From contig NZ_CP049366.1 of NCBI RefSeq assembly GCF_014058425.1, positions 2,232,001 to 2,296,000 on the forward strand: a DNA stretch of 64,000 nucleotides. The letters are read 5' to 3'. The stretch is from Companilactobacillus pabuli (GTDB lineage: Bacteria > Bacillota > Bacilli > Lactobacillales > Lactobacillaceae). Each line of letters starts with the position of its first letter. Position 1 is the stretch's first letter. Positions 1-64,000 of this stretch are shown in pieces. The notes beneath the pieces were generated by a model that worked only from the letters and a program-made list of their open reading frames with translations, did not search any database and was not told where the DNA came from. A program made the position numbers and the translations under genes.

Positions 1-519
1 AAAGTATCTAAAAATCAGTATATTTTATGAAAATAAAATAAATTTGAATAAAATATCGGTAATAAAAAAGGGACATTAAGAAGGGTGATCTCTACGAGAT
101 CACCAAAAAAAAGTGAAAATTCAAGATGAACTTTCATACCTTTGATTCAATCCTAAATGAAATTTGCCCAGATTGATTTAGTATTATAATGAAGGAAAAT
201 TGTATATAATTTTTTATATAAAATCGAAAATAAACTTAAAAAAATCAGTTTATTTTTTTCTTTTTTATGAAATATGTTTTTTTTCGAATTAAGGAACATC
301 AAAAGACTATACTTATTATAAATAAAGCGTAAAATAACATATTGGTATAGATAATAAATTATGTTCATATTTTACTAAATATCTTGTCTATTTATTTAAG
401 TAATAAAGTGTGGTAGGTTACTTATATAGAAAATAATTTATTATAATATAATTATTGAAAAATATGTTTGAGCGTATTTTATTATAATAGAATTAATCGC
501 ATCTACGGGGGTGGAGTTC
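1..519. other. AT-rich intergenic region before the Mga-like gene
   Basis: I see no convincing gene here. Open frames are short, extremely AT-rich and lack ribosome sites. A perfect 9-bp palindrome with a 3-nt loop lies at 84-104 (GGTGATCTC / GAGATCACC). It is followed by A residues on the plus strand and so is not an intrinsic terminator in that direction. TATAAT at 483-488 could be the -10 of the following gene, but no good -35 stands 16-18 nt upstream. Confidence 0.5.
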
Positions 520-2133
520 TTGGATAGCTTTACTGACTTATTTCTTTCAAAATCGGAAATAGAAAAGATACAACTATTTAACAAGATTAAATTGATCAGA
601 ACTAATCAATTAGCTAGTGCTGACTTGATTGGAACTTATCGGAATCGTGATATTCAAGTTAAGGATATCAATTTACGTAAGGCTGCTTATCAAATGAATA
701 AGAGTTACGGCAGTGTTTACAATACTTTCCTAGGAATTCAAGAAGACTTTAAGAGAATCCTAGATAAGGACGAATACAGTACAGAAGAGATGTTTAATGT
801 TACTAGGGATGCTTACCATGCATTTTTGACAACTAACTCTGATGGTTACTTGTTCTTGGACGCTATTGTTAAGGATAAGGAAACTTCTTTTAAACATTTC
901 TATGAAACCTTAGAAAGTAGTAAGGCCACTGTTTTACGTCATTTAAAGCCCATGAGAGGCTATTTGAAACGCTTTGGTGTCAGAATTGCTTATGAACCAA
1001 TGCGTTTTGTAGGTGATGAAGAATCAATTCGTTTGGCCATCGCAGCATTGTATTGGAATGCTACTAGGGGATACGTATGGCCATTTGAAGATTTTACACA
1101 AAAGACAGCTTTCAAGGTTGTTGATATCGCTTTGGATAAATATCGTCTCAAGCCAACTAACCATATTACGAAGATGTTTTATGCTTATGTCGTTATGGCG
1201 CACTTATATCGAATTATTGAGGGCAATCACGTTCAAAATATGGATGCTTTGAATGTCATCAATTATCCTTTCCCTAATATTTTTGAGAGTGCTGGTTCAA
1301 TGCTTGAAGGGGATACCGGCAGTAAAAAAGTTAGAGAATTGAAGCGTGCTATTAAGGAAGACGTCAGTTATGAAGAGCAAATGTTCCAATCAGCTGATTT
1401 TTATATCCTATTAATGTGCGTACCAGCAACCTTTGAAGTTTCAGAAGATTATTTACAATCAGTTTCTAAGCAATTGGTTAGATATAATCCACTATTTGCT
1501 AACTTTATTGATGATTTCTTGGAACTTATTCCAATTGATGTGGAACAAACTGTGTCTGATATGGCTATGTCACATAGCGAATTCTTGAGATATAAGTACA
1601 ATTTGACGACATGTATTATTGGTGTTCTAGCTTTAGATCACAATTACATTGAAATTTTGAATTTATATTCAGGATTTGGAGATGCTATCAGCAAGTTGAA
1701 TGATGAGGGTCTAGAAAGTAAGATCTATTCAACAGTTCAACACTTGATGTTGCGTGATAAGTATCAATCATTAAATGGCAAAGCTAAACAAATTTCAGAA
1801 GCAATTTATGCAATTGCTTATCGTTTCTTCTCACTTTATAACAAAAACATACAAGTTAAAGTTTACTTAGAATTAGAATCATTCTTCTTAGTATATTCAG
1901 ATTTGGCAGTTACTTTACAGTCATTGCCATATGCTAAGATTGTCAGTGATCCTAAAGAAGCTGATATTGTTGTAACAGCTAACAGTGCTAACCCACCAGC
2001 TGATGAAATGAAAAAAGATGCCTGCATCTATCGTTGGATGTATAATGGCGTTGATGGTCAAATGGGTGGCTTGTTGAACTTGATTTATAAGATTTGGACT
2101 GAAGAGAAGGTTACTGAAAATCCAAATCTTTAA
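520..2133 (+). CDS. Mga-like DNA-binding transcriptional regulator
   Basis: The product (537 aa from this start) looks like a stand-alone regulator of the Mga/AtxA type: an N-terminal helix-turn-helix region (KSEIEKIQLFNKI followed by LRKAAYQMNKSYGSVYN), a long all-helical middle, and a C-terminal alpha/beta segment (residues about 450-530) with KIVSDPKEADIVVTA, which resembles an EIIB-like fold. Family membership is inferred from layout and length. I chose TTG at 520 because CTACGGGGG lies 8 nt upstream, the same ribosome-site word and nearly the same spacing as the TTG-start gene at 16280; GTG at 511 would leave no room for a ribosome site. Mga-type proteins usually control surface or sugar genes. 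The target is unknown; the next gene downstream has its own promoter. Confidence 0.6.
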   Translation: MDSFTDLFLSKSEIEKIQLFNKIKLIRTNQLASADLIGTYRNRDIQVKDINLRKAAYQMNKSYGSVYNTFLGIQEDFKRILDKDEYSTEEMFNVTRDAYHAFLTTNSDGYLFLDAIVKDKETSFKHFYETLESSKATVLRHLKPMRGYLKRFGVRIAYEPMRFVGDEESIRLAIAALYWNATRGYVWPFEDFTQKTAFKVVDIALDKYRLKPTNHITKMFYAYVVMAHLYRIIEGNHVQNMDALNVINYPFPNIFESAGSMLEGDTGSKKVRELKRAIKEDVSYEEQMFQSADFYILLMCVPATFEVSEDYLQSVSKQLVRYNPLFANFIDDFLELIPIDVEQTVSDMAMSHSEFLRYKYNLTTCIIGVLALDHNYIEILNLYSGFGDAISKLNDEGLESKIYSTVQHLMLRDKYQSLNGKAKQISEAIYAIAYRFFSLYNKNIQVKVYLELESFFLVYSDLAVTLQSLPYAKIVSDPKEADIVVTANSANPPADEMKKDACIYRWMYNGVDGQMGGLLNLIYKIWTEEKVTENPNL

Positions 2134-2143
2134 GTGAAAAGTG

Positions 2144-2172
2144 TTGCAACTATTTTCAGAATATATTATGAT
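2144..2172 (+). promoter_or_regulatory. Sigma-A promoter of the structured MFS leader
   Basis: TTGCAA (2144-2149), a 17-nt spacer and TATGAT (2167-2172) form a good vegetative promoter. The start of transcription would fall near 2178-2180, exactly at the 5' end of the folded leader. Confidence 0.7.
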
Positions 2173-2175
2173 ACA

Positions 2176-2355
2176 GGTTGTGCGATGAGTCGAGAGCCGT
2201 CGAATTTGGACGGCACTTATGATGGTAGGGTATCAAGCACTACTCACCGGATTGTGAGGGATATCTATAGAGCGCTGATGTGAACAGCAAACTATTTACT
2301 CATCTGAGTACTACCAACTAAAACCATGGTTGATCTTTTTGGCCATGGTTTTTTT
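2176..2355 (+). ncRNA. Structured leader with terminator (riboswitch or attenuator, class unknown)
   Basis: The leader between promoter and MFS gene can form hairpins GCCGTC/GACGGC (2196-2201/2209-2214), CTCAC/GTGAG (2243-2247/2254-2258) and GCTG/CAGC (2274-2277/2285-2288), closed by a long-range helix GATGAGT/ACTCATC (2184-2190/2298-2304). TGGTAG (2223-2228) can pair with CTACCA (2311-2316), which crosses that helix as a pseudoknot. A 10-bp terminator hairpin follows at 2320-2355. The 3' strand CAAC (2315-2318) can pair either with GTTG near the 5' end or with GTTG in the terminator loop, a possible switch. It does not match the T-box, SAM, lysine, purine, Mn or guanidine consensus I know. 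Confidence 0.6.
2320..2355 (+). terminator. Intrinsic terminator inside the MFS leader
   Basis: AAAACCATGG (2320-2329) pairs perfectly with CCATGGTTTT (2343-2352), followed by a T run to 2355. It lies before the ribosome site of the MFS gene, so it must be passed for expression. Confidence 0.85.
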
Positions 2356-2387
2356 ATTGAAAAAATTAAATAGAAGAGGTGAAAAGG

Positions 2388-3578
2388 ATGCGCGCTCAAA
2401 GATTGTGGCTATTAATTTTAAATATCACATTCAATTTAGTAATGGGGTTTATTTTGCCAGTGAATACAATATTTATTCACAAGAATCTACACGAATCATT
2501 AGTAACAGCGGGATTTGCTTTAATGGTATATTCAGCTTTTATGATGATTGGAAATGCCTTGGGGGGAGTTATGTTTGACCGTTTCTCCAAGCGTGGAACG
2601 TTATACATTGGTTACGGAATATCAATTATATCGTTGTTAGGTATGTCAGTACATCATGTGTGGCCAACATATGCGATTATGTTGTTCACGTTAGGATTTG
2701 GAATGGGACTGGTCTATACGGCCGTCAACGCTTATACCGCCTTTATCGCGGAACAAATGACCGGTAATAGTCGAGTGATTTTTAATAATATGTATTTAGC
2801 TGCTAATATCGGAATTGCTATCGGTTCGACAGCAGTTGGATTTATCTTTAAGTGGAGTATCTTTCTCACTTTCTTCATTCCAATGTTATTATTTGTAATT
2901 AGTGTCGTTATATTGATGTTAAAAGCTAATGTCTTAGATCACGTTCGTGAACAAGATGATGAAGATATTAAGCGTTATGAGAGTAGTGAAGTTAAAGATC
3001 CAAGAATTGAAATTGGTGTAAATCGCTTCAGATTAAATATCTTTGTGATTTGTGCTTCGATTTTTATCGTTTGGCTAGGTTATTCTCAATGGGACAGTAA
3101 CTTGTCAGCCTACATGCTAAACCAAGGTTATACAACTCGTGAATATGGTTTGGTATTTACAGTAAACGCTGCTTCATTATTGATTATTCAACCAGTAATG
3201 AATCGTGTAGTTTCAAAAGTTTTCAAATTATTAAAGTATCAAATTTTCTTAGGAACAATTATTATGGGATTGTCATTCTTGTTACTTCCAGGAGCCAAAA
3301 CTTATTTAGCTTTCATTATTAGTATGTTAGTTTTGACTGTTGGTGAATCAATGGTTTTCCCAACTATTCCAGCTTTATTGAGTAAGATGTCAACTAATCG
3401 AAATCGTGGGACTTTTCAAAGTTTCTATAGTATTTTTGGTTCATTAGGAAGAGCAATTGGACCTTATGCAGGTAGTTTGATTATCACAGCATTGTCTTTT
3501 TCAACTTTGTTCGTTGGTATCACTATTTCGATGATAATTGTTGCTATCGCGATGATAGGTGTGAAAGAATTAGGATAA
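2388..3578 (+). CDS. MFS transporter, probable drug efflux
   Basis: A 396-aa major facilitator protein with about 12 membrane segments. The A-loop region reads GGVMFDRFSKRGT (G-x-x-x-D-R-x-x-(K/R)-R), and a long charged central loop (residues about 180-215, rich in D, E and K) separates two six-helix halves. The second half has FSIFGSLGRAIGP. ATG 2388 is preferred over GTG 2379 because AAGAGGTG ends 6 nt before it. Single-gene MFS exporters of this size are commonly multidrug or metabolite exporters; the substrate cannot be read from the sequence. Control through the upstream leader and terminator suggests induction by a small molecule or by translation stress. The downstream hydrolase follows after 13 nt and may be co-transcribed. 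Confidence 0.8.
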   Translation: MRAQRLWLLILNITFNLVMGFILPVNTIFIHKNLHESLVTAGFALMVYSAFMMIGNALGGVMFDRFSKRGTLYIGYGISIISLLGMSVHHVWPTYAIMLFTLGFGMGLVYTAVNAYTAFIAEQMTGNSRVIFNNMYLAANIGIAIGSTAVGFIFKWSIFLTFFIPMLLFVISVVILMLKANVLDHVREQDDEDIKRYESSEVKDPRIEIGVNRFRLNIFVICASIFIVWLGYSQWDSNLSAYMLNQGYTTREYGLVFTVNAASLLIIQPVMNRVVSKVFKLLKYQIFLGTIIMGLSFLLLPGAKTYLAFIISMLVLTVGESMVFPTIPALLSKMSTNRNRGTFQSFYSIFGSLGRAIGPYAGSLIITALSFSTLFVGITISMIIVAIAMIGVKELG

Positions 3579-3591
3579 GTGAGGTAATATC

Positions 3592-4488
3592 ATGATAATT
3601 ATTTTGTTGATATTGTTATTGCTAGTCGTTCTAATTCTGAACGCCTTTTTTTTGTATATTCAACAAAGAGGTTCCAAGGCTTTAGGATCAGAAGCACCTA
3701 AAGTTAAGATGGATGCAGGATTGGAAGAGAATACGGCTAGATTTTTAGCAAAGAATAAAGATGAATGGCAAATAGAGTCGCATTACAACAGGAGTAAATT
3801 ATTTGGATGGTTCACCGATAATGATGCGCAGACGACGGTTATTTTAGTACACGGTTTTGGTGTTGATCACAATTCATTGAACGTTCACGCGCAATTATTT
3901 GATAAACTCGGTTGCAATGTTTTGCAAATTGATGATCAAGCAGCCGGTAAAAGTGAAGGAAAGTATCTTGGCTTCGGCTATATAGAGAGTCAGGATTTAT
4001 TAGATTGGATTCAAGAAGTCTTGCGTAGACGTCCGGACGATAAAATCGTTTTATTTGGAGCTTCAATGGGAGCTGCAACGGTTATGTTGACAACAGACAA
4101 TGACCTACCAAAAAATGTTAAACTAATAATCGAGGATTCTGGCTATACTAGTGCAGCAGATATTTTGAGTTATCACTGTCAAAAGCGATACCATATCAAG
4201 GGTAAATTATTGATTGCTGGTATTTCATTGATGTCACGCTTAAGAGCTGGTTTTTCGTATCGACAGACAGATTGTCGTAAGGCACTAGAAAAAAACAATT
4301 TGCCGATATTGTTCATGCATGGGGAAAATGATTTTACTGTTCCTTTCAAAATGAGAGATGAGTTATCCACATGTGGACAATTCCCGAAAATGTCGTATGG
4401 AAGCCTTGGTGTTCACATTCGCAGCTACTATGTTGATTCAAAAAACTACCAACAGGCTGTGGATAAGTTTTTCAAAAAGTATCTTTAG
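3592..4488 (+). CDS. Membrane-anchored alpha/beta hydrolase
   Basis: A 298-aa serine hydrolase. An N-terminal hydrophobic helix (residues 1-23) probably anchors it with the catalytic part outside. The fold markers are HGFG at 87-90 (oxyanion side), the nucleophile elbow GASMG with Ser158, an acid candidate in HGENDFTVP and a C-terminal His in GVHIRSYY. Family members are carboxylesterases or acyl hydrolases, with similarity to the YqkD-type group. The substrate is unknown. It starts at ATG with GAGGT upstream and lies 13 nt after the MFS gene and 9 nt before the next gene, so all are likely one transcript. Confidence 0.8.
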   Translation: MIIILLILLLLVVLILNAFFLYIQQRGSKALGSEAPKVKMDAGLEENTARFLAKNKDEWQIESHYNRSKLFGWFTDNDAQTTVILVHGFGVDHNSLNVHAQLFDKLGCNVLQIDDQAAGKSEGKYLGFGYIESQDLLDWIQEVLRRRPDDKIVLFGASMGAATVMLTTDNDLPKNVKLIIEDSGYTSAADILSYHCQKRYHIKGKLLIAGISLMSRLRAGFSYRQTDCRKALEKNNLPILFMHGENDFTVPFKMRDELSTCGQFPKMSYGSLGVHIRSYYVDSKNYQQAVDKFFKKYL

Positions 4489-4497
4489 GAGAAGAAA

Positions 4498-4971
4498 ATG
4501 AAAATAAAAATTACTGATTTTATCGAAAATGTTCAAGAAGGAAAATTTAACCAAACTAGTTTAGAAATTAGTAAGGATGATTTATTACAAGAAGATCTTT
4601 GGTCTTTGAATAAAGCTAAAGAACAATTGGAAAAAGATGCTGCGGATAATAAACTTTCACAAGTTTTGATTCATGTGGCTGATGCTGAATTTGAAATTAA
4701 TTTTTATCTAGAAACAGGCGTTATCAATTTGCCATTCGATGATGCTAAGAAAGTCACTCATTTCTTCGATGATGATGCTGAAGTTGACACTAAGATTTAT
4801 CTTTCGACTGCTTGTGATTATTTAAATGCCTCAAAATTTCATATTGATTTAATTTCAGAAAACTTGCCTGAAAATGCTGAAATTAAATACGCAATGGATA
4901 TAATGAAAGGTAACTATGAAACTTCCGTAGAGAATTTTAATAACAAGGAAGAAGAAAAAGAGGAAAAATAA
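4498..4971 (+). CDS. Acidic cytosolic protein of unknown function
   Basis: A 157-aa protein I do not recognise. It has no signal peptide or membrane segment. It is strongly acidic, mostly predicted helical, and ends in a Lys/Glu-rich tail (NKEEEKEEK). Two short acidic patches (FFDDDAEVD) stand out. AGGAG lies 5 nt before the ATG. Its stop codon overlaps the ATG of the TauE/SafE permease (TAATG), so translational coupling is likely and a helper role for the permease pair is possible, though this is only context. Confidence 0.7.
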   Translation: MKIKITDFIENVQEGKFNQTSLEISKDDLLQEDLWSLNKAKEQLEKDAADNKLSQVLIHVADAEFEINFYLETGVINLPFDDAKKVTHFFDDDAEVDTKIYLSTACDYLNASKFHIDLISENLPENAEIKYAMDIMKGNYETSVENFNNKEEEKEEK

Positions 4972-5813
4972 TGAATTCAATGTTGCTACTCTTAGTAATG
5001 GGAGTGGGAGCTGGAGTTCTTGGTGCAATTTTGGGTATTGGTGGTGGAATGATCATCACGCCGGTTTTGACTATTATGATGGGTCTGGATATCAAATATG
5101 CCATCGGTGCTAGTATCATTTCAGTTATTGCGACAAGTTCTGGCTCGACTATTGCTTATTTGAAAGATGACATGCTTAATTTGCGTGTTGCGATGTTTTT
5201 GGAAATTGCTACTACCGTCGGGGCGATTATGGGTGCTCTGTTGGTAGGAGTATTTTCAAGTAATTTCTTGTATGTTTTATTTGGATTTTTCTTATTGTAT
5301 TCAACTTACAATATGATTCGAAAATTGTTCGATAAGAAAGGTGAACAAGTTTTCACTGGTCATGATCCAATCGTCGATAAATTTAAGTTAGCAAGTACTT
5401 ATTATGATAAGTCAGAGCAAAAACAAGTCGACTATTCAATGAAAAATGTTCCCGGTGGTTTCATCATGATGTGGGCTGCCGGTTTAGCTAGTGGATTATT
5501 AGGTATTGGTAGTGGTGCTTTTAAAGTTATTGCCATGGATACAATTATGAAGATGCCTTTGAAACCATCAAGTGCCACTAGTAATTTGATGATGGGTGTA
5601 ACTGCTGCCGCCAGTGCTACAGTGTACTTCTTTAATGGTTCGATTCGCCCAGATATTGCTGCACCTTTAGCAATTGGTGTTTTAGTTGGTGCTACTATTG
5701 GTGCTAGATTGATGCAAGTTTTGAAACCAAGAGTAATCAGAATGATCTTTATTCCAATTATTCTCTATATGGGAGTGCAAATGGCTCTTAAAGGATTCGG
5801 GGTGAACATCTAA
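4971..5813 (+). CDS. TauE/SafE (DUF81) family permease
   Basis: A 280-aa membrane protein with about eight helices in two repeats, each opening with the family motif: GAILGIGGGMIITP near residue 18 and SGLLGIGSGAFKV near residue 173. TauE/SafE proteins are thought to export sulfite, sulfonates or other small organic anions; the substrate here is unknown. The start overlaps the previous stop by one base and the stop overlaps the start of the DUF1634 gene by one base, showing a tightly coupled pair. TauE plus DUF1634 is a recurrent gene pair in Firmicutes. Confidence 0.85.
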   Translation: MNSMLLLLVMGVGAGVLGAILGIGGGMIITPVLTIMMGLDIKYAIGASIISVIATSSGSTIAYLKDDMLNLRVAMFLEIATTVGAIMGALLVGVFSSNFLYVLFGFFLLYSTYNMIRKLFDKKGEQVFTGHDPIVDKFKLASTYYDKSEQKQVDYSMKNVPGGFIMMWAAGLASGLLGIGSGAFKVIAMDTIMKMPLKPSSATSNLMMGVTAAASATVYFFNGSIRPDIAAPLAIGVLVGATIGARLMQVLKPRVIRMIFIPIILYMGVQMALKGFGVNI

Positions 5814-6196
5814 TGGATACACATGAAGAGACTCGAAAAGTTGAAGTAGTTATTGGTAAAATTTTGCGAATCGGTGTTATTGTTTCGGCCATCGTTATTT
5901 TGATTGGCATGGGCTTATACTTTATGAATGGTTCCGGTTATCCGACTGTTATGCAAAATGGTAAAGCCATGGTTGATTTCCCAAGAAGATTTTCAGATAT
6001 TTTTGCCGGTATCATGGCAGGTAAATCATATGCTGTTATTATGTTGGGTGTTTTCCTATTGATTTTGACACCAGTTTTGCGGGTCGTCGTTTCAATTTAT
6101 GCCTTTTATAAAGAACATGACAATTTATACGTTATTATTACAACAATCGTTTTAGTTATTCTGATGTTCGCTATGTTTTTGGGATATCGGAGTTAA
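5813..6196 (+). CDS. DUF1634 family membrane protein
   Basis: A 127-aa protein with three predicted membrane helices (about residues 20-42, 70-92 and 100-122) and a charged N-terminus. The middle stretch FPRRFSDIFAGI precedes the helical pair GVFLLILTPVLRVVVS. This matches the small DUF1634 proteins that accompany TauE/SafE permeases, probably as a partner subunit. It is the last gene of the operon and is followed at once by a strong terminator. Confidence 0.8.
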   Translation: MDTHEETRKVEVVIGKILRIGVIVSAIVILIGMGLYFMNGSGYPTVMQNGKAMVDFPRRFSDIFAGIMAGKSYAVIMLGVFLLILTPVLRVVVSIYAFYKEHDNLYVIITTIVLVILMFAMFLGYRS

Positions 6197-6199
6197 AAA

Positions 6200-6239
6200 A
6201 ATAAACCTTGGAGAAAAATCTCTGAGGTTTATTTTTTTT
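6200..6239 (+). terminator. Intrinsic terminator after the TauE/DUF1634 operon
   Basis: AATAAACCT...AGGTTTATT with an inner GGAGA/TCTCT pairing and an eight-T tail. The A run on the left could let it work on the minus strand too. Confidence 0.85.
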
Positions 6240-6243
6240 GAAC

Positions 6244-6296
6244 TGAAAAGCAGAACGAACGATGACATTTAACAGTAACTTAATTTAAGAAAGAAC
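6244..6296 (+). repeat. Truncated 3' end of the structured repeat family
   Basis: AGCAGAACGAACGATGACAT and the following AACAGTAACTTAATTTAAG match the 3' end of the full copy at 56469-56668 (AGCAGAACGGACGACGACAT, then GCAGTAACCTAACTTGAG) with few changes. No 5' part of the element is visible upstream, so this is a remnant. It lies between the terminator of the TauE operon and the 3' end of the WxL gene. Confidence 0.7.
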
Positions 6297-6319
6297 TATA
6301 AAAATCACATAACTTATTT

Positions 6320-8644
6320 TTATTTATTGGCGAGAGAATCTAGCAAAGTCCAATATATAACGCCGTTATACTGTCCAGCAGGACTAGCATTATTATTTAA
6401 AGCTAGAAGAATACCACTTTGATCAGTCCAAGATAGCGTTATATTGTTGGTTTCTATTTGATCATCCGGTTTAGTATATTGAGCGATGTTTGTTGCATTG
6501 CTTAAAGTTTGTGGCTGACTATCGGGAGTTGGTCTGAAAACTAGGCTGCCGTCAAAAGGTTTGTCAGTAGTTAGATTGGTTAGTTGTGAAGCTTTAGCTT
6601 GAACAGTCCAACTGGCGCCTTTTTCACGACTATCGATTACATGAACATTCCAATCATCAATTCTTGGTACCAATTTATTTTTGTTACCAAAGTTGATGTT
6701 TTTAAATTTGACATTACTAGAAACTTCTCCAAAGTAAACTGTCCCACCGAATTGAATTGTCCGTTCCAAAGTGTTGGTTTGACCAAGATTCCCAGAATCA
6801 TCTTTGACATAAAATGAAACTGGCGTAGAGGAGTCATTTAATTGCGAATTAGGAATGTTTAAAGTGAAATCTCCAGCTGAGTCGACAATACCTTTTTGAG
6901 CGGTGTAATCTTGATCACCAATTTTTTGATAAACGGTTAACTTAGTTAAATCAGGAGTAGCATTAGTTCCTAAGTAATTAACGTGGGCTTTGATTTGAGC
7001 ATCCTCACCTTTTTTGATTCTGATAATGTATGGAGTAGAACTTTCAAGCGTAATTGATTTAGGATCGATAACAAATGAAGGAGCATCAGTATCAGTGATT
7101 AAATTATCTCCATCGAAATGGGCGTGGGCAGATGGCACAGTCAAAGTGTTGGTTGTAGTTTTGGCAGCTTTGCCGTGAAGAGAAACTGTTGCAGTACGAT
7201 TATCCTTATTTAAAGTTTGGAGTAATTGATAATTTAAGTGATTAGGGTCGGTAGTATCAGAGAATACACTGCTAGGGATGGTTTCTTTTTCACCATTAGC
7301 GTAGGTGATTTCACCACTAGTAAAGGTCATATTTTCAGGGATTTGCATTCTAGTTTTAATATTGGTCCATTCTCTTGTCCAACCAATATATTTCAAATTG
7401 TAGTTGTAAGTAATGTCATCATTAGCATTAACATGGCCACCGTCTTTTACTTCAGTGTTCTCAGTATCATTGTGAATATCGGCGGTAGCTTGAGCGTCAA
7501 CGAAAGATGGCAAAGATTCGAAGACTAGTAAGTTGTTCTCAGTATATTTACCCGTTGATCCTGTAAAGCCCCAATATAGCTTGCCATCAGTGCTTTTGAA
7601 TTGGTTAGTATCGATAACAGTCGAAGCAATTTTAGCTGAGTTGGTTGGTGTTCCATCGGTATTTTTGTCATCGTATTTGTAAGTAATAGTTCCAAGATTA
7701 CTGTTGGCGGCGGGTTTAGTCCATTGAATCGTTAAATGATGCCAGTTGTTATCGACCAAATTTAGACCATCAGTCGCAGCCAAATGTAACATAGTAAAAT
7801 AATTTTTAGTTGCGGGTCCACCACTAGTATCGCCAGCAGGCTTTTTTATGGAATTGTGGAAGTAGGTATTTATTGGGAAAGTTCCATCAGATGGATTCCC
7901 AGGATAACCGATAGCAATGTGTTGGCCATTAATTCCTTGGGCATCAAAGGAAACACCCTCGCCAGAAACATCTTTATAAGTTGTTAATTTGTTGACGAAG
8001 GTATCAAATTCAATCGCTAAACTGTTTTGAACAGCATTTTTAGCAATATTAGCAGGATTAGTTTCATTCCAGTCCCAATCTGTTCCCCAAACTCCTAAAG
8101 TTTCACCATTACCGGGCTCGATTGTACCATCTTTATCTTTTCCGATTGAATGAGCATTTGTTCCTCGTGGATCATTGTGCATGACGAAAGCCATTCCGTC
8201 ACCAGGGAAGAGACTGTCAGGATAGTTGGAATTTTTGTACGAACCAAAATAAAGCCACATAGAAGCAGTTTGATTTTCGTTAATATTGAAGAAGTTGTCT
8301 TCGGATAAATTACTCCAAATACCTCCAACTTGATAATTAGTATTAGTCATTTTAATAACGCTAGTGTTTAAAGTAGCAGGATTAGTCGAATTGACGATTT
8401 CGGCCGAATTATCCTCAAAGTTTGCTTTAATGAAGTCTTTATCGCTCCAATGCAAACCTTTGGGGGTCTTTGCTAAAGCATCCTTGTAATTTTGCTCGTT
8501 ACCAGCATCGATGACACTATTGGTAGGATTAACGTCGGTAGCCGCAAAAACAACTTGATTCAGAGTAGAAATCATAAATAATCCCTCAAAAATAATAAAT
8601 AAAAAAATGTATAGTGGATTTGATTTAATTTTATGCTTATTCAT
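6320..8644 (-). CDS. Secreted WxL-domain protein with lectin-like domain
   Basis: A 774-aa surface protein. An N-terminal signal peptide (hydrophobic core IFLFIIFEGLFMIS) ends near VFA-ATDV (about residue 35). Residues about 60-390 look like a bacterial L-type lectin domain (GDGMAFVMHNDPRG, SLAIEFDTFVN, HHLTIQW). The middle (about 400-640) has beta-rich repeats like those of bacterial adhesins. The C-terminus (about 645-774) is a WxL domain: GASWTVQAKAS and, at the very end, IYWTLLDS. WxL domains bind peptidoglycan non-covalently. There is no LPXTG anchor. The usual WxL cluster partners (small WxL proteins, DUF916/DUF3324) are absent nearby. The ribosome site GTGAGGAT stands 7 nt before ATG 8644. 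Confidence 0.8.
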   Translation of the reverse strand: MNKHKIKSNPLYIFLFIIFEGLFMISTLNQVVFAATDVNPTNSVIDAGNEQNYKDALAKTPKGLHWSDKDFIKANFEDNSAEIVNSTNPATLNTSVIKMTNTNYQVGGIWSNLSEDNFFNINENQTASMWLYFGSYKNSNYPDSLFPGDGMAFVMHNDPRGTNAHSIGKDKDGTIEPGNGETLGVWGTDWDWNETNPANIAKNAVQNSLAIEFDTFVNKLTTYKDVSGEGVSFDAQGINGQHIAIGYPGNPSDGTFPINTYFHNSIKKPAGDTSGGPATKNYFTMLHLAATDGLNLVDNNWHHLTIQWTKPAANSNLGTITYKYDDKNTDGTPTNSAKIASTVIDTNQFKSTDGKLYWGFTGSTGKYTENNLLVFESLPSFVDAQATADIHNDTENTEVKDGGHVNANDDITYNYNLKYIGWTREWTNIKTRMQIPENMTFTSGEITYANGEKETIPSSVFSDTTDPNHLNYQLLQTLNKDNRTATVSLHGKAAKTTTNTLTVPSAHAHFDGDNLITDTDAPSFVIDPKSITLESSTPYIIRIKKGEDAQIKAHVNYLGTNATPDLTKLTVYQKIGDQDYTAQKGIVDSAGDFTLNIPNSQLNDSSTPVSFYVKDDSGNLGQTNTLERTIQFGGTVYFGEVSSNVKFKNINFGNKNKLVPRIDDWNVHVIDSREKGASWTVQAKASQLTNLTTDKPFDGSLVFRPTPDSQPQTLSNATNIAQYTKPDDQIETNNITLSWTDQSGILLALNNNASPAGQYNGVIYWTLLDSLANK

Positions 8645-8936
8645 AATAAAATCCTCACATCAAAGACATTTCGTCATTATTCATAAAAATTGTAACAGGT
8701 TTGTGAATTATAGTTGCTGTTTTAGCATAAAATAACCATTATATTATGATATAAAATATATTAAATAAGAGCATAAAAATATATCAATTATATTGTGAAA
8801 TAAAATAATTATTTACTAATATTTTGATAAAATGACTTTTTGGAGAGCAATTTAATTGTACCAAATCAAATTATTTACAATTTCTTTATAAAGGAATAAA
8901 ATATGGACTATAAATTAATGACAAGGAGGCGTGGTT
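8645..8936. other. Divergent intergenic region, WxL gene / OhrR-type gene
   Basis: This AT-rich stretch of about 290 bases must hold the promoters of both divergent genes. I cannot assign -35/-10 pairs with confidence, and I see no strong hairpin, repeat or open frame. Confidence 0.4.
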
Positions 8937-9380
8937 ATGCCTGATATAAATTTAAGTCGGCCAATCCCTCTGAATGATCACTTGTGTTTCTCTTTATATG
9001 CAACATCACGTGCAATTCAGAAATTGTATCATGATGGGTTGAGTGAAAATGGACTAACTTATCCGCAGTATTTAGTCTTAGTGGCTCTGTATGAATATAA
9101 AGAACTAACAGTTAAGAAATTAGGGGCATTATTGTCTTTGGATTCAGGGACTTTAACGCCACTTTTGAAACGTTTGGAAAAAGAAGACTTAGTAATTCGT
9201 GAACGTAGTAAATCTGATGAACGAGTAGTTAATGTTCATTTGACAGATGCTGGAGTTCAAAAACGTGAATCTGTTAATGATCTTCCTAAGATTATGATAG
9301 AGAAGAGTGGTTTCACTGATGAAGAGTGGAATACTTTAGAAACTCTATCCAAAAAAATGTTTAAGAATATTACCAAGTAA
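8937..9380 (+). CDS. MarR-family regulator of the OhrR type
   Basis: A 147-aa winged-helix regulator. NDHLCFSLYATSRAIQKLY near the N-terminus keeps the single reactive cysteine found in one-Cys OhrR peroxide sensors, followed by LTYPQYLVLVALYE. The recognition helix and wing are LDSGTLTPLLKRLEKEDLVIRERSKSDERVV. In OhrR, oxidation of this Cys by organic hydroperoxides releases DNA. Start at ATG 8937: AAGGAGG lies 7 nt upstream, and GTG 8931 would be too close. No ohrA peroxidase gene is adjacent, so the target must be elsewhere or be its own promoter. Confidence 0.8.
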   Translation: MPDINLSRPIPLNDHLCFSLYATSRAIQKLYHDGLSENGLTYPQYLVLVALYEYKELTVKKLGALLSLDSGTLTPLLKRLEKEDLVIRERSKSDERVVNVHLTDAGVQKRESVNDLPKIMIEKSGFTDEEWNTLETLSKKMFKNITK

Positions 9381-9426
9381 AAAAATAACGTCATTCCTGT
9401 GATTGCAGGAGTGACGTTATTTTTTA
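9381..9426. terminator. Bidirectional terminator between the OhrR-type gene and nrdF
   Basis: AAAATAACGTCA...TGACGTTATTTT with inner CCTG/CAGG pairing, A run on the left and T run on the right. It serves both convergent genes. Confidence 0.85.
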
Positions 9427-10449
9427 TTTCAATTTTTTAACTTTGTCAAAAAGAGAACTGCCATTAGGTGTTTTATTATCGCCAGTTCTTCCAATATCGT
9501 AATCGGAATCTTTCATAGCTTCAACTTTACCCATTAAGTAGCCATTACCAACTTGTGAGAAGAAGTCGTGGTTACTAGTTCCAGTTGAGATACCGTTCAT
9601 AACGATAGGATTGACGTCTTCAGCGTTTCCATCAGGAAAGAGAGGTTCTTGACCAAGGTTCATTAGAGCTTTATTGGCGTTATAACGCAAGAAAACCATT
9701 ACTTCATCGACCCAGCCAACTTCTTTATAGAGATCACGAGTATATTTTTCTTCATTATCGTAAAGCGTATAAAGCAAATCGTACATCCAGTCTTTCATTT
9801 CGGCTTTTTTATCGTCGCTCAATTCATTGAAACCAAGTTGGAATTTATAACCGATGTAGGTTCCGTGGACTGATTCATCACGAATGATCAACTTGATGAT
9901 TTCAGCAACGTTGGCCAGCTTGTTGTTCCCAAGGTAGTACAAAGGCGTGTAGAAACCTGAGTAGAATAGGAAACTTTCTAGGAAAACACTAGCAACTTTC
10001 TTTTGAAGTGGATCACCATTTTGATAGATGTCATTGATGAACTTAGCTTTCTTTTGCAAATATTCATTATGGTCGGTCCAATCGAAGATTTCCTCAATTT
10101 CTTCGGCGCTGTTCAAAGTACTGAAGATAGAAGAATAACTCTTAGCATGAACGGATTCCATGAATTCGATGTTGTTGAAGACAGCCGTTTCCGCTTGAGT
10201 TCTAACATCTTTTAACATGGCTTGAATACCGTCTTGAGATTGTAAAGTATCTAGTAAAGTCAAACCACCAAAGACGTGACCGACAACTGTTTGTTCCGCA
10301 GGACTTAAAGTGCGCCAGTCGTCTAAATCATTGGAAAGAGGAATTCTCGTATCGAGCCAAAATTGTGAAGTTAACTTTTCCCAAGTTTCCTTGTCGATTT
10401 GGTCTTCAAGCTTATTCCAGTTCATTGACTTGTAATATGTATCAACCAT
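9424..10449 (-). CDS. nrdF: Ribonucleotide reductase class Ib, beta subunit
   Basis: A 341-aa diiron/dimanganese radical subunit. The metal-ligand set is visible: LLDTLQS (Asp), NNIEFMESVHAKSYS (Glu, His and the radical Tyr), VFLESFLFY (Glu) and IIRDESVHGTYI (Glu, His). The start is ATG 10449, preceded by AGGAGGAAAT; a longer frame upstream runs into nrdE and is not used. It delivers the radical to NrdE for reducing ribonucleotides to deoxyribonucleotides. It is the last gene of nrdHIEF, 13 nt after nrdE. Confidence 0.93.
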   Translation of the reverse strand: MVDTYYKSMNWNKLEDQIDKETWEKLTSQFWLDTRIPLSNDLDDWRTLSPAEQTVVGHVFGGLTLLDTLQSQDGIQAMLKDVRTQAETAVFNNIEFMESVHAKSYSSIFSTLNSAEEIEEIFDWTDHNEYLQKKAKFINDIYQNGDPLQKKVASVFLESFLFYSGFYTPLYYLGNNKLANVAEIIKLIIRDESVHGTYIGYKFQLGFNELSDDKKAEMKDWMYDLLYTLYDNEEKYTRDLYKEVGWVDEVMVFLRYNANKALMNLGQEPLFPDGNAEDVNPIVMNGISTGTSNHDFFSQVGNGYLMGKVEAMKDSDYDIGRTGDNKTPNGSSLFDKVKKLK

Positions 10450-10462
10450 TAAAAATTTCCTC

Positions 10463-12640
10463 CTAGATTGAGCAGCTTTCGCATTCGTTACTGCCGATTT
10501 CGTCATTGTTTTCAGTGAAAGTTCTGACATAATAAAGTGATTTGATGCCCTTGTAATAAGCATAGTTACGCAAAATACTTAGATCACGAGTTGTTTGCTT
10601 AGTTTCCGTGGCACCTTTCCAGTCATATAGGCCAGCAGGAATTTCTGAACGCATGAATAAAGTCAAACTCATTCCTTGATCAATGTGTTCTTGAGCTGAA
10701 GCGTAAGTATCGATAACTTCACGCATATCAGTATCGTAAGCTGACTTGTAATACTTGATCGTGTCGTTACTCAAGAAAGGAGCAGGGAAGTATAACTTAC
10801 CATTTTTCTTTTCTTGGCGTTCTTCGACTAAACGAGTTACTGGTTGCAAACTGGCACTAGTATTGTTGATGTAAGAAATAGAACCAGTTGGGGCAACGGC
10901 CATACGATAAGCGTTGTAAAGACCATCTTTAGCAACTTTGTCCTTCAAAGCAGCCCAATCGGCTGTTGATGGAATAAAGATATTTTTGAAGAGATCCTTA
11001 ACTGTATCTAATTTTGGAGCATAACTGTTAGCTAAATACTTGTCGAAATATGAACCATCAGCGTATTTAGATTTTTCAAAGTTAGCAAAGGTTTCGTGAC
11101 GTTCTTTAGCAATGTTGTTACTTTCGACTAAAGTCCAGTAATTGAGCAACATGAAATAGACATTGATGAATTCAATTGCTTCTGGAGAACCGTATTCGAG
11201 GTGATGGCAAGCTAAGAAAGTATGCAAGCCCATGGCACCTAAACCGATAGCGTGACTGAGTTTATTTCCATTTTCAACTGGAGGTACAGCAGTGATATTT
11301 GAAGCGTCACTGACAAAAGTAAGTGCTCGAGTCATGGAACGGATTGACTTACCAAAGTCGGGACTTTCCATCATATTTAAAATGTTAGTTGAACCGAGGT
11401 TACAGCTGACATCGGTACCCAATTTCAAATATTCTTGAGCATCATTTAATTCAGAAGGTACCTGAACTTGTTGAATTTCGGTACAAAGGTTACTCATGAT
11501 AACTTTACCGTCGATAGGGTTGGCGCGGTTGACAGTATCGATATTCAAGACGTAAGGATAACCAGATTCTTGTTGAAGTTTACTGATTTCATCCTCTAGT
11601 TCACGAGCAGGAATCTTGTACTTCTTGATACGGTCGTCGTTGACCAAATTGTCGTATTCTTTGGTGATGTCAACATATGAGAAAGGTACACCGTAGACTT
11701 TTTCAACTGAATAAGGGCTAAATAAATACATGTCAGCGTTGTTACGGACTAATTCATAATACTTATCAGGTACGATCACACCGAGGGATAAAGTTTTAAC
11801 ACGGACTTTTTCATCGGCATTTTCTTTTTTAGCAGATAAGAAATCGATAATGTCAGGGTGGAAGACGTTCAAATAGACGGCTCCGGCACCTTGTCTTTGG
11901 CCTAGTTGATTACTGTAACTGAAACTATCTTCGAGTAATTTCATAACTGGTAAAACACCAGATGATGAGTTTTCAACACCTTTAATAGGTGAACCGGATT
12001 CACGTAAGTTAGATAGAGTAATTCCGACACCACCACCGATACGTGATAGTTGCAAGGCACTATTGATTGTTCGACCGATACTGTTCATGTCGTCAGTTAC
12101 TTGTAATAGGAAACAAGAAACGTATTCACCACGACGTTTTCTACCAGCATTCAAAAATGAAGGTGTTGCGGGTTGATAACGTTGAGCAATCATTTCTGTG
12201 GCTAAGGCTTTAGCTAAATCTTGGTTACCATTAGCATACAAAAGGGCATTAAAAAGAATCCTCATTTCGTAATTTTCCAAATAGAGGTCGCCGTCATTTG
12301 TTTTGAGAGCATATTGGTTGTAAAACTTGTATGCTGCCATAAATGATTGGAATTGGAAATGTTGGTCTAGTAAGTCGTGGTATAAGTCTTCGATAAATGA
12401 TAAAGGATACTTATCAATGACGGGCTTTTCGATGTAGTCACCATCAATTAGGAAATCGATGTGGTCTTTGAAAGTATCAAATTTTTTCGTATTAGGTTGA
12501 ACATTTTCTTTAAAGAAGGCTTGAACAGCTTCTTTATCCTTGTTCAAAGGAATCTTACCATCAACGGGGATGTTGATTTCGTTATTCAATTTGAAATAAC
12601 TGAGTTTAGTTGCATCGAGGTTATTTAATCCCAATTTCAT
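10463..12640 (-). CDS. nrdE: Ribonucleotide reductase class Ib, alpha subunit
   Basis: A 725-aa catalytic subunit. It shows the N-terminal helical region, the active-site stretch with LCTEI and VSCNLGSTNIL, the radical-transfer region near RNYAYYKGIKSLYYVRT, and a C-terminal redox pair in CESCSI that is re-reduced by NrdH. Length is normal for NrdE. Its start overlaps the end of nrdI by 20 nt, showing translational coupling. It works with NrdF and NrdI (MnIII-Y cofactor assembly) in the cytosol. Confidence 0.95.
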   Translation of the reverse strand: MKLGLNNLDATKLSYFKLNNEINIPVDGKIPLNKDKEAVQAFFKENVQPNTKKFDTFKDHIDFLIDGDYIEKPVIDKYPLSFIEDLYHDLLDQHFQFQSFMAAYKFYNQYALKTNDGDLYLENYEMRILFNALLYANGNQDLAKALATEMIAQRYQPATPSFLNAGRKRRGEYVSCFLLQVTDDMNSIGRTINSALQLSRIGGGVGITLSNLRESGSPIKGVENSSSGVLPVMKLLEDSFSYSNQLGQRQGAGAVYLNVFHPDIIDFLSAKKENADEKVRVKTLSLGVIVPDKYYELVRNNADMYLFSPYSVEKVYGVPFSYVDITKEYDNLVNDDRIKKYKIPARELEDEISKLQQESGYPYVLNIDTVNRANPIDGKVIMSNLCTEIQQVQVPSELNDAQEYLKLGTDVSCNLGSTNILNMMESPDFGKSIRSMTRALTFVSDASNITAVPPVENGNKLSHAIGLGAMGLHTFLACHHLEYGSPEAIEFINVYFMLLNYWTLVESNNIAKERHETFANFEKSKYADGSYFDKYLANSYAPKLDTVKDLFKNIFIPSTADWAALKDKVAKDGLYNAYRMAVAPTGSISYINNTSASLQPVTRLVEERQEKKNGKLYFPAPFLSNDTIKYYKSAYDTDMREVIDTYASAQEHIDQGMSLTLFMRSEIPAGLYDWKGATETKQTTRDLSILRNYAYYKGIKSLYYVRTFTENNDEIGSNECESCSI

Positions 12641-13001
12641 TCACTACTTTCTTAAAATTTTCGACATCTTTAGTTGTTCCATTGAATTCGAACTCGAAGA
12701 CGACAGGAACATTCAAAGCGGCAGCGATGTCTTTAGCTGTGTGGTTATAGAGGGTGTTGAAGTTGCGGTTTCCCCCACCAGCTACACCGACGCAATTTTT
12801 AGCATTATCTTCATATTGAAGAAAATCGATCACTGGGTCCATCATGTCGTCATCATAAGAAGGCACGATGAGAATAAATGACCGACCCATTTGATAAAAC
12901 GGATCGGCATCGGTTATTTCATATCCATCTATTCCCAACTTGTCAACAAAACGCTTAGTTTGGCCAGTGATAGAGTAGTAGGCTAAGTTCACTTTATCCA
13001 A
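12621..13001 (-). CDS. nrdI: Flavodoxin-like NrdI
   Basis: A 126-aa flavodoxin-fold protein with LAYYSITGQTKRFVDKL (FMN phosphate loop) and the NrdI signature VAGGGNRNFN. It supplies an oxidant for building the dimanganese tyrosyl cofactor of NrdF. The start codon is TTG and overlaps the end of nrdH by 8 nt; its own end overlaps nrdE. Confidence 0.92.
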   Translation of the reverse strand: MDKVNLAYYSITGQTKRFVDKLGIDGYEITDADPFYQMGRSFILIVPSYDDDMMDPVIDFLQYEDNAKNCVGVAGGGNRNFNTLYNHTAKDIAAALNVPVVFEFEFNGTTKDVENFKKVVNEIGIK

Positions 13002-13224
13002 CTAATTCCTTTAAGCTGTCTGGACGGAAACCGACGATTGGGTCCATTGCTTCATTCATAACGACAGGAACACTTTGGAAACCTTGTTGTTTTAGAGCAT
13101 CAAGATATTGTGGATTTTGATTGATATTTCTTTCTTCAAAAGGTACATTATGTTCCTTTAGATATCTTTTAGTCATGCGACATTGCATGCAATTGTTTTT
13201 GCTATAGACGATTACGTTGTTCAT
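12994..13224 (-). CDS. nrdH: Glutaredoxin-like NrdH
   Basis: A 76-aa thiol reductant with the N-terminal redox motif CMQC (IVYSKNNCMQCRMTKRYL) and the C-terminal GFRPD of NrdH redoxins. It reduces the C-terminal disulfide of NrdE. Start at ATG 13224, with GAGAGGAAGT 6 nt upstream. It is the first gene of the nrd operon and lies directly behind two NrdR boxes. Confidence 0.92.
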   Translation of the reverse strand: MNNVIVYSKNNCMQCRMTKRYLKEHNVPFEERNINQNPQYLDALKQQGFQSVPVVMNEAMDPIVGFRPDSLKELVG

Positions 13225-13275
13225 AGTATTACTTCCTCTCATATTCTCATTTAGTATAATCATTAAAAAATATAA

Positions 13276-13325
13276 ACACAATATATTGTGCTCGTTGTAA
13301 CGGATATATACACGATATAGCGTGG
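13276..13325 (-). promoter_or_regulatory. Two NrdR boxes and nrdH promoter
   Basis: ACACAATATATTGTGC (13276-13291) and ACACGATATAGCGTGG (13310-13325) match the NrdR box and stand 34 bp centre to centre, about three helical turns, as usual for NrdR repression. On the minus strand TTACAA (13300-13295) and TTTATA (13276-13271) with an 18-nt spacer could be the promoter; the first box would lie inside the spacer. Confidence 0.85.
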
Positions 13326-13489
13326 TTATACTGTCATTACAAAAAACGCGCAAACTAGTATGCCCACAGAATTTGTATCGTTTTGCATCTCTATTTCAAT
13401 TATTTTTTCGATTCGTGGTAAAATTAGCGTAATGACTATTATAAAGTTATGAAGTGTTTAAGACAATTAATTTTAGTTGGGAGAAGACT

Positions 13490-14116
13490 ATGAATTCTTG
13501 GAATTTTGTAGGAATTATAGCGTGGATCATTGTAATTGCGCTCTTAATTTTTGTTGTATTCAATATTAGAAATCGTCATTTAAATATTTTAGTTGTTAAA
13601 AAGGGAAAAATTACTTGGAAGACGATTTTGACAGATCTGCTAGAAATTGTAGTAATAATTTTAATGGTCAGTGGACTCTTGTATACGAGCTTATTTACGA
13701 GAGTTGATTTGACTGATAAAGAAGCTGTATCAGTCTCGTACAAGTATGATCCGATGATCGTACAAACGACTGAAGACGGTCAAGGATACTATGTAAAAAT
13801 CGATAAGAAACAATCTAACTCCAGTACTGATGTGTATCAATATTGGTTGAACAACTCGACTTATACTGTTTCTAGTCGTGATTCAACTATTTCAGATGCT
13901 ACCTTGCCATTTACGGTTTCTGGCATCCATTTAGACTGGCCAATGAAGAAGATTAGAAAACTAGATTCTAAATATCAATATGCTTATGTAATTACTGTAC
14001 AAGCTAAATATAAGAATAATTTCATCAATGGTTTAGGTTTGAAAGCTAACCGCTACGCTATGGAATATCGTGTTTTGAGAGTTCCAGCTAGATCATTTAT
14101 TGAAGTTGAAAAATAA
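13490..14116 (+). CDS. Membrane protein of unknown function
   Basis: A 208-aa protein with two N-terminal membrane helices (about residues 4-27 and 48-67) and an outside beta-rich domain of about 140 residues (YYVKIDKKQSNSS, YTVSSRDSTISD). The design suggests a membrane-anchored sensor or surface domain. I recognise no characterised family. The start is ATG 13490 behind GGGAGAAG; a frame 12 codons longer lacks a ribosome site. It is monocistronic and followed by its own terminator. Confidence 0.7.
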   Translation: MNSWNFVGIIAWIIVIALLIFVVFNIRNRHLNILVVKKGKITWKTILTDLLEIVVIILMVSGLLYTSLFTRVDLTDKEAVSVSYKYDPMIVQTTEDGQGYYVKIDKKQSNSSTDVYQYWLNNSTYTVSSRDSTISDATLPFTVSGIHLDWPMKKIRKLDSKYQYAYVITVQAKYKNNFINGLGLKANRYAMEYRVLRVPARSFIEVEK

Positions 14117-14121
14117 TTAAG

Positions 14122-14158
14122 AAATCCCACTAGATTTTTGTTCTAGTGGGGTTTTTAT
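14122..14158 (+). terminator. Intrinsic terminator
   Basis: CCCACTAGA and TCTAGTGGG form the stem with a short T-rich loop, followed by GTTTTTA. Confidence 0.85.
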
Positions 14159-14245
14159 TCGATTTTGATATAAACGGTTATTTATGGTAAAAATTCTCGT
14201 ACCTCATGATAGACTAATGTTTATCTTGATACGAGGGGATTTTGA

Positions 14246-15175
14246 ATGAAAAAAGAGTGGGGCTTAGTAGTAATCCTTGTAGTATTTTTTGTTGGGGGAT
14301 GTTCTCAAGTGAAACATCACCCTCAAAGGAAGGCTAATGTTACTAAAAAGAGTGTTGAGAAGACTTTAGATTTTACCAAAGGAATTCCAGGACAGCTTCA
14401 GAATACTTTTTATCAGTATTCGACTAGTGATGCTTCGGATGAAAGTGATCAATTGTCAGAATTGATAATTAAATCAGATGAAATATTACTCAATGACTTA
14501 ACTAGTGATCAGGAAACTGAAGAATTATCTGACGTTTCGTATCGTCGTTTGAAAAAGAACACTTATGTACTATACAATGGAAATCTGTTTCGAAAGATTC
14601 GTTTATTGGATAATCAAGATTTAGAATTATTTGAAAGTAGGGATGATTATCAAGTAGCGCTGAAATCTTTGGATAAGAAACTATATCATTTAGGTTCTTT
14701 ACCAGATGGGTTGCGCTTGTCCCCGAAAGATTTAGATAATAAATACTACGTTAATAGTTTGGATTTTCGGGATTATATTAGTTTCAATACTGGAGTTCGT
14801 AATTCTTATGAAGCAATAGTTCAGAGTGACGGTTCATTGCAATTTCCGCGGTATTTTCATACGGAGGTTTTGATTAAGAATGGTAAATACGTGTTAAAAA
14901 CTTTGAATCTTAATGACGCCTCGACTGAATATTACGTTACTTTTTCTAAAAAATCGACTACTTGTTTGAAGGATGATGCAACGAACCAATTGTATTATTT
15001 GGAAAAGGATCCTAAACAACAAGCTTTAAAAAAGATGGGGATTGAAGAACCAACTAGTGAATATTATCAAAGGCCAAATAATAAGATAGAATCCAAGACG
15101 TATGATTTTGCAGACGACCGAGATGACGATTATTATGATACTTATGATGACTTTGACTTAAATGAAGGTGACTAA
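14246..15175 (+). CDS. Lipoprotein of unknown function
   Basis: A 309-aa protein with a type II signal peptide: charged MKKE, a hydrophobic core and lipobox VGGC (Cys at about residue 19). The mature part is polar. It ends in a very acidic Asp/Tyr-rich tail (DDRDDDYYDTYDDFD). No known domain is evident. The ribosome site is CGAGGGG. It would be tethered to the outer face of the membrane. Confidence 0.7.
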   Translation: MKKEWGLVVILVVFFVGGCSQVKHHPQRKANVTKKSVEKTLDFTKGIPGQLQNTFYQYSTSDASDESDQLSELIIKSDEILLNDLTSDQETEELSDVSYRRLKKNTYVLYNGNLFRKIRLLDNQDLELFESRDDYQVALKSLDKKLYHLGSLPDGLRLSPKDLDNKYYVNSLDFRDYISFNTGVRNSYEAIVQSDGSLQFPRYFHTEVLIKNGKYVLKTLNLNDASTEYYVTFSKKSTTCLKDDATNQLYYLEKDPKQQALKKMGIEEPTSEYYQRPNNKIESKTYDFADDRDDDYYDTYDDFDLNEGD

Positions 15176-15178
15176 AAA

Positions 15179-15207
15179 AGCAGTATTCCGATAAAGGAAC
15201 ACTGCCT
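15179..15207 (-). terminator. Terminator of the small DUF2187-like gene
   Basis: GCAGTGTTCC and GGAATACTGC pair on the minus strand, followed by six T. On the plus strand there is no T tail, so it works for the minus-strand gene. Confidence 0.75.
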
Positions 15208-15217
15208 AAGGTATTAA

Positions 15218-15427
15218 TTATTTAGCTTTTTTGATCTTTTTGATGCTGACAACGATCTTATTGTTCAATTCCATTTTGTTGGAGTTATCTTTAGGATCAT
15301 TTTTGACAATTTCCATCAAAGCTGAATGTTCATAAATCTTTTCAACTTTACCTTGGAATGGATAATCCATATCTTCATCAACGGAGCAATCGTAAACATT
15401 ACCAACTTTTAGGTCTTCAATTTTCAT
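15218..15427 (-). CDS. Small basic protein, possibly DUF2187/KOW-like
   Basis: A 69-aa cytosolic protein of SH3-like beta pattern: LKVGNVYDC, YPFQGKVEKIYEHSALMEI, then KIVVSIKKIKK. This resembles the short KOW-like DUF2187 proteins of Firmicutes, but I am not certain. The ribosome site GAGGAGAC precedes ATG 15427. It is transcribed alone and ends in its own terminator. Confidence 0.65.
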   Translation of the reverse strand: MKIEDLKVGNVYDCSVDEDMDYPFQGKVEKIYEHSALMEIVKNDPKDNSNKMELNNKIVVSIKKIKKAK

Positions 15428-15511
15428 ATGTAAAGTCTCCTCGGATTAATTAATTAACAGATTAGTATAATAATATAGTAGAAGAAATATTTCAAATTAT
15501 AGGAGTCCAAG

Positions 15512-16075
15512 ATGGATAAAAAGATTATTGTTATAACCGGTGCCAGCGGAACCGGCAAGACTACCATTAGTAAATATCTGCAAGATACTTATCATATACC
15601 AAGTGTTATTACTCACACTACTAGATTACCACGTGCAGGCGAAAAAAGCGGGATTGACTACTATTTTGAGACAAAAGAAAGCTTTTTAAAGAACCATTAC
15701 CTAGAAAAAGTCGAATATAGTGGCAATTGGTATGGTTCTTCAGAAGAAAGCCTTAAAAAAACTTGGGAGAAATATGATACAGCAAGCATCGTTGTCGATA
15801 CTCAAGGTGCTATTTCATATAAAAAGAAGTACGGTAAAAATGCAGTCGTGATTTTCTTAGAGGTCGATTTGGAAACTGTGACAAAACGTCTGGAGAACCG
15901 TGGCGATGAAACTCATCGTCTTAAAGCCCGAATTAATAGTGATGAATTCCAACGAGATCTGCAAATTCCTGACGAATTATCAGGCAAATGCTATAAGATT
16001 ATTAACAAAAACATCGAAAAAACCAAAGAAAACGTCAACAAAATACTAAAAAACGAAAAAATTAATAAAAAATAA
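15512..16075 (+). CDS. Guanylate kinase-like P-loop protein
   Basis: A 187-aa protein with the guanylate kinase outline: P-loop GASGTGKT at residues 10-17, GMP-binding THTTRLPRAGEKSGIDYYF and VEYSGNWYGSS, then SIVVDTQGA. It is shorter than a usual Gmk (about 205 aa) with a Lys-rich C-terminus and a shifted lid region (RLENRGDETH). It may be a second, diverged guanylate kinase; the housekeeping gmk normally sits with rpoZ/priA, absent here. A clear AGGAG precedes the ATG. Confidence 0.75.
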   Translation: MDKKIIVITGASGTGKTTISKYLQDTYHIPSVITHTTRLPRAGEKSGIDYYFETKESFLKNHYLEKVEYSGNWYGSSEESLKKTWEKYDTASIVVDTQGAISYKKKYGKNAVVIFLEVDLETVTKRLENRGDETHRLKARINSDEFQRDLQIPDELSGKCYKIINKNIEKTKENVNKILKNEKINKK

Positions 16076-16082
16076 TTTCACA

Positions 16083-16128
16083 AGAAAGCGCTAATCATTG
16101 ATATATCAGTGATTAGCGCTTTCTATTT
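16083..16128 (+). terminator. Long-stem terminator after the guanylate kinase-like gene
   Basis: AGAAAGCGCTAATCA (16083-16097) pairs fully with TGATTAGCGCTTTCT (16110-16124), followed by ATTTTG. Confidence 0.8.
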
Positions 16129-16279
16129 TGTGAATAACAAAGTGTAACATTCTTATTCAATTGCTGTAACAATTCTGCAATATTCATAGAGTATTATAGT
16201 CATCGTTGAGTGATAAGAAATTAATAATTAATAAAAATTTAAAAAATTAAAAAGCAAATTACTACGGGGGATTTCAATT

Positions 16280-17002
16280 TTGAATACAAACGTTAAAAAA
16301 AGTCTAGTTTCATTTACAGCAGCTGCTGCATTGGCAGTTACAGGTTTAGGTCTATCAAACGCTACTACAACTAAAGCCGCAACACAAATCGTTACAGAAA
16401 ATGTTCCTTCAGTTGTAACAACAAAGAACATGGCAATGCTTTACACATCACCATCATCATCAGCTAAGACTGCTGGTCGTGCTTTAGCTTCAAATAGTGC
16501 ATGGCGTGTTGGTGAAGCTGCTAAAGATGACCAAGGTAACATGTGGTATCTTGTTGCTACAGACGAATGGGTTAAGGGTAGTGATGTAACTACACAAACA
16601 GCTACTACACAAGCTGCATCAAACTCAGACACAACTTCAGCTTCAACTGCTGACAGTGTTATCAGTACTGCAAAACAATACTTAGGTACACCTTATGTAT
16701 GGGGTGGTAAGACACCTGCAGGATTTGACTGCTCAGGTTTCACATCATACGTATATCAACAAGCAACTGGTAAGAGCATTGGTTCATACACAGTAGCTCA
16801 AGAATCTGCTGGTACACAAGAAGCTGTTTCTCAAGCATCAGCCGGAGATCTATTGTTCTGGGGTAGCAAAGGTTCAACTTACCACGTAGCTATCTACTTA
16901 GGTAACAACCAATACATCGCTGCACCACAACCAGGCGAATCAGTTAAGATTTCAACAATCTCAAGCTACTTCATGCCTTCATTCGCTGTTAAGGTTCTAT
17001 AA
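16280..17002 (+). CDS. Secreted NlpC/P60 peptidoglycan hydrolase
   Basis: A 240-aa secreted enzyme. The signal peptide (residues 1-34) ends near TKAA. Residues about 45-105 form an SH3-like wall-binding region (NMAMLYTSPSSSAKT ... WYLVATDEWVKGSDV), then a Thr/Ser/Ala linker (104-123), then a C40 peptidase domain with Cys151 in GFDCSGFTSYVYQ and His202 in TYHVAIYLGNNQY. NlpC/P60 enzymes cut gamma-D-Glu to diamino-acid bonds in stem peptides during cell separation. The start is TTG with ACTACGGGGG 9 nt upstream. Codon use is highly biased, suggesting strong expression. Confidence 0.9.
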   Translation: MNTNVKKSLVSFTAAAALAVTGLGLSNATTTKAATQIVTENVPSVVTTKNMAMLYTSPSSSAKTAGRALASNSAWRVGEAAKDDQGNMWYLVATDEWVKGSDVTTQTATTQAASNSDTTSASTADSVISTAKQYLGTPYVWGGKTPAGFDCSGFTSYVYQQATGKSIGSYTVAQESAGTQEAVSQASAGDLLFWGSKGSTYHVAIYLGNNQYIAAPQPGESVKISTISSYFMPSFAVKVL

Positions 17003-17032
17003 TATAAATTCAAAATTTAAATCATTCGCATT

Positions 17033-17060
17033 GGATCATCCGTTTGGATGGTCCTTTTTT
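17033..17060 (+). terminator. Terminator after the NlpC/P60 gene
   Basis: GGATCATCC and GGATGGTCC (one G-T pair) followed by six T. Confidence 0.85.
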
Positions 17061-17270
17061 GATGGAGAAAATTATGAAGTTAGGAAAATGCTCAGAGATT
17101 CCTAGGCTTGTTCCGCTCTCTCATTTAAATGGGCTACGAGATACAGATGTCTGTGCTTTGCTACGCTATGAAAATCATCCACAAGCCCAGGTACCGTGGA
17201 TAATTCCCATAGCTAGGCAAATGCTCAACATCTAGACGTCTCTCTCCGCCCTCTATTTCAAAAATTCTTC
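17061..17270. other. Structured non-coding stretch, function unknown
   Basis: An open frame of 63 codons crosses this stretch, but its composition and lack of a ribosome site argue against a gene. Several self-complementary segments exist: CTAGGCTTGT (17102-17111) with ACAAGCCCAG (17181-17190), ACAGA/TCTGT near 17145-17155, and ATCCAC/GTGGAT around 17177-17201. The word ATGCTCA appears near both ends. It differs from the five-copy repeat described elsewhere. Confidence 0.4.
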
Positions 17271-17315
17271 ACATTTTATTACAATTTTATTCGTATTTGT
17301 AAGTTATTATTTAAC

Positions 17316-17595
17316 CATAGTCAAAAAGCAAAGAGGTGACCGGATGGTTAGATAACTTCCCGAATAGAGATAACCCTTTTAAAAAGATAATTATTGAAAA
17401 CAATGAATAGAAAAACAAACCCTTAAAACATATATTTAAAAAAATTTAATCCCCTAAAAATAAACTTCAAATATCTCCCCCCTAATAGATATGAAGTCAA
17501 TTACAGAGTTATTCCCCGTAACTCTAAAAGAAAGAAGCGATATTTATCACATTTATGAATATCACATTAGCTTGCCTATTGGCAGGCTTTTTTTT
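17316..17595 (+). ncRNA. Candidate C-rich small RNA, copy A
   Basis: A transcript of about 275 nt is proposed from CATAGTCAA (17316) to the terminator at 17569-17595 (AGCTTGCC/GGCAGGCT plus T8). Two hairpins show C runs in their loops: ACTTC-AA-ATATCT / AGATAT-GAAGT with loop CCCCCCTAAT (17464-17497), and AGAGTTA/TAACTCT with loop TTCCCCG (17505-17525). Further C patches are AACCC and AATCCCC. Copies B (21671) and C (22411) share the start, an AGAGGTGAC-GATG block, the C loops and the end. The next gene, rpiA-like, begins 48 nt after the terminator, so a leader role is also possible for this copy. Confidence 0.65.
17344..17355 (+). other. Start-stop mini-ORF (MVR) in RNA copy A
   Basis: AAGAGGTGACCGG is followed by ATG GTT AGA TAA. 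A ribosome-site-like block with an ATG and an early in-frame stop recurs at the same place in copies B (12 codons) and C (ATG ACT ATA TAA). Confidence 0.3.
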
Positions 17596-17642
17596 CGTCT
17601 AATTGGTAAAATATAACTGAATTAAAAAATAAGGAGATTGTC

Positions 17643-18305
17643 ATGGAAAAGTTAATTGAATCAGCTTTAAAAATGATTGAACCAAAGATGACCGTTAGTT
17701 TTGGGGGCGGACGGACAGTTGGTCGCTTGCTTCGAGCAGTTAAGGATAGTCAATTAGATATTAAGATTGCTAGTCCTTCTGAAGCTACTAGAGAATTATG
17801 TAAGGAATTGGAATTACCGGTGACTTCATTAGAAGAAGTGGCTACTTTTGATTTAGCTTTTGATGGATGTGATAGTTTAGATCATCATTTGAACGCTCTG
17901 AAGAGTAATGGTGGGATTCACGTTTTTGAAAAACTTTACGCTAACTTATCCAAACGCTACATTATTTTGGCTCCAGAAACTCGTTTTACTAAAGTTTTAA
18001 ATCCAGATATTCAATTAACTTTGGAAGTTTTAGATTTGGCCATGCCACAAGTTATCGCTGCGGTTGAAAAACTTGGTGGTACTGCAGAAATTCGTCAATC
18101 TAGCGATATCGCCGGGATGGTTCGAACGAAAAATGGTAACGGATTACTAGATTGTCATTTTGATGATTGGTCTTACATCGATGAAATTGACGCTGAATTG
18201 GGATCAATGGTCGGTGTGATGGGAACTTCTTATTTTAAAGATATTGTGACAGATGCACTGTTAGCAACTGATGATGGTGTAAAGCACGTAAAAAAAGATA
18301 TATAA
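17643..18305 (+). CDS. Divergent ribose-5-phosphate isomerase A-like protein
   Basis: A 220-aa protein of RpiA length and order. The usual phosphate loop GTGST is GGGRTVG, the DGADE motif is DGCDSLD, and KGGGGA is KSNGGIH followed by FEKLYA. Both Asp of the DGxD motif, the Lys and the Glu positions remain, so activity is possible, but the changed loops may signal another sugar phosphate. RpiA interconverts ribulose-5-P and ribose-5-P in the pentose phosphate pathway. AGGAG lies upstream of the ATG. It sits alone between copy A of the RNA family and a bidirectional terminator. Confidence 0.75.
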   Translation: MEKLIESALKMIEPKMTVSFGGGRTVGRLLRAVKDSQLDIKIASPSEATRELCKELELPVTSLEEVATFDLAFDGCDSLDHHLNALKSNGGIHVFEKLYANLSKRYIILAPETRFTKVLNPDIQLTLEVLDLAMPQVIAAVEKLGGTAEIRQSSDIAGMVRTKNGNGLLDCHFDDWSYIDEIDAELGSMVGVMGTSYFKDIVTDALLATDDGVKHVKKDI

Positions 18306-18306
18306 A

Positions 18307-18345
18307 AATAAACCGAAGAGGCTTCGATAGTCTTTTCGGTTTATT
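18307..18345. terminator. Bidirectional terminator, rpiA-like / rarA
   Basis: AATAAACCGAA and TTCGGTTTATT form the stem; inner GAAG/CTTC pairing is also possible. Convergent genes end on both sides. Confidence 0.8.
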
Positions 18346-19669
18346 TGTTGTGTTCTTCATGCCAATTTTTAATGTAATCGATTCGCTGTTTAAAGAGTTT
18401 TTCGCGTCCTTGTTCAGTTGGAGCGTAATATTGATGCCCCAAAACTTCATCAGGAACAGTTTGCATGGTTGTTAATTTATCTTGATAATCATGGGCTAAT
18501 TTGTAGTCTTTACCGTAACCAAGTTTTTTCATTAACTTAGTGGGAGCGTTTCGGATTTGTAAAGGAACTGGCAGGTTACCATATTTCTTAACATCTTTTT
18601 GAGCTTTTAGAAGAGCTTTGTAAGTGGCATTTGATTTCGGAGCGACTGACAAATAGATTACGCACTCAATCAAATGAACGTTACATTCAGGCATTCCTAA
18701 GAACTGGCAAGCTTGAAAAGTATTGATGGCGACATTTAAAGCATTCGTGTCGGCCAAACCAATATCTTCAGATGCAAATCGAACTAAACGTCTGGCGATA
18801 TAAAGTGGATCTTCACCGCCTTCTAACATTCTAGTAGCCCAATAAATCGCTGAATCGGTGTCACTATTGCGCATAGATTTGTGCAAAGCTGAAATAATAT
18901 TGTAGTGTTCCTCACCATTTTTGTCATAGCGCAGTGATTTAGTATTGAGCAATTGACGGATATCATCGATATTGACGGTAATTTTATCATCTTTAGTTTG
19001 AGAATTGATAACAGCCATTTCTAAAGTATTCAAGGCCACTCGAGCGTCACCGTTAGCATAAGCGGCAATTAATTGTAAGGTATCGTCTTGAATATCAATT
19101 TCTTTTTTGAAGGCTTTAGGATTATTCAACGTGTTATTCAGTAATTCGACTAAATCATCTTGTGTTAATGATTTTAAAACGAAAACTTTGCAACGAGATA
19201 ATAGGGCTGAATTGATTTCAAACGAAGGATTTTCTGTTGTGGCACCTATCAAAGTGATACTGCCTTTTTCGACGAAAGGTAAAAAAGCATCCTGTTGAGC
19301 TTTGTTGAAACGATGAATTTCATCAATGAAGACAATAGTTTTTTGTCCCATTTCTCGATTGAGTTCGGCTTCTTTCATGACCTTTTTGATATCGTTGATT
19401 CCACTAGTAACGGCACTAAAAGTGATGAAATTAGCTTTAGTTTTTTTAGCGATGATTTCGGCAAGGGTAGTTTTACCAACCCCGGGAGGGCCCCAAAATA
19501 TTAATGAAGGGATTTTATCTTGATCGATAATTTCTCGTAAGATTTTTTTGTCGCCAATCAAATGTTTTTGACCAACAAACTCCTCTAATGTCGTCGGTCT
19601 GACCCGATTTGCTAGAGGAGTATTGTTGTCATCTTTATTTGAACTGGCAAAAAGAGATTCTTGTTGCAT
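18341..19669 (-). CDS. rarA: Replication-associated recombination protein A
   Basis: A 442-aa AAA+ ATPase (MgsA/RarA, clamp-loader related). Walker A is GPPGVGKT, Walker B is VFIDEIHRFNKAQQD, and sensor 1 is LIGATTENPSFE. The C-terminal part contains GGEDPLYIARRLVRFASEDIGLAD and the tetramer region with YKALLKAQKDV. It acts at stalled replication forks. It follows the GPH symporter after 11 nt on the same strand, so the two may share a transcript without a functional link. Confidence 0.93.
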   Translation of the reverse strand: MQQESLFASSNKDDNNTPLANRVRPTTLEEFVGQKHLIGDKKILREIIDQDKIPSLIFWGPPGVGKTTLAEIIAKKTKANFITFSAVTSGINDIKKVMKEAELNREMGQKTIVFIDEIHRFNKAQQDAFLPFVEKGSITLIGATTENPSFEINSALLSRCKVFVLKSLTQDDLVELLNNTLNNPKAFKKEIDIQDDTLQLIAAYANGDARVALNTLEMAVINSQTKDDKITVNIDDIRQLLNTKSLRYDKNGEEHYNIISALHKSMRNSDTDSAIYWATRMLEGGEDPLYIARRLVRFASEDIGLADTNALNVAINTFQACQFLGMPECNVHLIECVIYLSVAPKSNATYKALLKAQKDVKKYGNLPVPLQIRNAPTKLMKKLGYGKDYKLAHDYQDKLTTMQTVPDEVLGHQYYAPTEQGREKLFKQRIDYIKNWHEEHNK

Positions 19670-19680
19670 ATTTGCCTTCT

Positions 19681-20994
19681 TTATTTAATTGCTTGAATAA
19701 TTTTCTTTTCATTGTATCCCAATAAAATTAAAAACATGATGACATATAAAATTAAGGGGATTAAAGCGTAATTTAAATTGATAGCGGAAATTGTGGCAGC
19801 AGTCTGAGCTTTGTTTGAAACATAACCAGAAATCTGCAATGATTCAGCAGTGATCAAACCACCAAGGCCGAGTCCTAGATTAACTCCAAAGTCATCCGTT
19901 GAAGCGAGCACGCCTTCAGCTTGAATGCCCATAGCCGTTCCGTAACGAATCGTATCAGCAATCATAATTGAAACTAGTCCAATTATGAAACCACCACCGA
20001 TACAGTTAATGAAAATACCAATAAATAGAACTGGTAAGTTGGTTGTATAAGCGGCAAAAGTAATAATCAATTGACCGACAAAAGCAGTGATGATTCCCAG
20101 TAGCATCGTGTTCTTTTTACCTAATTTGGCCGAAACAAAGTAAATTGCGACGACACCGATTAAGGCAGTGAAGGTAAAACTATTGGCGAAAGAAACTAGA
20201 TTTTCATCATGAATGACGTATTTGAAGTAGTAAATCGTCGTTTGATTTTTAATTGAAGTCGTCAACCAATATAGGAAGATAACGATAGAAATAACAATCC
20301 AAGGTTTATTCTGCTTGAGCATTTTCCAAACTTCTGAAATTGGTTGATGACTGATTTCTTTGTTAGTGTAACGTTCCCTGACATGAAAGAAGGTATTTAA
20401 AATCAAAACTAATGAGATGAAACCAAAGAGAATAATTGTGCCTAAGAATCCTTTCTCCTGGTCTCCTTGGCCAAATAGATTGACTAAAGGAATCGTAAAG
20501 ACAGCCACGATAATTTGAACGGAACTACCACAAAATTGTCTAATAACACCTAGAAGAGTTGTTTCTTGCTCATTGTTAGTCATTGTTGGCAAGATTGAAG
20601 TAATTGGCAAATTAACGGCTGTATAGAAAAATCCTAAACCTAAATAAGTAACGTATGCCCAAATAAGTTTCCCAGAGTGTGGAAGGAAATTAGGCGTAAC
20701 AAAAGTCAAAACAGCGAATACTACATATGGAAATGAGTACCACAAAAAGAAGGGACGACTTTTGCCCCATCTAGAATGGGTATTATCGATCATCACACCA
20801 ATTATTAAACTTTCAAAGACGTCAGCAGTTCTAGCTACGACAAATAGAATGGCCACCTCATTGGCGGTCAATCCGAAAACGTCAGTATAGAAGAATAATA
20901 GATAGGTGGTCATCATTTGAAAGACAAGATTATCCGCTGCATCACTTAAGCCATAACTGATCCGTTCAGTTAATGAGGTTTTCCATTTATTCAA
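19681..20994 (-). CDS. GPH-family sugar/cation symporter
   Basis: A 437-aa transporter with about 12 helices of the glycoside-pentoside-hexuronide:cation symporter family. Family marks are ERISYGLSDAADNLVFQ near the N-terminus, the MIDNTHSRWGKSRPFFLW loop and GFIIGLVSIMIADTIRYG in the second half. There is no EIIA-like C-terminal domain. The start codon is TTG (20994). No glycosidase is adjacent, so the sugar is unknown. It is 7 nt downstream of the YagU gene and 11 nt upstream of rarA. Confidence 0.8.
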   Translation of the reverse strand: MNKWKTSLTERISYGLSDAADNLVFQMMTTYLLFFYTDVFGLTANEVAILFVVARTADVFESLIIGVMIDNTHSRWGKSRPFFLWYSFPYVVFAVLTFVTPNFLPHSGKLIWAYVTYLGLGFFYTAVNLPITSILPTMTNNEQETTLLGVIRQFCGSSVQIIVAVFTIPLVNLFGQGDQEKGFLGTIILFGFISLVLILNTFFHVRERYTNKEISHQPISEVWKMLKQNKPWIVISIVIFLYWLTTSIKNQTTIYYFKYVIHDENLVSFANSFTFTALIGVVAIYFVSAKLGKKNTMLLGIITAFVGQLIITFAAYTTNLPVLFIGIFINCIGGGFIIGLVSIMIADTIRYGTAMGIQAEGVLASTDDFGVNLGLGLGGLITAESLQISGYVSNKAQTAATISAINLNYALIPLILYVIMFLILLGYNEKKIIQAIK

Positions 20995-21001
20995 AAGTAA
21001 C

Positions 21002-21508
21002 CTACTTAGTTAAGCGACGATATAGTTCACGGCCGACGATATCGTTGGTCCACATCCAAGCAATGTGACCGAGAGCTTCCGATAAGTGTTCTTCAGTAGG
21101 TTGGTCTTTAGGACTAGGAACAGTCTTCATCATAGGCATAATACCAATATGGAAGGCCACCCAGATAGCCAAGCCAAAAATTGCGCCGGATCCTTTTCTA
21201 ATGAATGGTTTATATTCTGACAAGACTTCATAAATAATGGCAAATGAAGTGGAGAAACCAAAGTGCATCAAAAAACTTGCCCAAGGCATTTTTTGTTCAG
21301 AATAAGTGTAAGTTCCACGAGTGATTTTCTTAGGAATACCGAATTGTTCCATTAAGGTTTGAGGAGGGTTGACGGCATCACGTTCAGGAGTACGAGGTGG
21401 CAAGACATTTTCCCATCCTAGTTTGACAAATCCAGAAACGATACCGGCAGCTGTCCCCGCAACAATGGCTGCTTTCAAATCGACCTTTTGATCTTTCGTT
21501 AATTTCAT
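21002..21508 (-). CDS. YagU family membrane protein (DUF1440)
   Basis: A 168-aa protein with about four hydrophobic segments. The typical YagU features are KAAIVAGTAAGIVSGFVKLGWE at the N-terminus, PPRTPERDAVNPP, and the C-terminal GHIAWMWTNDIVGRELYRRL. YagU proteins are inner-membrane proteins linked to acid resistance in Escherichia coli; the role here is unknown. It is the first gene of a probable three-gene minus-strand unit. Confidence 0.8.
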   Translation of the reverse strand: MKLTKDQKVDLKAAIVAGTAAGIVSGFVKLGWENVLPPRTPERDAVNPPQTLMEQFGIPKKITRGTYTYSEQKMPWASFLMHFGFSTSFAIIYEVLSEYKPFIRKGSGAIFGLAIWVAFHIGIMPMMKTVPSPKDQPTEEHLSEALGHIAWMWTNDIVGRELYRRLTK

Positions 21509-21641
21509 AAAAATCCCTCACTTTATTATTATTTTAATTTAAGTATAAAACAGCTTAAATGCTAATTCAGGTAATTAGTCTTGAGATAGCGTCATAATTT
21601 CTTCATAAATTGTTATAAATTAATTCGTAGTTTAGCAATCA

Positions 21642-21669
21642 TTACTTCATAAATCCCCGCTATTATATA
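21642..21669 (+). promoter_or_regulatory. Promoter of RNA copy B
   Basis: TTACTT (21642-21647), a 16-nt spacer and TATATA (21664-21669). The same arrangement and downstream AGCATAGTCAA occur at copy C. Confidence 0.55.
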
Positions 21670-21670
21670 A

Positions 21671-22031
21671 GCATAGTCAAATAACAAAGCAACAAAGCAA
21701 TTTGTTCTTAGTTATAAGATTATTAAAAATATAAATTATGAATTCCCCCCTAATAAAGAATTTACTTGAAAGAAGTGACCGGATGAAATTGGAAACCGCT
21801 CGTAAGATATTATTTTCTTAGATAACTCACTTTACACATGAATAGAAATAAACCCCTATATAAATACTCTATTTTTAAAAAGTTTAATCCCCTTATAAAC
21901 ACATAGATAAAAAACTTTTTCAAATATCTCCCCCCTAAAGATATAAAAAGTTAATTTCCTAAAAAACAATTTGATATTTGTTCCCCGCAAATATCACAAA
22001 AAAGAAAACTCGTCGAAATGGCGAGTTTTTT
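21671..22031 (+). ncRNA. Candidate C-rich small RNA, copy B
   Basis: About 360 nt, transcribed against both neighbouring genes, so it cannot be a leader of a coding gene. Hairpins: AACTTTTT-CAA-ATATCT / AGATAT-AAAAAGTT with loop CCCCCCTAA (21913-21952), GATATTTG/CAAATATC with loop TTCCCCG (21973-21995), and an extra AATTC/GAATT hairpin with a C-rich loop (near 21740-21762) that the other copies lack. Terminator AAAACTCGTC/TGGCGAGTTTT at 22005-22031. Loops are the same as in copy A while stems differ but stay paired, which is strong evidence for a conserved RNA. Confidence 0.7.
21783..21821 (+). other. 12-codon mini-ORF in RNA copy B
   Basis: AGAAGTGACCGG precedes ATG; the frame encodes MKLETARKILFS and stops. 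It occupies the place of the 3-codon frames of copies A and C. Confidence 0.3.
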
Positions 22032-22121
22032 GCTTTTTCAAATTAGGTTAGTCTTAAAATGCTATCATTACCAATCAGATAGCATTTTTTTCTATATTTC
22101 AGTAATTAAAAATAAAAGTGC

Positions 22122-22307
22122 TATCTAGTCCGGAATAGCGAAGAAAATTGGCTCAGATGTGAGATTATTCTTAGCAACTTGTTGCTTAGAATAAGACCGA
22201 GCTTGAAGACTTTGCCCGGTTCTGGGCTTAGCAAAGGCTCCAAGTCGTGTCCACATCGTTCCAGCCAAATTCTCTTCGCTATGGAGGACGGAATGCCTAC
22301 ACTAATC
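22122..22307 (+). repeat. Structured repeat element, copy 1
   Basis: A 186-bp element from TATCTAGTC to CACTAATC. Closing helix GTCC(GGA)ATAGCGAAGA ... TCTTCGCTAT(GGA)GGAC; junction helix GATGTG/CACATC (22156-22161/22252-22257); two inner hairpins, the first TTATTCTTAGCAAC/GTTGCTTAGAATAA. It lies between RNA copies B and C and is oriented plus. It contains no credible gene. Confidence 0.8.
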
Positions 22308-22380
22308 AAGGCTTTCTACAATACTAAATGTCGATTTTTCTTCACAATTACTTACGATTTATTTCTCAAAAACCCAATTA

Positions 22381-22408
22381 TTACTTCATATTTGGCCGTT
22401 ATTATATA
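22381..22408 (+). promoter_or_regulatory. Promoter of RNA copy C
   Basis: TTACTT (22381-22386), a 16-nt spacer and TATATA (22403-22408), matching the promoter of copy B almost base for base downstream of the spacer. Confidence 0.55.
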
Positions 22409-22410
22409 AG

Positions 22411-22607
22411 CATAGTCAAGAAACAAGAGGTGACTCGATGACTATATAAGAAACATTTAAACTAGATAATTAAAAACTTAAAACATGATATTTTTCAATA
22501 TATTTATCCTCCCCCCTTAAATATATAGAATTTAAAAAGAAAGAAGAAATTGCTTATGACAAACGCAAATACAAAAGGAGCTAGCTTAAAGGCTAGCTCC
22601 TTTCTTT
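22411..22607 (+). ncRNA. Candidate C-rich small RNA, copy C
   Basis: About 195 nt, transcribed against the opp operon. It starts with CATAGTCAAG, carries AAGAGGTGACTCGATG, and has one main hairpin ATATATTTA/TAAATATAT with loop TCCTCCCCCCT (22498-22526). The loop contains CCTCC, the exact complement of a Shine-Dalgarno core. The terminator AAAGGAGCTAGC/GCTAGCTCCTTT (22574-22607) also serves the opp operon from the other side. It lacks the second TTCCCCG hairpin of copies A and B. Confidence 0.7.
22438..22449 (+). other. Start-stop mini-ORF (MTI) in RNA copy C
   Basis: ACAAGAGGTGACTCG then ATG ACT ATA TAA, the same layout as in copy A. Confidence 0.3.
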
Positions 22608-22684
22608 GTGTAAAATAATATTTGTTTGGTATTGGATTTGGATTTTGCCGAATAGACTAGGAAATGCTGCACTCATTTTCTGGT

Positions 22685-23611
22685 CTATTTTTGATATTTC
22701 TTAGCCTCTTCGTTACTGCAATATAAGAAGTGGCCAGGTAATACTTCTTGAAGTCTTTGATCATCTTTGAAAGGACTCTTGTGGTCAAAGTCGATTCTAG
22801 TACGTTTCTTTTCCACTTCTGGATCAGGAACGGGGATAGCTGACAAAAGGCTTTGTGTGTAAGGATGTAATGGATTGTTATAAATTTCGTTGGATTCAGC
22901 TAATTCAACGATTTTACCACGATACATAACAGCGATTCTGTCACTGATGTACTTAACCATGGAAAGATCATGGGCGATGAAGAGATAAGTTAGTCCTTGC
23001 TTCTTTTGGATATCTTGCATCAAGTTAACAACTTGGGCTTGGATAGAAACATCAAGGGCTGAAATAGGTTCATCGGCGATGATAAATTGAGGATCAACGG
23101 CCAAAGCACGGGCAATACCGATACGTTGACGTTGACCACCAGAGAATTCGTATGGGTAACGAGTCATGTGTTCAGGGTTTAAGTTAACCATGTCGAGCAA
23201 TTCACGGACTCTTTGGTCACGTTCCTCGTCATTTTTAACTAAGCCGTGGACATCAAGACCTTCAGCGATGATATCCTTAACTTTCATTCTTGGGTTTAAT
23301 GAAGCATAAGGATCTTGGAAGATCATCTGCATTTCACGACGGAATTCCTTCATCTTAGGTCCGTGGGCCTTGATAGTACTGATGTCTTGGCCATTGAAGA
23401 AAATGTGTCCATCAGTTGGGTTGTAAAGTCTGATAATACTACGTCCAGTAGTACTCTTACCAGAACCAGATTCACCAACGAGGCCAAAAGTTTCACCTTT
23501 ATAAATATCGAATGAAACGTCATCAACAGCTTTAACTTCGTTAGGCTTGCCAATGTTGAAATATTGTTTTAGATGTTTTACGGATACGATTACTTGTTTT
23601 TCATCTGCCAT
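22685..23611 (-). CDS. oppF: Oligopeptide ABC transporter ATPase OppF
   Basis: A 308-aa ATPase. Walker [11 protein letters not shown]-loop FQDPYASLNPRMKV, signature [14 protein letters not shown], Walker B FIIADEPISALD, switch His in IAHDLSM, then the oligopeptide-type C-terminal extension (HPYTQSLLSAIP and a Cys-containing tail). It powers peptide import with OppD. The start overlaps the stop of oppD by one base. It is the last gene of the opp operon; the terminator of RNA copy C on the other strand closes it. Confidence 0.93.
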   Translation of the reverse strand: MADEKQVIVSVKHLKQYFNIGKPNEVKAVDDVSFDIYKGETFGLVGESGSGKSTTGRSIIRLYNPTDGHIFFNGQDISTIKAHGPKMKEFRREMQMIFQDPYASLNPRMKVKDIIAEGLDVHGLVKNDEERDQRVRELLDMVNLNPEHMTRYPYEFSGGQRQRIGIARALAVDPQFIIADEPISALDVSIQAQVVNLMQDIQKKQGLTYLFIAHDLSMVKYISDRIAVMYRGKIVELAESNEIYNNPLHPYTQSLLSAIPVPDPEVEKKRTRIDFDHKSPFKDDQRLQEVLPGHFLYCSNEEAKKYQK

Positions 23612-24657
23612 TATTTAGCATTGCCTCCTAACTTTTGGAATTTTTCAAAACGTTTTAAGATGCCTGCAGGTGGGGTAACCTTTGGTGCATCTGGATGTAG
23701 CAACCAAGTGGCTGCGTAGTGAGTTTTAGAAACTTTGAAGAATGGTGGTTGCTCTTCTTCATCAATTTCCAAAGCATATTTGTTACGTGGAGCGAACGCA
23801 TCGCCCTTTGGGGGATTCAAGAGGTTTGGTGGAGTACCAGGGATAGAGTTTAAACGATCCGTTTCACTAGTGTCTAGTGTAGGCATGGAATCAAGCAAGC
23901 CCCAAGTATAAGGGTGTTGAGGATTGTAGAATACTTCATTAACAGTTCCGTATTCAACGAAGCGTCCGGCATACATAACAGCCACACGGTCAGCAATACC
24001 AGCAACGACACCTAAATCGTGGGTAATGAAAATGATTGAAGTACCAATCTTTTGTTGCAACTCTTTTAATAGATCGATGATTTGAGCTTGAACAGTAACA
24101 TCAAGGGCAGTCGTAGGTTCATCGGCAATTAGAATTTCAGGATAATCAACGATAGCAATCGCGATAACGATACGTTGACGTTGACCACCAGAGAATTGGT
24201 GAGGGTAATCATTCATTCTAGCTTTAGGGTTAGGGATACCAACCAAACGAAGTACTTCTTCAGCACGTTGGAGGGCATCTTTTTTGGAAACGTTGTTGTG
24301 AATCAAGAGTGGTTCCGCAACTTGTTTACCGATTGTCATAGTAGGATCAAGTGAAGTCATAGGGTCTTGGAAAATCATGGAAATTTTATTTCCACGAATC
24401 TTATCCATTTCCTTATCGCTTCTTTGAAGAAGGTCGTCCCCATGATAGAGGACTTCTCCTTTAGAGATTTTGGCGTTAGAAGCCAACAATTGTAGAACGG
24501 CACGAACTGTAACGGACTTACCAGAACCAGATTCACCAACAATAGCTAAGGTTTCACCGGCATTTAAATGGAAGTTAACACCACGAATGGCATGGACAGT
24601 ACCGTTATAGGTATCAAAGTCTACATGTAAATCTTTTACTTCTAGAATTTTTTCCAT
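23611..24657 (-). CDS. oppD: Oligopeptide ABC transporter ATPase OppD
   Basis: A 348-aa ATPase. Walker [27 protein letters not shown], signature [14 protein letters not shown], Walker [15 protein letters not shown], switch ITHDLGVV, and the C-terminal oligopeptide extension [12 protein letters not shown] with [15 protein letters not shown]. It pairs with OppF on the inner face of the membrane. It follows oppC after 16 nt. Confidence 0.93.
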
Positions 24658-24673
24658 TTCGATTTCTCCTTAG

Positions 24674-25699
24674 TTAATGATCAGATGATTGTGGGTCAAA
24701 GGCATCACGTAGACCATCACCAAGAAGGTTAGTGGCAATCATGATAATACTCAAGATAATAGCTGGAGCCCACATTTGATAAGGTAAGAATCTGAAGGCT
24801 TTTTGACCATCTGATAAAAGTGTACCTAATGATGCATTTGGTGCAGGAATACCAATACCAATGAAACTTAGGAAAGCTTCAAAGAAAATGGCATTCGGAA
24901 TTGTAAACATTGTTTGAATAATAATTGTTGAGGATAGGTTAGGAATCAAGTGCTTTGTAGCAATCTTAGTTGATGATTCACCAAGCGTTCTAGCAGCTAA
25001 GATATATTCTTGCTCCTTTAACTGGAAGGTCTGAGCACGCACCAGACGCGCCATTGTAACCCAACCAGTAATCGCAATCGCAATAACGATAGATGTTAGA
25101 CCTGGTTTTAAAACGATCATCATCAAGATAACAACGATCAAGTTAGGAATTGATGAAACAATTTCAACGATACGTTGCATGAATGTATCAGTTTTGCCAC
25201 CTTTCCAACCAGAAACGATACCATAAGGTACCCCGATTAGAAGGTCAACTAATGTAGCAAGAACGGCAACGACTAGTGAAAGTCTAGTACCGTAGATGAT
25301 TCTTGAAAGAAGATCACGGCCAAGGTAATCAGTACCTAGAAGATAGAAAGAATCTTTAGGAGCACCAGCTTGCTTATAAGCATCGACCATGTGACCACCC
25401 ATGTTTTGATAACCATTGAATCCTGGGATGTTCAATTGACCTAGTTTAGGAGGCAAGTTAGACATAGTAACTTGTTGAGCATTAGGATTATGTGGCGCGA
25501 TGATTGGGGCAAAGACAGAGATTACAACGATAATTGATAACAATGTCAAGCAGACAACAGCGACTTTGTTTTTGAACAGACGACGGCGAACATCTTGCAT
25601 ATAAGTTAGTGAAGGAGTACCAAGCTTTTCTTGTTCTTTGTTGTTATCATCATGAACTAATTTAAATTTTTCCTTAGGAATTTGAGGAATTTGTTCCAT
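24674..25699 (-). CDS. oppC: Oligopeptide ABC transporter permease OppC
   Basis: A 341-aa permease. A cytosolic N-terminal tail (about 35 residues) precedes the first helix, then a long outside loop ending in LGTDYLGRDLLSRIIYGTR, then five helices with the ATPase-coupling EAA loop AARTLGESSTKIATKHLIPN. It forms the channel with OppB. The start overlaps the stop of oppB by one base. Confidence 0.92.
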   Translation of the reverse strand: MEQIPQIPKEKFKLVHDDNNKEQEKLGTPSLTYMQDVRRRLFKNKVAVVCLTLLSIIVVISVFAPIIAPHNPNAQQVTMSNLPPKLGQLNIPGFNGYQNMGGHMVDAYKQAGAPKDSFYLLGTDYLGRDLLSRIIYGTRLSLVVAVLATLVDLLIGVPYGIVSGWKGGKTDTFMQRIVEIVSSIPNLIVVILMMIVLKPGLTSIVIAIAITGWVTMARLVRAQTFQLKEQEYILAARTLGESSTKIATKHLIPNLSSTIIIQTMFTIPNAIFFEAFLSFIGIGIPAPNASLGTLLSDGQKAFRFLPYQMWAPAIILSIIMIATNLLGDGLRDAFDPQSSDH

Positions 25700-26631
25700 T
25701 ATTCTTTACCTCCGTTTCCTAGTCTAATTCTTGGATCGATTAGTCCATAAAGGATATCGACGATCAAGTAAACTATGATTAATAAGAATGAATAGAAGAT
25801 TGTAAGACCCATGATAGTAGGGTAGTCATTTGTAGTAATTGATTTAACGAATTGTTCACCAATACCAGGAATTGAGAAGATGTTCTCAACAACCATGGAA
25901 CCAGTCATAACAGAAACTGCCATTGGACCGATGATAGTAACAACTGGGATCAATGAATTACGTAGAGCGTGTTTTGTAACAACTTTCCAGTTAGAGTTAC
26001 CTTTTGATTTGGCTAATTCGATATAGTCACTACTCAAAACGTCCACCATTTCAGTTCTCATGAAACGAGCAACAGTACCTAATGGCAATGCAGCTAGAGC
26101 AATTGTTGGAAGGACACTTGATTGGAAGTTGTCCCATAGAGCAACTGGGTAAATCTTCCACTTGTAGGCTAGGTAGAACTGAAGTAAAACGGCTAAAACG
26201 AAAGATGGAATTGATAGACCAAGAATTGAAACGAATGTTGCAAGTGTATCAACCCATGTGTTTTTACGAATAGCGGCAACGGCACCAAGTAGGATACCGA
26301 AGATAGTACCAACGATCATAGCTTGAGCACCAATTTGCATTGATGGAGCAAGTCTTTGACCGATTAATAATGTAACGGGTTCATTGTTGAATTGGAAGGA
26401 AGTACCAAGATTTCCTTGTAATAACCCACCGAGATAACGAACATATTGAACAAATACTGATTGATCCAATCCATATTGGGCTTTAACGATCTTCAATTGT
26501 TCCGCGGACATACGGTTCTGGTTAGAGAACGGTGTACCAGGAAGCATCTTCATCAGGAAGAAAGTTATTGTCGCAATAATGAAGAGGGTCAAGAATAAAT
26601 AAAAAATTCTTCTGAGAATATATTTAGTCAT
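25699..26631 (-). CDS. oppB: Oligopeptide ABC transporter permease OppB
   Basis: A 310-aa permease with six helices. Typical features are YILRRIFYLFLTLFIIATI at the N-terminus, LPGTPF, YGLDQSVFVQYVRYLGG, and the EAA loop AKSKGNSNWKVVTKHALRN. It is the partner of OppC. It follows oppA after 23 nt. Confidence 0.92.
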   Translation of the reverse strand: MTKYILRRIFYLFLTLFIIATITFFLMKMLPGTPFSNQNRMSAEQLKIVKAQYGLDQSVFVQYVRYLGGLLQGNLGTSFQFNNEPVTLLIGQRLAPSMQIGAQAMIVGTIFGILLGAVAAIRKNTWVDTLATFVSILGLSIPSFVLAVLLQFYLAYKWKIYPVALWDNFQSSVLPTIALAALPLGTVARFMRTEMVDVLSSDYIELAKSKGNSNWKVVTKHALRNSLIPVVTIIGPMAVSVMTGSMVVENIFSIPGIGEQFVKSITTNDYPTIMGLTIFYSFLLIIVYLIVDILYGLIDPRIRLGNGGKE

Positions 26632-26654
26632 TATTTAATCTCCCTCACCTTTAG

Positions 26655-28292
26655 TTATTTTTTGTAGACAGTGACAAGGTTGTAACTACCATTTGGTGTC
26701 ATACGGTAATTCTTGACGTTAGTTCTAGTCAAGTTGGCTTGATATGATTGATACAAAGGAACGACCCCTTCGTCATCGGCTAAAATCTTAGCTGCTTGAA
26801 GAAGGTCTTGCCATCTAGCATCTTCATCAGTAGCATCAGTTGTCTTAGATCTGTCGATCAATTCATCGTATTCTTTATTAGAATATTTACCATTATTTTG
26901 TGAGTTGGTTGTTGTGAATAGATCCAAGAATGTAACAGGATCTGGATAATCGGCATTCCAACCAGTAACAACGATATCGAATTGACCATTAGTTGATTTA
27001 TCTAGACGTGACTTAAATGGAACGTTTTGAAGTGTGATCTTCAATCCAGGTAAGTTCTTTTCTAGTTGACCTTGAAGGTATTCGTTTTGTTTCTTAGCAC
27101 CATCAGTATCATCACCTAGAAGGGTAAAGCTGAGATCTTTTTGACCGGTTTCTTTAATACCTTCCTTCCAAAGTTTCTTAGCTTCGGTTGGATTGTATTC
27201 AGTGTATTTATTTGAAGATTGAAGCATCTTTTCTTTAGTAAAGTCGACCTTAGTTGTAGGGTTGTATGACATACCTACTGGAACCATTGTGTGTTCAATA
27301 CCACCAGTTTTACCAAGAACGTTGTTAGTTAATTGATTACGATTGATAGACATTGAGATAGCTTGTCTGATCTTAGGATTCTTAAAGAATTTGTATTTCT
27401 TTTGGTTAAATTCAAGATAGAAGTTACCTGTTTGTTTATCCATTGAGAATGTCTTGTAGTTTGAAACTTGACGAGCAGTGTCGCCACCAAGTTTTTCTAG
27501 ACGGTTGATACGGTTAGTATCGTAAAGATTCAAACCAGTATTAGCATCCTTAACAACGTAATACTTTACTTTCTTTAATTTAACGGCTTTAGCATTCCAA
27601 TATGAGTTGTTCTTAACTTCAGTCCAACTGTTACTTGAAACAGACCAGTTAACTAGTTTGAAAGGTCCATTGAAGACCATTCCTTTACTCTTCAAACCAT
27701 ATTGTTTACCAGCTTTTTCTACTGCTGGTTTGTATTGTGGGTAGAAAGTAGAACTAGCCATCAAAGTATTAAAGTATGGGATGGCATCTTCCAAAGTAAC
27801 TTGAAGAGTGTATTTATCCAAAGCTTTGATACCTAATGAATTTACAGGTTTCTTACCAGCACTGATCTTATCAGCGTTTTTAATACCGGTATAAATATAG
27901 GCATATTGTGAAGCAGTCTTTGGATCAACGGTTCTTCTCCATGCATAAACGAAATCGTTAGCAGTTACGGGTTTGCCGTTTGACCACTTAGTATGTCTTA
28001 GATGGAAAGTATAGACCTTACCACCATCAGTAGGTTTAACGACTTTCTTAGCTATGGCAGGTTGTAATTCTTTACCATCATATCTGTAAAGACCTTCCAT
28101 AGTGTTAGTTAAATTTTGAGCTCCGATAACATCGGTGTTCATAGATGAATCCATTGTTGCAATAACATCACTAGAACTGATTGAGAGGGTATCTTTGCTA
28201 TCTTTTTCAGCGGAAGAACCACAGCCACTCAGAACTAATGCGAATAGAAATATCGGTAACAATGCAAGTAAATACTTCTTCTTGAATTTCAT
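26655..28292 (-). CDS. oppA: Oligopeptide-binding lipoprotein OppA
   Basis: A 545-aa substrate-binding lipoprotein. Signal peptide with lipobox LSGC (Cys at about residue 24), then a family 5 solute-binding fold: AIAKKVVKPTDGGKVYTFHLR, VTANDFVYAWRRTVDP, VFNGPFKLVNW and VTGWNADYPDP. It captures peptides outside and hands them to OppBC. GGGAGG stands before the ATG. It opens the operon and is expected to be the most abundant product. Confidence 0.93.
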   Translation of the reverse strand: MKFKKKYLLALLPIFLFALVLSGCGSSAEKDSKDTLSISSSDVIATMDSSMNTDVIGAQNLTNTMEGLYRYDGKELQPAIAKKVVKPTDGGKVYTFHLRHTKWSNGKPVTANDFVYAWRRTVDPKTASQYAYIYTGIKNADKISAGKKPVNSLGIKALDKYTLQVTLEDAIPYFNTLMASSTFYPQYKPAVEKAGKQYGLKSKGMVFNGPFKLVNWSVSSNSWTEVKNNSYWNAKAVKLKKVKYYVVKDANTGLNLYDTNRINRLEKLGGDTARQVSNYKTFSMDKQTGNFYLEFNQKKYKFFKNPKIRQAISMSINRNQLTNNVLGKTGGIEHTMVPVGMSYNPTTKVDFTKEKMLQSSNKYTEYNPTEAKKLWKEGIKETGQKDLSFTLLGDDTDGAKKQNEYLQGQLEKNLPGLKITLQNVPFKSRLDKSTNGQFDIVVTGWNADYPDPVTFLDLFTTTNSQNNGKYSNKEYDELIDRSKTTDATDEDARWQDLLQAAKILADDEGVVPLYQSYQANLTRTNVKNYRMTPNGSYNLVTVYKK

Positions 28293-28321
28293 TGTTTAAC
28301 CTCCCTAAAGTAATTATTCTT

Positions 28322-28350
28322 AGAATAAACTAATGAATATTAAAACACAA
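28322..28350 (-). promoter_or_regulatory. opp operon promoter
   Basis: On the minus strand TTGTGT (28350-28345), a 17-nt spacer and TATTCT (28327-28322), about 30 nt before the oppA start. Confidence 0.55.
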
Positions 28351-28409
28351 TGCCCTTAATTAGAAAAATTCTAATGTTTATAAAATAATAATACATTATG
28401 GACAAAAAT

Positions 28410-28453
28410 GCAAAAAAAAACAGAGAAATCTGTTATTCAGACATCTCTGTTTT
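28410..28453 (-). terminator. hflX terminator
   Basis: AAACAGAGA and TCTCTGTTT with inner TCTG/CAGA pairing on the minus strand, followed by T8. Its 5' arm overlaps the last codons of hflX. Confidence 0.8.
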
Positions 28454-29725
28454 GATATATTTATTAAACTTTTCTAATTCTGTGGGACTTAAATTAGCAG
28501 TAATCAAAGAACCATCATTCGTGAACTCTTTTTTGAGTACTTGGGAGTTTTGTAAAATTTCTTCTGTAATCTTTTGGTCGCTGTAAGGTACTAGTAAATC
28601 GGCCTTTTGATAATTATTGAAGATTTTTAATTTAATCAAATCGACTAATTTTTCGATCGATTCTTTATCAAGGGCTGAATAATAGATATTATCACCCTCA
28701 ATAGTAGGGAATTGTTGACCTTTTTTTAGATCAGCTTTGTTGAAAGCATAAATCATTGGCTTATCAGTTACGCCAATCTCTTTTAAAGTTTTTTCCGTAA
28801 CATCGATCATGTTCTTCCAATGCTCATCGCTGACATCAATAACTTGAATCAAAAGGTCAGCTGCTTGGGCTTCTTTCAAAGTAGTCTTGAAAGATTCAAC
28901 TAAGTTGTGAGGTAGCTTGCTAACAAAGCCAACTGTATCGGAAAGTAGAAAACTTGTATTGTCTTCCAAGTCGATTCGTCTAACGCTAGTATCCAAAGTG
29001 GCAAAAAGCATATTTTTTTCAAAAACTTTGCGGTCTTGGGAGTCTTCTTTGTTAAAATTCAACAATCCATTCATTGTCGTTGATTTACCAGCATTCGTAT
29101 AACCAACTAGAGAAACTAATGGTAAAGAAGTATTAGTTCGACGTCTACTTTGAACATTAATTGTCTTATCGACCGTTTTAAGTTCGTTACGTAGAGCGGT
29201 GATTCGTTTTCTGATAACTCGACGATCAAGTTCTAGTTTTGATTCACCAGCACCACGGTTAGCCAAACCACCGGAAGCGGATTGTTGATCCAAAGGATTA
29301 CCTGATGGATGAATTCTTGGCAACTGATATTGGAGTTTAGCAATTTCAACTTGCAGCTTAGCTTGTTTAGTTTGAGCTCTAGTCGAGAAAACTTGTAAAA
29401 TCAATTCGGTTCGATCCATGAAACTTAATTTAGTTTCTTTTTCAAGGTTACGGATTTGTGAAGGTGTCAATTCGTCATTTAAAACGACAATTTGTACATC
29501 GTCCGCATTGGCAATTTCTTTGATCTCGTGAACTTTACCAGAACCAAAGTAAGTAGCCCCACTGACAGTATCGGCATTTTGGATAATTGTATCGGCAACT
29601 TCCATATTATTGGCTTCGACTAATGAAGCTAGTTCTTGCATCGTATATTCAAAATCAGCTTGTAAGTGGCTGACTCCGGCAACGATGACACGTGTCTTTT
29701 CAAAAGTTAAGTTAGATTCTTTCAT
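28433..29725 (-). CDS. hflX: Ribosome-associated GTPase HflX
   Basis: A 430-aa GTPase. The N-terminal HflX domain (VSGATYFGSGKVHEI, VVLNDELTPSQIRNLE) leads into a helical linker (RRVIRKRITALRNELK) preceded by the glycine-rich SGGLANRGAGESKLE. The G domain has G1 GYTNAGKST, G3 DTVGFVSKLPH and G4 NKAD. HflX splits stalled ribosomes after stress. The start is ATG 29725 behind CCAGGAGGAAAC; the longer frame is not supported. Confidence 0.93.
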   Translation of the reverse strand: MKESNLTFEKTRVIVAGVSHLQADFEYTMQELASLVEANNMEVADTIIQNADTVSGATYFGSGKVHEIKEIANADDVQIVVLNDELTPSQIRNLEKETKLSFMDRTELILQVFSTRAQTKQAKLQVEIAKLQYQLPRIHPSGNPLDQQSASGGLANRGAGESKLELDRRVIRKRITALRNELKTVDKTINVQSRRRTNTSLPLVSLVGYTNAGKSTTMNGLLNFNKEDSQDRKVFEKNMLFATLDTSVRRIDLEDNTSFLLSDTVGFVSKLPHNLVESFKTTLKEAQAADLLIQVIDVSDEHWKNMIDVTEKTLKEIGVTDKPMIYAFNKADLKKGQQFPTIEGDNIYYSALDKESIEKLVDLIKLKIFNNYQKADLLVPYSDQKITEEILQNSQVLKKEFTNDGSLITANLSPTELEKFNKYIKTEMSE

Positions 29726-29899
29726 GTTTCCTCCTGGTGGCACTAATTACCCCAGGGTAACAATGCCATTTTTTTATAAATTATTTGCAATGATATTAAT
29801 TTTTGTACTCATGATGAAATACCATCCTTTCAGTAAACTGTTTAAATAATAACATGGAAGACATTTTGAAGCTATATAATAGGTAGAAATAGCTTTTTA

Positions 29900-30106
29900 T
29901 TACATTAAAGGATTGCGGTCATTTTCTTTCTTGGGTTTTGGTTTGTGGAATAAACTGAGTAGGAAGAATACTATTGCGGCAATGATGAAGATAGCATCGA
30001 TTAAGAGCCAAGTTGACTCGGTTGAATGATCGATGAAAATAATGCCAACTACTAACATGGCAACACCGTACCAGAAATTGATTGTCTTATAAAATTGTTT
30101 ATTCAT
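29900..30106 (-). CDS. Small two-helix membrane protein, FYK/FW type
   Basis: A 68-aa protein with two membrane helices (about residues 12-28 and 33-53) and a basic Pro/Lys-rich tail (HKPKPKKEN). Its N-terminus MNKQFYKTINFWYGV resembles that of the 62-aa protein at 34958 (RDFYKVKYFWIGI), so the two are probably distant paralogs on either side of the GntR/ABC module. Function unknown. An AGGAG-like site lies before the ATG. Confidence 0.65.
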   Translation of the reverse strand: MNKQFYKTINFWYGVAMLVVGIIFIDHSTESTWLLIDAIFIIAAIVFFLLSLFHKPKPKKENDRNPLM

Positions 30107-30222
30107 GATTTCTCCTGATAATTAATAAAATGTATACGTTTTATTATACACCAGACAATCGTACAAAAATGGTATCTATTCTAGGCAAAATCAGTTATAT
30201 TAATATACGGGTGAAAATACAA

Positions 30223-30573
30223 ATGGATAATTCAAAACAAAAATTATTGCTGTCGTTATTAGTTGAGTTCGAGAAGTCTTTTAGCAAGCAAATTAATGAA
30301 TCAGTAATTAATCAAGAAATTGAGCAGTTAGTAACTGACTCAGTTCAAGAACTTTCCAATAAACAATATCGTGGTTCACTCTTTGACAAGCGAGTTAACG
30401 AATTGATTAAATCCGTCAACCATGCTAAAAATGATGAACATTTAATTTTTAATGATTATTCGAGACGTCTCTGGGAACAAATTTCTCAGATTTCTCAACG
30501 AACGACTAGTTTCGAGACGGCCTATTCTTTAATAGATATTCTTAATTCAAAAAATGCTTCCCTACGATTGTAG
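30223..30573 (+). CDS. Helical cytosolic protein of unknown function
   Basis: A 116-aa, mostly helical protein without membrane segment (MDNSKQKLLLSLLVEFEKSF ... YSLIDILNSKNASLRL). Size and helix pattern are somewhat like small bacteriocin-immunity proteins, but I see no convincing motif and no bacteriocin gene nearby. The start is ATG 30223 behind GGGTGA; an upstream in-frame extension has no ribosome site. It is convergent with the next gene, sharing a terminator. Confidence 0.6.
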   Translation: MDNSKQKLLLSLLVEFEKSFSKQINESVINQEIEQLVTDSVQELSNKQYRGSLFDKRVNELIKSVNHAKNDEHLIFNDYSRRLWEQISQISQRTTSFETAYSLIDILNSKNASLRL

Positions 30574-30592
30574 GAGAAGCATTTTTTGTTAT
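30551..30592. terminator. Bidirectional terminator
   Basis: AAAAAATGCTTC ... GAAGCATTTTTT with inner CCTAC/GTAGG pairing, between convergent genes. Confidence 0.85.
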
Positions 30593-31176
30593 TCACTAAT
30601 GAATTTTAGATTTTCTTCTGACAAATTAACTTTTGAAGGTTTGAATTCGTTTAAAAATAATCTTAATTTAGCGAGGGTAGTCTGTGGATGTGTGAAATAG
30701 TCTTTAGAAATATCCAAATTGATCTTAGTTTTATCATCTAGGATGATTTGGATTTTGACAGGACTGTTGATCATCAGAAATAATCCATACATTAAACTAC
30801 CTTCTTCAGCTGCAATGAATTGAGCGGTTAAATTAGTGTAAGTTGGCGGTAAACCAGTAATGGTTATTTCTTTGATTTTGGCCTTATCGATTACTTTCAT
30901 CGGTAATTTGGCGGGCGATATCATGGCAATGATGCGATTCATAGTTTTGGTTATATCGCTATAACGAATAAATTCCGAACTGGACTCCCAATAATTGAAG
31001 ATAGTCGGTAGAAAAAGAAGATAATGTCCAAGAAACATAACACTAAACATGATGATTCCAACTTCGACACCAAGAATTAATGAAATATTGGAGCCAAATA
31101 AAATCCCAACTGTTAGTCCCGTTAATAAGCTCAAACCTAGCGGTCGGTAGTTGACTTTTTTTCCAAATTTTAACAT
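30589..31176 (-). CDS. Membrane protein, FGKKV family (paralog of 35454)
   Basis: A 195-aa protein with two N-terminal helices (about residues 15-55) and a cytosolic alpha/beta domain. It matches the protein at 35454-36023 along its length: MLKFGKKVNYRPL versus EFGRKVSYKPL, then NYWESSSEFIRYSDI...IIAMISPAK versus YWEVTDKGIYFYDYS...SAIIVPAK. The domain may be PH-like, but that is a guess. It is divergently oriented to the GntR operon. No characterised relative is known to me. Confidence 0.7.
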   Translation of the reverse strand: MLKFGKKVNYRPLGLSLLTGLTVGILFGSNISLILGVEVGIIMFSVMFLGHYLLFLPTIFNYWESSSEFIRYSDITKTMNRIIAMISPAKLPMKVIDKAKIKEITITGLPPTYTNLTAQFIAAEEGSLMYGLFLMINSPVKIQIILDDKTKINLDISKDYFTHPQTTLAKLRLFLNEFKPSKVNLSEENLKFISE

Positions 31177-31288
31177 GATACATCATTCTTTCTTATGTAT
31201 CCATTCCCAATTTAATTGTTAATATAACATGCTTTTTATCAAATGTTATAAATGTGTCGTGGACGAATTGTACTAAAAAATAAATATG

Positions 31289-31320
31289 AGCAATCGACAT
31301 CAATCGGTTGCTTTTTTATT
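31289..31320 (+). terminator. Orphan terminator-like hairpin upstream of the GntR gene
   Basis: AGCAA ... TTGCT with inner CGA/TCG pairing, followed by T6. No plus-strand gene ends before it, so it may end a very short RNA that starts near 31230. Confidence 0.5.
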
Positions 31321-31328
31321 TGCTCTGT

Positions 31329-31355
31329 TATACTGTATTAGTGTACTAGAACAGT
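31329..31355 (+). promoter_or_regulatory. -10 and dyad operator of the GntR/ABC operon
   Basis: TATACT (31329-31334) is a good -10. Overlapping and just downstream lies an imperfect dyad ACTGTATTAG-TGTA-CTAGAACAGT (31332-31355, 8 of 10 positions paired), well placed to be the operator for the encoded GntR-type repressor. Confidence 0.55.
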
Positions 31356-31369
31356 AAGAAGGTGAAGAG

Positions 31370-31744
31370 ATGGAATATATCGACAGCATACCAATTTATT
31401 TACAGATCAAGGATATTTTGTATCGCAAGATCGTCAGTAATGAGTATGAACTTGGATCACAGCTTCCTTCTGTTAGACAGTTGGCAGTTCAATTTTCTGC
31501 AAATACTAATACCGTTCAAAAATCGCTTAAAGAGATGATGGAAGAAAAAATCATTACTCCACAGCGTGGTAAAGGTAATTTTGTAACTGAGGATGAACAG
31601 ATAGTGAACAAACTAAGAAATCACATTGTTAATGAAATGTTTGATGCAACATATGATAAATTGCATTCATTAAATATGAACGACCAAGAAATCATTGATA
31701 GCTTTAAAAACTATGTCAAACAAAAGGATGAGGACGATGAGTAA
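31370..31744 (+). CDS. GntR-family (YtrA type) regulator
   Basis: A 124-aa protein: an N-terminal winged helix (PIYLQIKDILYRKIVSNEYELGSQLPSVRQLAVQFSANTNTVQKSLKEM) and only a short helical C-terminus (about 45 aa). This is the YtrA subtype, which represses ABC exporter operons responding to cell-wall-active peptides. Its end overlaps the next gene by 8 nt (ATGAGTAA), tying it to the ABC genes. Confidence 0.85.
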   Translation: MEYIDSIPIYLQIKDILYRKIVSNEYELGSQLPSVRQLAVQFSANTNTVQKSLKEMMEEKIITPQRGKGNFVTEDEQIVNKLRNHIVNEMFDATYDKLHSLNMNDQEIIDSFKNYVKQKDEDDE

Positions 31745-32477
31745 GGTACTAGAAATTAAAGATCTTCGATATAAGAAGAATCACAAAATAATTTTAGACA
31801 AGGTCAATTTAAGTCTAGACAACGGGAAAATTGTCGGCCTACTCGGAGCTAATGGAGCAGGTAAAACGACTTTGATGCGCTTGATAGTTGGACTGAACTC
31901 TAGGACATCCGGTCAGATTACCGTTGCGGGAATTGACAGTAAAGAAGCCATCAAATCTTGTGTCAGCACAACTTATTCACTCAAGAGTGCTTTTAAAGAT
32001 ATTTTTGCTGGAAGTTGGTTTGAACGCAATCGTATCAAAGATATTGTTAAATTTTATCAGACCGTTTACCCTGATTTTTCCATGGAAAAATATCAAGAGA
32101 TGGCTGATTTTCTAGCTATTAATAATCGAAAAAATCTAAAGAATTTATCAACCGGTGAGACTGAAAAATTAACGATTGCATTAACTTTAGCACGTCAAGT
32201 TCCACTTTATTTATTGGATGAACCTCTGAATGGAATTGACATTATAACACGTAAAAAGATTATTAAGAGCATTATTCAATGGAAAAATGATGATGCCACA
32301 ATGATAATTAGTTCTCATTATGTTAAAGAAATTGCTGCTTTGTTGGATGACGTGATTATTATCAAGAATCAAACCGTTTATGAAGTAGATTCAGTTGAAG
32401 AAATTCAAGCAAAGTATCACTTGGGTATTGAAGCTTACTATGAAGAAGTTTACGAAGGGGGTACAGACGATGAGTAG
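31737..32477 (+). CDS. ABC exporter ATPase 1 (YtrB-like)
   Basis: A 246-aa ATPase. Walker A GANGAGKTT, signature LSTGETEKLTIALTLA, Walker B LYLLDEPLNGID and switch His in ISSHYVKEI. It is closely similar to the second ATPase at 33235. The start is ATG 31737 within the end of the GntR gene, and its stop overlaps the start of permease 1 by 8 nt. It likely energises permease 1 (exporter of the YtrBC type). Confidence 0.85.
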   Translation: MSKVLEIKDLRYKKNHKIILDKVNLSLDNGKIVGLLGANGAGKTTLMRLIVGLNSRTSGQITVAGIDSKEAIKSCVSTTYSLKSAFKDIFAGSWFERNRIKDIVKFYQTVYPDFSMEKYQEMADFLAINNRKNLKNLSTGETEKLTIALTLARQVPLYLLDEPLNGIDIITRKKIIKSIIQWKNDDATMIISSHYVKEIAALLDDVIIIKNQTVYEVDSVEEIQAKYHLGIEAYYEEVYEGGTDDE

Positions 32478-33219
32478 TATTAGTCGAGTTAATAAAAATT
32501 TGTTTCGTCAACGTGGAAAGATAATTTCATTGATATTGGGTTTTCACGCATTAGCTCTACTATTAATGATTCTTTATAAGAAAATCTTCAATATTACTGA
32601 TTCCACGAGTTTAACTGGTGGCGTTTTTATAGCCGTGATTATCGGTGTAGTCTTTTTGGTAATGTCAGTCATTAATATTTGTGACAGCAGCAAGTATCGG
32701 TTGATTCCTATTAGTGACAAAGGACTTTATTTCAGCAATTTTTTATCAGCCTTTTTCGTCGTAATTTATTTACTAGTCGGGGAGGCAATTGTCTATTTTG
32801 TTGCTTATGCGATTTTTCCAAATCCATATGACCAAATTATGATTAAAGATTTCAGTGCCGGCCAGTATTGGTTCAAATTTGAAGTAGTTATAGCAATTGT
32901 TTTAGGGATCATGTTGATTTTAGTTGGTAGTGTTGTAATTCGGTTATTAGTTTCTCTAGTAGGAGATTTTTTACCAATTAAAAAACAAACTTTTGCGACA
33001 GTGATTTTAACTTTAATTGTGATTTGGGGCGTTATGGTGGCGTTCAATGCTATTACTGCCAACACTTTGATCCTTTTAGGTGTAAGAGAAGTTACTACTA
33101 GTTTCAGTAGTGTCGTGAGAATGCTCAATATGAGTTTGTTCATACTATTAATTTGGAATATTGTTTTAACATTTTTGAATTTATATCTATTAAATAGATG
33201 GTCAGAAGCAACTAAGTAA
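32470..33219 (+). CDS. ABC exporter permease 1
   Basis: A 249-aa membrane protein with six predicted helices. Marks shared with permease 2 and the relic at 34716 are KYRLIPISDKGLYFSNFLSAF after helix 2 and the C-terminal IVLTFLNLYLLNRWSEATK. There is no large outside domain. It starts at ATG 32470 overlapping ATPase 1. The pair forms an exporter of unknown substrate. Confidence 0.8.
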   Translation: MSSISRVNKNLFRQRGKIISLILGFHALALLLMILYKKIFNITDSTSLTGGVFIAVIIGVVFLVMSVINICDSSKYRLIPISDKGLYFSNFLSAFFVVIYLLVGEAIVYFVAYAIFPNPYDQIMIKDFSAGQYWFKFEVVIAIVLGIMLILVGSVVIRLLVSLVGDFLPIKKQTFATVILTLIVIWGVMVAFNAITANTLILLGVREVTTSFSSVVRMLNMSLFILLIWNIVLTFLNLYLLNRWSEATK

Positions 33220-33234
33220 AAAGGAGGAGATAAA

Positions 33235-33948
33235 ATGGCAGAATTACTTAAAATAAACAATTTAACGTACAAGAAAAACTATAAGACTATTTTAGACAAC
33301 ATCAATTTATCAATTGTCAGTGGCAAAATTATCGGACTCCTGGGAGAAAACGGAGCTGGTAAAACCACTTTAATGAGACTGATTGCAGGAGTTAATTCCA
33401 TCAAAGAAGGCGTTATAACGGTATGCGGTAAAACTAAGAAAGCCGATATCAAGAAAAATGTCAGTTTGAGTGATGAATTAGGTGGCTTCGGTCGCAATAC
33501 CAAAGTCAGTGAAATAGTTAGCTTTTATCAGAACGTTTATCCTGATTTTTCAATGGAAAAGTATCAAGAAATTGCTCAGTATTTGGAGCTGGATGAGTCA
33601 AAACGATTGTCGAGTCTTTCAACCGGAACACTTGGCAAGTTAGTGATTGCTTTAGCTTTAGCACGAGATACGAAATTGTACTTGTTGGATGAACCGATGA
33701 GTGGCATCGACAGTATGTCCCGTAAGAAAATCGTCAGCAGTATTATTCGTTGGAAATCGGATGATTCTACAATCATTATCAGTGATCATTACGTGACAGA
33801 AATAGCTAGTTTGTTGGATGACATCGTAATTATTAAGGACAAGACGGTTTATGAAATGCGTTCAGTCGAATCGATTCAAGAGAAGTATCATTTGGGTGTC
33901 GAAGAGTATTACGAAAAAGTCTACGAAGGGGGTCTACCTAATGAATGA
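33235..33948 (+). CDS. ABC exporter ATPase 2 (YtrB-like)
   Basis: A 237-aa ATPase. Walker A GENGAGKTT, signature LSTGTLGKLVIALALA, Walker B LYLLDEPMSGID and switch ISDHYVTEI. It shares runs such as NVYPDFSMEKYQEI and YEKVYEGG with ATPase 1, so the ATPase/permease pair arose by tandem duplication. Its end overlaps permease 2 by 8 nt. Confidence 0.85.
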   Translation: MAELLKINNLTYKKNYKTILDNINLSIVSGKIIGLLGENGAGKTTLMRLIAGVNSIKEGVITVCGKTKKADIKKNVSLSDELGGFGRNTKVSEIVSFYQNVYPDFSMEKYQEIAQYLELDESKRLSSLSTGTLGKLVIALALARDTKLYLLDEPMSGIDSMSRKKIVSSIIRWKSDDSTIIISDHYVTEIASLLDDIVIIKDKTVYEMRSVESIQEKYHLGVEEYYEKVYEGGLPNE

Positions 33949-34714
33949 TTTCGCTAGTTTGAGTAAAAGCTTGATTCGTGAAAAGTGGCGATTGATGAAT
34001 TGGATCGTCGGAATCGATATTTTAGCTTTAATTGTTTTGTTTATTATGCAACTAATCTCTAGTGGCTCTAATACTACGCTTGATTTCTTCTTTCAAACTT
34101 TTGTTGTTAGTGTGACAATCGTCAATTTTGTCAGTTTCATTATGCTGTCGCGCAAAAATGAACACGTATTTACAAGTAATAACTATCGCTTGATACCAGT
34201 TACCGATACGACTTTATACATCAGTAATTTATTTACTACTTTTGTAGCGTTTGTCTATTTACAAATTTTGGAAGCAATTATTGCAGCTATTTTATATGCA
34301 ATCGGCAATTTTGGAAATATCGGGTCTGGTGATTTTTCAGGCTCGACTTCAGGAATGGGACTATTGTTTGGAGCAGTAGTTTTTATGATTTTAGTGACTT
34401 TAGTAACGTGGAGCGGAATTACTTTAATCCATTTTCTAATTAGTTGGATCAAGGGTTTTCTACCATTTAAATCACAAAAATTCGTAACTTTTATTCTCTA
34501 TCTAATAGTGATCTGGGCTGCATCGGTGGTTTTTGATGTTGCAACAGGTTACGTTTATCGATTGATTTATACAACAGGATACATGGGAGCACAGACGCTT
34601 TCACAATTTAGTAATGCTATTTGGATAACTTCAGGAATTATGTTCATTTGGCTAGTAATCTTTAGTTTTATCAATATTTATTTAATGAAACGTTGGGTAG
34701 AAACAATCCGTTAA
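33941..34714 (+). CDS. ABC exporter permease 2
   Basis: A 257-aa six-helix membrane protein, paralog of permease 1: NNYRLIPVTDTTLYISNLFTTF and a C-terminal FSFINIYLMKRWVETIR. A Gly/Ser-rich loop (GSGDFSGSTSGMG) marks the middle. It starts at ATG 33941 overlapping ATPase 2. Confidence 0.8.
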   Translation: MNDFASLSKSLIREKWRLMNWIVGIDILALIVLFIMQLISSGSNTTLDFFFQTFVVSVTIVNFVSFIMLSRKNEHVFTSNNYRLIPVTDTTLYISNLFTTFVAFVYLQILEAIIAAILYAIGNFGNIGSGDFSGSTSGMGLLFGAVVFMILVTLVTWSGITLIHFLISWIKGFLPFKSQKFVTFILYLIVIWAASVVFDVATGYVYRLIYTTGYMGAQTLSQFSNAIWITSGIMFIWLVIFSFINIYLMKRWVETIR

Positions 34715-34715
34715 T

Positions 34716-34869
34716 AACAACAGATATCGTTTAATTCCGCTTAGTGATAAAAAGCTATTATTCAGTGATTTTCTAACATCTTTGATTGCTTATATCCTTT
34801 ATCGTTATAGCGATTGTGCTTATCGACTTATATTTGTTAGAAAATTTATCAGAGACAACTCGTTCATGA
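34716..34869 (+). pseudogene. Relic of a third permease of the same family
   Basis: Directly after the stop of permease 2, one frame reads YRLIPLSDKKLLFSDFLTS (from about 34725), the conserved post-helix-2 motif of permeases 1 and 2. From about 34798 another frame reads FIVIAIVLIDLYLLENLSET, matching the C-terminal end of permease 1 (IVLTFLNLYLLNRWSEAT), and stops at 34869. About 140 residues in between and the N-terminus are missing. This is a decayed third copy with internal deletion and frameshift. Confidence 0.8.
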
Positions 34870-34957
34870 TGAAAAATTGCTGGTTCAGGATAAACTTGGC
34901 ATGAAAAAATAATTTTCAATTAAACTAAAAGTAAAGACGGAGTAAAGAAGGGATTGT

Positions 34958-35146
34958 GTGAGCTTCAATCGAGATTTTTACAAAGTAAAATATTTTTGGA
35001 TCGGCATTTTAGGATTATCTTTTCTGCTGAAATTTCCTTGGGAAGATGTCTGTAGTATAAAAGGTATCGCATTCTTAATTATTGTCGTAACTGGACTGGT
35101 TTCGGTAGTGAGTTCAGTATTTAACTTTTCTAAATATTTTTCTTAG
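34958..35146 (+). CDS. Small two-helix membrane protein, FYK/FW type
   Basis: A 62-aa protein with two membrane helices (about residues 9-26 and 35-53). RDFYKVKYFWIGI resembles the start of the protein at 29900. The start is GTG 34958 with AAGAAGGGA upstream. It lies between the permease relic and another small membrane gene. Function unknown. Confidence 0.55.
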   Translation: MSFNRDFYKVKYFWIGILGLSFLLKFPWEDVCSIKGIAFLIIVVTGLVSVVSSVFNFSKYFS

Positions 35147-35211
35147 AGAATCAAACCTTTTTCTTTTACTCAATAGTGGCATATCATTGAGTTAAAGGTG
35201 GTGCGCTTATA

Positions 35212-35397
35212 ATGACTGAATTAATTGGAATAATCGTAATTATTATGGGGATTTATCAAATTTATGTTGGTCGGAAAACTTACTACAACATCAAAGAAAA
35301 AGTAAAGAACCCTCAACCATACGTATTTATGGGTGTCTACTTCTCCTTGATCATGGGGATAATCTTTCTGGTCGTAGGAGCGTTTCTGATTAAGTAA
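35212..35397 (+). CDS. Small two-helix membrane protein
   Basis: A 61-aa protein with helices at about residues 2-19 and 38-58, separated by a basic loop (GRKTYYNIKEKVKNPQPY). AAAGGTGG lies 10 nt before the ATG. No family recognised. It is probably part of the same accessory block of small membrane genes. Confidence 0.6.
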   Translation: MTELIGIIVIIMGIYQIYVGRKTYYNIKEKVKNPQPYVFMGVYFSLIMGIIFLVVGAFLIK

Positions 35398-35453
35398 GCG
35401 CTATATACTAAAAAATGGTATTCTTAAGGGAATGAAATTTTTCGAGGTATATT

Positions 35454-36023
35454 ATGAATTTAGAATTTGGACGAAAAGTCAGTTACAAACCGTTATTAGT
35501 CATTGTGGCGGTCAGTTTGATAATTGGGATTTTTATTTATACTTTTTCTAACAGTATTATGATTGCTGGAGCGTTTACGATTTTATGTTTAATCATTGGA
35601 CCATTTTTGTACTCCATCAATCTCAATGACAATTACGGCTATTGGGAAGTCACTGATAAGGGAATTTACTTTTACGATTACAGTACGTTGGATCGCAAGT
35701 TATCGGCCATTATTGTGCCGGCCAAAACTAACCAAGAATTTTTGGAATTTTCTAAAATTGCCAAGATTTCACTAGTCAGTGGCGAAGGAATCAAGGTTCC
35801 TGATAATATTGTCGGTGGAGTATTTTTTAACGTTTACGCACCACAAAAATTATTAATCAATTTAGCGACACCATTTTATATTGAATTAAAAACAACAGAT
35901 GGATTTGAAATTACCTTGGACTTGTCGATGGATGCTACAGAAGATGAAAAAATCGAACAAGCCTTGAAACAAATCACTTCTAAATCGGGACAAGATGTAG
36001 AGTTACTGGAACAAACTGTATAA
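35454..36023 (+). CDS. Membrane protein, FGKKV family (paralog of 30589)
   Basis: A 189-aa protein with two N-terminal helices (about residues 14-53) and a cytosolic domain. It is paralogous to the 195-aa protein on the other side of the ABC module (see that entry for aligned motifs). It ends at a bidirectional terminator. Function unknown; the mirrored placement around the exporter suggests a shared history. Confidence 0.7.
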   Translation: MNLEFGRKVSYKPLLVIVAVSLIIGIFIYTFSNSIMIAGAFTILCLIIGPFLYSINLNDNYGYWEVTDKGIYFYDYSTLDRKLSAIIVPAKTNQEFLEFSKIAKISLVSGEGIKVPDNIVGGVFFNVYAPQKLLINLATPFYIELKTTDGFEITLDLSMDATEDEKIEQALKQITSKSGQDVELLEQTV

Positions 36024-36062
36024 AAAAGCTATTCAGTTACGAAAACTGAATAGCTTTTTTCT
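36022..36062. terminator. Bidirectional terminator
   Basis: AAAAAGCTATTCAGTT and AACTGAATAGCTTTTTT between convergent genes. Confidence 0.88.
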
Positions 36063-37084
36063 TACGATAATAATAAATCTATTAGTGGTTCGGGTTCGAT
36101 ATCACCGAGATTGTTCTTCAAATCAACTTTCGATAGAGCTTCAACTAAAGCTGATTTTTCAAATTTAGTTCCAAGTAAGGCTTTTTCAATCAAACTGACA
36201 TCGCCACCGGTAATGAAGTCGCCGTAAATTTTAATAGCAGAGATTTTTTCATCTTTGAGTGAGAAATTGAAGGCAACTGTTCCGATATCGAAGTGTTTGG
36301 AAACATAATTAGTGAAACCAGGGTTCTTGCCGTAATTCCAAGCATCAGTATCGTATTTGTCTTTCAAACGGGAGTCGATGATATCCCAATCGTGATCAGT
36401 TAATTTGTAAGTCTTGATGTCGGATAATTTGTCGACTTTGAAAATATGTTTTAATAATTCGTCTTTGAATTGAACCGGATCCATACTGCGATAAGGTTCG
36501 TCTAAGTAAGATTTGATGTTAGTGATACGCTTGTTGACGGATTTAACACCCTTTGATTCAAGCTTATCCTTTTCAGGTGTCAAAACTTTACTGGCAGTGT
36601 CCATATCGAGGTCAAACATCAAGGTTCCACCGGCTGCAAAGGAATCGCCGACTTTGAACATAGTCATACCGGAGAATTTTTTGCCGTCGATGACGATATC
36701 GTTACGACCATGCATTTGTGCATCAGTAGCGCCCATTGCATGTAGGGCATCGAGAATTGGTTTAGCGAAGTAGTCATATTCACCGAAATGTTCATCGTTA
36801 CCGATAACGATATTTTCGAAGATGAAGTTGCCATAATCGTGGTAGACAGCACCTCCACCGGAAGTTCTTCTGACTAGTTGAATATTCTTTTCCTTGAGAT
36901 AAGGGAAGTTGACTTCAGCGTAGGCATTTTGATGGACACCAATGATAACAGAAGGGTTATTTACGTACAAAATCAGACCGTGTCCGGGTAGTCGCAAGTC
37001 GTTGACTAAATAATTATCTAATGATTGATTCACAATGGCATTGTAAACTGGTTTGCCATTTCTTGAGGTATCAATAAAAAACAT
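36062..37084 (-). CDS. lplA: Lipoate-protein ligase
   Basis: A 340-aa ligase. The N-terminal catalytic domain shows VRRTSGGGAVYHDYGNFIF, the HGRNDIVIDGKKFSG lysine loop and GTLMFDLDM; the C-terminal accessory domain (about 260-340) is of the LplA type. It activates lipoate with ATP and attaches it to E2 or GcvH lipoyl domains. The start is ATG 37084, with AAGGAG 8 nt upstream; GTG 37093 would overlap the ribosome site. It stands alone. Confidence 0.9.
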   Translation of the reverse strand: MFFIDTSRNGKPVYNAIVNQSLDNYLVNDLRLPGHGLILYVNNPSVIIGVHQNAYAEVNFPYLKEKNIQLVRRTSGGGAVYHDYGNFIFENIVIGNDEHFGEYDYFAKPILDALHAMGATDAQMHGRNDIVIDGKKFSGMTMFKVGDSFAAGGTLMFDLDMDTASKVLTPEKDKLESKGVKSVNKRITNIKSYLDEPYRSMDPVQFKDELLKHIFKVDKLSDIKTYKLTDHDWDIIDSRLKDKYDTDAWNYGKNPGFTNYVSKHFDIGTVAFNFSLKDEKISAIKIYGDFITGGDVSLIEKALLGTKFEKSALVEALSKVDLKNNLGDIEPEPLIDLLLS

Positions 37085-37239
37085 TTTCTTCACTCCTTCT
37101 TTTTTATACTCTCATTGTAAGCCTTTACTTATAATAGAAGAAAGTTGATTAGGCAGATAAATTTTAGAAAATTGAGTTTTATCGGTTGCAAGATTACAAT
37201 AGTTCCTAAAGTAAACGTTTTTATTAAGGGAGTGATCGA

Positions 37240-37896
37240 TTGGATATTTACTTTATACGTAGTGGTGAAACTTTTTTCAATTATTTAGACAAAATGCAAG
37301 GTTGGTCGGATACTCCTTTAACTGATAATGGTCACAAAGATTCTTATCAAATGGGACGGACCTTGATTAATTTAGGTGAAACTTCAGAGAATATTTATTG
37401 TAGTGATATGAATCGTTCAGTCCAAACAGTAACGGAATTGAACAATGGGCTAAAAGCTGCTGGTGGCAAAGTTTTGAATATGATTACAATGCCAGAATTG
37501 CGTGAACAATTTTATGGTAGTTTTGAAGGACAATCTAAAAAAGAAGTTTATAAGAAAATTGCTGGTAAAACGGTTGAAGAAACTTTAGACGAAATGAATG
37601 CTAACCAAATGCAGGATAAGCTATCAAAAATCGATCCTAAACATTTAGCTGAAAATAGCAAGGAATTTTGGGATCGTTTTGGTAAGGGTATCGAAAAAAT
37701 ATTGGCAGTCGAAACTAAACCAGTGATTGTAGTAACGCACAGTGCAATTTTGACGGCAATGGTCAATATGAATGCGCCATTTTTGTTAAGCCAAGTAGAA
37801 TCAGACAATTTGTCGCTAACTAAAGTTCATTTTGATGGTAAGAAATTTGAACCAAAAATTGTTTATTATAATGAAAAAGTTGAGCAAGATTTGTAA
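37240..37896 (+). CDS. Histidine-phosphatase-fold protein lacking the catalytic His
   Basis: A 218-aa protein of the phosphoglycerate-mutase-like branch. The N-terminal RHG motif, whose His carries the phosphate in active enzymes, reads IRSGET (Ser8 in place of His). The rest is typical: MQGWSDTPLTDNG, CSDMNRSVQT, ELREQFYGSFEGQ and the second His in VVTHSAIL. It is likely inactive as a phosphatase, or acts by another mechanism or as a binding protein. The start is TTG with AAGGGAGTGA upstream. Confidence 0.8.
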   Translation: MDIYFIRSGETFFNYLDKMQGWSDTPLTDNGHKDSYQMGRTLINLGETSENIYCSDMNRSVQTVTELNNGLKAAGGKVLNMITMPELREQFYGSFEGQSKKEVYKKIAGKTVEETLDEMNANQMQDKLSKIDPKHLAENSKEFWDRFGKGIEKILAVETKPVIVVTHSAILTAMVNMNAPFLLSQVESDNLSLTKVHFDGKKFEPKIVYYNEKVEQDL

Positions 37897-38012
37897 AGCA
37901 GTCATTAAAGGGCTGTTTTTTTTGTACAGTTCAAATGTTTGTTTAACTTATAAAAAAGGCTTAGGGTTTATATTGCAATGGGATACTAATCTCCTTGTGG
38001 AAGGTTGATTTA

Positions 38013-38882
38013 ATGGTAAAAAATAGCGTTGAAAATGCAGGAAAATTTGAATTCGATAAGGATTTTGTCGTTAACCGTTTAGGATACGGGACGATGCAAT
38101 TGACAGGCAAGGGTGTTTGGGGTGCTTATAAAGATCCTCAACAAGCCGTTGATTTAATTAAGAATGCTTTTGATTTGGGCGTTAATTTTGTTGATACAGC
38201 CGATTCCTATGGACCTTGGGAAGCTGATACTTATTTAGCTCAAGCTTTAAAGGAATATCCTGATTCTGATAAAATCTTTATTTCTGATAAAGTAGGACAA
38301 GTTCGGACTGGTCCTAATGAATGGATACCACTAGGTAGACCTGAATTTTTACGTCAAGAAGTGGAATTGTCTCTACGTAAATTTGGTCGTGACCATGAAG
38401 ATTTGTTGTTCTTGCACAGAATTGATTCACAAGTTCCGATTGAGGATCAAGTTGGCGAATTAAAGAAAATGCAAGACGAGGGTAAAATCAAGCATATTGG
38501 AATTAGTCAAGTAACGCTCGATGAACTAAAGGCTGCTCAAAAGATAGCTAAGATTGATGCAGTTGAAAATATGTATAATGTTGGTCACCATAAAGGCGAC
38601 GATGCAATTGTTGATTATACTAAAGAACAAAAAATGGCCTTCTTGCCATGGTTCCCATTGGATACAGGTCATTTAGCAAAGGATGATGGTCCTTTGGCAG
38701 ATATCGCTAAGAAATACAATGCTAGTCCTGCTCAAATAGCTCTAGCTTGGTTGTTGAAACGTTCTGACAATATCATTCCAATTCCTGGAACAAGCTCATT
38801 AGCTCATCTAAAGGATAATTTGGAATCAGCAGATGTTTCACTAAGTGATGCTGACTTTGAAAAATTATCATCATTAGAATAG
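38013..38882 (+). CDS. Aldo/keto reductase
   Basis: A 289-aa NADPH-dependent reductase. LGYGTMQLTGKGVWG, then FVDTADSYGPWEAD (catalytic Asp and Tyr), FISDKVG (catalytic Lys), LFLHRID (His) and the cofactor region IPIPGTSSLAHLKDNL. It resembles YdbC/YeaE-type enzymes. The start is ATG 38013, 7 nt after GGAAGG. The substrate is unknown. Confidence 0.88.
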   Translation: MVKNSVENAGKFEFDKDFVVNRLGYGTMQLTGKGVWGAYKDPQQAVDLIKNAFDLGVNFVDTADSYGPWEADTYLAQALKEYPDSDKIFISDKVGQVRTGPNEWIPLGRPEFLRQEVELSLRKFGRDHEDLLFLHRIDSQVPIEDQVGELKKMQDEGKIKHIGISQVTLDELKAAQKIAKIDAVENMYNVGHHKGDDAIVDYTKEQKMAFLPWFPLDTGHLAKDDGPLADIAKKYNASPAQIALAWLLKRSDNIIPIPGTSSLAHLKDNLESADVSLSDADFEKLSSLE

Positions 38883-38887
38883 TAAAT

Positions 38888-38927
38888 AAAAAACGCAAAA
38901 ACCGACTTTGGTTTTTGCGTTTTTCTA
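38888..38927. terminator. Bidirectional terminator
   Basis: AAAAACGCAAAAACC and GGTTTTTGCGTTTTT between the convergent reductase and phosphoesterase genes. Confidence 0.88.
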
Positions 38928-39857
38928 TTTATTTAAGTTATCCATATCTTGAATTAAAGCTTTGACTTCATCCATACTACCGACATAAACGCCACTAGCT
39001 AAGGGATGACCACCGCCACCAAATTTTTCAGCTACACCGTTGATAGAAACATTCTTTGAACGAAGATTAACTCTAAAACGGTTGAGATCTTTTTCACTGA
39101 CGACGATCCAATTATTGACGTTTTTGATGCGTCCAATTAAAGGAACAACGTGGTCTAATTCACCATCGTCTAGATTGAATTTTTCCAATTCGTCTTTTCT
39201 GATAATGATATAACCGAATCCGGAATCAGTTACTTGGAAATTGTCTAGAATGTAGGCTTCCAAACGTGCTACTCGCATCGACATTTCATCTTCATGCAAA
39301 CTTATTTCCGAAATATTGATACCAGTTTTGGCTAATTTAGCAGCCACTTCTAATGTTTTATAAGTTGTTCCAGCATATAAGAAGCGATTTGTATCACCAA
39401 CCATGCCGGCATAAAGATTATAGGCAGCTGATTTGGAAATTTTAAGATTGGCGACTTTTTCAGTTAATTCATAAATCATTTCAGCACAACTGGCTGAGGT
39501 GTCGTCGACCCAATTGATATCACCAAAGGCATCAACATTAGGATGGTGGTCGATTTTAATGATTTTGTCAGCTTTTTTGTAATCACCATTGTTATCAATT
39601 CGTCTAGCATTGGCTGTATCAACGGCAATAACAAGTGAATTTTGATAAGTTTCACTGTCAACCTGCTGCATTTTGCCAATCCAGTCGAGAACGGACAAAT
39701 CAATTCCAGCAGTATAAATATTTTTCTGAGGATAAGCTTCTCTCAGAATATTCGCTAGGGCTGTTTGTGACCCGACGGCATCTGGATCTGGATTTTGATG
39801 TCTGAGAATAATAATCGTATCGTAATGCTCGATATTTTTCATAATTTCATCAATCAT
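38925..39857 (-). CDS. DHH/DHHA1 phosphoesterase (NrnA type)
   Basis: A 310-aa enzyme. DHH domain motifs are RHQNPDPDAVGSQ, VIAVDTANARRID, DHHPNVDAFG and the DHHA1-domain GGGGHPLASG. NrnA proteins degrade nanoRNAs and dephosphorylate pAp; this length fits. The ribosome site GGAG lies before ATG 39857. Confidence 0.88.
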   Translation of the reverse strand: MIDEIMKNIEHYDTIIILRHQNPDPDAVGSQTALANILREAYPQKNIYTAGIDLSVLDWIGKMQQVDSETYQNSLVIAVDTANARRIDNNGDYKKADKIIKIDHHPNVDAFGDINWVDDTSASCAEMIYELTEKVANLKISKSAAYNLYAGMVGDTNRFLYAGTTYKTLEVAAKLAKTGINISEISLHEDEMSMRVARLEAYILDNFQVTDSGFGYIIIRKDELEKFNLDDGELDHVVPLIGRIKNVNNWIVVSEKDLNRFRVNLRSKNVSINGVAEKFGGGGHPLASGVYVGSMDEVKALIQDMDNLNK

Positions 39858-39937
39858 AATAACTCTCCTCAGAATATATATTTATTTATAACACTACCAA
39901 ATTAACCTTTATCGACTGAATAAGTCAATTAGAAACT

Positions 39938-41389
39938 CTAGTTAAGTTCTTTATTTCTTTGGTATCTAGCAATCAATGGCAAGATGATACCAATAGCAAT
40001 CATAATCAGCGGTTCAATGATATTTAAAGTTAAAACATGTGTCCAAGCTGAAGTTCCCGGTGTTTCATCAGTTGGGAAGATACCCAAAGTGGCTGCTCCG
40101 AAAGTGATGGCAAAACACCAAGCACCAACTAAGATAGCCAAATGCTTGTTTTTAATGTAAACAAAATCAGACTGGAAGCGGTCCTCGTGTAATCTAACTA
40201 AGATAAAGGAACTAAATAGGAAACAAGTCGTATATGGTGAAACGATACCATTTAGATTTAACAACTGATTGAAAATTGAATTCATATTTGGCAAAGTAGC
40301 ACTCAAAACCATGATAAGCGTACAAATACCAGTCGTTAACCAGTAACCGTTGATAGGTAGACCACGTTTATCTAATTTTGTTAGACCTTTTGGTAAATAT
40401 TCCTTAGCTGTATCGGATAGGAACATTCTTGTACCAGCGTCCAACAACACAGCTAGTTGAGCCATCATATAAAGTGCTTGCGTTAAAGCAAATAGATATA
40501 GGAAGAATTGTCCCATACCGAATTCTTGTCCCATGTATTGGAAAGCATAGTAAGAACCGTTCATCTTCAAATCATTTGGTAAGTGGTGAGCATTGAAGAA
40601 GACACCTAGAGCAAATGAACCTAAAACAGTTAAGAAACCAGTCATAATGGCTAGCATCCACATAGCTTTAGGAAAGTCACGTTTACCATTTTTCATTTCG
40701 GTAACGTATGGAGCTGCAAATTCAGAACCATTCATTGCAAAAATAACTAATCCGAAAGTGGATAAGTAGTGCATATCGAACTTAGGAATAAATGACTTCA
40801 AAGTAAATGGTTGAGTATGTGGCATATTACCTTGTCCAAGATAAGCAATCATCATGACTACATAAAGGATTGACACGATGAACATAGCACCACCACCGAT
40901 GATACTCAAAATCTGTAGTGAATTTCTTAAATGATGTTGAATAAAAATAAAGATCGTAAAAATAACAGCTGTCAATAAGGCGAACATTGAATTGCTCATC
41001 TTATCTGACATGGAACCATTACCGTTGATCAACCAACCAAATGAAATCAAAGTTGAATTGGCAACATCAACGATATAAGGCAAACTGGATACCCAAACAG
41101 TCCAGGCACAAATATAACCCCAAAGGTTACCACCAGTGGCACGGACCCAAGAAGTGACCCCGCCACCTTCTTCATCAAAAGTTGAACCTAGATGACCGAC
41201 CATCATCTCATAAGGAACAACAAATAAAAATAACATTAAAATCCAAGTAAAAACAATTCCCAAACCTTGGTTATGGAAGTTGTAGACAATATCATCGAAA
41301 CCAATAACGGTAACGAAGTCCATTAAAGCAACAACAGGCCAGCTAATGTATGACTTTTTCGAGTCTAATTCTGGCATTTTCTTCCCCAT
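39938..41389 (-). CDS. APC-superfamily amino acid permease
   Basis: A 483-aa transporter with 12 or more helices. N-terminal ISWPVVALMDFVTVIGFDDIVYN, then GGGVTSWVRATGGNLWGYICAW (the unwound helix region of APC carriers) and FGLVIFAMNGSEFAAPYVTEMKNGKRDFPKAMW. The pattern is closest to the YjeM/glutamate-GABA-antiporter-like branch. The substrate is unknown. The start is ATG 41389 behind AAGGGGTG. Its leader contains structured-repeat copy 2 in the same orientation, about 40 nt upstream. Confidence 0.8.
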   Translation of the reverse strand: MGKKMPELDSKKSYISWPVVALMDFVTVIGFDDIVYNFHNQGLGIVFTWILMLFLFVVPYEMMVGHLGSTFDEEGGGVTSWVRATGGNLWGYICAWTVWVSSLPYIVDVANSTLISFGWLINGNGSMSDKMSNSMFALLTAVIFTIFIFIQHHLRNSLQILSIIGGGAMFIVSILYVVMMIAYLGQGNMPHTQPFTLKSFIPKFDMHYLSTFGLVIFAMNGSEFAAPYVTEMKNGKRDFPKAMWMLAIMTGFLTVLGSFALGVFFNAHHLPNDLKMNGSYYAFQYMGQEFGMGQFFLYLFALTQALYMMAQLAVLLDAGTRMFLSDTAKEYLPKGLTKLDKRGLPINGYWLTTGICTLIMVLSATLPNMNSIFNQLLNLNGIVSPYTTCFLFSSFILVRLHEDRFQSDFVYIKNKHLAILVGAWCFAITFGAATLGIFPTDETPGTSAWTHVLTLNIIEPLIMIAIGIILPLIARYQRNKELN

Positions 41390-41408
41390 TGGAAATACAC
41401 CCCTTTTT

Positions 41409-41605
41409 TGTGATTCTTTCTTAAATTGGATTAGTGTAGGATTCCGTCCTCCATAGCAAAGAAAATTTGGCTGGAACGTAGTGGGCACGATTTTGAGCTT
41501 TTACAAAGTACGCAAAATCTCAAAACTCGGCCTTATTCTAAGCAACAAGTTGCTAAGAATAATTTCACTACTGAGCCAATTTTCTTTGCTATTCCGGACT
41601 AGATA
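41409..41605 (-). repeat. Structured repeat element, copy 2
   Basis: Minus-oriented copy running from TATCTAGTC (41605-41597) to CACTAATC and a short AAGAAAGAATC end. Same fold as copy 1: closing helix ATAGCAAAGAAAATT.../...TTTTCTTTGCTAT, junction helix GTAGTG/CACTAC (41478-41483/41566-41571) and two inner hairpins. It lies head to head with copy 3, 42 bp away. Confidence 0.8.
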
Positions 41606-41647
41606 GTGGTTCTATTTTTTATCACTGAAGTAACAAATAAAAGACGT

Positions 41648-41847
41648 TATCTAGTCGGGAGTGACAGCTTTGTGGATGCTCAGTACTGAAATTTCACTTA
41701 GCGATTCATCGCTTAGTGAAAGGCCAAGCTTTAAGACAGTTCCCGGTTTTGGAATTGGCTTAAAGTTGTGCCCAGTACGTTCCAGCGTCCACAAGGCAGA
41801 ACGGACGACGGCAGTTTGGCACTAATCAAAATTTAAAAAGAATTCTT
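41648..41847 (+). repeat. Structured repeat element, copy 3
   Basis: Plus-oriented copy, TATCTAGTC (41648) to CACTAATC (41827) plus a weakly matching tail. Closing GTCG/CGAC and GCTTTGTGGATGCT/AGCGTCCACAAGGC; junction helix GTACTG/CAGTAC (41683-41688/41773-41778); hairpin TTTCACTTAGCGAT/ATCGCTTAGTGAAA; and a second hairpin with TTCC/GGAA at its tip. It belongs to subtype 2 with copy 5. Confidence 0.8.
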
Positions 41848-41978
41848 TATTAATATATCTTCAATATTATATCGCTTTAATTCGGACTTACAAAAGTGTA
41901 AGAAGATGTAAGGAGAATCGAACGACCTAAAAGACATTAACCATTATGATAGATATATCAAATGGAGGGAAGCAAAAA

Positions 41979-42731
41979 ATGCAAAAAATCGTCGAAGTAC
42001 AAAACATTGAAAAGATTTATGGAAAGGCTGGAGAAAAACAATTTAAAGCCTTGTCAGACGTTAATTTTGAAGTAAAGCCCGGCGAATTCGTTGGAATTAT
42101 GGGTGCTTCAGGTTCAGGTAAAACTACCTTATTAAATATTTTATCTACATTAGATACCCCTACTAGCGGAAAGGTTCAAATCGCTGGTCAAGATATTACT
42201 AAATTAAATAACAATCAAATGGCAGATTTTCGTGCTAATAAAATTGGATTTATTTTCCAAGATTTTAACTTACTAGAAAACCTAACAGCTTATGAAAATA
42301 TTGCTTTACCATTGGCTCTACAAAATAAACCAGCTAAAGCAATTAAGCCGGCAGTTTCAGGTATTGCCGAAAAATTAGGTTTAACGGAGATTTTGAATCA
42401 CTATCCAACCGAATTATCTGGTGGTCAAAAACAACGTGTTGCGGCCGCTCGTGCTTTAGTTCATGAACCATCAATCGTCTTTGGGGATGAACCAACTGGT
42501 GCTTTGGATTCCAAGAGTGCCCGTGCTTTGATGGATACTTTAACAAAAATCAATCGTGAAGATAAGGTTTCAATTTTACTAGTAACTCATGATCCATTTT
42601 CAGCTAGTTTCTGTGACCGTATTTTATTCATTAAAGATGGTGAAATCGGCCAAGAATTGAAGAAAGAAGATGCAAGTAGAGCTGAATACTATCAAGAAAT
42701 CTTAGATTCATTAGGAACATTTGCAGAATAG
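41979..42731 (+). CDS. BceA-like ABC transporter ATPase
   Basis: A 250-aa ATPase of the MacB/BceA group. Walker A GASGSGKTT, Q-loop FIFQDFNLLENLTAYENI, signature LSGGQKQRVAAARAL, Walker B IVFGDEPTGALDSK and switch VTHDPFSA. The start is ATG 41979 behind GGAGGGAAG; a frame 11 codons longer starts without a site. With the next gene it forms a peptide-antibiotic-type exporter or detoxifier. The two-component system common beside BceAB is missing here. Confidence 0.87.
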   Translation: MQKIVEVQNIEKIYGKAGEKQFKALSDVNFEVKPGEFVGIMGASGSGKTTLLNILSTLDTPTSGKVQIAGQDITKLNNNQMADFRANKIGFIFQDFNLLENLTAYENIALPLALQNKPAKAIKPAVSGIAEKLGLTEILNHYPTELSGGQKQRVAAARALVHEPSIVFGDEPTGALDSKSARALMDTLTKINREDKVSILLVTHDPFSASFCDRILFIKDGEIGQELKKEDASRAEYYQEILDSLGTFAE

Positions 42732-42742
42732 GGGAGGAAAAT

Positions 42743-44533
42743 ATGTTAAACAAATTAGCTTTAAGTGGTATCAAGCATCGTCTACGTGATTACAGTGTTT
42801 TGTTTTCTGGCTTGATGATTGCTTCAGCCATCTTTTATATGTTTATGTCGTTAGCCACGAATAAGGCTTTCTTAAGTTCAAATTCCCCAGCTTCAGCAAC
42901 TAGTTTCATCTTTGCTTTCGGGATTGTTCTTTTAGCAATTATTACTATCGTCTACATCAATTATGCCAACACTTTTCTGTTGAGTATGCGTCAAAAAGAG
43001 TACGGGATGTTCATGATGCTCGGTGCTAAGAGTAGTAAAATTTCTAAAATGATTTTTGTTGAAACATTTGCAATTGGTGCTATCTCAACGATTATCGGTA
43101 CATTGATCGGTATCGTTGCAACTAGTTTTGTCAGCCGTTGGTTGATTAATATGCTAGATATGCAAGTTAAGCATTTTAGTAGTTTCTATTTACCTGCATT
43201 AATTTGGACTTTCGTCTTTTTCATCGTTATTTTCATCTTTTCAGCACTAAGAAATTCTATTTCCTTACGTAGAACTAAAGTTTTAACGTTATTGAATCGT
43301 GATAGTCAACCAGTCAAAATTAAACGTAACGGCGTTTTGAAAGCTGTTCAAGCCGTTTTAGGTTTGCTTTTGTTGGCTATTGGCTATTTCACAATGTACT
43401 TCTCTGGTAATAATCCTGGTGCCATCTATATTGGAATTCCAGTTGCTTTAGTAACAATTGTTGGTGGTTCATATTTCACAATCAATGCTTTTGTTACTTC
43501 ATTGATTGTTATGTTGAAGAAGAATACGAAATTCTCCCAAAAAGGGTTGAATAACTTTACACTTTCACAATTGAGTTTTCGAATCAATGATTATACAAAG
43601 ATCCTTTCAATGGTTTCAATCATGTTTGCTCTAGCTTTGGGTGCTATTACAGTTGGACTTGGTTTTAATAATCAAATCGATAACGTTGTAAATGGTCAAA
43701 ACTATTATGACGTGCAATTAACTAATCCAAATGCCGCTCAAAATAAGCGTGTGAAGAGTTTAAACGTTAAAGAAAAAGTTACTTACAATTACAAAACTGA
43801 TGGTAAAAATGTTTACTATCGTGCTAGTGAATTTAAGAAACAACCTATCGGTTATTCAAAAATCAATATCAATACGATGAAATCTAGTTTCAATAAATCA
43901 TCTAATTTAAAGAAAAACACTAATGCTCAATATGAATTAATGAATACTAGATTGCCACAAACTAGGGCTATGGAAACAAAATTTGTTAGTGATCAAGAAT
44001 ACAATTCTATTAACAGTCCAGTGACCAAAACTGTGTTAGTTAAAACTAATTCATTTAAAGACAATTTGTCTGAAATCAAAGCGATTTCTAAAGCCGAAAA
44101 TAAACGTTATCCAATTTTGAAGAAAGCTGGTGGCGATAAATTTGCCGCTTATACTCTCATCAATGGTTTCTTCTCTGGCTTAGAATTTATGGGATTCTTC
44201 CTAGGAATCGCCTTTCTAGCTATGTTAGCCAGTTGCTTGATGTTCAAGATTTTGTCTGGTGCTAATAGTGACGTTAAGCGTTATAACATGCTTTACAAGA
44301 TTGGTACTAAGCCTAAGATGTTGCGTTCCACTATCAACAAAGAAATAGCTGTCTTGTTCTCAGTTCCAGCAATTTTGGGAATTATCCACGTCTTGATTGG
44401 TTTGCAACTATTTGTGAAAATTTTGTATCAACCATACATGCATATTGAAATTCCGTTCGCTATCTTCATCGTCTTGTATCTTGGTTACTATTTCTTAACG
44501 AGATACCTTTACAAGAAGATCGTTCTAAAATAA
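42743..44533 (+). CDS. BceB-like FtsX-family permease
   Basis: A 596-aa permease with about ten helices: four N-terminal helices with FtsX-type MRQKEYGMFMMLGAKSSKIS, helices 5-7, then an outside domain (about residues 318-470, QNYYDVQLTNPNAAQ to LKKAGGDKFAAY) and three C-terminal helices with RYNMLYKIGTKPKMLRSTINKE. This is the bacitracin/lantibiotic resistance type, slightly shorter than BceB. Eleven nt separate it from the ATPase gene. Confidence 0.85.
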   Translation: MLNKLALSGIKHRLRDYSVLFSGLMIASAIFYMFMSLATNKAFLSSNSPASATSFIFAFGIVLLAIITIVYINYANTFLLSMRQKEYGMFMMLGAKSSKISKMIFVETFAIGAISTIIGTLIGIVATSFVSRWLINMLDMQVKHFSSFYLPALIWTFVFFIVIFIFSALRNSISLRRTKVLTLLNRDSQPVKIKRNGVLKAVQAVLGLLLLAIGYFTMYFSGNNPGAIYIGIPVALVTIVGGSYFTINAFVTSLIVMLKKNTKFSQKGLNNFTLSQLSFRINDYTKILSMVSIMFALALGAITVGLGFNNQIDNVVNGQNYYDVQLTNPNAAQNKRVKSLNVKEKVTYNYKTDGKNVYYRASEFKKQPIGYSKININTMKSSFNKSSNLKKNTNAQYELMNTRLPQTRAMETKFVSDQEYNSINSPVTKTVLVKTNSFKDNLSEIKAISKAENKRYPILKKAGGDKFAAYTLINGFFSGLEFMGFFLGIAFLAMLASCLMFKILSGANSDVKRYNMLYKIGTKPKMLRSTINKEIAVLFSVPAILGIIHVLIGLQLFVKILYQPYMHIEIPFAIFIVLYLGYYFLTRYLYKKIVLK

Positions 44534-44541
44534 GTTTTACA

Positions 44542-44690
44542 GTTCCTTTCCGAGGAACTGAGCACGGCGGGTATTACCTTTCGTGCTCAGCTTCTCGGAA
44601 GAGAAGCACTCCCCCCTTAATAATTATTCGAAATCCTCAACAAGTTTCGTAAATTAAATCCACATTCTCACGTAATGTGGATTTTTTTTG
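44542..44690 (+). ncRNA. Candidate C-rich small RNA or structured 3' UTR, copy D
   Basis: After the permease stop come hairpins GTTCC/GGAAC (44542-44558), CTGAGCACG/CGTGCTCAG (44558-44590) and CTTCTC/GAGAAG (44591-44606), then an open CTCCCCCCTTAA (44609-44620), a CGAAA/TTTCG hairpin with CCTC in its loop, and a strong terminator AATCCACATT/AATGTGGATT plus T8 (44657-44690). The C6 run resembles RNAs A-C, but the sequence is otherwise different. It could be released from the 3' UTR, as no clear promoter is seen. Confidence 0.5.
44657..44690 (+). terminator. Terminator of the BceAB-like operon
   Basis: AATCCACATT (44657-44666) and AATGTGGATT (44674-44683) followed by a T run. Confidence 0.88.
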
Positions 44691-44821
44691 ATTGTTCGAA
44701 AAAAATTTTTCATGAGATTTAAAAGAGCACAAATAACGTCATAATGCCCGTGTTATAGATTTTATAAGTAATTATTATTTGACTTTGAAATCGAACATTT
44801 ATTTCACAAAATAACTTTTTG

Positions 44822-44850
44822 TTGCTAAATTTTGAAAAAACTATTAGAAT
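44822..44850 (+). promoter_or_regulatory. Promoter of the glutamine-type ABC operon
   Basis: TTGCTA (44822-44827), a 17-nt spacer and TAGAAT (44845-44850), about 58 nt before the first start codon. Confidence 0.55.
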
Positions 44851-44907
44851 TTTCTTAATAAAAAAAATTAAATTAAATTTTTGTTAATGAAGAAGGGAGA
44901 ATTAATT

Positions 44908-45645
44908 ATGTCAATGATCGAATTCCGTGACGTACAAAAATATTATGGTAATTTTCATGCTTTAAAAGATGTTAACTTGAAAATTGACAAAGGGGAAACG
45001 GTAGTTTTAATCGGACCCTCTGGTTCTGGAAAAAGTACTTTGGCTAGAACGGTTAATGGTCTAGAGACAATTCAAGAAGGTCAATTGATCGTCAATGGTC
45101 ATGACATAGCCGATAAAACAACTGATATCAATTTGATTAGAAAAGATGTCGGGATGGTTTTCCAACACTTCAATCTATATGCTAATAAAGACGTTTTAGA
45201 AAATATTATGTTAGCTCCAAGAATCGTTTTGAAATTAAGTGAAGAGGAAAATAAAAAGCAAGCGATGAACTTATTAGACCAAGTTGGTTTGGCTGATAAG
45301 GCTCATAACATGCCATCACAGATTTCTGGTGGACAAAAGCAACGTGTGGCAATTGCTAGATCTTTAGCGATGAAACCTCGTTGCATGCTCTTTGATGAAC
45401 CTACTAGTGCTTTGGATCCAGAAATGATTGATGATGTTTTGAACGTTATCAAGTATGTTACTAATCAAGGTGATATGACTTCTTTGATCGTTACTCATGA
45501 AATGGGCTTTGCACAAGAAGTAGCCAACCGGGTTATTTTCATGGACCAAGGTCAAATTCTAGAAGATGAACCAACGGACAAGTTTTACAATCATCCTGAT
45601 AATGAACGTGCTAGACAATTCTTGAGTAAAATTATTAAACACTAG
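44908..45645 (+). CDS. glnQ: Polar amino acid ABC transporter ATPase
   Basis: A 245-aa ATPase of the PAAT family. Walker A GPSGSGKST, VGMVFQHFNLYANKDVLENI, signature ISGGQKQRVAIARSLA, Walker B MLFDEPTSALDPEM and switch VTHEMGFAQEVANRVIFMD. The start is ATG 44908 behind GAAGGGAG. It opens an operon with the binding protein and two permeases; GlnQ is the best match by type, but glutamate or aspartate is possible. Confidence 0.88.
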   Translation: MSMIEFRDVQKYYGNFHALKDVNLKIDKGETVVLIGPSGSGKSTLARTVNGLETIQEGQLIVNGHDIADKTTDINLIRKDVGMVFQHFNLYANKDVLENIMLAPRIVLKLSEEENKKQAMNLLDQVGLADKAHNMPSQISGGQKQRVAIARSLAMKPRCMLFDEPTSALDPEMIDDVLNVIKYVTNQGDMTSLIVTHEMGFAQEVANRVIFMDQGQILEDEPTDKFYNHPDNERARQFLSKIIKH

Positions 45646-45657
45646 GGGGTAGTAGTT

Positions 45658-46485
45658 ATGAAACGACTGAAATATTTAATGTTGATGATGACTTCTTTAC
45701 TACTCTTGCTTACTTTATCTGCTTGCGGGTCAAAACCGTTGTCTTCTCAAAATATACTCGAAAATGATAAACAGAGTAAGACAATAACTTGGGGTGTTAA
45801 AGCCGATACCAAATTGTTGGGCTTGATCGATGTTAAAGATGGTAAAGAAAAAGGTTTTGAAATTGATTTAGCGACAGCTTTAACTAAGAAGATGCTCGGT
45901 AAAGATGCCAAAGCTAAGTTCGTTACCGTTACGTCACAATCTCGTATCCCGTTACTGAAGAACGGTAATATTGATGCTATCATCGCTACAATGACCATAA
46001 CGCCAGAACGTCAAAAGACAATTGATTTTTCTAATTCGTATTTTGATGCTGGACAATCATTATTAGTAAAAGATGATTCATCGGTTAAAAAAGTTGAAGA
46101 TTTGAACAACAAAACCATCATCGGAGTAGTTGGTTCAAATTCAGTTGAAAACGTTAAGAAATTTGCTCCAAAAGCTCAAGTGCTTCAATTGCCAGATTAT
46201 GCTCAGGCTTTGACAGCTTTGAAATCAGGACAAGGTGATGCTTTGACAACTGATAACGTTATTTTAGCTGGTATGGCAGTCAATAATCCGGGTTATAAAC
46301 TACAAGGTAAGGCTTTTACAACTGAACCTTATGGTATCGGTATTAACAAGGGTCAAGATGACTTTAGAAAAGCAGTCAATAAAGCTTTAAAAGAAGTACA
46401 ACAGGATGGAACCTATAATAAATTGATTGTTAAGTGGTTTGGAAATGTTCCTGGATTTAACTATAAGGAGGTGTTACGCAAATGA
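45658..46485 (+). CDS. glnH: Polar amino acid-binding lipoprotein
   Basis: A 275-aa family 3 solute-binding lipoprotein. Lipobox LSAC (Cys at about residue 23), then ITWGVKADTKLLGL, KGFEIDLATALTKKM, DAIIATMTITPERQKTIDFSNSYF (ligand site) and YGIGINKGQDDFRKAVNKAL. It delivers a polar amino acid, probably glutamine or glutamate. Its ribosome site AGGGGG overlaps the glnQ stop and is a good complement to the C-rich loops of RNAs A and B. Confidence 0.87.
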   Translation: MKRLKYLMLMMTSLLLLLTLSACGSKPLSSQNILENDKQSKTITWGVKADTKLLGLIDVKDGKEKGFEIDLATALTKKMLGKDAKAKFVTVTSQSRIPLLKNGNIDAIIATMTITPERQKTIDFSNSYFDAGQSLLVKDDSSVKKVEDLNNKTIIGVVGSNSVENVKKFAPKAQVLQLPDYAQALTALKSGQGDALTTDNVILAGMAVNNPGYKLQGKAFTTEPYGIGINKGQDDFRKAVNKALKEVQQDGTYNKLIVKWFGNVPGFNYKEVLRK

Positions 46486-47120
46486 TAAATCTATTATCTA
46501 GCAACTGGCATGCCTTTATTAGCGGATTCGGTTGGACTTTGTTATCCAGTGTTTTAGCATTGTTTTTTAGTCTGATCATCGGCTCATTGTTTGCCATTTT
46601 GGAGGTTGTTCCCAATAAAATTTTGCGAATAATCGGTAATGTTTATGTTGAAGTTTTCCGTAACATTCCTTTATTGGTTATAACGATGTTTTTCTACTTA
46701 GTAATTCCGTTGTATATTGTTAAGATCAATGGTTTCACTGCAGGAACGATTGGTTTAACGATTTATACTTCAGCTTTTATTGCCGAAACAGTCCGTGCCG
46801 GAATCAATTCAGTTGATATTGGTCAAATGGAAGCTGCTCGTTCACAAGGAATGACTTTTTGGCAAGCTATGCGTTATATCGTTTTGCCACAAGCGTTTAA
46901 ATATGTCATTCCACCTTTGGGGAACCAATTCGTTAACTTAGTCAAAAACTCATCAGTTCTAGCTTTCGTGGCTGGATTTGATTTGATGTATCAAGGTAAT
47001 GCGATAGCCTCACAGACTTTTGAAACTGTTAATACATATATAATCGTTGGCTTGTTCTACTTAGTTATTACTTTGCCAATCAGTTACTATATGCAACATC
47101 TAGAAAGAAAATTAGCTTAG
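46482..47120 (+). CDS. glnP: Polar amino acid ABC permease 1
   Basis: A 212-aa permease with about five helices and the PAAT signature VEVFRNIPLLVITMFFYL, AFIAETVRAGINSVDIGQMEAARSQGMTFWQAMRYIVLPQA (EAA loop). The start overlaps the glnH stop by 4 nt (ATGA). It forms the channel with the next gene product. Confidence 0.87.
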   Translation: MINLLSSNWHAFISGFGWTLLSSVLALFFSLIIGSLFAILEVVPNKILRIIGNVYVEVFRNIPLLVITMFFYLVIPLYIVKINGFTAGTIGLTIYTSAFIAETVRAGINSVDIGQMEAARSQGMTFWQAMRYIVLPQAFKYVIPPLGNQFVNLVKNSSVLAFVAGFDLMYQGNAIASQTFETVNTYIIVGLFYLVITLPISYYMQHLERKLA

Positions 47121-47132
47121 GAGGGGTAAATT

Positions 47133-47786
47133 ATGCAAAATTGGATAGATGCTTATTCATGGATAAATATTAGATTTCTTCTCCAAGGCTTGTCAGTAAC
47201 AATTTTAATCTCCGTTATATCGGTGGTTTTAAGCTTTATTTTCGGTTCGGTTTTGGGGATTGTGCGTTATAGTAAGATTCCTTATTTATCAAGAATTATT
47301 GGTTTTGTGATTGATGTTATTCGTAATTTGCCGTTGCTACTGATTATCTTCTTTGTTTACTTTGGCTTGCCAGCTTTTGGATTCAAACCAGATACGATTC
47401 CGGCCGCAATTTTAGCGATGACAGTCTTTGAATCGATGATGATTGCTGAAATTATTCGTTCAGGAATCATGGCAGTTGATATTGGCCAAATGGAAGCTTC
47501 CAGAGCAATGGGAATGACTTTTACTCAAGCAATGTGGCATATTGTTTTGCCGCAAGCTTATAAAAAAATGATTCCGGCTTTGGTTAGTCAATTTATCTCA
47601 CTGATCAAGGATACTTCTTTGGCAACTATCATCGTTGTGCCTGAATTGATGCAACACGGCCAAGTCGTTTATGGACAAGATCCTAATTACATCATTCCAG
47701 TCTTTGTAGCGATGGCCTTGATGTACTTTGTTGTCTGCTATGCTTTGTCACTGTTGTCCAAGTACATTGATCATAAAATGGCATAA
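47133..47786 (+). CDS. glnM: Polar amino acid ABC permease 2
   Basis: A 217-aa permease, paralog of the preceding one: DVIRNLPLLLIIFFVYFGLP and MIAEIIRSGIMAVDIGQMEASRAMGMTFTQAMWHIVLPQAYKK. GGAGGGG lies before the ATG. It is the last gene of the importer operon; no clear terminator separates it from the next promoter. Confidence 0.86.
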   Translation: MQNWIDAYSWINIRFLLQGLSVTILISVISVVLSFIFGSVLGIVRYSKIPYLSRIIGFVIDVIRNLPLLLIIFFVYFGLPAFGFKPDTIPAAILAMTVFESMMIAEIIRSGIMAVDIGQMEASRAMGMTFTQAMWHIVLPQAYKKMIPALVSQFISLIKDTSLATIIVVPELMQHGQVVYGQDPNYIIPVFVAMALMYFVVCYALSLLSKYIDHKMA

Positions 47787-47801
47787 AAAAATTAATTGAG
47801 G

Positions 47802-47830
47802 TTGACAGAATAATTTAAGCCTGTTATTGT
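47802..47830 (+). promoter_or_regulatory. Strong promoter of the T-box leader
   Basis: Consensus TTGACA (47802-47807), a 17-nt spacer and TATTGT (47825-47830). Confidence 0.8.
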
Positions 47831-47837
47831 TGGTGTC

Positions 47838-48081
47838 AATCAAATAAACACATATAAGTGTCTGAATCAATTAGTAATGCATCTGGGTGTAAGAAAGCCG
47901 GTGGTTGATGCGAACCGGTCAGGGTGTAGTTATGAAATACCAGACATGACTTGGTTTTCCAAGCGGAATAAGAGAGCCGTTATTCTCAAGAGTGGAGTAA
48001 TAGTTTATTTAGACTATTCTCAAGCTGGGTGGTACCACGGTAAATCGTCCCTGTTGCATAATTGCAGCAGGGACTTTTTTT
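47838..48081 (+). ncRNA. T-box leader, tyrosine specifier
   Basis: The T-box core GGGTGGTACCACGG lies at 48027-48040 and a terminator GTCCCTGTTGC/GCAGCAGGGAC plus T7 at about 48047-48081. Stem I is closed by TCTGG (47882-47886) with CCAGA; an upper helix GCCGGT/ACCGGT follows. On the 3' side of the specifier loop the sequence TGAAATAC ends at that closing helix, giving TAC (47938-47940), a tyrosine codon, as specifier. Uncharged tRNA-Tyr would stabilise the antiterminator and switch on the transporter. Confidence 0.85.
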
Positions 48082-48098
48082 ATACAAAGGGTGAGAAA

Positions 48099-48134
48099 AT
48101 GATGCATACTTGTGGTGGTAATCCTCGATATTAG
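48099..48134 (+). CDS. Possible 11-codon peptide between T-box and transporter
   Basis: AAAGGGTGAGAAA precedes ATG ATG CAT ACT TGT GGT and the frame stops at 48134 (MMHTCGGNPRY). The ribosome site is good, but nothing else supports translation; the transporter starts 38 nt later with its own GGAGG. Confidence 0.25.
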   Translation: MMHTCGGNPRY

Positions 48135-48172
48135 TTTTGTCGGATTAGATAGAAATAATTGGAGGAATTAGG

Positions 48173-49588
48173 ATGAATAAAAGTAAAAGGACAGTCAGTT
48201 TTAGAGAAGCAATCTCTATCTTAGTAGTTATGTTAGTTATTTTAGGTTTGGGTGTTATCAAATTTGGTTTGTCACCTCAAACGCCAGTTTTAGTAGTCAT
48301 TGGACTATTGATCTTATGGTCAAAGCTTCGTGGTAGTAGCTGGGATGAAATTTTTGATGGAATCTCTGATGGGGTCCGTAATGGTATTATTCCCATTTTC
48401 ATTTTTATTTTAATTGGTTCATTGATCGGTACTTGGATTGCGGCCGGAATTATTCCATCAATGATGGTTGCTGGATTCCATATGATTTCCGCTCAATGGT
48501 TTGTGCCATCAGTTTTCGTGGTTTGTGCTTTGATTGGTACTTCCATCGGTAGTGCCTTTACCATTGTTTCAACTATCGGTATTGCACTATTCGGAATGGG
48601 CCAAACGCTAGGTATGAATCCTGCTTTGGTTGCCGGAGCCATCATTTCTGGAGCTATCTTTGGTGATAAGACGTCACCACTTTCAGATTCAACTAACTTG
48701 GCATCAGCTATTGCCGAAGATGATTTATTTGCCCATATTAAAAACTTGATGTGGACAACAATTCCCGCATTTTTAATCTCATTAGTTCTTTACACCTTAT
48801 TAGGTAATGCTGGTTCTACTAATAATCTCGGTAAAATTGATACAACCTTGAATGTATTAAATAGTCACTTCTTCATTTCTTGGTGGGCTATTTTACCAAT
48901 CGCTCTACTGTTCATTTGTTCAATTATGAAAATCCCAGCTGTCGCAACATTATTGTTAAATATTACCGTTACGGTCGGAATGATCTTTATCGAAAACCCT
49001 AATACTCAAGTTAAAAGTGTTGCTGGATTTATCGAAAATGGTTTCGTATCAAAAACTGGTAATGCCAGTGTTGATGCTTTATTGACTCGTGGTGGTATTA
49101 GTTCCATGATGGGTACAGTTTCATTGATTTTCTTAACTCTTTCCTTAGGTGGCTTATTAATGAAGTTTGACGTCATTCAAACTGCTATGAAGCCTCTAGC
49201 TGAAAAACTTCAATCAAATGGTTCAGTCGTTACGGCTACGATCCTTTCGGGTATTGGCGTTAATATCTTCGTTGGTGAACAATACTTGTCAGTTATCCTA
49301 CCTGGTAAAGCTTTCAAGGAAACTTTCAACAAACGTGGTCTTGATAACTTAGCTTTGAGTCGTGTACTTGAAGATGGCGGTACTGTAATCAACTACTTGA
49401 TTCCTTGGGGTGTTGCCGGTGCTTTCGTTGCTAATACCTTAGGCGTACCAACCTTATCATTCTTACCATTCTGTTTCTTTAGTCTCTTATCACCAATTCT
49501 CTCCATTCTTAGTGGATTCACTGGTATTGGTTTAAAGAAGCTAGATAAGACTAAAACTAAAGATAAAAAAGTTGCCGAATTGGCATAA
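48173..49588 (+). CDS. NhaC-family transporter, probable tyrosine permease
   Basis: A 471-aa membrane protein with about 11-12 helices of the NhaC Na+/H+ antiporter family: VCALIGTSIGSAFTIVSTIGIALFG, SGAIFGDKTSPLSDSTNLASAIAEDDLFAHI (core motif) and ILSGIGVNIFVGEQYLSVILPG. T-box-controlled NhaC-like carriers (YheL group) have been predicted to carry amino acids. With a UAC specifier in its leader, tyrosine uptake or exchange is the best inference. GGAGG lies 7 nt before the ATG. Confidence 0.85.
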   Translation: MNKSKRTVSFREAISILVVMLVILGLGVIKFGLSPQTPVLVVIGLLILWSKLRGSSWDEIFDGISDGVRNGIIPIFIFILIGSLIGTWIAAGIIPSMMVAGFHMISAQWFVPSVFVVCALIGTSIGSAFTIVSTIGIALFGMGQTLGMNPALVAGAIISGAIFGDKTSPLSDSTNLASAIAEDDLFAHIKNLMWTTIPAFLISLVLYTLLGNAGSTNNLGKIDTTLNVLNSHFFISWWAILPIALLFICSIMKIPAVATLLLNITVTVGMIFIENPNTQVKSVAGFIENGFVSKTGNASVDALLTRGGISSMMGTVSLIFLTLSLGGLLMKFDVIQTAMKPLAEKLQSNGSVVTATILSGIGVNIFVGEQYLSVILPGKAFKETFNKRGLDNLALSRVLEDGGTVINYLIPWGVAGAFVANTLGVPTLSFLPFCFFSLLSPILSILSGFTGIGLKKLDKTKTKDKKVAELA

Positions 49589-49665
49589 AAAATATTTTTA
49601 TAAATAAGAGAAAAACTGTAAACGCTAACTGTGTTGCTACGACTAATTTCTCATAATCAATTTTT

Positions 49666-49697
49666 AAAAAATAGAGCAGAGATGCTCTATTTTTTTG
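49666..49697 (+). terminator. Terminator after the NhaC-family gene
   Basis: ATAGAGCA/TGCTCTAT with a GAGA loop, A run before and T7 after. Confidence 0.85.
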
Positions 49698-49781
49698 TCT
49701 TCCAAATATTGACATAACAGTCTCTTTTGGCTAGTTTAATGATTGTTATGCTGTTTTTAAAAGCAAATTAGGGAGATTATT

Positions 49782-50693
49782 ATGAAGAAAATCAAAATCG
49801 CCATTTGGGGAATCAATGTTGTTTTAGTGGCAATTATCCTCTTTTTAGTTATGGGAAAGGGAATGAATAATAGCAGTACAAATACGGCTGAAAAAACTTA
49901 TACCGTTCGTACTGACAATAGCAATTATTTTAACGGAATTGTTCAAGAAAATGATAAACGAGCAGTTAGTGACCAACCTAAGTCAGAAGATGAAACTTTG
50001 GCTTCTTCAAGAGTGATCAATGGTCAAAAGGTTACTAAGGGACAAATTTTATTTACTTTTTATCGCGATATGAGTAGTGACCTAGCTAGTGCCAATAGTG
50101 AAATTCAACAAGCACAATTAGCCATTCAAGATTACAATTCATCGGATCAAACTACTGCCGATAAAATTGAATTGAGCAAGAATCAAGAAGCTTTAGCCTT
50201 GGCTCAAGCTAAGTTAAATAAAATCAATAAAGCTCAAAATAGAACTGTCACAGCACCTATTAGTGGAACTTACTATAAGGATGATTCTGGTAGAAGTTAC
50301 ATCTATGGTTCACCAGTGATTCAAGGAAACGTAAATGAATATAGTTTAAGTAAAATTAAATTAGGTCAAAATGTGACTGTTATCAAAAATGATGGTACGA
50401 AAATTTCTGGTAACTTCCAACAAAAAGATGCTATTCCTTATAGCACTCACAATGTTTCTTACTATCACTTTAGAGTGGCAACCGATACTAAATTATCTTA
50501 TGGAATGCACGTTCAAATCAAAACTGAGGCTGATGGTTACAAGATTCCTAAGAATGCACTTTGGGCAAGAAACACAGTTAAAGTTTTAAAGAACGGTAAA
50601 AAACATAAAAAACACGTCACTATTAAGAAGAAAGACCAAAATTACTATGTGATCGACGGTCTAAAAGCTGGCGACAAGATAGTTTTGAAATAA
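49782..50693 (+). CDS. Membrane-fusion (adaptor) protein of a MacAB-like exporter
   Basis: A 303-aa protein. One N-terminal membrane helix (residues 5-25), a hairpin region of moderate length (about 110-155: SANSEIQQAQLAIQ ... QEALALAQAKLNKIN), lipoyl-like half motifs GQKVTKGQILFTFY and NRTVTAPISGTYY, then a beta-barrel domain. Gram-positive adaptors of this kind link to MacB-type ABC permeases. It stands 9 nt before the ATPase gene. Confidence 0.82.
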   Translation: MKKIKIAIWGINVVLVAIILFLVMGKGMNNSSTNTAEKTYTVRTDNSNYFNGIVQENDKRAVSDQPKSEDETLASSRVINGQKVTKGQILFTFYRDMSSDLASANSEIQQAQLAIQDYNSSDQTTADKIELSKNQEALALAQAKLNKINKAQNRTVTAPISGTYYKDDSGRSYIYGSPVIQGNVNEYSLSKIKLGQNVTVIKNDGTKISGNFQQKDAIPYSTHNVSYYHFRVATDTKLSYGMHVQIKTEADGYKIPKNALWARNTVKVLKNGKKHKKHVTIKKKDQNYYVIDGLKAGDKIVLK

Positions 50694-50702
50694 GGCGGTG
50701 AA

Positions 50703-51383
50703 ATGATGCTAAAAGTTACTGATGTAGGTAAGACTTATGGCAAATTCACTGCTTTACAAGATATCAATCTGGAAGTTAAAGATGGTGAATTTTTGGCTAT
50801 CATGGGACCTTCTGGATCTGGTAAATCGACTTTGATCAACATTTTAGGATTGCTTGACCAAAGTTATACTGGTGAATATTTGCTGGAGAACAAGAACTAT
50901 CAAACGGTAAATGATAATGAATTATCACAAATTCGTGGCGATCAATTGGGATTTGTTTTTCAAAATTTCAAGTTGCTTTCGACGTATACAGTTTATGAAA
51001 ATATTGAAGTGCCACTAATTTATAGTAAAAAAGCGCAAAATAATAAGCATCAATTGATTGAATCGGTGATTGAAAAAGTTGGTTTAAAAGGTAAAGAGAA
51101 GAATTTACCAACGGAACTTTCTGGTGGACAACAACAAAGAGTAGCGATTGCTCGGGCTATTGTTAATCGTCCTAAATTAGTTATCGCCGATGAACCAACT
51201 GGGGCTTTGGATTCAAAGACTAGTAAAGAGATTATGGATATCTTTGAAAAGTTAAACCAAGATGGAACGACAATTATCATGGTTACTCACGATAGCGAAG
51301 TAGCTGAACATGCGATGCGCACAGTTTATATTCGTGATGGTCGACTATATAACGATGAAAAGAGCGTGAAGAATCATGACTGA
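50703..51383 (+). CDS. MacB/LolD-type ABC ATPase
   Basis: A 226-aa ATPase. Walker A GPSGSGKST, Q-loop FVFQNFKLLSTYTVYENI, signature LSGGQQQRVAIARAI, Walker B LVIADEPTGALDSK and switch VTHDSEVAEHA. GGCGGTG lies before the ATG (two adjacent ATG codons are possible). Its end overlaps the permease start by 8 nt. Confidence 0.88.
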   Translation: MMLKVTDVGKTYGKFTALQDINLEVKDGEFLAIMGPSGSGKSTLINILGLLDQSYTGEYLLENKNYQTVNDNELSQIRGDQLGFVFQNFKLLSTYTVYENIEVPLIYSKKAQNNKHQLIESVIEKVGLKGKEKNLPTELSGGQQQRVAIARAIVNRPKLVIADEPTGALDSKTSKEIMDIFEKLNQDGTTIIMVTHDSEVAEHAMRTVYIRDGRLYNDEKSVKNHD

Positions 51384-52527
51384 TAAGATTTCAATCGCAC
51401 TCAAATCGATTACTAAAAATAAAAACCGGAACTTTTTGACAATGTTAGGAATTATCATTGGTATTGCTAGTGTTATTTGTATTTTGGCAATTGGTGATGG
51501 TTTCACGCACACAGTTACTAAAGGAATGGGTAGTCACAACGTAAGCAATAAAGTTACTCTGCAATGGGAATCTAAGTCTGTCTACGATACTGACGGTGGT
51601 TTCACTAAAAATGATGCTTCAGCTCTAAGCAGTGTCGAGGGTGTCGATCACGTCAAACTAGCAAGTAGTGTTGCTGAAGCTGGTGCCAAAGTTCAATACA
51701 AAACTAAAAATGTCAGTATCGGCTTGAACAAACAACCTAAACATTTGAAATTAGTCAAGGGAACGTATTTGTCATTAGATGGTGATACTAATGGTGTTTA
51801 TATTTCTGAATATTTAGCTCATAAATTGTTTAAGAAGAATGCTCTTAATCGTTTGATCTCTATTGATGGGACAGTTTTTGTAGTCCAAGGAATTTATCGG
51901 GTAGGAACAATGGATTACCGTCCTGATGCTTATGTTTCTAAAACGACTTTCAAACAATTATTTGCGAACCAAATTTCTAAAGATCAAGCAAAGTTATATA
52001 TCACTTCTGATGCCAACAAGAAACAAGTTGGTAAAAAAGCCACTAAATTGATGAAGAAGATTGGCGAACAGAAGAAAACTGGTACGTATTCAGTTTCAAA
52101 TCCTGATCAAATCAGTAAACAATTTACTAAGATTCTCAATGATATTACTTACTTTATCGCTTTTATTGCGGGGATCTCCTTGTTGATTGCTGGTATTGGA
52201 GTCATGAACGTGATGTACATAACGGTCTCAGAACGCCGTAAGGAAATTGGAATCAGACGTGCTTTTGGTGCTACATCAGGTGATATTCGCAACCAATTCC
52301 TAATTGAAAGTGTCGTTCTTTGTATAATTGGTGGAATTATTGGGATTATCTGCGGTTATATTTTTGTAAGTATTATCAATGCCTTTTTACCATTCAAAGC
52401 CGTTATAACGCCTTATGCAATTATCCTGTCGTTAGCGGTATCGACAGCAGTTGGTTTAATCTTCGGATTTATTCCTTCTAATAAAGCAGCTAAATCAGAA
52501 TTAGTCGGATTGTTGAAAGAAGAATAG
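51376..52527 (+). CDS. MacB-type ABC permease (FtsX fold)
   Basis: A 383-aa permease with four helices: N-terminal ISIALKSITKNKNRNFLTMLGIIIGIASVI, a MacB-like outside domain (about residues 45-250), then FIAGISLLIAGIGVMNVMYITVSERRKEIGIRRAFGAT and two C-terminal helices. With the adaptor and ATPase it would export a peptide, antibiotic or cell-surface compound. Confidence 0.87.
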   Translation: MTDKISIALKSITKNKNRNFLTMLGIIIGIASVICILAIGDGFTHTVTKGMGSHNVSNKVTLQWESKSVYDTDGGFTKNDASALSSVEGVDHVKLASSVAEAGAKVQYKTKNVSIGLNKQPKHLKLVKGTYLSLDGDTNGVYISEYLAHKLFKKNALNRLISIDGTVFVVQGIYRVGTMDYRPDAYVSKTTFKQLFANQISKDQAKLYITSDANKKQVGKKATKLMKKIGEQKKTGTYSVSNPDQISKQFTKILNDITYFIAFIAGISLLIAGIGVMNVMYITVSERRKEIGIRRAFGATSGDIRNQFLIESVVLCIIGGIIGIICGYIFVSIINAFLPFKAVITPYAIILSLAVSTAVGLIFGFIPSNKAAKSELVGLLKEE

Positions 52528-52535
52528 GGGAAAAC

Positions 52536-52988
52536 ATGAAAAAATTATACAAATTAGATAAGTTGTCAGTGCTGGGAATAGTTTTAATCAGTATCTTGAT
52601 GACAGTTATTGAAATGATTGTTTCAGATCCAAACGTTGCACAAATGCCACAGATGGGTAAGTGGTTGAAATTATTGCTATATGTAATTAGTGCAGTCGTT
52701 AGTTTTGCGATTGGCTATTGGTTGTTTACTCTCTTGTTGAGAAACAATGATAATTACAAAGTGAAATTGGTAATTAACTTGGCAATTGGTCTAGCTATTG
52801 AGGCTGTACTGATTACTATTATTTACTTAATTGCTAAAAAGACTAATGTTTGGGTCAATGGAATTGCTGGAGTACTTGGCTTTGGAACGTTAGCACTGTT
52901 GAATTGGAAATTCTTAGAAGTATCTCAATCAGATAAAATTAAAATCAGTGTTTTGACGGGAATCTGGTTTATTCTAGCTTTGTTCTAA
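52536..52988 (+). CDS. Four-helix membrane protein of unknown function
   Basis: A 150-aa protein with about four hydrophobic segments (residues about 12-28, 46-66, 80-100 and 110-127). It begins 8 nt after the MacB-like permease and ends before a terminator, so it is the fourth gene of the exporter operon, perhaps an accessory or immunity factor. I recognise no family. Confidence 0.65.
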   Translation: MKKLYKLDKLSVLGIVLISILMTVIEMIVSDPNVAQMPQMGKWLKLLLYVISAVVSFAIGYWLFTLLLRNNDNYKVKLVINLAIGLAIEAVLITIIYLIAKKTNVWVNGIAGVLGFGTLALLNWKFLEVSQSDKIKISVLTGIWFILALF

Positions 52989-53003
52989 GATTCCGTTGTT
53001 TTT

Positions 53004-53043
53004 AAAAAACCTGTGGTGGATTCAATTGCTGCAGGTTTTTTTG
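53004..53043 (+). terminator. Terminator of the MacAB-like operon
   Basis: AAAAAACCTG and CAGGTTTTTTT, with partial pairing inside (stem 53004-53013/53032-53042). Confidence 0.8.
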
Positions 53044-53093
53044 TACTCTTTCTTGTTAAAATAAGAGTAAATGACTGTAAGAAGGTAAATATA

Positions 53094-53582
53094 ATGACAC
53101 CTTATGAGCAAGTGAAATCTAAATTAGATGAATTAAATATTTCCTATGACATGGTCGAGCATCCTCCAGTTTATACGACTGAAGAAGCGGATAAGTATAT
53201 CGAAGGTAAGACTGGAATTCGAACTAAATCGCTCTTTTTGACTGATAATAAGAAACGCCGATATTATTTAGTTTTTATGGATGATGATAAAAGACTTGAT
53301 ATGAAACGTTTTGCGGAAATTATTGGTGAAAAGCATCTGAAATTTGCTTCCGAAAAATTATTAATGGAAAAACTTGGCTTGAAACCAGGATTTGTTTCGA
53401 TTTTTGGATTGTTGAACAACGCTCAAAAGGATGTCCAAGTTTATTTTGAAAAGGATATTGTTGGTGATATTCCATTGACCTTTCATCCAAATGACAATAC
53501 TAAAACGATGTTTATCAAGATGAATGATTTGCAGAAATTTTTAGATAGTTTAGGCTTTGGTTATCAAGTAGTGAGCATTTAA
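53094..53582 (+). CDS. YbaK/ProX-type aminoacyl-tRNA deacylase
   Basis: A 162-aa editing protein of the YbaK/ProRS-associated family: SYDMVEHPPVYTTEEADKYIEG, KSLFLTDNKKRRYYLVFM (with the conserved Lys of the family), LGLKPGFVSIFGLLNN and FHPNDNTKTMFI. Family members (ProXp) hydrolyse mischarged Ala- or Cys-tRNA-Pro. The start is ATG 53094 behind GAAGG; a 27-codon longer frame reaches into the terminator. It stands 15 nt before the next gene. Confidence 0.85.
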   Translation: MTPYEQVKSKLDELNISYDMVEHPPVYTTEEADKYIEGKTGIRTKSLFLTDNKKRRYYLVFMDDDKRLDMKRFAEIIGEKHLKFASEKLLMEKLGLKPGFVSIFGLLNNAQKDVQVYFEKDIVGDIPLTFHPNDNTKTMFIKMNDLQKFLDSLGFGYQVVSI

Positions 53583-53597
53583 TTAGGAGGGATTTTT

Positions 53598-55289
53598 ATG
53601 GATAATAAAAAAATCGTTATTGTAGGTGGAGTTGGCGGTGGTGCATCAGTTGCTGCCAGAGTGCGTCGTTTAGATGAATTTGCAGATATTACGATGTTTG
53701 AAAAAGGTCCTAATGTTTCTTTCTCAAATTGTTCCTTGCCATATCATTTGAGTGGTGTGATTCCTAATGCTGATGATATTGTTTTGAAAACACCAGAACA
53801 ATTCAAAAATCAGTACAACATTAAAGCAGTAGTCAATTCAGAAGTGATTTCGGCTGATCCCCAAAATAAAATTGTTCAAGTTAAAAATGTCAAAACAGGT
53901 GAAGTTACGAAATATGCTTATGACGAATTAGTGTTATCTCCCGGAGCTAAGCCAATTATGCCGACTACTATTAAAGGCATTGATAATGAAAATGTCTTCT
54001 CAGTTAGAAATGTCGTTGATATTAAAAAAATTCAAAAATATTTAACTGATAAAAAAGTGGCAGATGTTGCTGTTATCGGTGGAGGATTTATTGGTCTTGA
54101 AGTGTCTGAAAATCTTGTTGAAGCGGGAAAACATGTTTCAGTAATTGAGGCTAGCAGCCAAGTTTTACAGACGGTGGATGATGATTTTGCTCAACTCGTT
54201 CATAAGAATTTGTATGATCATGGTGTTAATTTGATTCTAGATGATGGATTATCTGCAATCTCTGATACAGAAGTAACCTTGGCTTCAGGTAAAAAAATTA
54301 AAGCCCAAGCAGTCATTATGGCGATTGGCGTTCAACCAGAAACTACTTTGGCAACTAAAATAGGCTGTAAATTGGGAACAACTGGTGGAATTGCAGTAGA
54401 CCAACATTTTGAAACTTCGATACCGCATGTTTATGCTGTTGGAGATGCTATTGAAGTTACTAACCGGTTGACTAGAAAGAAAACTCGCTTAGCTTTAGCT
54501 TTTCCGGCTCAAATTCAAGCTAGAGATGTAGCTGATCACATTTATGGCCGTAAAGTTGATAATCGCGGTGTTATTGGAACTTCAGTGATTCACTTGTTTG
54601 ATTTGAATGTTTCTTCAACGGGATTGACCGAAAAAGTTTGTCAGTCAGAAGGAATCGACTACCGTTGTGCCGTCGTTATACCACAAAACCGTGTCAGCAT
54701 AATGCCTAATACGTCGCCAATTTTCTTCAAATTGATTTTTGCCTATCCGAGTGGTGAAATCTTAGGAGCTCAAGCTATTGGTCAATCTTCTGTCGACAAA
54801 CAAATCAATGTTATTGCAACAATGATTTCAATGAATGGTAATATTTCTGATTTGACGCATTTGGAGTTGGCTTATTCTCCTTGGTTTAGTACGGCTAAGA
54901 ATGCTGTGAATATGGCCGGTTTAGTCGCAGAGAATATCTTAAACGGGGAATATCCAACTATTCCTGTTACTAAAGTCCGTCAACTAGTTGAAAAAGATGC
55001 CTTTATTATTGATGCTAGAGAACCAAATGAATATCAAGCTGGACATATTATAAATGCCGTTAATATTCCGTTAAGTCAGTTCCGTCAAAGACTTGATGAG
55101 ATTCCAACTGATATTCCAGTTTATATTCACTGTCAATCCAGCCAAAGAAGTTACAACATGGTTCGAGCTTTGATCAATCGTGGCTTTACTAATATTACCG
55201 GTATTTCAGGTTCATTCTTGGAACTAAGTAATTATGAATATTTCAAGGATCAAACGACTGGTCGAAAACCAATTATTACTGTGGAATAG
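53598..55289 (+). CDS. CoA-disulfide reductase with rhodanese domain
   Basis: A 563-aa flavoenzyme. FAD site VGGVGGGASVAARVRR, active Cys in SFSNCSLPYHLSG, NAD(P)H site AVIGGGFIGLEVSENL, second FAD motif VYAVGDAIEV and a dimerisation domain to about 450. The C-terminal rhodanese domain (about 465-555) has FIIDAREPNEYQAGHI and an active Cys in YIHCQSSQRSYNM. This fusion (CoADR-RHD) reduces CoA disulfide or persulfide species and supports redox and sulfane-sulfur balance. AGGAGGG lies before the ATG. Confidence 0.88.
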   Translation: MDNKKIVIVGGVGGGASVAARVRRLDEFADITMFEKGPNVSFSNCSLPYHLSGVIPNADDIVLKTPEQFKNQYNIKAVVNSEVISADPQNKIVQVKNVKTGEVTKYAYDELVLSPGAKPIMPTTIKGIDNENVFSVRNVVDIKKIQKYLTDKKVADVAVIGGGFIGLEVSENLVEAGKHVSVIEASSQVLQTVDDDFAQLVHKNLYDHGVNLILDDGLSAISDTEVTLASGKKIKAQAVIMAIGVQPETTLATKIGCKLGTTGGIAVDQHFETSIPHVYAVGDAIEVTNRLTRKKTRLALAFPAQIQARDVADHIYGRKVDNRGVIGTSVIHLFDLNVSSTGLTEKVCQSEGIDYRCAVVIPQNRVSIMPNTSPIFFKLIFAYPSGEILGAQAIGQSSVDKQINVIATMISMNGNISDLTHLELAYSPWFSTAKNAVNMAGLVAENILNGEYPTIPVTKVRQLVEKDAFIIDAREPNEYQAGHIINAVNIPLSQFRQRLDEIPTDIPVYIHCQSSQRSYNMVRALINRGFTNITGISGSFLELSNYEYFKDQTTGRKPIITVE

Positions 55290-55389
55290 TTCTTATAAAT
55301 CTTTTACAAAATAATTAGTGATTAATATGAAATAATTGCGGTACAACGGTTGTCTGAGACGTGAGATAATTGAAACGAGGGGATGACCG

Positions 55390-56130
55390 ATGAAAAAAAT
55401 ACTAATTATTTTGGTGGCATTAACCGTTATGCTACCGTTATTTGCGTGTAGTGTAAAATCAGTACACGAAAACCAAACTAGACAATCAAAACAAGTTCAA
55501 TTGTTGAAAAAGAATAGAAAGGCATGGGAAAAAGAAATTGCCGATGCCGATGTGATTCAAAGTGATGTTTTAAGGGACGAATCAACTTATGTTGGTACGA
55601 CTTTGAATCAATTGAAGAATCATAATCAGGCTTTAATTAAGGGCACGATTGTTAATTTGGAAAAAATGCATAGTCCCAAAAACAGAGCCTACACTAAAGC
55701 GACAATTCATATCGATAAAGTTCTTAGTGGGGATAAGACGCTCCAAAATAAGAGTTATTTCGTAGCTCTAAATGGAGGTGTTGTTTCATTCGACCGTTGG
55801 TATGCTAACATGAGCAAGCCAAAAGATTTTGACCATAAAATGTTGATCAAGCACGATGAATTTCCACTACCTGATATTGGTTCAGAGATTATAACGGGGT
55901 TGATGCCGATACATTTGGATGAACCTCTGGAATACAATACAGCCTTGAAGCAAAGTGGTTTTACAATTAAGAATTCCTTTGCTATTGATGGTGCAAAGTA
56001 TAATTTCTGGGTCAAAGATTCGAAGACAAAAAAATACCAATTGAATAATCCCACTGTAAAAAAAGCAGATAAACAATTGGCACGCGAATTGGATAAATTA
56101 ACTAATAAAATAAATCAAAAATACAATTAA
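55390..56130 (+). CDS. Lipoprotein of unknown function
   Basis: A 246-aa protein with lipobox LFAC (Cys at about residue 20). The mature part starts Lys/Gln-rich (ENQTRQSKQVQLLKKNRKAWEKEI) and contains a beta-rich domain (ALIKGTIVNLEKMHSPKNRAYTKATIHIDKVLSGD) like lipoproteins that bind or regulate at the wall, but no known function is evident. The upstream site is CGAGGGG, as for the lipoprotein at 14246. Confidence 0.7.
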   Translation: MKKILIILVALTVMLPLFACSVKSVHENQTRQSKQVQLLKKNRKAWEKEIADADVIQSDVLRDESTYVGTTLNQLKNHNQALIKGTIVNLEKMHSPKNRAYTKATIHIDKVLSGDKTLQNKSYFVALNGGVVSFDRWYANMSKPKDFDHKMLIKHDEFPLPDIGSEIITGLMPIHLDEPLEYNTALKQSGFTIKNSFAIDGAKYNFWVKDSKTKKYQLNNPTVKKADKQLARELDKLTNKINQKYN

Positions 56131-56146
56131 AAAAACGTTACTCGAA

Positions 56147-56354
56147 ATAAGGGTTCTTTTTTAACTTCGGTTAGTAGTAATATTCCGTCCTCCATAGCAA
56201 AGAAAATTTGGCTGGAACGCTGTGGACACGACTTGGAGCCTTTGCTAAACCCAAAATCGGGCAAAGTCTTCAAGCTCGGTCTTTCACTAGGCAATAAATT
56301 GCCAAGAGAAATTTCACGGCTGAGCCAATTTTCTTTGCTATTCCGGACTAGATA
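56147..56354 (-). repeat. Structured repeat element, copy 4
   Basis: Minus-oriented copy of subtype 1, TATCTAGTC at 56354-56346. The closing helix matches copy 2 almost exactly; the junction helix is GCTGTG/CACGGC (56219-56224/56315-56320), changed in sequence but still paired. The tail CTAACCGAAGTTAAAAAAGAAC extends to about 56147. It lies head to head with copy 5. Confidence 0.8.
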
Positions 56355-56386
56355 GTGGTTCTATATTTTTTATAATCAAACAAATA

Positions 56387-56434
56387 AGCATCAATTCAGA
56401 TGAATAGTTAATTTGCTATATCTGAATTGATGCT
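56387..56434. repeat. 15-bp perfect inverted repeat between repeat copies 4 and 5
   Basis: AGCATCAATTCAGAT (56387-56401) and ATCTGAATTGATGCT (56420-56434) with an 18-nt AT-rich loop, centred between the two head-to-head elements. A short TTTT follows on the plus strand. Confidence 0.75.
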
Positions 56435-56468
56435 ATTTTGATTTACCTGAAATAAATAATAACTGTCG

Positions 56469-56668
56469 TTATTCAGTCGGTAGTGGCAGCTTTGTGGATG
56501 CTCAGTACTGAAATTTCACTTAGCGATTTATCGCTTAGTGAAAGGTCAAGCTTGGAGATGATTCCCGGGTCTGGAATTAGCTTCAAGTTGCGCCCAGTAC
56601 GTTCCAGCATCCACAAAGCAGAACGGACGACGACATCTAGCAGTAACCTAACTTGAGAAAGAACCAAA
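56469..56668 (+). repeat. Structured repeat element, copy 5
   Basis: Plus-oriented copy of subtype 2, close to copy 3. The closing helix GCTTTGTGGATGCT/AGCATCCACAAAGC is fully Watson-Crick where copy 3 has G-T pairs. It shares GTACTG/CAGTAC and the TTTCACTTAGCGAT hairpin. Its 3' end (to GAGAAAGAACC) is the part also found truncated at 6244-6296. Confidence 0.8.
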
Positions 56669-56697
56669 TAAAAATTGAGTAGCGTTTTTTGATAGTC

Positions 56698-58392
56698 TTA
56701 GTTATTCATTAACTCTGACAACAATTCTTTGGCTGATTCATTCAAACTAGCTTTAGACTTGTCATAGCCCAAGTGAGTATAAATTTCACCAACGTAAACA
56801 TTGTCTTTGTATAACTTGTTGAAGACTTTATCGATAACTGGACGAGTCTTTGCTTCTTCTTGAACGGGTCCAAATGGGTTAGCGAAGAAAGTAGTAGTCA
56901 TACCAACTTCATCAGTTGTACCTAGAGCTTTACGCTTACCGGCGATGAATGTTGCTTTGGCCTCTTCTTCGTTAGGGAATTGATGCAAACCAATTTCTGA
57001 ATCGTAGTTGTTAGCATAAACCCACATGTCGATTGAATGATGTTCGATGACACGCTTGTAAGTATTGGCAGGCAAGATAACACGAGCATTCTTCAATTCT
57101 GGATTCAAGTAGATACCACGATCCATATTGTTGAAGGCAACGGAACTGCTCAAATCATCCAAACGGACGAAAGCACCAGTTTCTGTACCTTGAGCATAAA
57201 TATTTCCGTCGTCATCAAAAGCAAAACTACCCATATCATCAAAAATAGTTTCAATGTTGATAATTTTATCATCCGCAACCTCTTGCAAGGCTTCGATTGA
57301 TTCTGACTTTCCGGCACCAGAATCACCGAAGAAGACGACTGATTTAGTTTTACCATTTGAGAAACTGATATTAACCATTGAACCATGGATTGGAAGACGG
57401 TTTTCATAAATCATGTGTAAATTGTGAACTGTTAAGCACATTTTCTTCATGTAACCGAAGTAAGTTGTCTTATCGTTGTAAGGAACTTCGCCGACCCAAA
57501 TATCATTTTCTTCATCGTGATAGTAGTGGCTGACGTCGCCTTCTGTTTCTTTGAGACCAAAGAGGATAATTTCGTCGGGTTTCTTACCTTCGATACTTTC
57601 CTTATCAGCAACTTCAAACAAATTAGCCAAAGCGATACCACTAACAAAGTAGTCACGGTGGAAGTAGATGAAGGCTAAACTTTCACCAATTTTAGCAGGG
57701 AAGCAATACCAGTCATTTTGAGTACCGTCGAATTTTTCGATAGGGTTAGTTGGAACGGCACTGAAGACACCTTCACGTTTATTACTCTTAGTGTGCATCA
57801 TCATTGGTGGACGTAGCATGATTGTGTCCAAGAAACGGATGCTTTCAAGTGGTTGATACTTTTTAGGAGTGTCCCATTTGATCGATTGAGTTAGTACACA
57901 GGCATTAGTACCTGCATTGATTTGACGATAAGTACGGTTAGCAAATCCTTGAAGCTTTTCTTCGATAGCACGGTATAAGCTGATAACAACTTCATTGAAT
58001 CGGTTATCGATATTCATGAAATTACTTTTGACAATGGCACTGTCATGTTTGTTGATTAGAGAAACTCTAAAATATGAACGGTAATATGAATAGAAATCTT
58101 CAATACTCTTTAAGATCTGTTCATTGCCATACTTTTCATATGCAGGTTTATCGTCGACCAAAATAGCCTTGAGAATATTGATGTAAGTATCAGCGGCTAG
58201 GCCTTCGACTTTATTTGTCACAGCTAGTTGGCTTTCCTTTAAATATAGGTCAACTAAGTTGTGGAAACCTTGGCTGTTGACTAATTGAACAATATCTTGG
58301 ATATACTCCTCATTGTAATTAACAACGGCAACTGATCGATTAGGGTTAATATAAAATGCTTTAGATTCGATAGCTTGTGTAGATTTCGACAT
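56698..58392 (-). CDS. PEPCK/HPr-kinase-superfamily P-loop protein
   Basis: A 564-aa protein. P-loop FFGDSGAGKSES near residue 355 and a following IFDDMGSFAFD are of the PEP carboxykinase/HPr kinase type; residues such as GREGVFSAVP-like NKREGVFSAVPTNPIE and ANTYKRVIEHHSIDMWVYANNYDSEIG lie around it. The first 180 residues are helical and unlike classical ATP-PEPCK. It could be the lactobacillar PEP carboxykinase-like enzyme or a protein kinase of the HprK fold. AAGGAG lies before the ATG; a CRE-like site lies upstream. Confidence 0.6.
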   Translation of the reverse strand: MSKSTQAIESKAFYINPNRSVAVVNYNEEYIQDIVQLVNSQGFHNLVDLYLKESQLAVTNKVEGLAADTYINILKAILVDDKPAYEKYGNEQILKSIEDFYSYYRSYFRVSLINKHDSAIVKSNFMNIDNRFNEVVISLYRAIEEKLQGFANRTYRQINAGTNACVLTQSIKWDTPKKYQPLESIRFLDTIMLRPPMMMHTKSNKREGVFSAVPTNPIEKFDGTQNDWYCFPAKIGESLAFIYFHRDYFVSGIALANLFEVADKESIEGKKPDEIILFGLKETEGDVSHYYHDEENDIWVGEVPYNDKTTYFGYMKKMCLTVHNLHMIYENRLPIHGSMVNISFSNGKTKSVVFFGDSGAGKSESIEALQEVADDKIINIETIFDDMGSFAFDDDGNIYAQGTETGAFVRLDDLSSSVAFNNMDRGIYLNPELKNARVILPANTYKRVIEHHSIDMWVYANNYDSEIGLHQFPNEEEAKATFIAGKRKALGTTDEVGMTTTFFANPFGPVQEEAKTRPVIDKVFNKLYKDNVYVGEIYTHLGYDKSKASLNESAKELLSELMNN

Positions 58393-58525
58393 ACGTTAAA
58401 GAACTCCTTTCAAATACGAGCTTAGTAATAGTTTAAAGCATTTTTCATAAAACTGGTAGTAATAATTAGAATAAATTTAATATTACTAAAAATAAAAATG
58501 TTTAAACTTGTTGTTAGACAATTGA

Positions 58526-58537
58526 TTAAGCGCTTTA
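58526..58537. promoter_or_regulatory. CRE-like palindrome upstream of the PEPCK-like gene
   Basis: TTAAGCGCTTTA has the CRE core (AAGCGCTT) about 135 nt upstream of the minus-strand start. Catabolite control of a PEPCK-like gene would be sensible. The flanks do not match the full 14-bp consensus. Confidence 0.4.
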
Positions 58538-58703
58538 TTTTAAACGAAAAAAACTTTTTTATTAAATTAATCATATTTTAATTTTGGTTTATGAAAAAAA
58601 CCACTTCCTTACATATAATTAGCGGACTAGAGCAATGACTTTTTTGGTTGAAAAGTAGACCGGTAAATAATTGGATTATGAAAATTTTTAACAATTTTTA
58701 TAA

Positions 58704-58740
58704 TTAAAGCGTTTACAAAATTGGCAATAGAAGTTATACT
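58704..58740 (+). promoter_or_regulatory. CRE and promoter of the lac operon
   Basis: TTTACA (58712-58717), a 17-nt spacer and TATACT (58735-58740) form the promoter. TTAAAGCGTTTACA (58704-58717) matches the CcpA site with one mismatch and covers the -35, so CcpA would repress. Confidence 0.75.
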
Positions 58741-58763
58741 AACGTCGTAAGTTAAATAACACG

Positions 58764-58836
58764 TGGATTGTTACTATTAAATTAGGCATGACCATGAACC
58801 TCACTTTATTTGGGTGGGGATCATGGTCTTTTTTTT
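58764..58836 (+). promoter_or_regulatory. RAT antiterminator and terminator ahead of lacT
   Basis: GGATTGTTACTATTAAATTA begins the ribonucleic antiterminator (58764-58792), the target of BglG/LicT proteins. It overlaps the 5' arm of a terminator GACCATGA/TCATGGTC with inner pairing and T8 (58790-58836). LacT binding would open transcription of its own operon. Confidence 0.88.
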
Positions 58837-58858
58837 CGAAAAGAGGGGGGATGAATGG

Positions 58859-59719
58859 ATGGCATTGTTAGTAGTGAATCGAGTTTATAACAATAATACA
58901 GTTCTTGTGGACGTAGATAATTCTGATCAGGCAATTGTTCAAGGTAAAGGTGTTGGCTTCCAAAAACGTCATGGAGATGATATTTCGCCAACTCAAGTTG
59001 AACGGATCTTTTATCTAAACACCAAAGAAGCAAAGCATCGTTTTGGTACCTTGCTCAAGGACGTACCGATCGATATCACGATGACAAGCTTTTCAATCAT
59101 TGAGATGGCAAAGCAAACCTATCACTACCCAGTTTTGGATTACATCTACGTAACGTTAACAGACCACATTGCACAAACTTACAAGCACATCATGGCAGGA
59201 AAGTATCAAAAGAGTACCGCACCTGACATACGTGACAAATATCCTACTGAGTATGAGATTGCGGACAAAGCTGTTGAGATGATTAATCATGATTTGAATG
59301 TTCGTTTTCCAAAAGATGCGGCCCAAGCAATTGCTTTGCACTTTATCAATGCTCATGGGAGTGAGAACTCTGAGGAAAAGGAGAAAGTAGAACAAGCTAA
59401 TTTCGGTGATAACGTCAATAAAATCGTTAAGACAGTTTTTAAAGAATACGGAATCACAAGAAATATCACTAATCAGAATTATTTTGACCGTCTGATGATT
59501 CATCTCCAATATTTGGTTGCGAGAATTCAAACACATGAACAAGATAAAAGAATTTTGAACCGAGATATCGAATCGGATTTTCGAAAGTTATATCCAAAAT
59601 CTTATAAGATTGCCAGTGAAATTTGTGACAAGATTCAAAGAAGACTGGATATTAACTTGAATGATAATGAATTGCTCTACTTTCTAATTCATATCCAAAG
59701 AATAATACAAGAAAAATAA
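58859..59719 (+). CDS. lacT: BglG/LicT-family transcription antiterminator
   Basis: A 286-aa protein: RNA-binding CAT domain (residues 1-56, VVNRVYNNNTVLVDV ... QAIVQGKGVGFQKRHGD) and two PTS regulation domains with the conserved His positions (YVTLTDHIAQTYKH, AIALHFINAH, RLMIHLQYLVARI, YFLIHIQRI). The PRDs sense PTS phosphorylation, so it is active when the sugar is present. The start is ATG 58859, 8 nt after GAGGGGGG; earlier in-frame codons lie in the terminator. It binds the RATs at 58764 and 61542. Confidence 0.9.
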   Translation: MALLVVNRVYNNNTVLVDVDNSDQAIVQGKGVGFQKRHGDDISPTQVERIFYLNTKEAKHRFGTLLKDVPIDITMTSFSIIEMAKQTYHYPVLDYIYVTLTDHIAQTYKHIMAGKYQKSTAPDIRDKYPTEYEIADKAVEMINHDLNVRFPKDAAQAIALHFINAHGSENSEEKEKVEQANFGDNVNKIVKTVFKEYGITRNITNQNYFDRLMIHLQYLVARIQTHEQDKRILNRDIESDFRKLYPKSYKIASEICDKIQRRLDINLNDNELLYFLIHIQRIIQEK

Positions 59720-59742
59720 AGAAATTCAGGGAGGTTTCTCTT

Positions 59743-60087
59743 ATGGCTACTAAAGAAGAAATATCAATGACTGGTTTTTCCATCGTTGCTTACGCTGGTG
59801 ATGCTAAAACTAGTTTGATCGAGGCATTACAACATGCTCAGAAGGGTGAATTTGACAAGGCTGAAGCTTGTGTCGATGAAGCTAACCAATCAATCGTTGA
59901 TGCCCACAATGAACAAACTAAGCTTTTGAGTAAAGAAGCCGGTGGTGAAGATATGGATGTTACCTTCATCATGGTTCACGGACAAGATACTTTGATGACA
60001 ACGATGATGTTGATGGATGAGGTCAAGTTCTTCATTGATGAGTACAAGCGTATCGACAAGATCGAACGTAATTTGAATATGAAATAG
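59743..60087 (+). CDS. lacF: PTS lactose/cellobiose-type EIIA
   Basis: A 114-aa all-helical EIIA. GFSIVAYAGDAKTSLIEALQHAQKGEFDKA, then the phospho-accepting His in VHGQDTLMTTMML. It receives phosphate from HPr and passes it to the EIIB domain of LacE. GGGAGG lies before the ATG; it is 23 nt after lacT and 13 nt before lacG. Confidence 0.9.
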   Translation: MATKEEISMTGFSIVAYAGDAKTSLIEALQHAQKGEFDKAEACVDEANQSIVDAHNEQTKLLSKEAGGEDMDVTFIMVHGQDTLMTTMMLMDEVKFFIDEYKRIDKIERNLNMK

Positions 60088-60100
60088 AGGAGGTAAGGGT

Positions 60101-61531
60101 TTGAGTATTGAATTAAATCGTGTGAAAAAATTGCCCAAAGACTTTGTTTGGGGTGGCGCTACTGCCGCATATCAAGTAGAAGGTGCTACAAAAGTTGATG
60201 GCAAAGGTAAAACGATGTGGGATGACTATTTGAAAGCTCAAGGTCGTTTTGCTCCAGATCCAGCCAGTGATTTTTATCATTTATATCCTGAAGATATTCG
60301 CCTATCTAAGAAATACGGTTTGAATGCTATCCGTGTTTCAATTGCTTGGACAAGAATCTTCCCTAAAGGTTATGGAGAACCAGTTCAAGCCGGGGTTGAT
60401 TACTACCACAGATTATTTAAGGAATGCTTAGATAACGGCATTGAACCATATGTATCGCTACATCATTTTGATTCTCCAAAGACATTGTTTGATGATGGCG
60501 ATTGGTTGAACCGCAAGAATATTGATCATTTTGTTGATTATGCGAAATTCTGTTTCGACGAATTCCCAGAAGTTACTCATTGGTTTACAATCAATGAATT
60601 GATTTCTCTAGCATATTCACAATATATCCAAGGAAACTTCCCACCAAGCCACAAGTTCGATGTAACTAGTGCCATTCAAGCTGAACATAACGAACTACTA
60701 GCACATGCTAAAGTAGTCAACTTGTTCAAAGATGGTGGTTACAAGGGCAAGATTGGTTTGATTCATGTACTTCAACCAGTTTATCCATATCCAAATACGC
60801 CAGAAAATCAACACGCAGCCGACCTTAGTGATGCCTTCATGAATGCCTTCTTACTAGATGGGACATTCAAAGGTGAATACACTGATAAGACAATGAAACT
60901 TATCAATGAGATTCTTGACGCTAACGATGCTAAGTTAGATATTCAAGATGGCGATATGGATATCTTGAAGAAAGCCTCGACACGAAATGATTACTTTGGT
61001 TTGAACTATTATCAACCATCATTCTTCGCCGCATATAACGGTGAAAGTACTAATCATTTCAATGGTACTGGTGAGAAGGGTACCTCATCATTCAAATTCA
61101 AAGGAGTTGGTCAAGCAGTTAAAAATCCTAATATCCCAACAACTGATTGGGATTGGAACATCTATCCAGAAGGTTTGTATGACATTTTGAAACGAGTAAG
61201 TTCTGAATATCCAAACAGTAAAGAAATTTTCATTACTGAAAATGGTTTAGGACTAAAAGAGGAATTGCCAGAAAATGTGACTGATGACACGATTATCAAT
61301 GACGACAAACGTATCGATTTCGTCGATCAACACATGGAAGCAATTTTGAAGGCTCGTAGTGAAGGGGTCAATGTAAATGGTTACTTTATTTGGTCGCTTC
61401 AAGATCAATTCTCATGGGCCAATGGATACAACAAACGTTATGGTTTGTTCTTTGTAGATTTTGCAACACAAAAACGTTACATCAAGAAGAGTGCTTTGTG
61501 GTACAAGGCACTTGCTGACACAATGAAATAG
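60101..61531 (+). CDS. lacG: 6-phospho-beta-galactosidase (GH1)
   Basis: A 476-aa GH1 enzyme. DFVWGGATAAYQVEGATKVDGKG at the N-terminus, acid/base Glu in FTINEL, nucleophile Glu in IFITENGLG, and the C-terminal GYFIWSLQDQFSWANGYNKRYGLFFVDF. The strong likeness to LacG (DWDWNIYPEGLYD, KKSALWYKALA) points to lactose-6-P rather than aryl-beta-glucoside-P. It hydrolyses lactose-6-P to glucose and galactose-6-P. The start is TTG with GAGGAGG 7 nt upstream. The tagatose-6-P pathway genes are not in the window. Confidence 0.85.
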   Translation: MSIELNRVKKLPKDFVWGGATAAYQVEGATKVDGKGKTMWDDYLKAQGRFAPDPASDFYHLYPEDIRLSKKYGLNAIRVSIAWTRIFPKGYGEPVQAGVDYYHRLFKECLDNGIEPYVSLHHFDSPKTLFDDGDWLNRKNIDHFVDYAKFCFDEFPEVTHWFTINELISLAYSQYIQGNFPPSHKFDVTSAIQAEHNELLAHAKVVNLFKDGGYKGKIGLIHVLQPVYPYPNTPENQHAADLSDAFMNAFLLDGTFKGEYTDKTMKLINEILDANDAKLDIQDGDMDILKKASTRNDYFGLNYYQPSFFAAYNGESTNHFNGTGEKGTSSFKFKGVGQAVKNPNIPTTDWDWNIYPEGLYDILKRVSSEYPNSKEIFITENGLGLKEELPENVTDDTIINDDKRIDFVDQHMEAILKARSEGVNVNGYFIWSLQDQFSWANGYNKRYGLFFVDFATQKRYIKKSALWYKALADTMK

Positions 61532-61541
61532 CTTCTAGTTG

Positions 61542-61626
61542 TGGATTGTTACTATTAAATTAGGCATGACCGCAGTTGGTGCTTGGTACTTTGTCGTACC
61601 TTGCCCAATTGCGGTCATTTTTTTAT
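61542..61626 (+). promoter_or_regulatory. Second RAT antiterminator and terminator, ahead of lacE
   Basis: GGATTGTTACTATTAAATTA (61543-61562) is identical to the RAT before lacT. It overlaps terminator TGACCGCAGTTGG ... CCAATTGCGGTCA with inner GGTAC/GTACC and T7 (61567-61626). LacE therefore needs a second antitermination event. Confidence 0.88.
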
Positions 61627-61649
61627 GAAATTATAAAAGGGGTGTAATT

Positions 61650-63416
61650 ATGCAGTTTATTATTGATAGATTGGAAAAGCACCAGAAATTCTTTGATAAA
61701 ATTTCAAAGAACGTTTATCTGATGGCTATCAAGGATGGATTCTTGGCAGCTATGCCGATTATCTTGTTCTCAAGTATTTTCATTCTTTTAACATCTGTTC
61801 CACCATTGTTTGGAGTTAACCTACCAACTGATCTAAACAATTGGTTTAACAAAATTTATAACTATACTATGGGATTTGTAGGGTTCTACGTTGCGGGGAC
61901 AACAGCTAAAGCCTTCACAGGTTCTATGAACCAACGTATTAAAGGTAGTAGATTTATTAATAGTACATCTACTATGATGGCCGCAATGTGTGGTTTCATG
62001 CTTTTGGCTATCGGTACTACTAAGAGTGGTGCTTACTTAGGCGACTACTTTGGTACAAAAGGTATCCTATCAGCCTTTGTTTCAGCTTTCTTAACAGTAC
62101 ATATTTACAAGTTCTGTGTTGAGAAAGATATTACTATCAAGATGCCTAAGGAAGTTCCTGGTGCTATTTCCCAAAACTTCCGTGATGTCTTCCCATTCTC
62201 ATTCTCAATCATTGCTATGGGTATTATTGATGTTGCTATCCGTGCATGGTTGCATGTTCCATTCAGTGCTATGATTGCTACTTTGATTGCTCCATTGTTC
62301 AAAGGTGCTGAAAGTTACTTTGGTATGGCAATTATTTGGTTCCTTATTCCTTTGTTCTGGTTCATGGGTATCCACGGACCTTCAGTTGTAAAGCCTGCTA
62401 TTACCGCTGCTTTGTATGGTAATACAACTGCTAACTTGGCTTTGTTCAAGACCGGTCATTTCCCATTCCACTCACTAACAGAAAACTTTGGTAACTTCGT
62501 TGGTGAACTTGGTGGTACTGGTGCTACATTTGTTGTTCCATTTATCTTCATGTTCTTAATGAAATCAAAGCAATTGAAAGCTATTGGTAAGGCCTCATTT
62601 ATTCCCGTAATGTTTGCCGTTAACGAACCTCTATTGTTCGGTGCTCCAATCATTTTGAATCCTTACTTCTTCATTCCATTTGTTTTATCACCAGTTGTCA
62701 ACGTTGTCGTTGGTAAACTATTTATTGATGTCTTCAATATGAGAGGGTTCATGTACGTTCTATCGTGGGCATTGCCTGGGCCTATCGGTGCGTTCTTGGA
62801 TACTAACTTCCAACCAATTTCATTAGTATTAATGGTTCTATTACTAGCTCTAGATACATTGATCTACCTTCCATTCTGTAAAGCTTATGATGCTTCACTA
62901 GTTGCTAAGGAAGCAGCTGTTGATGCAGAAGACGATGCTACAGAAGGTGTTGAACTTGCCGGTGCTACTGCAGGAACAACAGGTGCAGTTGCAACAGCAG
63001 CTACAGATTCAGCTACTCCAGAAACAGCAACAACAGAAGAAACATCTGATCCAGAAGCAAAGAAACTTGATAAACAAGTTAAAGTCTTAGTTCTATGTGC
63101 CGGTGGTGGTACTAGTGAACAATTAGCAAATGCTTTAACAGAAGGTGCTGAGAAATACGACGAACCTATCGTAGCCAGTGCCGGAGCTTATGGTTCTCAC
63201 CACGATATTCTTCCAAATTATGATTTAGTTGTCTTAGCTCCACAAGTTAGAACTTATTACGATGATCTAAAAGCCGATACTGATCGTTTAGGTATTCAAT
63301 TAGTTGCTACAAAAGGTCAACAATACATTGCCCTAACACGTGATTCTAAGAAAGCTTTGGACTTCGTTATGGAAAATTTGAATAAAAAAGATGACGAAAA
63401 GAAAGATGATAAATAA
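61650..63416 (+). CDS. lacE: PTS lactose-type EIICB
   Basis: A 588-aa membrane permease. EIIC (about residues 1-420, 8-10 helices, LMAIKDGFLAAMPIILFSSIFIL, the sugar-site region MGIHGPSVVKPAI and AVNEPLLFGAPIILNP), an Ala/Thr-rich linker (about 425-475) and EIIB with the phospho-Cys in VLVLCAGGGTSEQLANAL. It imports lactose with phosphorylation. GGGGTG lies before the ATG. It ends the operon. Confidence 0.9.
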   Translation: MQFIIDRLEKHQKFFDKISKNVYLMAIKDGFLAAMPIILFSSIFILLTSVPPLFGVNLPTDLNNWFNKIYNYTMGFVGFYVAGTTAKAFTGSMNQRIKGSRFINSTSTMMAAMCGFMLLAIGTTKSGAYLGDYFGTKGILSAFVSAFLTVHIYKFCVEKDITIKMPKEVPGAISQNFRDVFPFSFSIIAMGIIDVAIRAWLHVPFSAMIATLIAPLFKGAESYFGMAIIWFLIPLFWFMGIHGPSVVKPAITAALYGNTTANLALFKTGHFPFHSLTENFGNFVGELGGTGATFVVPFIFMFLMKSKQLKAIGKASFIPVMFAVNEPLLFGAPIILNPYFFIPFVLSPVVNVVVGKLFIDVFNMRGFMYVLSWALPGPIGAFLDTNFQPISLVLMVLLLALDTLIYLPFCKAYDASLVAKEAAVDAEDDATEGVELAGATAGTTGAVATAATDSATPETATTEETSDPEAKKLDKQVKVLVLCAGGGTSEQLANALTEGAEKYDEPIVASAGAYGSHHDILPNYDLVVLAPQVRTYYDDLKADTDRLGIQLVATKGQQYIALTRDSKKALDFVMENLNKKDDEKKDDK

Positions 63417-63436
63417 TAATCATCATTAAAGAAGAA

Positions 63437-63466
63437 AAACACCCTCATTGAGGATGTTTTTTCGTC
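63437..63466 (+). terminator. Terminator of the lac operon
   Basis: AAAACACCCTCA/TGAGGATGTTTTTT with one mismatch and a T run. Confidence 0.8.
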
Positions 63467-63524
63467 TAAATAACAATTTGGAGATATAATAAAATTAATA
63501 AATGAATATGGTGAGGTGACCAAG

Positions 63525-63746
63525 ATGTCTAGTATTTTTACTGCACAACATGTTTTCTCAGTTATATTTATCCTATTATCCTTGTATCAATTTAGAAATG
63601 CTCGTAATTATAAAAAGACGATTATGAAGCATGGTACCGGTCAACCGGTATCTTTTGGAGGAATGATGATCTGGAACAATTATGTAACGGCAATCGGATT
63701 ACTTTGTTTTGCCATTATGTTACTAGTTGGCCCATTGAGTCACTAA
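63525..63746 (+). CDS. Small two-helix membrane protein
   Basis: A 73-aa protein with helices at about residues 8-24 and 48-68 and a basic loop (RNARNYKKTIMKHGTG). The start is ATG 63525 behind GAGGTGACC; GTG 63516 lies inside the ribosome site. It is monocistronic between two terminators. No family recognised. Confidence 0.6.
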   Translation: MSSIFTAQHVFSVIFILLSLYQFRNARNYKKTIMKHGTGQPVSFGGMMIWNNYVTAIGLLCFAIMLLVGPLSH

Positions 63747-63756
63747 AATCATTTAG

Positions 63757-63790
63757 ACTGTTCATCCTATCAAAGGGATGGGCAGTTTTT

Positions 63791-63793
<3 letters not shown>
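63757..63793. terminator. Terminator between the small membrane gene and the PLP enzyme gene
   Basis: ACTGTTCATCC and GGGATGGGCAGT pair with T7 after. The right end touches the stop codon of the minus-strand gene. Confidence 0.75.

Positions 63794-64000
<207 letters not shown>

Follow-up and report, generated by a model that had tools for sequence, protein, structure and literature searches.

The closest described systems are found in Streptococcus, Listeria and Staphylococcus. The csRNAs of the streptococcal CiaRH regulon measure 51-202 nt and, in the part of the published account available here, carry the box NTTAAG-N5-TTTAAG, a direct-repeat response-regulator site ten bases before the -10 box; the same source reports Lactobacillus to be without a CiaH homologue (PMC3091779). 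The multicopy Listeria RNAs LhrC1-5, Rli22 and Rli33-1 have redundant UCCC motifs in loop and linker, in LhrC1-5 also in the terminator loop, and LhrC1-5 and Rli22 are under the control of the two-component system LisRK; RNAs of the LhrC type block the Shine-Dalgarno (SD) sequence, with oppA among their targets, according to the portions of these reports at hand. In Staphylococcus, RsaE carries UCCC loops and is reported to base-pair at the ribosome sites of two opp genes, opp3B and opp3A (PMC3861533). Within the extent of these sources, SD blocking is established for LhrC, RsaE and other C-loop RNAs, and opp mRNAs are among the targets.

Three C-loop RNAs in the window and their relatives

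The window, a stretch of 64,000 nt from Companilactobacillus pabuli, had been examined in a sequence-only reading that proposed a three-copy family of small RNAs with C-rich hairpin loops. Direct reading of the sequence bears out copies A (17316..17595), B (21672..22033, which fixes its start at 21672) and C (22411..22607, 3' end placed by eye), all on the plus strand. Their common start CATAGTCAA occurs three times in the window (17316, 21672 and 22411, all plus strand) against a chance mean of 0.61, three copies being reached in 3 of 100 shuffles. The block AGAGGTGACNNGATG, described as shared, is present three times (at most one mismatch; chance mean 0.04), although not at one place in all copies, since in copy B it lies at 21771, 99 nt inside the RNA and with one mismatch. 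Each copy is preceded by a -10 box TATTAT (17305..17310, 21661..21666 and 22400..22405; in copy A, CATAGT is a possible alternative), and intrinsic terminators close copies A (17569..17595) and B (22005..22033), that of copy C not being picked up by the terminator script. The C motifs lie at 17451-17454, 17477-17482 and 17514-17517 in copy A and at 21745-21750, 21853-21856, 21889-21892, 21930-21935 and 21983-21986 in copy B, and copy C exposes CCTCCCCCC in a loop (run at 22511-22516). The motif TCCCCCCTWA has five matches in the window (17476, 21744, 21929, 22510 and 44610; chance mean 0.11). The match at 44610 falls outside the set; this further TCCCCCCTTA, located behind a gene and by eye without the promoter box, was rejected as a member. 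Further intergenic repeats lie near the three copies.

Related copies extend through the genus. With a promoter-box pattern used for selection, 63 copies were read in 24 of 25 Companilactobacillus genomes, and the 25th (G017) carries a relative; a sequence pattern is present in 23 of the 25 and in none of 16 other genomes, and its reversed control gave none. The three-copy family is real, and the set to which it belongs is larger than first described. A related RNA was found in Secundilactobacillus, and one match (L177) is possibly a further relative, whereas single matches at L150, L151, L175, L176 and L178 are coding or without C loops and were attributed to chance. The terminator script found a terminator in 54 of the 63 copies; these 54 measure 193-443 nt, and each RNA holds 1-6 C-runs.

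All stems and loops quoted earlier for copies A, B and C are present, and their folds are more stable than dinucleotide shuffles (z of -2.6, -4.1 and -3.9, respectively). Among the 202 C-runs of the 63 copies (C4 or more; G-U pairs allowed), 120 are closed by a stem of at least six unbroken pairs, against 15.4 expected from shuffled 30-nt flanks; the nine copies without a script-found terminator were cut at 450 nt, so that some of these runs fall past the RNA, and restriction to the other 54 copies gives 103 of 178 against 13.7. Covarying stems under constant loops had first been recognized among paralogues, and the addition of orthologues upheld them. In the 18 of 63 copies with the full three-hairpin module (11 distinct rows), both partners are altered in 17 cells of the TTCCCCG hairpin, where shuffles give 6.9, and its covariation is 0.396 against 0.151 (neither reached in 500 shuffles); its double-change pairs (5 against 3.7; reached in 52 of 500) and further pair types (9 against 9.8; 403 of 500) do not stand out. 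The loop neighbours TTTAATCCCC, ATCTCCCCCC and ATTCCCCG are kept beyond the C run itself. Conservation, covariation and the promoter described below strongly support a functional C-loop small-RNA family, and copies A, B and C are almost certainly real functional RNAs.

With respect to known RNAs, the C-rich motif in conserved hairpin loops is the trait of UCCC-loop RNAs in general, a term for a mode of action and not for a sequence family. Searched against Rfam 15, the RNAs gave nothing at the gathering threshold and nothing relevant at E<=1 (best E 0.35, unrelated), in agreement with the earlier statement that no described family is known to have this layout; no account of such RNAs in lactobacilli was located in the literature searched, a body that excludes most subscription papers. 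The LhrC covariance model RF00616 had no match in the genome of the window (G000) in class-wide or order-wide search. Over the order, it matched in 34 genomes of one family (f8), which appears to be Listeriaceae, with 28 of 395 genomes over the cut-off, and so led to strong lhrC loci; over the class, one weak match among 398 lay below the cut-off, in a genus with weak matches in 3 of 15 genomes, and was judged false. Like the csRNAs as far as their published account was available (PMC3091779), the Companilactobacillus RNAs are several per genome, end in terminators, show predicted complementarity to translation starts and stand behind a direct-repeat box that ends about 10 bp before the -10 box (terminator in 54 of 63). 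Unlike the csRNAs, they are 193-443 nt long with 1-6 C-runs, carry TTCAYA/TTCGTA half-sites and embed an SD sequence with a mini-ORF; the CiaR box NTTAAG-N5-TTTAAG is absent from the consensus of 63 promoters. They differ from RsaE in being multicopy, in having their own box and in lacking an Rfam match. The likeness to LhrC and csRNAs that had been drawn thus holds for the proposed mode of action and fails for family membership.

The common promoter and its candidate regulator

The RNAs share a promoter in which half-sites of the type TTCAYA/TTCGTA follow one another in six 11-bp steps, the last ending 9 bp upstream of the -10 box. The consensus of 63 promoters places them at -26, -37 (degenerate), -48, -59, -70 and -81. 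In the window, the box reads TTCACA (17268), TTACAA (17279) and TTCGTA (17290) at copy A (17268..17295), TTCATA (21602), TTATAA (21613), TTCGTA (21624), a degenerate site (21635) and TTCATA (21646) at copy B (21602..21651), and TTCACA (22341), TTACGA (22352), TTCTCA (22363), a degenerate site (22374) and TTCATA (22385) at copy C (22341..22390). A search with CATAGTCAA plus GAGGTGAC alone, independent of the box, located 58 copies, and every one of them carries the box. One of the 63 (L042 10537) has lost its upstream half, and one lies far below the others in PWM score. Within its own genome the box occurs with at most three mismatches at copies A, B and C only; over all genomes searched, it gave four matches outside the A/B/C type, of which three were read (all but G005 C36).

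In relaxed form, the box also precedes two RNA genes of a second C-loop family (type II) and a gene for a 33-residue peptide (among relaxed matches with two mismatches, copy C alone was read). Type II RNAs, two copies of which are present in the genome, consist of a hairpin, a C-rich linker and a terminator with C in its loop, the layout seen in LhrC1-5, and 19 of their promoters have TTCACA at the same places as the A/B/C promoters. In their terminator hairpin, represented by 12 distinct sequences drawn from 15 loci, 92.7% of cells are paired and the covariation is 0.864 against 0.330 (0 of 500 shuffles). The peptide, which has no match in Pfam and NCBIfam, is encoded behind the same CATAGTCAA...GAGGTGA leader as the A/B/C RNAs.

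Half-sites at 11-bp steps before a -10 box are the arrangement of OmpR/PhoB-type regulators. Judged by their promoter sequences, the copies are very probably under response-regulator control, and the box layout points to the OmpR/PhoB class. None of nine OmpR-type regulator loci has a good box upstream, and for the four of these regulators compared with NCBIfam the best 25 matches listed for each are all below cut-off. LisR, suggested by the lhrC promoters and by a regulator that we read as LisR-like (L111), is not supported, since the lhrC promoters carry by eye a different repeat, TCTCAT-N5-TTTAAC-N5-TCACAG (several of the 20 loci shown, truncated or lying on the opposite strand, were left out). 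CiaR was likewise rejected: the helix of one regulator (L114), VVEVYMSNLRKKL, can be set beside VVEVYVSKVRKKL, published in a source available in part, but the box differs. PhoP, whose sites in B. subtilis resemble TTHAYA, is a conceivable regulator. YclJ sites read TTCATANTTT; a literature search for the YclJ site sequence found nothing. A pstS promoter (L056) reads TTTACA-N5-TTTACA by eye, close to the box and not identical, and the PWM gives no good match there.

Predicted action and targets

The three RNAs of the window belong to a genus-wide set with C-runs in hairpin loops and one shared regulator-type promoter. The set probably acts as a stress-switched brake on the translation of other genes, much as csRNA, LhrC and RsaE do in other Gram-positive bacteria, yet is not a member of those families. 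An OmpR/PhoB-family regulator would bind the tandem half-sites up to the -10 box and switch on transcription of the A/B/C RNAs together with the type II family and the peptide gene, in response to what may be a stress signal. The RNAs would expose several C-rich loops on rigid stems, and these would pair with G-rich SD regions and keep ribosomes from entering. With redundant loops in each RNA and several such RNAs in each genome, the response might be strong and graded.

The oligopeptide permease genes oppB and oppA are neighbours of copies B and C. Both are predicted targets on the minus strand, oppB through GGGAGATTAAA in its translation start region (26620..26660, ATG 26631), complementary to the TTTAATCCCC loop, and oppA through TTTAGGGAGGTTAAA (28281..28324, ATG 28292). 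In a duplex ranking of 125 genes, they take ranks 6 and 14, and the top 25 holds 23 other genes. The complementary motif is kept in 16 of 16 oppB and 11 of 11 oppA rows, a conservation that is not special because the oppC, oppD and oppF start regions are conserved too. The two genes that rank highest within the operon here correspond to the reported targets of RsaE, opp3B and opp3A. Genome-wide, AGGGGGG precedes ATG 66 times against 14 in the control (6 genomes; examined in 57 stretches for the 66 matches, plus one window match), some of these matches arising from the RNA genes read in complement. We consider it likely that the C loops block SD sites and conceivable, at somewhat less than even chances, that opp is among the targets. 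The whole explanation, in which trans-acting multicopy RNAs under OmpR/PhoB control cover SD sites with opp as likely targets, appears probable. Four points go beyond the sequence-only reading: the shared promoter box, the type II family, the conserved mini-ORF and opp as a lead.

Embedded reading frames and other explanations

An SD sequence (at most one mismatch) followed by ATG is found in 54 of the 63 copies, 48 of them at identical spacing, and a plain antisense role leaves this conserved pair unexplained. On the plus strand of the window, AGAGGTGAC precedes ATG GTT AGA TAA (17344-17355) in copy A (17332..17355) and ATG ACT ATA TAA (22438-22449) in copy C (22426..22449), and copy B has an internal SD-like block AGAAGTGACCGG with a 12-codon ORF from ATG 21783 (MKLETARKILFS; 21771..21821). 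Copy C has a second start codon with an SD-like AAAGAAG (22556..22607), whose frame runs open into the terminator hairpin (~22573-22607). The RNAs may thus have a dual function, ribosomes loading at GAGGTGA-ATG to translate a mini-gene of 2-18 codons that protects or times the RNA, with C-type frames entering the terminator stop-less, C loops and translation acting jointly, and an origin in a peptide mRNA with the same leader. Exactly three codons are found in 25 of the 54 frames against 11 of 163 other ATGs, and the leader of the peptide gene matches that of the RNAs. Stop-free frames into the terminator number 25 in 23 loci (18 rows in 17 loci under a stricter hairpin rule), a count without chance estimate that is limited to loci fitting ATG-plus-hairpin patterns. 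Yet the mini-ORF varies in sequence and length, is absent from nine of 63 copies, which are not independent of one another, and is too short for any coding signal to be measured; a dual function is a minority possibility. More speculative still is a post-transcriptional regulon run by a single lactobacillar response regulator through one multi-site box, with two multicopy C-loop RNA families and a small membrane-type peptide, in which the A/B/C RNAs would derive from the peptide mRNA and still load ribosomes on the mini-gene, and the C-type RNAs, through a conserved stop-less frame that enters the terminator, would couple their action to translation or to the rescue of ribosomes.

A role as sponges, in which the C loops would soak up an RNA-binding protein or any G-rich sites in mRNAs and not act on selected mRNAs, is rather improbable. 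The loops are redundant and nearly identical, with 1-6 C-runs per RNA, and few genes with AGGGGGG ribosome sites are common to different species, but TTTAATCCCC, ATCTCCCCCC and ATTCCCCG are conserved outside the C run and known C-loop RNAs of such layout target mRNA start regions, according to sources available in part. That copy A is chiefly a regulatory leader (attenuator) of rpiA, which begins on the same strand 47 nt downstream of its end, with B and C as relics, is very improbable: copy A ends in a terminator of its own and stands behind the box common to the set, and B and C are conserved too with no same-strand gene downstream to read into. The earlier claim that B and C are not leaders stands on this last point, and copy A alone is a possible leader. 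The view that the loci are no RNA genes but mobile or repetitive DNA whose hairpins arose by chance, to which the multiple, clustered copies and the intergenic repeats close by might point, can be practically dismissed given compensatory changes, fixed loops and a promoter kept across 24 genomes and terminators in 54 of 63 copies.

If the preferred reading of a stress-switched translational brake is true, a genus of food bacteria has a regulon like those of csRNAs and LhrC that uses a box and RNA families of its own and perhaps shares opp as a target. The recurrence of a two-component system, C-loop RNAs and oligopeptide uptake would then become testable, and the box and the loops provide exact handles for testing expression and targets.

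Three small RNA genes and their stems

Direct reading of the sequence places the three small RNAs with C-rich hairpin loops on the plus strand, copy A at 17316-17595 and copy C at 22411-22607, as first reported, and copy B at 21672-22033, its start being 21672 rather than 21671. Judged by their translations, the genes flanking copy A are an NlpC/P60-like gene and rpiA. Copies B and C sit between a gene at 21002-21508 and oppF (22685-23611, likewise named from its translation), both on the minus strand, and do run opposite to their neighbours as had been claimed.

For a wider comparison, 63 copies were taken from 26 stretches of 24 genomes. Among their C-runs of at least four residues, 120 of 202 are carried on a stem of six or more unbroken pairs, compared to 15.4 with shuffled flanks; in the 54 copies for which a terminator was detected, the figure was 103/178 against 13.7 expected. 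Stems were compared in 18 copies that have the complete 3' module, counts being made on 11 distinct rows. The loop TTCCCCG is mostly constant, and its stem varies, examples being AGAGTTA/TAACTCT, AGAACTA/TAGTTCT and GATATTTG/CAAATATC. Paired cells amount to 77.8% versus 63.9% and double changes to 17 versus 6.9 in shuffles that ignore relatedness, and pairing falls to 27-48% in slid registers. Neither double-changed pairs (5 vs 3.7) nor pair types (9 vs 9.8) stand out in these 11 rows. The outermost pair is open in 7/11 rows and the stem is therefore about eight pairs long. The sequence-only reading, which saw a constant loop on changing paired stems, is upheld for TTCCCCG, with stems covarying over the 11 distinct rows.

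Two intergenic elements of the window, one at 22128-22289, bounded by inverted 22-nt arms that lie 118 nt from each other and resembled by a stretch in L062, the other at about 17070-17235, are probably a repeated element.

Distribution in Lactobacillaceae

Copy A as a DNA query matched 24/25 same-genus genomes, C. pabuli included, and weakly 3/16 genomes outside the genus. The pattern CATAGTCAA-N0..30-GAGGTGAC was found in 23/25 and 0/16 of these, respectively, with 0 in the reversed control; the two same-genus genomes without a match (G022, G017) both hold relatives. Among named records, 40 stretches contain an exact copy of the -10/start sequence (37 Companilactobacillus, 2 'uncultured Lactobacillus' and 1 Secundilactobacillus). 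With up to one mismatch, the start pattern matched 35 of 397 Lactobacillaceae genomes, namely 23/26 of the own genus, 6/15 of genus g170 and six singles in six other genera, compared to 5 in the reversed control. All six g170 loci bear an RNA that has multiple C-rich loops, for the most part CCTCCTCCCC and CACTCCCC, plus a terminator loop AACCCCTAA (L180 and L184 deviate), and one of them, L181, reads the same as the Secundilactobacillus record. From these genome, named-record and locus matches it follows that the RNA type is genus-wide in Companilactobacillus and that a cousin exists in Secundilactobacillus. A locus in genus g230 (L177), with a box TTCACACTTTCTTCACATTTAT ahead of CATAGTCAA and a loop ACTCCTCC, is a possible third-genus relative.

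The promoter box and the genes behind it

The promoter consensus of the 63 copies, which were selected using a pattern of the box itself, is TCTTCACAaaT-taTTAtaaATT-taTTCGTA.TTT-..cAATtATT-TATTCATAaTT-N3-CG-TTATTATTTAAG-CATAGTCAA, with half-sites at -81, -70, -59, -48, -37 (degenerate) and -26. This way of selecting does not account for the box, since all 58 copies found earlier via CATAGTCAA and GAGGTGAC alone are among the 63. A half-site step of 11 bp is characteristic of OmpR/PhoB-type regulators. A search of six genomes for the complete box, allowing up to 3 mismatches, gave 21 matches, and the reversed control one in total; 17 matches lie on RNAs of this type, which in C. pabuli are exactly A, B and C, three in G005 (L119, L120, L190) were read as other members, and one (G005 C36) was left unread. 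No good box was found upstream of any of the nine OmpR-type regulators of C. pabuli, and comparison with lhrC promoters gave no support for LisR as the regulator. In our reading, L109 holds an OmpR-type regulator (5138-5917, minus strand) whose receiver domain is unusual and which is divergent from a pst operon, and L110 a second pst operon downstream of phoPR-like genes.

A relaxed box with up to two mismatches matched 19 times in C. pabuli (10 in the control) and 17 times in G005 (7 in the control), control counts by which many of the two-mismatch matches are probably noise; at 0-1 mismatch the 5 and 8 matches, respectively, were all members on reading. They include a second C-loop family (type II) of about 100 nt, GTAGATGAGAG...CTCATCCCCCCTATAACATATATATTTAATCCCCTA...terminator loop TTCCCC, encoded at C. 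pabuli positions 1973099 and 1974612 and present in 24/26 same-genus and 0/371 other Lactobacillaceae genomes. Its 19 distinct promoters read TTCACA-N5-TTCACA-N16-TTCACA (TTCATA variants), positioned as in the A/B/C box. The type II terminator hairpin covaries around a fixed TCCCC (double changes 26 vs 8.2 and covariation score 0.864 vs 0.330, each 0/500 shuffles; double-changed pairs 7 vs 4.9, 39/500; pair types 16 vs 13.0, 17/500).

Also behind the box lies a gene for a 33-residue peptide (MKKHPLLVLTGVSVLATVCTKMIRNYNGKKFLN, C. pabuli 265360, orthologue in G005), without a match in Pfam or NCBIfam for the two versions tested, whose leader CATAGTCAA...GAGGTGA is identical in type to those of A and C. 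Its loci (L126 2409-2700, at 265.4 kb of C. pabuli, L128, L186, L187 and L188) show a membrane-like product and a box as in A and C; a yfhO-like gene was read downstream in L126 and L128. In 54 of the 63 copies a Shine-Dalgarno sequence (GAGGTGA, up to one mismatch) is followed by ATG within 9 nt, with one spacing in 48, and opens a frame of 2-18 codons, exactly three in 25 cases compared to 11/163 for other ATGs in the copies. C-type copies and peptide-type genes have a second Shine-Dalgarno sequence and ATG, whose frame enters the intrinsic terminator (22556-22607 in copy C; also L185, L189, L190 and others); of 25 such frames in 23 loci fitting the pattern, none has a stop.

Candidate targets and relation to known C-loop RNAs

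Four loop sequences were scored against 125 start regions of C. pabuli from the window and fetched stretches, 8 of the stretches having been chosen beforehand because of their G-rich sites; the mean score was -10.5 kcal/mol with a standard deviation of 3.3. The predicted duplexes reach -17.5 kcal/mol for oppB (rank 6/125), -14.9 for oppA (rank 14/125, tied), -12.2 for oppC, -10.1 for oppF and -7.8 for oppD. The start regions of oppB and oppA retain GGGAGATTAAA and TTTAGGGAGG in 16/16 and 11/11 rows reaching these genes, respectively; this does not discriminate, because conservation extends to the start regions of other opp genes. According to the respective reports, RsaE pairs with opp3B and opp3A (PMC3861533) and LhrC represses oppA (PMC8079631), and by this analogy opp genes might be among the targets, a possibility that we hold somewhat short of probable.

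In our reading, a LicT-like antiterminator gene (window 58844, plus strand) has an AGGGGGG ribosome site, as does its G007 homologue (47% identity). AGGGGGGAAGGATG occurs in four genomes (L193 117, i.e. G000 71716 of C. pabuli; G007 954286; G010 C33 15946; G019 C35 85188) with short, unlike frames where read, and these loci may be a structured RNA. A TCCCCCCTTA run at 44540-44690 (plus strand) follows a gene end, with a G+C-rich hairpin on one side and a terminator on the other; it shows no regulator box by eye and may be a 3'-UTR RNA that carries a C loop.

Rfam gave nothing at the gathering threshold anywhere in the window and no relevant match at E<=1 on 17200-22700, and the literature searched yielded no description of RNAs of this kind from Lactobacillaceae, in line with the earlier statement that no described family is known to have this layout. 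The CiaR boxes of the streptococcal csRNAs (PMC3091779) come close in geometry to the 11-bp step of the A/B/C box (PMC4132741, PMC5880928 and PMC7873292 were also consulted). The likeness first drawn to known C-loop RNAs holds by analogy for the way of working, which would resemble that of csRNA, LhrC and RsaE, and does not extend to membership in any of the three by the tests made here. As far as the literature was searched undescribed, the A/B/C RNAs are real and conserved.
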